Assembly: GCA_017649745.1 (NCBI GenBank)
Contig: JAGCGE010000331.1
Span: forward strand, 1-11,692
From: Clostridiales bacterium
GTDB taxonomy: Bacteria; Bacillota_A; Clostridia; Saccharofermentanales; Saccharofermentanaceae
Length of the DNA: 11,692 nt
Direction: 5' to 3'
In this document: piece after piece, positions 1 through 11,692 of the stretch
How the letters are laid out: each line of letters starts with the position of its first letter
Numbering within the stretch: the first letter of the stretch is position 1
Notes under the pieces: model-generated
The model's input: the letters and a program-made list of their open reading frames with translations, nothing else
What the model was told of the DNA's origin: nothing
Database searches by the model: none
Program-made: the position numbers and the translations under genes

Positions 1-468
1 CCACTCATCATGTGCAGTCGGAATAAGAACTGCCTTTTTGCCGATCTCCTTATGACCGAAATACGTTGTGTAATAAAGATATGTTAAGAAAACAAAGCAA
101 TCGAAGTTGTCCTTGTTTTCGCGAAGCCAGGTTATAAGAGCAGGAGTCTCAGGACCTTGAAGTCTCATCCATTCTTCAAGCTCTTCTACGGAATGCTCAC
201 CGACAGACATCTGAGAAGAATATCTGTTAAATACTTCCTGGTTACGCTCGTTTACGACAGGAAATCTGTGGACCTTTATACCGTTGATAATGTCGAGGTC
301 ATTCTCGTATTCGTTCTTCCATGTGACATAGTCGATCGCTTTTGTTGTTGCGACTTCGACTTCGTGATCGGTAAGAGATGCAACATGCTCGGCAAGCTGC
401 TTGGCATGAACTTCCGCTCCGCCGTTTACTTCGTCACCGTATCTTTGTACAACAAAACAAATTCTCAT
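1..468 (-). CDS. GT4-type glycosyltransferase, N-terminal 156 residues (3' end outside window)
   Basis: An open frame begins with ATG at 468-466 and runs without a stop to the first base of the window, giving 156 residues. The ATG overlaps the TGA of the preceding gene (ATGA, 465-468). An AAAGGTGA ribosome site lies just upstream. The protein starts with the GT-B donor/acceptor fold pattern MRICFVVQRYG, then NGGAE at residues 15-19, GIKVHRFPV near residue 69, and PTAHDE near the visible end. These are typical of the N-terminal half of GT4-family glycosyltransferases. The catalytic EX7E motif would lie beyond the edge, so activity cannot be judged. It resembles the N-terminal half of the enzyme at 2318-3508 (GGAE, GIKV.RFPV, P..HDE in the same order), so the two are probably paralogs. 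The expected role is cytoplasmic addition of a sugar, perhaps rhamnose from GDP-D-rhamnose, to the polymer. Donor and linkage are not readable from sequence. Confidence 0.88.
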   Translation of the reverse strand, partial: MRICFVVQRYGDEVNGGAEVHAKQLAEHVASLTDHEVEVATTKAIDYVTWKNEYENDLDIINGIKVHRFPVVNERNQEVFNRYSSQMSVGEHSVEELEEWMRLQGPETPALITWLRENKDNFDCFVFLTYLYYTTYFGHKEIGKKAVLIPTAHDEW

Positions 469-1550
469 AATCTCTCACCTTTGATAAATCTTTGGATCTG
501 CTCCAGATAAAGAGCTGAGACTTTCTCATAGGAAAAGTCCTGAAGACGCTTGCTCTGACCTTCGATGATCTCTTCACGAAGCTTATCGTCATGAAGCACT
601 TCATGAAGCTTGAATGCCGCCTTCTTAAGATCAGTATTATCGATAAGTACACCGCTTCCTCCGAGTGTATCCGGAACAGCTGCATTAGCAGCCGCGAGAA
701 TCGGCTTATTGAAACACATTGCCTCAACGAGCGGAACACAGAAACCCTCATGCTCACTCATGGATACGAATGCATCTGCAACTTTATAATATGCAAGGAT
801 CGCAGGAAACGAGACTTGACCTGTGAAGACAACATCTTTATCAAGACCCAATACCGTTGCGTAATCCTTAAGACGCTTGTCATAGTTTTCGAGTCCTTTC
901 GGATTGCCGACTATGATAAGACGGATCTTGTCATCGTACATCTTCTTATAGTATGAAAGAAGCGAGATAAGATCTTCCTGTCTCTTGTTAGGCGTGATCC
1001 TTCCGACGAACACGATATTCTTCACTCCGTCAGAGTACTTGGATATTACGTCAGGATCAGGAGTCTTCTTGTAGTCTTCAAACGGTATCAGTATCGGCCT
1101 AATCGCCATGTCACACTTGTAGCCCATCGACTCAAGATCACGGCGGTTGTAATCAGATACGCAGAGGACTCCTTCGAAAGTTGAGTTAAGTCCTTCTGCC
1201 TCAGCGCGACCCTTGGAACAGAGGCGGGCTGTAAGACCTGAGTACTTGGCAAAGTACTTAGGCGGTGTGATGTTGTGATAGATAAGGAGCTTGCGTCCGC
1301 CGAACTCCTTGATCTTACGGTTAAGATCAGTTCCTGTCGAAAGATGATAGATCATGATATCGTCAGGCTGAAGCTTCGGAAGAGCATTGATCTCCTTGAC
1401 GCCCGGATTAGATGCAAGGCGCGTGTCTATATGCTCGGCATAAGTGTTGATCTTATAGCCGTTCTTATTCATCAGATCCATTATGGCGAGCGCGTCGTTA
1501 CTTACTGCATCACCGAAGGAAAGAGTTGTCAGTACCTGGAATAATCTCAT
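465..1550 (-). CDS. GT4-family glycosyltransferase
   Basis: The product has 361 residues and an intact GT-B layout. The N-terminal domain has IYHLSTGTDLN near 67-77 and a YHNITPP motif at 91-97. The C-terminal nucleotide-sugar domain has FVGRITPNKR at 181-190, IIVGNP at 212-217 and the EX7E pair E268/E276 in EHEGFCVPLVEAM. That combination marks family GT4 retaining enzymes. The start ATG overlaps the previous stop (ATGA, 1547-1550) and has GGAG about 10 bases upstream. Its own TGA overlaps the next ATG (465-468). The N-terminus differs from the other three transferases in the operon, lacking GGAE, so it probably forms a different linkage or acts on a different acceptor. It is likely a cytoplasmic or membrane-associated polymer-assembly enzyme. 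The exact donor is an inference from the gmd/rmd genes of the same operon. Confidence 0.92.
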   Translation of the reverse strand: MRLFQVLTTLSFGDAVSNDALAIMDLMNKNGYKINTYAEHIDTRLASNPGVKEINALPKLQPDDIMIYHLSTGTDLNRKIKEFGGRKLLIYHNITPPKYFAKYSGLTARLCSKGRAEAEGLNSTFEGVLCVSDYNRRDLESMGYKCDMAIRPILIPFEDYKKTPDPDVISKYSDGVKNIVFVGRITPNKRQEDLISLLSYYKKMYDDKIRLIIVGNPKGLENYDKRLKDYATVLGLDKDVVFTGQVSFPAILAYYKVADAFVSMSEHEGFCVPLVEAMCFNKPILAAANAAVPDTLGGSGVLIDNTDLKKAAFKLHEVLHDDKLREEIIEGQSKRLQDFSYEKVSALYLEQIQRFIKGERL

Positions 1551-1924
1551 AGCTCTGACTCCAGTTTACAGATCCTGGCCTCAAGGGCATTGATCCTGTT
1601 ATAGAGATTCTCGCGCTCTTTATAGAGCTTGAAAAGATGCAGGAGCGCCGTCGTGAACTTCGCATCTATATTATTCTGTGCTCCCACCATCGGATCGATA
1701 TAGAAAGCAGTGAACTTACGCACGATCTTACCTTTCTTTCCGATGTTGTTATATGATATTCCGCGATTGTTCCTAATGTAGTCAACGCAGTGCTTTATTG
1801 AGCCTGCCGTTCCCTCGTTCTGATACGAAAGAGGCACTGACTCGAAAGGCTCTACCTTAACATCAGGCAAAGTCGCTTTCGCTTCGTCATATCTCCTGTC
1901 GAGTTCGGATCTTACGTCAGTCAT
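1547..1924 (-). CDS. Small coiled-coil protein with basic amphipathic helix (paralog of the 1921-2325 product)
   Basis: The product has 125 residues and I do not recognise it as a named family. It has a polar N-terminal region with PLSY at 31-34 and VDYIRNN at 47-53, then a basic amphipathic stretch KKGKIVRKFTAFYIDPMV at 63-80, then AQNNID at 82-87. It ends in a heptad-like helix (about 97-125, INALEARICKLESEL) that should form a coiled coil. There is no signal peptide and no full membrane span. The next gene's product has the same order of elements: PLSF, IDYIS.N, basic helix, P..RQQNTLN, coiled coil. The coiled-coil methyltransferase at 3518-4681 has the helix, QN motif and coil. It is coupled at both ends by ATGA overlaps (1921-1924 and 1547-1550). 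I infer a membrane-surface scaffold for the glycosyltransferase or capping complex. No enzymatic motif is visible. Confidence 0.82.
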   Translation of the reverse strand: MTDVRSELDRRYDEAKATLPDVKVEPFESVPLSYQNEGTAGSIKHCVDYIRNNRGISYNNIGKKGKIVRKFTAFYIDPMVGAQNNIDAKFTTALLHLFKLYKERENLYNRINALEARICKLESEL

Positions 1925-2325
1925 GAGTTACCTCTCTTCTCTTCCAATGCCTTCACGCGCTTCTCGAGAAGTTCTGCTCTCTTCTTGAGCTCTTCGTTGT
2001 CGCTCTTGACCTCACCGATTGTCTCGGAGATCCTGTAATAATAGTAGTTCAATGTGTTTTGCTGTCTAACGATAGGAAGGACGAAAAATCCCGTGATCTT
2101 ACGGATCACCTTCTTAAAGAAGACTGCGATCTTGTTGCCAGGAAGCGGAGCATACGGCTGCACTTCGTAGTTATATGAGATATAGTCGATCGCCTCATCG
2201 AGGTCACCGTTTCTCTTGGTGGAATCGACATCCTTGAAAGACAGCGGCTCTTTGTCCTTGCCGCTTCTTACGATCTCGTCACGGATCTCCTCCATGATCT
2301 TTTCTATATCCACAGTGTTATCCAT
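1921..2325 (-). CDS. Small coiled-coil protein with basic amphipathic helix
   Basis: The product has 134 residues and no recognised named domain. An acidic/basic N-terminal helix (about 5-20) is followed by PLSF at 27-30 and IDYISYN at 46-52. A strongly basic amphipathic segment (FFKKVIRKITGFFVLPIV, 69-86) leads into RQQNTLNYYYY at 87-97. The C-terminal helix (about 100-131, ELLEKRVKALEEK) has coiled-coil spacing. The segment from the basic helix to the coil closely matches residues 79-113 of the methyltransferase at 3518-4681, where FIKKFIWKI and EQNTLN stand at the same spacing. At DNA level, 2047-2063 and 4373-4389 differ at one base of 17. The start ATG overlaps the upstream transferase by 8 bases and has a clear GGAGGG five bases before it. 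A role as membrane-bound partner of the methyltransferase is inferred. Confidence 0.84.
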   Translation of the reverse strand: MDNTVDIEKIMEEIRDEIVRSGKDKEPLSFKDVDSTKRNGDLDEAIDYISYNYEVQPYAPLPGNKIAVFFKKVIRKITGFFVLPIVRQQNTLNYYYYRISETIGEVKSDNEELKKRAELLEKRVKALEEKRGNS

Positions 2326-3508
2326 TTGTTCCCTCCGTACAGCGCTCGAAAAAATCGATATATTTCTTCGTTACTACATCCCAGTCAAAATGAGTCTTCA
2401 CATACTCATAACCGTTGATGCCCATCTGATCAGCGATGTCCTTATTATCTTTAATGTAATTTACGCAACCCTCGAAGTCAAAGTAGTTCTTAAAGTAAAG
2501 TCCGCCCTTTGATTCTATCGCGAAGTTCTTTGTTACCGCGCACTCCTCGCAAACGATAACAGGTCGCTTGCCGAGCCAGCTCTCCATGATGACAAGTGAG
2601 AAACTCTCGTTTTTCGACGGCTGGCACAAAAGAAGTGATGCAGCTTCCGCATCGATCTTATCCTGAAGATCCACAAAACCAAGATCAACGAAATGCTCAT
2701 TATTCGGAAGTTCGATGTTACCGCCTCCGATAAGGACAAGCTTCATATCACAAGGATTTCTCTTCAGATATTCGTCAAAATACTTAACTAACGTATGAAC
2801 ATTCTTGCCTTCGTCTTTTCGGCCGGCATAAAGGATAAAAGGCTCCTTGATGTTGAACTTCTCGCGAAATCTATCTGCGTCACCTGTAAGGCCGCAGTCT
2901 ACACCGATACCCATGACGATCTCGTTTACCTTGGAAAGATCGAAAAGTCTTCTCGTGAGATCCTGCTCAGGCTTAGCATTAAACACAAGACCCTTAACGT
3001 TCTCATAGACATCTTTCAAGATATCCATATGCGCATATGCTTCGTCGTGAAAACAAGGAATGACGACCGACTTAGAAGGACATACCATGATGCCGTTTAC
3101 AGTCGTTCCGAACATATAAGGGATGAATACGAAAAGACTGTAGTCGTCCTTATGCTGATCCATATACTCATAAAGCTTCGGGCTGTTGACCATCTCTTTG
3201 AAGAACACTTCCTGATCAGGAAGCTTAGGCACTCTGCCCCTCATGAGGATTCGGTTTACCCTGTCAAACTCAGCTGCATTACGCGTGCCTACAGGGAATC
3301 TGATCACCTTGATTCCGTCTTCTATCGTCTCGCCTTCCTTGTGGAAGTTAACGTTCCAGTCACTGTCGAACTGCTTGACGCAAGTAGTTAAGATCTCGAG
3401 TTCTACTCCTGCGGCATGAAGGTGCGAAGTAACACCGCGAAGCTCCATCTCGGCGCCTCCCGGAATGCTCTTGCCATACCACGGAACAACAAACCCAAGT
3501 TTCTTCAT
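2318..3508 (-). CDS. GT4-family glycosyltransferase
   Basis: The product has 396 residues and a complete GT-B enzyme layout. The N-terminal domain has GFVVPWYG at 5-12, PGGAEM at 16-21, GIKVIRFPVG near 65-74 and PCFHDEAY at 151-158. The C-terminal domain has LYAGRKDEGKN at 226-236, LVLIGGG near 257-263 and the EX7E pair E301/E309 in NESFSLVIMES. These features place it in family GT4. It starts 9 bases after the methyltransferase stop, with AGAGG six bases upstream of the ATG, and ends 8 bases inside the next gene. Its N-terminal half resembles that of the partial transferase at 1-468, which points to an ancient duplication with possible change of linkage. No signal peptide or membrane span is seen, so it should act at the cytoplasmic face. 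Use of GDP-D-rhamnose is inferred from gmd and rmd. Confidence 0.93.
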   Translation of the reverse strand: MKKLGFVVPWYGKSIPGGAEMELRGVTSHLHAAGVELEILTTCVKQFDSDWNVNFHKEGETIEDGIKVIRFPVGTRNAAEFDRVNRILMRGRVPKLPDQEVFFKEMVNSPKLYEYMDQHKDDYSLFVFIPYMFGTTVNGIMVCPSKSVVIPCFHDEAYAHMDILKDVYENVKGLVFNAKPEQDLTRRLFDLSKVNEIVMGIGVDCGLTGDADRFREKFNIKEPFILYAGRKDEGKNVHTLVKYFDEYLKRNPCDMKLVLIGGGNIELPNNEHFVDLGFVDLQDKIDAEAASLLLCQPSKNESFSLVIMESWLGKRPVIVCEECAVTKNFAIESKGGLYFKNYFDFEGCVNYIKDNKDIADQMGINGYEYVKTHFDWDVVTKKYIDFFERCTEGTNG

Positions 3509-3517
3509 GACTGCCTC

Positions 3518-4681
3518 TTACTTACGAGCTACGATAGCGTAATCGAGGCTGCCGTACATCTTATCTGAGAGTTTACTGATAGCCTCATTAACCTCATCGA
3601 GATTATCGATCGAAGCTGACTTTATCTCAGGGATCTTACCGTCTGCGACAGACTTATCTGAATAAACGATCTTAATATCACTAAAACCGACGAGCTTAGC
3701 AATATATTCAAGATAAGCAGGATGGATCGGCTTCTTGTGCGAAGGATCGATATAGAATGAATCTGTGAATACTGATACGCTTCCAGGATTCTTAGTCTCG
3801 AAAATACAATATCCGCCCGGCTTTAATGCTCTGTATGCTTCTCTGTAAAGTGTTATAACATCAGCATTGGAAAGATACTCGACAACCTGAGCCGAGAATA
3901 CTCCGCCGAGAGAATCAGGAGCGATATTCTTGATGTGGGAGATAGCATTTCCGTGCTGAACATCAAGACCCTTACGAAGACATCTGTTAACTGAAGGCTT
4001 GAACAGATCGATGCCGCCTGCCTTGATATCGTTCTCCTTCATGAGCTCTAAGAACTCGCCTCTGCCGCTTCCGATCTCAAGGATCGGTGCTTCCTGCTCC
4101 TTAAAGTAAGGAACGTAAACGGAGAGCTGTTCCTTAACAGCCTTCTCGTCGCCTCTGAAGTAGTCTTCGAACTGCTCATATTCAAAATCGGATAGGCCGT
4201 CATCGTTAGAGATGCCGAACTCATCCATGGCTCTTTGCATACTCTCGACCTTATTAGCAAGGTAGATATTCTGTGTGTTGAGCTTAACGATAGCATCACG
4301 GAGATTAACGATCTCAGCCTCATGCTCACCTCTCATCCTGTTAAGTTCGTTGATAGAAGCAACAAGATGGTGGTTCAATGTGTTCTGCTCAAGGAACATC
4401 GGACGGATGAGCTTAGCTCTGATCTTCCAGATGAACTTCTTGATGAAGTTACCGCCGAACTGTCTCTCGAGAGTCGTATCGATATGGGCATTTGCTTCAC
4501 CAAGCTCGATCCTTAATGCGGAATCTTCTCCGGTTACTGCATTCGATGCCAAGATAAGATCATCGAAAAGGCCCTTATAGCCGTCCTTTCCTGCCTCTGC
4601 CTCAGCAACAAGGCTCTGAACACGGACTTCCTTGTCTTCGATCTCGTTAATGATCTGGTCGACTTTTTCCTTAGTTTGCAT
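3518..4681 (-). CDS. Class I SAM-dependent methyltransferase with N-terminal amphipathic helix and coiled coil
   Basis: The product has 387 residues. The C-terminal half is a class I SAM methyltransferase: motif I ILEIGSGRGEF at 200-210, an acidic strand end GGIDLF at 222-227, VFSAQVVEYL near 261-270 and LKPGGYCIFET at 286-296. The N-terminal half has a basic amphipathic stretch (FIKKFIWKIRAKLIRPMF, 79-96), EQNTLNHH at 98-105 and a long helix with coiled-coil spacing (about 108-152). In E. coli WbdD, a methyltransferase/kinase with a coiled coil and membrane helices caps the polysaccharide and sets chain length. Here the kinase is absent and the coil precedes the catalytic domain. The likely role is methylation of the non-reducing chain end or of a rhamnose residue (inference). 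The start overlaps the upstream transferase by 11 bases, with AAAGGAG ten bases before the ATG. Confidence 0.9.
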   Translation of the reverse strand: MQTKEKVDQIINEIEDKEVRVQSLVAEAEAGKDGYKGLFDDLILASNAVTGEDSALRIELGEANAHIDTTLERQFGGNFIKKFIWKIRAKLIRPMFLEQNTLNHHLVASINELNRMRGEHEAEIVNLRDAIVKLNTQNIYLANKVESMQRAMDEFGISNDDGLSDFEYEQFEDYFRGDEKAVKEQLSVYVPYFKEQEAPILEIGSGRGEFLELMKENDIKAGGIDLFKPSVNRCLRKGLDVQHGNAISHIKNIAPDSLGGVFSAQVVEYLSNADVITLYREAYRALKPGGYCIFETKNPGSVSVFTDSFYIDPSHKKPIHPAYLEYIAKLVGFSDIKIVYSDKSVADGKIPEIKSASIDNLDEVNEAISKLSDKMYGSLDYAIVARK

Positions 4682-5726
4682 ACTTAAGAAGCTCCTTTAC
4701 CACATGATCCCAGGAGATGTGCATATCCCCTATCTTCTTCTTTGCATTCTCACCCATGGCGATCGCATTCTTCTCGTCTTCGCCAAGCTTATCCATAGCT
4801 TCAGCAATAGATTCGGAAGAAGGCTCACAGACGAATCCGTTCTTGCCGTTCTCGACGAACTCCAAAGGTCCGCCGCTGTCTGTTGCCGTTATTACTGGCT
4901 TTGATGAAGCCATTGCTTCAAGAGTTATATAACCGTAGTCCTCATCCTTAGGAATAAAGACAACACCTCTGCAGTTAGCATAAAGATCGATCTTCTCTTC
5001 CTGAGAAACGAAGTCGAAATACTTGACTCTGTCCTTAAGACCGAACTCTTCGATATTACGAAGGAGCTCTTCCTTAACGAGCGGTGTATCTGCGGCACCA
5101 ACTATATAGAGGTTAATGTTCGATTTTGTTTTCGCGAGGGCACGAAGAGCCAGGAACTGTCTCTTTGTGTGATTGATCCTGCTAGGCATGAGGAGGTAAT
5201 CCTTCGACTCCTTACAGTAGAACTTCTCCATGTCAGGGCATGGATGATAAAGAGGTGTGGACTCAAGTCCGCAGTACTTCTTAAGTCTCTTCGCTACGTT
5301 ACCGGAGTTCGCATAAACGTGCTTTGCCTCTGCGATATATTTAACATCGGCATTTGTGATAATATCCTTGATCCTAAGACCTTCAGCATCACCGTGAATG
5401 CTCGACAGGTCTGTATCGAAAAGATCGTATGCCTGTCTATGCTGATGCAAGATCCACATTACCTTGTTAGGGTGCGGGATAAGATAAGCAGGGAATTTCA
5501 TACCGATCGCGAGATCGATCTTACCTGCCCATGACTCACTTATATTAAGAAGTCTCATCGCAACAATGTGATCCTCTATCCTTGCGATAGGATTGTCATT
5601 GAACGGGATATTGATTATCTCGACTTCATGACCATGCTCTTCGAGAGCCTTACGGAGATTGTTGACGTGCATCTCCGCTCCGCCTCTGACAAATGGGATC
5701 TGTGTCGTTAGCAATGCTATCTTCAT
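4671..5726 (-). CDS. GT4-family glycosyltransferase
   Basis: The product has 351 residues with GT-B architecture. The N-terminal domain begins MKIALLTTQIPFVRGGAEMH, with GGAEMH at 15-20 as in many GT4 enzymes. The C-terminal domain has LMPSRINHTKRQ at 179-190, LYIVGAAD at 206-213 and the EX7E pair E262/E270 in EDYGYITLEAMASSKPVI. TDSGGP at 282-287 is typical of the nucleotide-sugar site. It starts 4 bases past the wzt stop codon, preceded by an AGAGAGGA ribosome site, and ends within the methyltransferase gene (overlap 4671-4681). As the first transferase after the transporter genes it may start or extend the rhamnan, but this position-based guess is weak. No membrane span is visible. Confidence 0.93.
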   Translation of the reverse strand: MKIALLTTQIPFVRGGAEMHVNNLRKALEEHGHEVEIINIPFNDNPIARIEDHIVAMRLLNISESWAGKIDLAIGMKFPAYLIPHPNKVMWILHQHRQAYDLFDTDLSSIHGDAEGLRIKDIITNADVKYIAEAKHVYANSGNVAKRLKKYCGLESTPLYHPCPDMEKFYCKESKDYLLMPSRINHTKRQFLALRALAKTKSNINLYIVGAADTPLVKEELLRNIEEFGLKDRVKYFDFVSQEEKIDLYANCRGVVFIPKDEDYGYITLEAMASSKPVITATDSGGPLEFVENGKNGFVCEPSSESIAEAMDKLGEDEKNAIAMGENAKKKIGDMHISWDHVVKELLKYAN

Positions 5727-5729
5727 GTC

Positions 5730-7397
5730 TTATCCTCTCTTATCGTCATCCGGCAAATGCCAGATCTGATCTATCTTTACGATGCCGCTGTCTTCTCTAG
5801 GATCTACCATCTCGAAAGATGTTGCTTCCTTAAAGCAATCGACAGCTTCGAAGTCTTTATTCTGAATCATAAGGTCAGCGAAATACTTGCCCTTAAGGAG
5901 ATCTACCTTAGGCATCTCGATCTCGAAGACCCCGTCTTTCATTATATCAAAGCGCTTGATACCGGCGAGCTTTGTATTGGTTCCGTAGCAGTATGTTCCG
6001 TCCTCTTTGAAAATGCCAACACCAAAGATCGCATCTTCGATCTTCTTGTCAGCAGTATATGTCACACGGAATGTGATCTTAGAACCAGTGTCAAAGCTCT
6101 TCTTCTCTTCACCGTCCTTATCAAGGACCTGAACCTTAGTGATCTTCGCTTCACCGCTACCGGAGTGTTTCTCTTCTTCGGTAAGACCGCCCTTTGCTTC
6201 GACAAAAGGCTTAACTCTTACTTCCACGCACTTATTGACGAACTCTTCTTTTCTCGTGAAGCTTAATACGAGCTCTTCTCTGGTAACGCCCTGTTCAAGA
6301 GAAGAAAGCCAGTAGATCTTGCCTTCCTTATCTGAAGGTCTGCCCATAAATGCCTTATATGCTCTCTCTATGAATTCAGAATCAGAAAGATCGTATTCTT
6401 CCATCTCTTCATTAATGAAGAATGCGACACCTGCCTGCTCACCTGTCATGTGATAGTTGGCTAGCTCCTTCGCCCAATACTGACGGCCCTCTTCTTCGAG
6501 CTTACGACCGAGAGCAGCATTAGTCAGATGGTCCACGAATTCAAGTATCTGTTCGTTAGGAGCGATGATCTTTGGAGCAGTCTCTTTCTTTTTCTCCTCA
6601 GCCTTCTTGTCCGCTTCCTTAGCTTCTTTCTTTGCCTTTTCTTTCTTCCTCTGCTCGTTACGCAGACGGCTCATGTAATCCATGTACTCAGGATGGATCT
6701 CGATCGGAAATCCGTCAGCAACGATCTTGCCGCCGTTGATCCAGATGGTCCTGTCACAGATAGCTTCGATCTGATCGAGAGAGTGCGATACGATAACGAT
6801 CGTTGTACCTTTCTCCTTGATCTCCACGAGCTTGTCAAAACATTTAGCCTGGAAGTTCGCGTCACCTACTGCGAGGATCTCGTCAATGAGAAGAACGTCA
6901 GCATCAACGTTGATCGCAACAGAGAACGCAAGTCTCATGTACATACCTGAAGAATATGTTCTTACAGGGTTGTCTATGAATTCCTCGAGTTCCGAAAAAG
7001 CTATGATATCTTCCAGACGCGCATCTATCTCTGCCTTTGAAAGTCCGAAGATCGCTGCGTTGGTATATATATTTTCTCTACCGCTCATGTCAGGGTGGAA
7101 ACCCGCACCGAGCTCGATAAGGCTCGATACACGACCCTTGACCTCGATCGTACCCTTATCAGGATAGAGGATCCTTGTCATTATCTTAAGGAGTGTCGAC
7201 TTACCGCAACCGTTATGACCGATAAGACCAACTGCCTGGCCTTTTTCGATAGAAAGGGAGATGTCGTTTAAGACAATTCTGTCCTCGTGTTTATTGCGGT
7301 TCTTGAAGATAACTCTCTCCTTGAAGCTCTGGCCCTTATCAAAGTAGACCTTGAACTGCTTAGTAAGATTCTTGATTACGATAGAATATTCCGGCAT
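5730..7397 (-). CDS. wzt: Polysaccharide ABC exporter ATPase (Wzt-like) with inserted DUF4214-type domain
   Basis: The 555-residue product powers export of a finished glycan through Wzm. The nucleotide-binding domain (1-240) has Walker A GHNGCGKST at 60-68, the Wzt/TagH-type signature YSSGM at 148-152, Walker B VLLIDE at 168-173 and H-loop H205. A Lys/Glu-rich linker follows (248-275). Residues about 284-400 form a DUF4214-type domain closely matching the C-terminus of the surface protein at 10235-11692. Residues about 412-550 look like the beta-sandwich Wzt_C domain, which in known systems binds the capped chain end. Typical two-domain Wzt proteins are near 400-430 residues, so the extra length is explained by the inserted domain. 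It starts 1 base after wzm with GGAGGA eight bases before the ATG. The ATPase function is certain; the role of the insert is unknown. Confidence 0.95.
   Translation of the reverse strand: MPEYSIVIKNLTKQFKVYFDKGQSFKERVIFKNRNKHEDRIVLNDISLSIEKGQAVGLIGHNGCGKSTLLKIMTRILYPDKGTIEVKGRVSSLIELGAGFHPDMSGRENIYTNAAIFGLSKAEIDARLEDIIAFSELEEFIDNPVRTYSSGMYMRLAFSVAINVDADVLLIDEILAVGDANFQAKCFDKLVEIKEKGTTIVIVSHSLDQIEAICDRTIWINGGKIVADGFPIEIHPEYMDYMSRLRNEQRKKEKAKKEAKEADKKAEEKKKETAPKIIAPNEQILEFVDHLTNAALGRKLEEEGRQYWAKELANYHMTGEQAGVAFFINEEMEEYDLSDSEFIERAYKAFMGRPSDKEGKIYWLSSLEQGVTREELVLSFTRKEEFVNKCVEVRVKPFVEAKGGLTEEEKHSGSGEAKITKVQVLDKDGEEKKSFDTGSKITFRVTYTADKKIEDAIFGVGIFKEDGTYCYGTNTKLAGIKRFDIMKDGVFEIEMPKVDLLKGKYFADLMIQNKDFEAVDCFKEATSFEMVDPREDSGIVKIDQIWHLPDDDKRG
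6204..6539 (-). other. DUF4214-type domain inside the Wzt-like ATPase
   Basis: Residues 287-398 of the ATPase align without a gap to the last 112 residues of the surface protein (10238-10573). By hand count about 60 positions are identical. The shared blocks include AALGR, MTGEQAG, the EEME.Y.LSD stretch, FM.RPSD, GK..WL, and EFV.KCVE.R. The DNA for GEQAG is identical over 14 bases (6430-6443 and 10464-10477). The domain lies between the ATPase core and the Wzt_C-like region, after a charged linker. Confidence 0.85.
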
Positions 7398-7398
7398 A

Positions 7399-8181
7399 TC
7401 AAAGTTCCTCCGCGAAGTGCTTCTTAAGCTTATTGAATACGAGGAAGCCTATGATGAGGAAGAATATTCCCAATCCCAAAGCCTCGAGAAGTGTCGACAT
7501 GTCAGGTACCGATGACTCATAAAGAATAGTCCTGTATGCATTGATGACAGGTGTCATCGGATTACAGTGAAGCATTACATACTTGAGTTTCGCAGGAAGA
7601 GCATCGAATCTCGCCTTCGGATAAACAACAGGAGTAAGGTACATCCAAAGCATGGAAAGGATTCCCAGGATGTGCTCGAGATCCCTGAAATAAACTGTCA
7701 AAGCCGAAGTGATCATAGCGATTCCGAGCGCTAGGATATATTCGATGATCATGATTATCGGAAGATATGCAACTCCCAAAGGTTGTACCGGAGTTCTCGA
7801 GAAGAGAACGACAGCAAATACTACTACAAAGCAGAAGAGCATATTAACAAAACAGCTTGTAACATATGATATCGGCAGAACTTCTCTCGGGAAGTAGATC
7901 TTCTTAACAAGATCCTTCTGCGATATGACAGCCGTCGATCCGCCTGTGATCGAAGACTGGAAGAAGATCCACGGAATAAGCGCAACTGTAAGGAACAAGT
8001 AGTATTTGTCAGTACCGCCTGGGATGATATATGTAAATACAAATGAATAAACGAGTATCTGAAACAGAGGGTTCAGGAATGTCCACAAAAAACCAAGGAC
8101 CGATCCCTTGTATCGGCCTCTTAAGTCCTTACGGACAAGACTGACTATCATCTGACGATAAGCCCAGATCTCTTTTAACAT
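7399..8181 (-). CDS. wzm: Polysaccharide ABC-2 exporter permease (Wzm-like)
   Basis: The 260-residue integral membrane protein forms the channel for glycan export with the ATPase encoded next. The N-terminus has LVRKDLRGRYKGSVLGFLW (15-33), a signature of the Wzm/TagG/RgpC group. Six hydrophobic segments lie near 28-53, 58-78, 105-127, 138-163, 168-188 and 230-250. FPREVLP at 97-103, YFRDLEHIL at 164-172 and NPMTPVINAYR at 207-217 are also family-typical. I chose ATG at 8181, which shares one base with the rmd stop (TGATG), with GGAAGGAA upstream. A TTG one codon earlier is open but is a poorer start. The six spans and the adjacency to wzt make the assignment firm. The identity of the cargo glycan is inferred. 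Confidence 0.95.
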   Translation of the reverse strand: MLKEIWAYRQMIVSLVRKDLRGRYKGSVLGFLWTFLNPLFQILVYSFVFTYIIPGGTDKYYLFLTVALIPWIFFQSSITGGSTAVISQKDLVKKIYFPREVLPISYVTSCFVNMLFCFVVVFAVVLFSRTPVQPLGVAYLPIIMIIEYILALGIAMITSALTVYFRDLEHILGILSMLWMYLTPVVYPKARFDALPAKLKYVMLHCNPMTPVINAYRTILYESSVPDMSTLLEALGLGIFFLIIGFLVFNKLKKHFAEEL

Positions 8182-9101
8182 CAATTATTTCCTTCCCTAA
8201 AAGACTCGAGAACGTCCTTGATCGTCTCGAAGATATCGCACTTCGCTTCGAAGCCTGTAGCCTTCTGAAGCTTAGTAATATCGGCTCTTACGTGAACAAG
8301 CTTGTCATCGTCGAGCCTCGAAGGCAAAGTTACCTTAGATGAAGCCAATGGGCTCATCTCGACTAACTTACCTATAATGTCTCTGATATAGAAACTCTTG
8401 CCTGAGCCTACGTTATAGATCTCGCCGCTCTCGCCTTTCTCAGCGATGAGCCTGTAGGCTCTTACTACATCTCTTACATCCGAAAAGTCGCGCCATGAAT
8501 CGAGGTTGCCAAATGTAAAAGTATCGATCTTGCCATTTTCCAGATCAACGATCCTCTGGCAATAATCGGTTACGACAAATCCTGTCTTCTGACCAGGACC
8601 TATATGGTTGAAAGATCTTGTCATGATAACGTCGAGATCATATCTTGACGCCATCATCTTAACGATCTCTTCCTGAGTGTTTTTCGAGATGTCGTATGGT
8701 GATGTGTTATTAAGAGGTGTCTCTTCCGAGATAACACCGTCAACAGCCTTCGAACCGTCATACTGATTCGCTGAACCGATGAGGATGACTCTTGTTTTCG
8801 GGCAGATCTTACGGACTGCCTCAAGGATGTTGACCGAAATGTCGATATTAAGGTGCATGGTAAGAAGGACCTTCTCCCATGAGATGCTCGGAGCAGCCTG
8901 TCCTGCAAGATTAAAGATGATATCAGGAGAAGCTTCCCTGATGATCTCTTCGCTCAGCACAGGGTCCAACATATCGACCTTACGAACGCTCGGATCGGAA
9001 GTGACCGCATCGACAGAGAAGACCTCGTAATCATGAGATTCGAGTTCCTGTCTTAAATATTTACCGGCAAAGCCGTTCGCACCAATCAGAAGTACTCTCA
9101 T
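8181..9101 (-). CDS. rmd: GDP-6-deoxy-D-mannose reductase (GDP-4-keto-6-deoxy-D-mannose to GDP-D-rhamnose)
   Basis: The 306-residue product is an extended short-chain dehydrogenase. The NAD(P)-binding GANGFAG is at 7-13, the active-site serine segment LIGSANQY is at 107-114 and the catalytic YDISK is at 136-140. SFNHIGPGQ at 163-171 is characteristic of Rmd proteins. It reduces the 4-keto sugar made by Gmd to GDP-D-rhamnose in the cytoplasm. It follows gmd with a one-base TGATG overlap and precedes the exporter, as expected for a D-rhamnan operon. GDP-L-fucose synthase is less likely because the NHIGPGQ motif and overall form fit Rmd. A GDP-6-deoxy-D-talose synthase cannot be excluded from sequence alone. 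The start at 9101 was preferred to a TTG one codon earlier. Confidence 0.88.
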   Translation of the reverse strand: MRVLLIGANGFAGKYLRQELESHDYEVFSVDAVTSDPSVRKVDMLDPVLSEEIIREASPDIIFNLAGQAAPSISWEKVLLTMHLNIDISVNILEAVRKICPKTRVILIGSANQYDGSKAVDGVISEETPLNNTSPYDISKNTQEEIVKMMASRYDLDVIMTRSFNHIGPGQKTGFVVTDYCQRIVDLENGKIDTFTFGNLDSWRDFSDVRDVVRAYRLIAEKGESGEIYNVGSGKSFYIRDIIGKLVEMSPLASSKVTLPSRLDDDKLVHVRADITKLQKATGFEAKCDIFETIKDVLESFREGNN

Positions 9102-10126
9102 CAAGCAAGTCCGTTCTCTTTTTTAACGATCTCCAGGTCGTTTCTGACCATTCTCTTTACGAGTTCATTGAAGTCGATCTCGCGCTTCCAGCCAAGGACT
9201 GTCTCAGCCTTTGTAGGATCACCGATGAGGAGATCTACTTCTGCAGGACGGAAGAACTTAGGGTTAACCTTAACAAGTACCTTACCTGTCTTCTTATCAA
9301 CGCCGACTTCGTCAACGCCTTCACCCTGGAATTCAAGATCGATACCGAGTTCCTTAAATGCAACTTCACAGAACTCACGGACTGTTCTTGTCTCGTTAGT
9401 TGCTACAACATAATCGTCAGGCTTATCTGCCTGGAGCATGAGCCACATAGCTCTTACATAATCCTTTGAATGACCCCAGTCACGCTTACTGCTTAAGTTA
9501 CCGAGTTCGAGGTGATCCTCAAGACCGAGGCTGATCTTAGCAGCAGTGTTGGTGATCTTTCTTGTAACGAACTCAAGTCCGCGTCTTTCTGACTCGTGGT
9601 TGAAAAGGATACCGGAGCAAGCGAATACTCCGTAGCTCTCTCTATAGTTCTTTGTTATCCAGTGGCCGTAGAGCTTAGCTACGCCATATGGGGATCTAGG
9701 ATAGAAAGGAGTTGTCTCACACTGAGGAACTGCCTGAACAAGACCGAACATCTCAGATGTGGATGCCTGATAGAACCTAGCTTCAGGCTTAACTGTTCTA
9801 ATTGCTTCGAGCATATTAGTAACACCGATAGCATCGATATTAGCTGTTGCCAAAGGCTGCTCCCATGATGTTGCTACAAAAGACTGTGCAGCAAGGTTAT
9901 ATACTTCGTCAGCCTGTGATATCTTCATCGCAGAGATAAGAGAGATCGGGTCTGTCATATCTGCATAGATGAATGTAACTTTACCTACCAAGTGGTTGGA
10001 ATTACCGTAGTCTGCTACGCTCTTTCTTCTGACGATACCGTAAACCTCGTAACCTTTCTCAAGAAGAAGTTCTGCAAGGTAAGAACCGTCCTGGCCTGTA
10101 ATTCCTGTTATCAATGCTCTTTTCAT
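9101..10126 (-). CDS. gmd: GDP-mannose 4,6-dehydratase
   Basis: The 341-residue enzyme converts GDP-D-mannose to GDP-4-keto-6-deoxy-D-mannose. The cofactor motif TGITGQDG is at 7-14. ASTSEMFG at 121-128 and SPYGVAK at 145-151 supply the catalytic Thr123, Glu125, Tyr147 and Lys151, each offset by nine from the E. coli Gmd residues as I recall them. NHESERRG at 176-183 and FVTRKI at 186-191 are also typical. The start is ATG at 10126, giving the standard MKRALITG beginning, with a strong GGAGGGG (10141-10135) eight bases upstream. An in-frame TTG at 10150 is rejected because it lies upstream of the ribosome site. It is the first gene after the promoter at 10161-10195 and its stop shares one base with the rmd start. 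All catalytic residues are present, so it should be active. Confidence 0.97.
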
Positions 10127-10134
10127 TAGAAATA

Positions 10135-10141
10135 CCCCTCC
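10135..10141 (-). promoter_or_regulatory. Ribosome binding site of gmd
   Basis: GGAGGGG read on the minus strand lies eight bases before the ATG at 10126. It decides the gmd start, because the alternative TTG at 10150 lies upstream of it. Confidence 0.85.
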
Positions 10142-10144
10142 GGG

Positions 10145-10194
10145 AAACAAATCTTAGTAAACAACTTATTATAGCATAACGAAAAGATTTGTTT
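10145..10194. repeat. Perfect 11-bp inverted repeat flanking the promoter -10 box
   Basis: AAACAAATCTT at 10145-10155 is the exact reverse complement of AAGATTTGTTT at 10184-10194, with 28 bases between the arms. The inner segment contains the extended -10 element, and the right arm overlaps the -35 candidate. Pairing does not continue on either side. It could be a split operator for a dimeric regulator. In a transcript reading through from the upstream gene it could form a weak AT-rich stem. A small invertible segment is possible but would be unusually short. Confidence 0.6.
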
Positions 10195-10195
10195 A
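10161..10195 (-). promoter_or_regulatory. Extended -10 promoter driving the gmd-rmd-wzm-wzt operon
   Basis: On the minus strand a perfect TATAAT (10173-10168) is preceded by TGC (10176-10174), which makes an extended -10 element. A weak -35 candidate TAAACA (10195-10190) lies 16 bases upstream and matches the consensus at four of six positions. The predicted transcription start is near 10161, giving a leader of about 35 bases before the gmd ATG. This is the only clear promoter seen in the window. All genes from gmd to the left edge overlap or are spaced by no more than 9 bases and can be served by it. Read-through from the surface protein gene is also possible, since no convincing terminator separates them. 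Confidence 0.65.
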
Positions 10196-10199
10196 ACCA

Positions 10200-10216
10200 A
10201 TGACTGACACCGTCAT
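10200..10216 (-). other. Short hairpin in the surface-protein/gmd intergenic region
   Basis: ATGAC and GTCAT (10200-10204 and 10212-10216) can pair with a 7-base loop. It lies 19 bases after the stop of the surface protein gene. With only five pairs and no following U-run it does not qualify as a convincing Rho-independent terminator. The rest of the 108-bp intergenic region holds the promoter, the inverted repeat and the gmd ribosome site. Confidence 0.3.
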
Positions 10217-10234
10217 GAGGGCTTTGTTGTGCAT

Positions 10235-11692
10235 TTAGTATGGAAGTATCCTCGATTCCACACATTTATCGACAAACTCAGGGCTTCTCGTGAATCCGTA
10301 TACGACGTCTTTTCGAGAAAGACCACTCTTCATACTGTCGAGCCAGAACTTCTTACCGCCTGCATCAGAAGGACGATCCATGAATGTCATGTAAAGACGC
10401 TCGAGGTACTCCTCGTCGGAGAGATTGTAGCCTTCCATCTCTTCGCTCAGGAAGAAGAATGCGCCTGCCTGCTCACCAGTCATATCGAAGTTAGAAAGAA
10501 GTCCGGCCCAATAATCAAGTCCGCCCTGATCATATGTACGGCCGAGAGCTGTCGTGTAAAGTCTCTCAACAAATCCGTATGTAAGAGAAGTAGGCTTGAT
10601 ATTAACAGTCGGCTTAACGACTCCGCCTGAACGGATGCCGTACTGAGCACATGTATCAGCCCACTCCTGAGACATGATGAAGGAATTAGCGACAGCTTCC
10701 CTGCTCATCGCACCTGATGTAAGCTGCGACATCCAGTAATCCTTACCTGCCTGATCAGGGTCACGGTTGAAGAACGTCTTGTAAAGGATATTGAGGAACT
10801 CGTCATTGCTCGTGTTCCTGTCCTTGAACTCCTGGCTCGTAATGAACAGATTAGCTGCTTCTGCACCCGTATTACTGAAGCTGTAGAGATTATCTGTCCA
10901 CCAGTCGGCACCCTGCTTCTCAGGTTCACGTCCGAGAACGTTCCTGTAAAGTCTCTCGACAAATCCTCTGATCTGCTCCTTGCCGTCAGAGACAGGTGCA
11001 GGAGTAGGAGCCTGAGTAACTGTTGGACTCGGAGAAGGTGAAGGAGTCGGAGGAGGATTCTTGATCTTAAACGTGATATCCTTCGTTCCCTTGTAATTGC
11101 CGATACCCGTGACCGTAATAGTCGCTGTTCCGGCTTTAACATTATTCTTGTAAGTAAGCTTGTAGTCTGTTCCTTCCTTAAGAGCGAGATTACCGTTCTT
11201 CACAGTCAGTGAAGGCTTGATCTCCTTACCGGTGTAAGTCTGGTCTGATATTGAAGAGTAGCTAAGACCTGTGACATTCTTGGCAACGATATTAAAGTAG
11301 ATAGTGAAGGAACCTTCATAGTTACCTATACCCTTAACTTCGATATAAGCTTTTCCGATCGCCTTGTTATCACCGAATGAGACCTTATAATCGGTATTCT
11401 CCTTCATGGCAACAGTACCGTACTTAACTGATACGGAAGGACAGATATAACCGCCTGTATATTCTCTGTCACCCAATGAGTAAGAAGAGAAATCAGAGAT
11501 GTCTTTCTTATTGATAGTAAATGTCTTCGTGATCGTTCCCTTATAGTTGCCCTTACCTGTTACTTTCACGGTAGCAGTTCCGACATTGACGTTACCTGAA
11601 TAAGTTACTTCATACTCGCTTGTCGTAAGATCCTGCTCACCATCAGTAAGCTTAAGGTCGAATGTGATCGAACTACCCGTAAATGTTACAGG
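10235..11692 (-). CDS. Surface protein with Ig-like repeats and two C-terminal DUF4214-type domains (5' end outside window)
   Basis: The frame is open from the right edge to TAA at 10237-10235, giving 485 visible residues; the true start lies beyond the window. A GTG at 11569 is internal to a repeat and is not a start. The visible domain order is: three repeats of 75 residues (1-61 partial, 62-136, 137-211) with conserved G-x-GNY[KE]G; a Pro/Ser/Thr linker (about 212-235); and two DUF4214-type domains (about 244-354 and 374-485). The chain ends within the second domain (ILPY), with no LPXTG, membrane tail or S-layer-homology module visible. The repeats are of a type common in secreted clostridial proteins, so export is expected although the signal peptide is not in view. 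The second DUF4214 copy resembles the one in the Wzt-like ATPase more than it resembles its own neighbour. The function is unknown; adhesion, glycan binding or being a glycosylated acceptor are possible. Confidence 0.88.
   Translation of the reverse strand, partial: PVTFTGSSITFDLKLTDGEQDLTTSEYEVTYSGNVNVGTATVKVTGKGNYKGTITKTFTINKKDISDFSSYSLGDREYTGGYICPSVSVKYGTVAMKENTDYKVSFGDNKAIGKAYIEVKGIGNYEGSFTIYFNIVAKNVTGLSYSSISDQTYTGKEIKPSLTVKNGNLALKEGTDYKLTYKNNVKAGTATITVTGIGNYKGTKDITFKIKNPPPTPSPSPSPTVTQAPTPAPVSDGKEQIRGFVERLYRNVLGREPEKQGADWWTDNLYSFSNTGAEAANLFITSQEFKDRNTSNDEFLNILYKTFFNRDPDQAGKDYWMSQLTSGAMSREAVANSFIMSQEWADTCAQYGIRSGGVVKPTVNIKPTSLTYGFVERLYTTALGRTYDQGGLDYWAGLLSNFDMTGEQAGAFFFLSEEMEGYNLSDEEYLERLYMTFMDRPSDAGGKKFWLDSMKSGLSRKDVVYGFTRSPEFVDKCVESRILPY
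10238..10573 (-). other. DUF4214-type domain, C-terminal copy of the surface protein
   Basis: This covers the last 112 residues of the protein, from FVERLYTTALGR to ILPY. It matches the ATPase insert (6204-6539) at about 60 of 112 positions without gaps. It matches the first copy (10631-10963) at about 43, with one small gap. The counts were made by eye. Confidence 0.82.
10631..10963 (-). other. DUF4214-type domain, first copy of the surface protein
   Basis: It starts FVERLYRNVLGREP and contains FNRDPDQAGKDYW and SFIMSQEW, which follow the LYR..LGR.P...G..YW pattern of DUF4214. It follows the proline-rich linker directly. Confidence 0.82.
11060..11692 (-). repeat. Three tandem 75-residue (225-bp) Ig-like repeats, first one cut by the window edge
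   Basis: The units lie at 11692-11510 (partial), 11509-11285 and 11284-11060. The asparagine of the GNY[KE]G motif recurs at exactly 75-residue spacing (codons at 11548, 11323 and 11098). Each unit carries a Y/F-TG element, a D or E-Y tract before the GNY strand, and ends in a TF-I or YFNI strand, suggesting a beta-sandwich fold. More copies probably lie beyond the right edge. The units have diverged at the amino-acid level, so this is an old duplication. Confidence 0.8.

Follow-up and report, generated by a model that had tools for sequence, protein, structure and literature searches.

DUF4214 proteins and one subtype of Wzt-like polysaccharide exporter belong together in the genomes analyzed, which lends partial support to the reading proposed in an earlier note on this DNA. 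The subtype is that of the window, i.e., the whole stretch of 11,692 nucleotides under analysis (contig JAGCGE010000331.1 of assembly GCA_017649745.1, Clostridiales bacterium, positions 1 to 11,692). It was present in 12 of 12 DUF4214-rich genomes and in 33 of the 385 others (397 genomes of one family), 12 of 14 rich genomes have a DUF4214 reading frame close by, and the domain is also found within enzymes of such loci. The export ATPase of the window contains a DUF4214 domain itself, and its match with the protein encoded by the adjoining gene, which is far above chance, is best explained as mirroring the general family of 'copy 2' domains and not a matched pair. The association suggests that the exported polymer may help to hold proteins on the cell.

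Gene layout of the window

The following features were assigned in the window:

1..468, minus strand: ORF incomplete at the window end; probable glycosyltransferase, with homologues in the operons of G720, G654 and G636
465..1550, minus strand: glycosyltransferase (Glycos_transf_1; Pfam)
1547..2325, minus strand: two small ORFs of coiled-coil-like type, at 1547-1924 and 1921-2325 (homologues in other loci)
2318..3508, minus strand: glycosyltransferase (Glycos_transf_1; Pfam)
3518..4681, minus strand: methyltransferase (Pfam methyltransferase families), presumably capping the chain end
4671..5726, minus strand: glycosyltransferase (Glycos_transf_1; Pfam)
5730..7397, minus strand: Wzt-like export ATPase, 555 aa, with ABC, charged linker, DUF4214 and Wzt_C in this order (Pfam)
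5775..6173, minus strand: Wzt_C domain of the ATPase, residues 409-541 (Pfam)
6204..6548, minus strand: DUF4214 insert of the ATPase, residues 284-398, copy-2 type (Pfam, BLASTP, tree, structure model)
6876..7271, minus strand: ABC_tran domain of the ATPase, residues 43-174 (Pfam)
7399..8184, minus strand: ABC-2 permease, Wzm-like (PF01061, 62.2 bits)
8181..9104, minus strand: NAD-dependent sugar epimerase/dehydratase, possibly a GDP-6-deoxy-D-mannose reductase (PF01370 and PF16363)
9101..10150, minus strand: GDP-mannose 4,6-dehydratase, GMD (TIGR01472, 479.5 bits, cut-off 415)
10235..11692, minus strand: neighbouring DUF4214 protein, 5' end beyond the window, with repeats, a Pro-rich linker and two C-terminal DUF4214 copies (Pfam, BLASTP)
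10238..10573, minus strand: last DUF4214 domain (copy 2) of the neighbour, HMM match to residues 374-477, module up to residue 485 (HMM, BLASTP)
10646..10972, minus strand: first DUF4214 domain (copy 1) of the neighbour, residues 241-349 (HMM match)

The ATPase is of the Wzt export type, as its ABC ATPase (PF00005, 82.4 bits) and Wzt_C (PF14524, 100.4 bits) domains both score above cut-off and an ABC-2 permease gene lies alongside. The product had previously been taken for a rhamnan, which is borne out in part only. Of the GDP-D-rhamnose pathway, GMD is recognized above the NCBIfam cut-off; the candidate second enzyme, the epimerase/dehydratase, falls below every NCBIfam cut-off. No Wzy_C-type transferase was detected among ten Pfam-scanned ORFs of the window, which is cut at both ends, and the two small coiled-coil-like ORFs matched no Pfam family above cut-off. 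A base-composition profile of the window and a search for promoters and terminators contributed nothing to the analysis. The neighbouring ORF leaves the window at position 11692, with its signal peptide region outside; we regard its product as a putative surface protein because of its own repeats and of relatives such as P0032, which starts with a signal-peptide-like stretch.

Origin of the DUF4214 insert

Pfam recognized DUF4214 (PF13946, cut-off 23.2 bits) in the ATPase with 67.1 bits and in the neighbouring protein with 181.2 bits over four stretches. The insert between the ABC and Wzt_C domains had been noticed before, and both its presence and its coordinates were confirmed: residues 278-398 of the ATPase align without gaps with residues 365-485 of the neighbouring protein, comprising its last domain (62/121 identities, 51%; BLASTP E 1e-40). 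Copy 1 of the same protein gave 45/128 identities with gaps (BLASTP E 6e-21), and at the DNA level 156 of 233 positions are identical (67%).

This local pair is not special, since eight other compared DUF4214 copies, all of the 'copy 2' type, score higher against the insert than the neighbour's copy does, and since the tree groups the ATPase copy with copy 2 of another protein. The insert is nested inside copy 2 with SH-aLRT support of 99, on an end branch of 0.7 at a median of 0.2. Pairing of the domains by locus, which the earlier note had wished to see tested by a tree, is supported neither by score rank nor by tree and was rejected. The G720 copies included in the comparison were those in nine DUF4214 stretches and in the operon stretch. 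The copy nearest to the insert is that of P0124, which may or may not stem from the same organism.

The ATPase copy retains 31 of 41 conserved positions, and surface copy-2 domains at least 35. Among the positions lost are those of Tyr292, Ser383 and Ser329, kept in 365, 356 and 348, respectively, of 366 other copies, a set that includes some overlapping loci and is not entirely non-redundant. The loss of residues that are nearly universal elsewhere makes a simply shared ligand less likely.

The order ABC-DUF4214-Wzt_C did not prove to be a recurrent design. Of 509 relatives, 120 were listed, the named ones being Clostridia, and among these 120 only P0001, the protein of the window itself, has all three domains; the insert was seen in none of 49 other ATPases of the window's subtype (subtype A, defined below) and is absent from that of G720, whose operon is the closest syntenic one found. 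A search with the insert alone returned the window's protein only (1 of 117 candidates). Three distant loci from a scan of genome contigs were rejected, their ATPases being too short for the insert, and a DUF4214 search in the genomes of these loci found none. The Wzm/Wzt O-antigen exporters, known from Aquifex aeolicus to possess a C-terminal cap-binding domain (accessible part of PMC9445017), have in common with the window an ABC domain followed by Wzt_C, an adjoining ABC-2 permease and an operon methyltransferase; unlike them, the window ATPase has an extra DUF4214 domain between the ATP-binding and cap-binding domains.

Association of DUF4214 with the exporter subtype

Genomes were considered rich at 14 or more scored DUF4214 matches (at least 16 in the class-wide draw), numbers that correspond to the upper limits of the respective searches. 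Subtype A was delimited by similarity to the ATP-binding domain of the window ATPase at E 1e-85, so that its choice was oriented on the window; the subtype was defined after weaker Wzt_C scores had been noticed in rich genomes and was then counted over all 397. The co-occurrence within the family corresponds to a Fisher P of 1e-12, a rough value, as are all P values here, because the genomes are not independent. Under a looser criterion, any DUF4214 match at E 1e-3, the subtype was present in 18 of 22 genomes versus 27 of 375. In the class-wide draw, which overlaps with the family one (G056, G201 and G260 at least), it was found in 3 of 4 rich genomes versus 11 of 332 others. As a partner, Wzt_C ATPases of any kind were discarded, the association being weak (11/12 vs 229/385); the signal sits in the window-like subtype. 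On the exporter tree, which comprised the subtype-A loci of 49 genomes and omitted G013 and G245 (family) and G407, G516, G539, G562 and G725 (class), richness changes 11 times; the mean upon shuffling is 13, and 55 of 500 shuffles reached a value this low. Being scattered in this way, richness is not the effect of one lineage.

Of the 12 DUF4214 reading frames close to the exporter in the fetched stretches, 11 were judged to be secreted-type by architecture. The number expected is 1.5-2.8, with gene numbers per genome estimated from match counts, and the P for at least 11 is 7e-7 in the most cautious count. Contigs end near the exporter gene in three of the genomes, where the linked match is a 136-aa ORF truncated at the contig end (G294), a partial domain (G313; E 1.5e-6, 26.3 bits by Pfam) or a small ORF (G219; E 5e-7). 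The rich genomes G720 and G654 have no DUF4214 ORF within about 10 kb on each side of the exporter. Among the Wzt loci of other subtypes, that of G089 (L077) also has a DUF4214 gene nearby, and those of G113 (L080) and G056 (L112) have none. DUF4214 also occurs within a GT4 glycosyltransferase and within methyltransferases of such loci, the methyltransferase of G019 scoring 20.9 bits, under the 23.2 cut-off. The two-copy module was observed in 115 examined proteins, behind varied passengers.

That nothing more than a common lifestyle or gene-rich surface region connects DUF4214 with the exporter, with no functional link, appears to us quite improbable. Many exporter-bearing genomes do lack DUF4214, and 33 of 45 are not rich in it. 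The domain was named a likely surface-anchoring one in segmented filamentous bacteria (accessible part of PMC12780176), and the SFB-like G626, with 41 DUF4214 matches, has no window-type ATPase at E 1e-25, so that DUF4214 does not always depend on this exporter. The family-wide counts, the linkage and the scatter on the tree all speak against such a coincidence. The accessible portions of the DUF4214 literature searched contain no link between the domain and an exporter.

Predicted fold and possible roles of DUF4214

The predicted fold of DUF4214 is that of phycobilisome linkers. A wider DUF4214 profile compared with solved structures found these linkers and not RsaA; the insert alone gave no match, a close-family profile gave chance-level matches only, and Foldseek gave none at E <=0.001 with either model. 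In the insert, PF13946 alone was listed at E up to 1; since the fold is alike and PF00427, the phycobilisome linker domain, was not reached, likeness to these linkers is proposed and not membership. The sequence similarity between the two runs via divergent DUF4214 copies, and the linkers differ in the proteins that carry them, in location and in partners. RsaA as a relative gave weak fold scores only and is not claimed. It may serve as a works-like model of a helical domain by which an exported polysaccharide retains a surface protein: the 249-residue helical N-terminal domain of this Caulobacter S-layer protein is bound to the O-antigen, an exported polymer of N-acetyl-perosamine and mannose (accessible part of PMC6978808).

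The reading we favour, with slightly less than even confidence, is that tandem DUF4214 is an anchor on the exported polysaccharide and that one copy 2 was captured into the ATPase as a docking domain. Secreted proteins of these Clostridia would be anchored by the tandem C-terminal module, whose partner at the cell surface, to judge from co-occurrence and linkage, would be the polysaccharide of the window-type ABC-2/Wzt exporter, bound directly or via a complex. A single copy 2, an origin shown by the tree, would have been captured between the ATP-binding and cap-binding domains in the window's lineage, in the simplest reading once this lineage had separated from that of G720. There it would most likely dock at the complex for synthesis and export and contact either the nascent polymer or some other protein of the operon; having since been altered under a different constraint, it would be more than a mere duplicate of the surface anchor.

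The linker fold makes scaffolding a serious rival to sugar binding, although on balance we consider it unlikely that DUF4214 is a protein-protein scaffold that does not itself bind sugar. In that case the modules outside would hold one another or a wall protein, and inside, the DUF4214 domains of the small coiled-coil proteins, methyltransferase, glycosyltransferase and ATPase would bring the synthesis/export complex together. Somewhat less probable still is recognition of the polysaccharide by DUF4214 on both sides of the membrane, where it would hold enzymes and adhesins outside and handle the polymer on glycosyltransferases, methyltransferases and, in the window's lineage, the ATPase inside. 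Such a shared ligand, which the earlier note had proposed, is weakened by the lost near-invariant residues and the linker-type predicted fold; the association of DUF4214 with the exporter is supported. A neutral or near-neutral capture of the insert without shared function, the surface module alone being of importance, also seems unlikely: its confinement to one protein cluster among the listed relatives, its long branch and its residue losses would fit, and against them stand an open reading frame, a fold predicted at pLDDT 91.9, the conserved positions kept and the presence of the ATPase cluster as three members on four contigs.

We give little credence to covalent joining of the polymer to DUF4214 proteins, as in S-layer glycosylation, with DUF4214 marking or presenting the protein to a ligase. 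Gram-positive precedents that likewise tie surface-protein biology to a Wzm/Wzt-type export operon are the slg clusters, in which wzm/wzt occur together with a methyl cap and a transferase of the Wzy_C type (PMC2943079), and the C. difficile SLCT-11 glycan locus near slpA (PMC6254364), both as far as the accessible parts of the reports go; there the glycan is bound covalently. The G313 and G172 loci possess Wzy_C ligase genes, and G070, G292, G294 and G113 possess PF02397 initiating transferases. Wzy_C was, however, found in two loci only among 19 Pfam-scanned proteins from rich loci (a narrow Wzy_C HMM built from three sequences found four ORFs and is not evidence of absence), and covalent joining leaves DUF4214 in cytoplasmic enzymes unexplained.

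The strong link to one exporter subtype provides a concrete candidate partner for DUF4214. If anchoring on the exported polysaccharide is true, it points to a way in which cellulases and other enzymes are presented at the surface of these Clostridia; a GH5 cellulase with DUF4214 is encoded in G071.

Origin of the DUF4214 domain in the exporter ATPase

The features of the polysaccharide operon, directly upstream of which a DUF4214 protein is encoded, are as follows.

Window operon, minus strand: GMD and a second sugar dehydratase/epimerase
Window operon, minus strand: ABC-2 permease and Wzt-like ATPase
Window operon, minus strand: glycosyltransferases and one methyltransferase
1547-2325, minus strand: two small coiled-coil-like ORFs without Pfam family
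Directly upstream of the operon: DUF4214 protein gene
Domains of the ATPase: ABC_tran 43-174, DUF4214 ~284-398, Wzt_C 409-541

The ATPase's named relatives belong to the Clostridia. Homologues of the small ORF 1921-2325 recur 3' of Wzt in many loci.

The resemblance of the ATPase insert to the end of the upstream-encoded protein, pointed out in the earlier note, was confirmed, as the insert aligned with the last DUF4214 domain of that protein without a gap (62/121 identities, E 1e-40), while 45 of 128 positions were identical to its first domain. This match is nothing special: among 326 distinct copies compared, the nearest kin of the ATPase copy were copy-2 domains (the last of two-copy C-terminal modules) of other proteins, and eight copies outscored the local copy 2 (54% identity to the insert, vs 58% for protein P0124). 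In a tree of 107 copies, based on only 109 columns and with half of the inner branches open, the ATPase copy was nested in the copy-2 group (SH-aLRT 99) with an end branch of 0.7 (median 0.2), and paired with P0124 (SH-aLRT 91), not with the local copy; the proposed pairing of copies by locus was thus not borne out.

Among 120 listed of 509 relatives, ABC, DUF4214 and Wzt_C occurred together in the window's own protein only, so a recurrence of this order was not observed. The next nine listed relatives (417-439 aa; 61-63% identity over 40-42% of the searched part) were DUF4214-free, as was the 447-aa ATPase in the syntenic operon of G720, the closest whole genome found (82% identity in the ATP-binding domain). 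The insert shared at best 41% identity with the fetched G720 DUF4214 copies vs 54-58% with the best copies of the wider family set. The simplest reading of these sequences is that the insert was probably captured recently in the window's lineage. The exporter ATPases of G033 (L130, 552 aa) and G382 (L121, 544 aa) are longer than usual, with no DUF4214 match.

Co-occurrence and linkage of DUF4214 with the exporter

In the family draw (397 genomes, apparently Lachnospiraceae, the first draw being centred on G001), DUF4214 was found in 22 genomes, 12 of them rich (at least 14 scored matches), and the window-like ATP-binding domain (E 1e-85) in 45. This exporter subtype was present in 12/12 rich genomes vs 33/385 others (Fisher P 1e-12), and in 18/22 genomes with any DUF4214 match vs 27/375 without. 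The class draw (336 genomes), overlapping the family draw (G056 is among the shared genomes), gave 3/4 rich genomes (at least 16 matches) vs 11/332 others. Co-occurrence of the ATPase with DUF4214 proteins held for the exporter subtype. In a tree that combined the window's ATPase with 49 other exporter ATPases, the rich genomes were dispersed (11 changes, against a mean of 13 after shuffling), so that descent within a single lineage does not account for the association. The one exception among the rich genomes of the class draw, G626, yielded no window-like exporter ATPase match at E 1e-25; its 1.5 Mb, essentially one contig, and ~28% G+C (two fetched stretches) fit a segmented filamentous bacteria-like organism. 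It has 41 DUF4214 matches (L149-L151), part of L150 reading N.

A DUF4214 ORF lay within the fetched 11-20 kb stretch in 12 of the 14 rich exporter-bearing genomes (G056, G070, G071, G089, G109, G113, G172, G219, G292, G294, G313 and G400; that of G294 is cut by the contig end, that of G313 is partial and that of G219 small), and none was found in the exporter stretches fetched from G654 and G720. In 11 of these genomes, G219 with its small ORF being the twelfth, it was secreted-type by architecture, against 1.5 to 2.8 expected from estimated gene densities (P for at least 11 = 7e-7, most cautious estimate). No DUF4214 protein of secreted type was present in the 35 exporter loci of non-rich genomes, some of which are short; in three of these loci (G019, G027, G308) the domain occurred in an enzyme or small ORF. 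Near other-subtype Wzt loci of rich genomes, a DUF4214 protein was found in G089 (two-copy, L077:14700-16214, within ~5 kb) and none in G113 or G056. Paired Wzy_C O-antigen-ligase-type genes occur in the exporter loci of G313 (L085) and G172 (L081).

Conserved residues and possible role of the insert

Of 41 positions with a conservation of 90% or more across 116 surface copy-2 domains, the insert retains 31, and those domains themselves at least 35. It carries Thr at Tyr292 (Tyr in 365/366 other copies), Lys at Ser383 (356/366), Asn at Ser329 (348/366) and Ala at Leu346 (323/366, Ala in 9). In the G071 glycosyltransferase described below, the two DUF4214 copies compared keep both Ser positions and Leu346, with Phe and Tyr at 292. 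Together with the structure model (pLDDT 91.9), this reads as a predicted folded domain under changed constraint. That the insert is a functionless capture, to which the substitutions would be congenial and the confident fold less so, seems to us less likely than not.

From the domains, copy-2 origin, co-occurrence, linkage and fold prediction, we tentatively propose, at somewhat short of an even chance, that DUF4214 proteins would be anchored to the polymer that leaves the cell through this exporter, and that the insert would be a captured docking domain, its partner perhaps the nascent polymer or another operon protein. In the solved A. aeolicus exporter, the polymer cap is gripped between carbohydrate- and nucleotide-binding domains (PMC9445017); by analogy, a domain inserted between them could detect the polymer or present it. 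DUF4214 might instead be a scaffold without sugar binding, a weighty alternative that we consider less likely; covalent attachment of the exported polymer by glycosylation, in the style of S-layer systems, would leave DUF4214 in cytoplasmic enzymes unexplained and appears rather improbable.

Other DUF4214 carriers

The window is not the only place where DUF4214 is part of a probably cytoplasmic protein: the domain occurs in a GT4 glycosyltransferase with four DUF4214 stretches in the G071 exporter locus (L116:13573-15444), as a half domain in the methyltransferases of G027 and G019 whose genes follow immediately downstream of the ATPase gene (in G019 below the Pfam cut-off), and as half domains in small ORFs of the G109, G219 and G308 loci. 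The G071 exporter ATPase (L116:9633-10433, 266 aa) is without a Wzt_C domain, and cap recognition may there have shifted to another protein. Upstream of this exporter lies the gene of a possibly cell-bound GH5 cellulase that has six DUF4214 stretches (L116:3179-5929).
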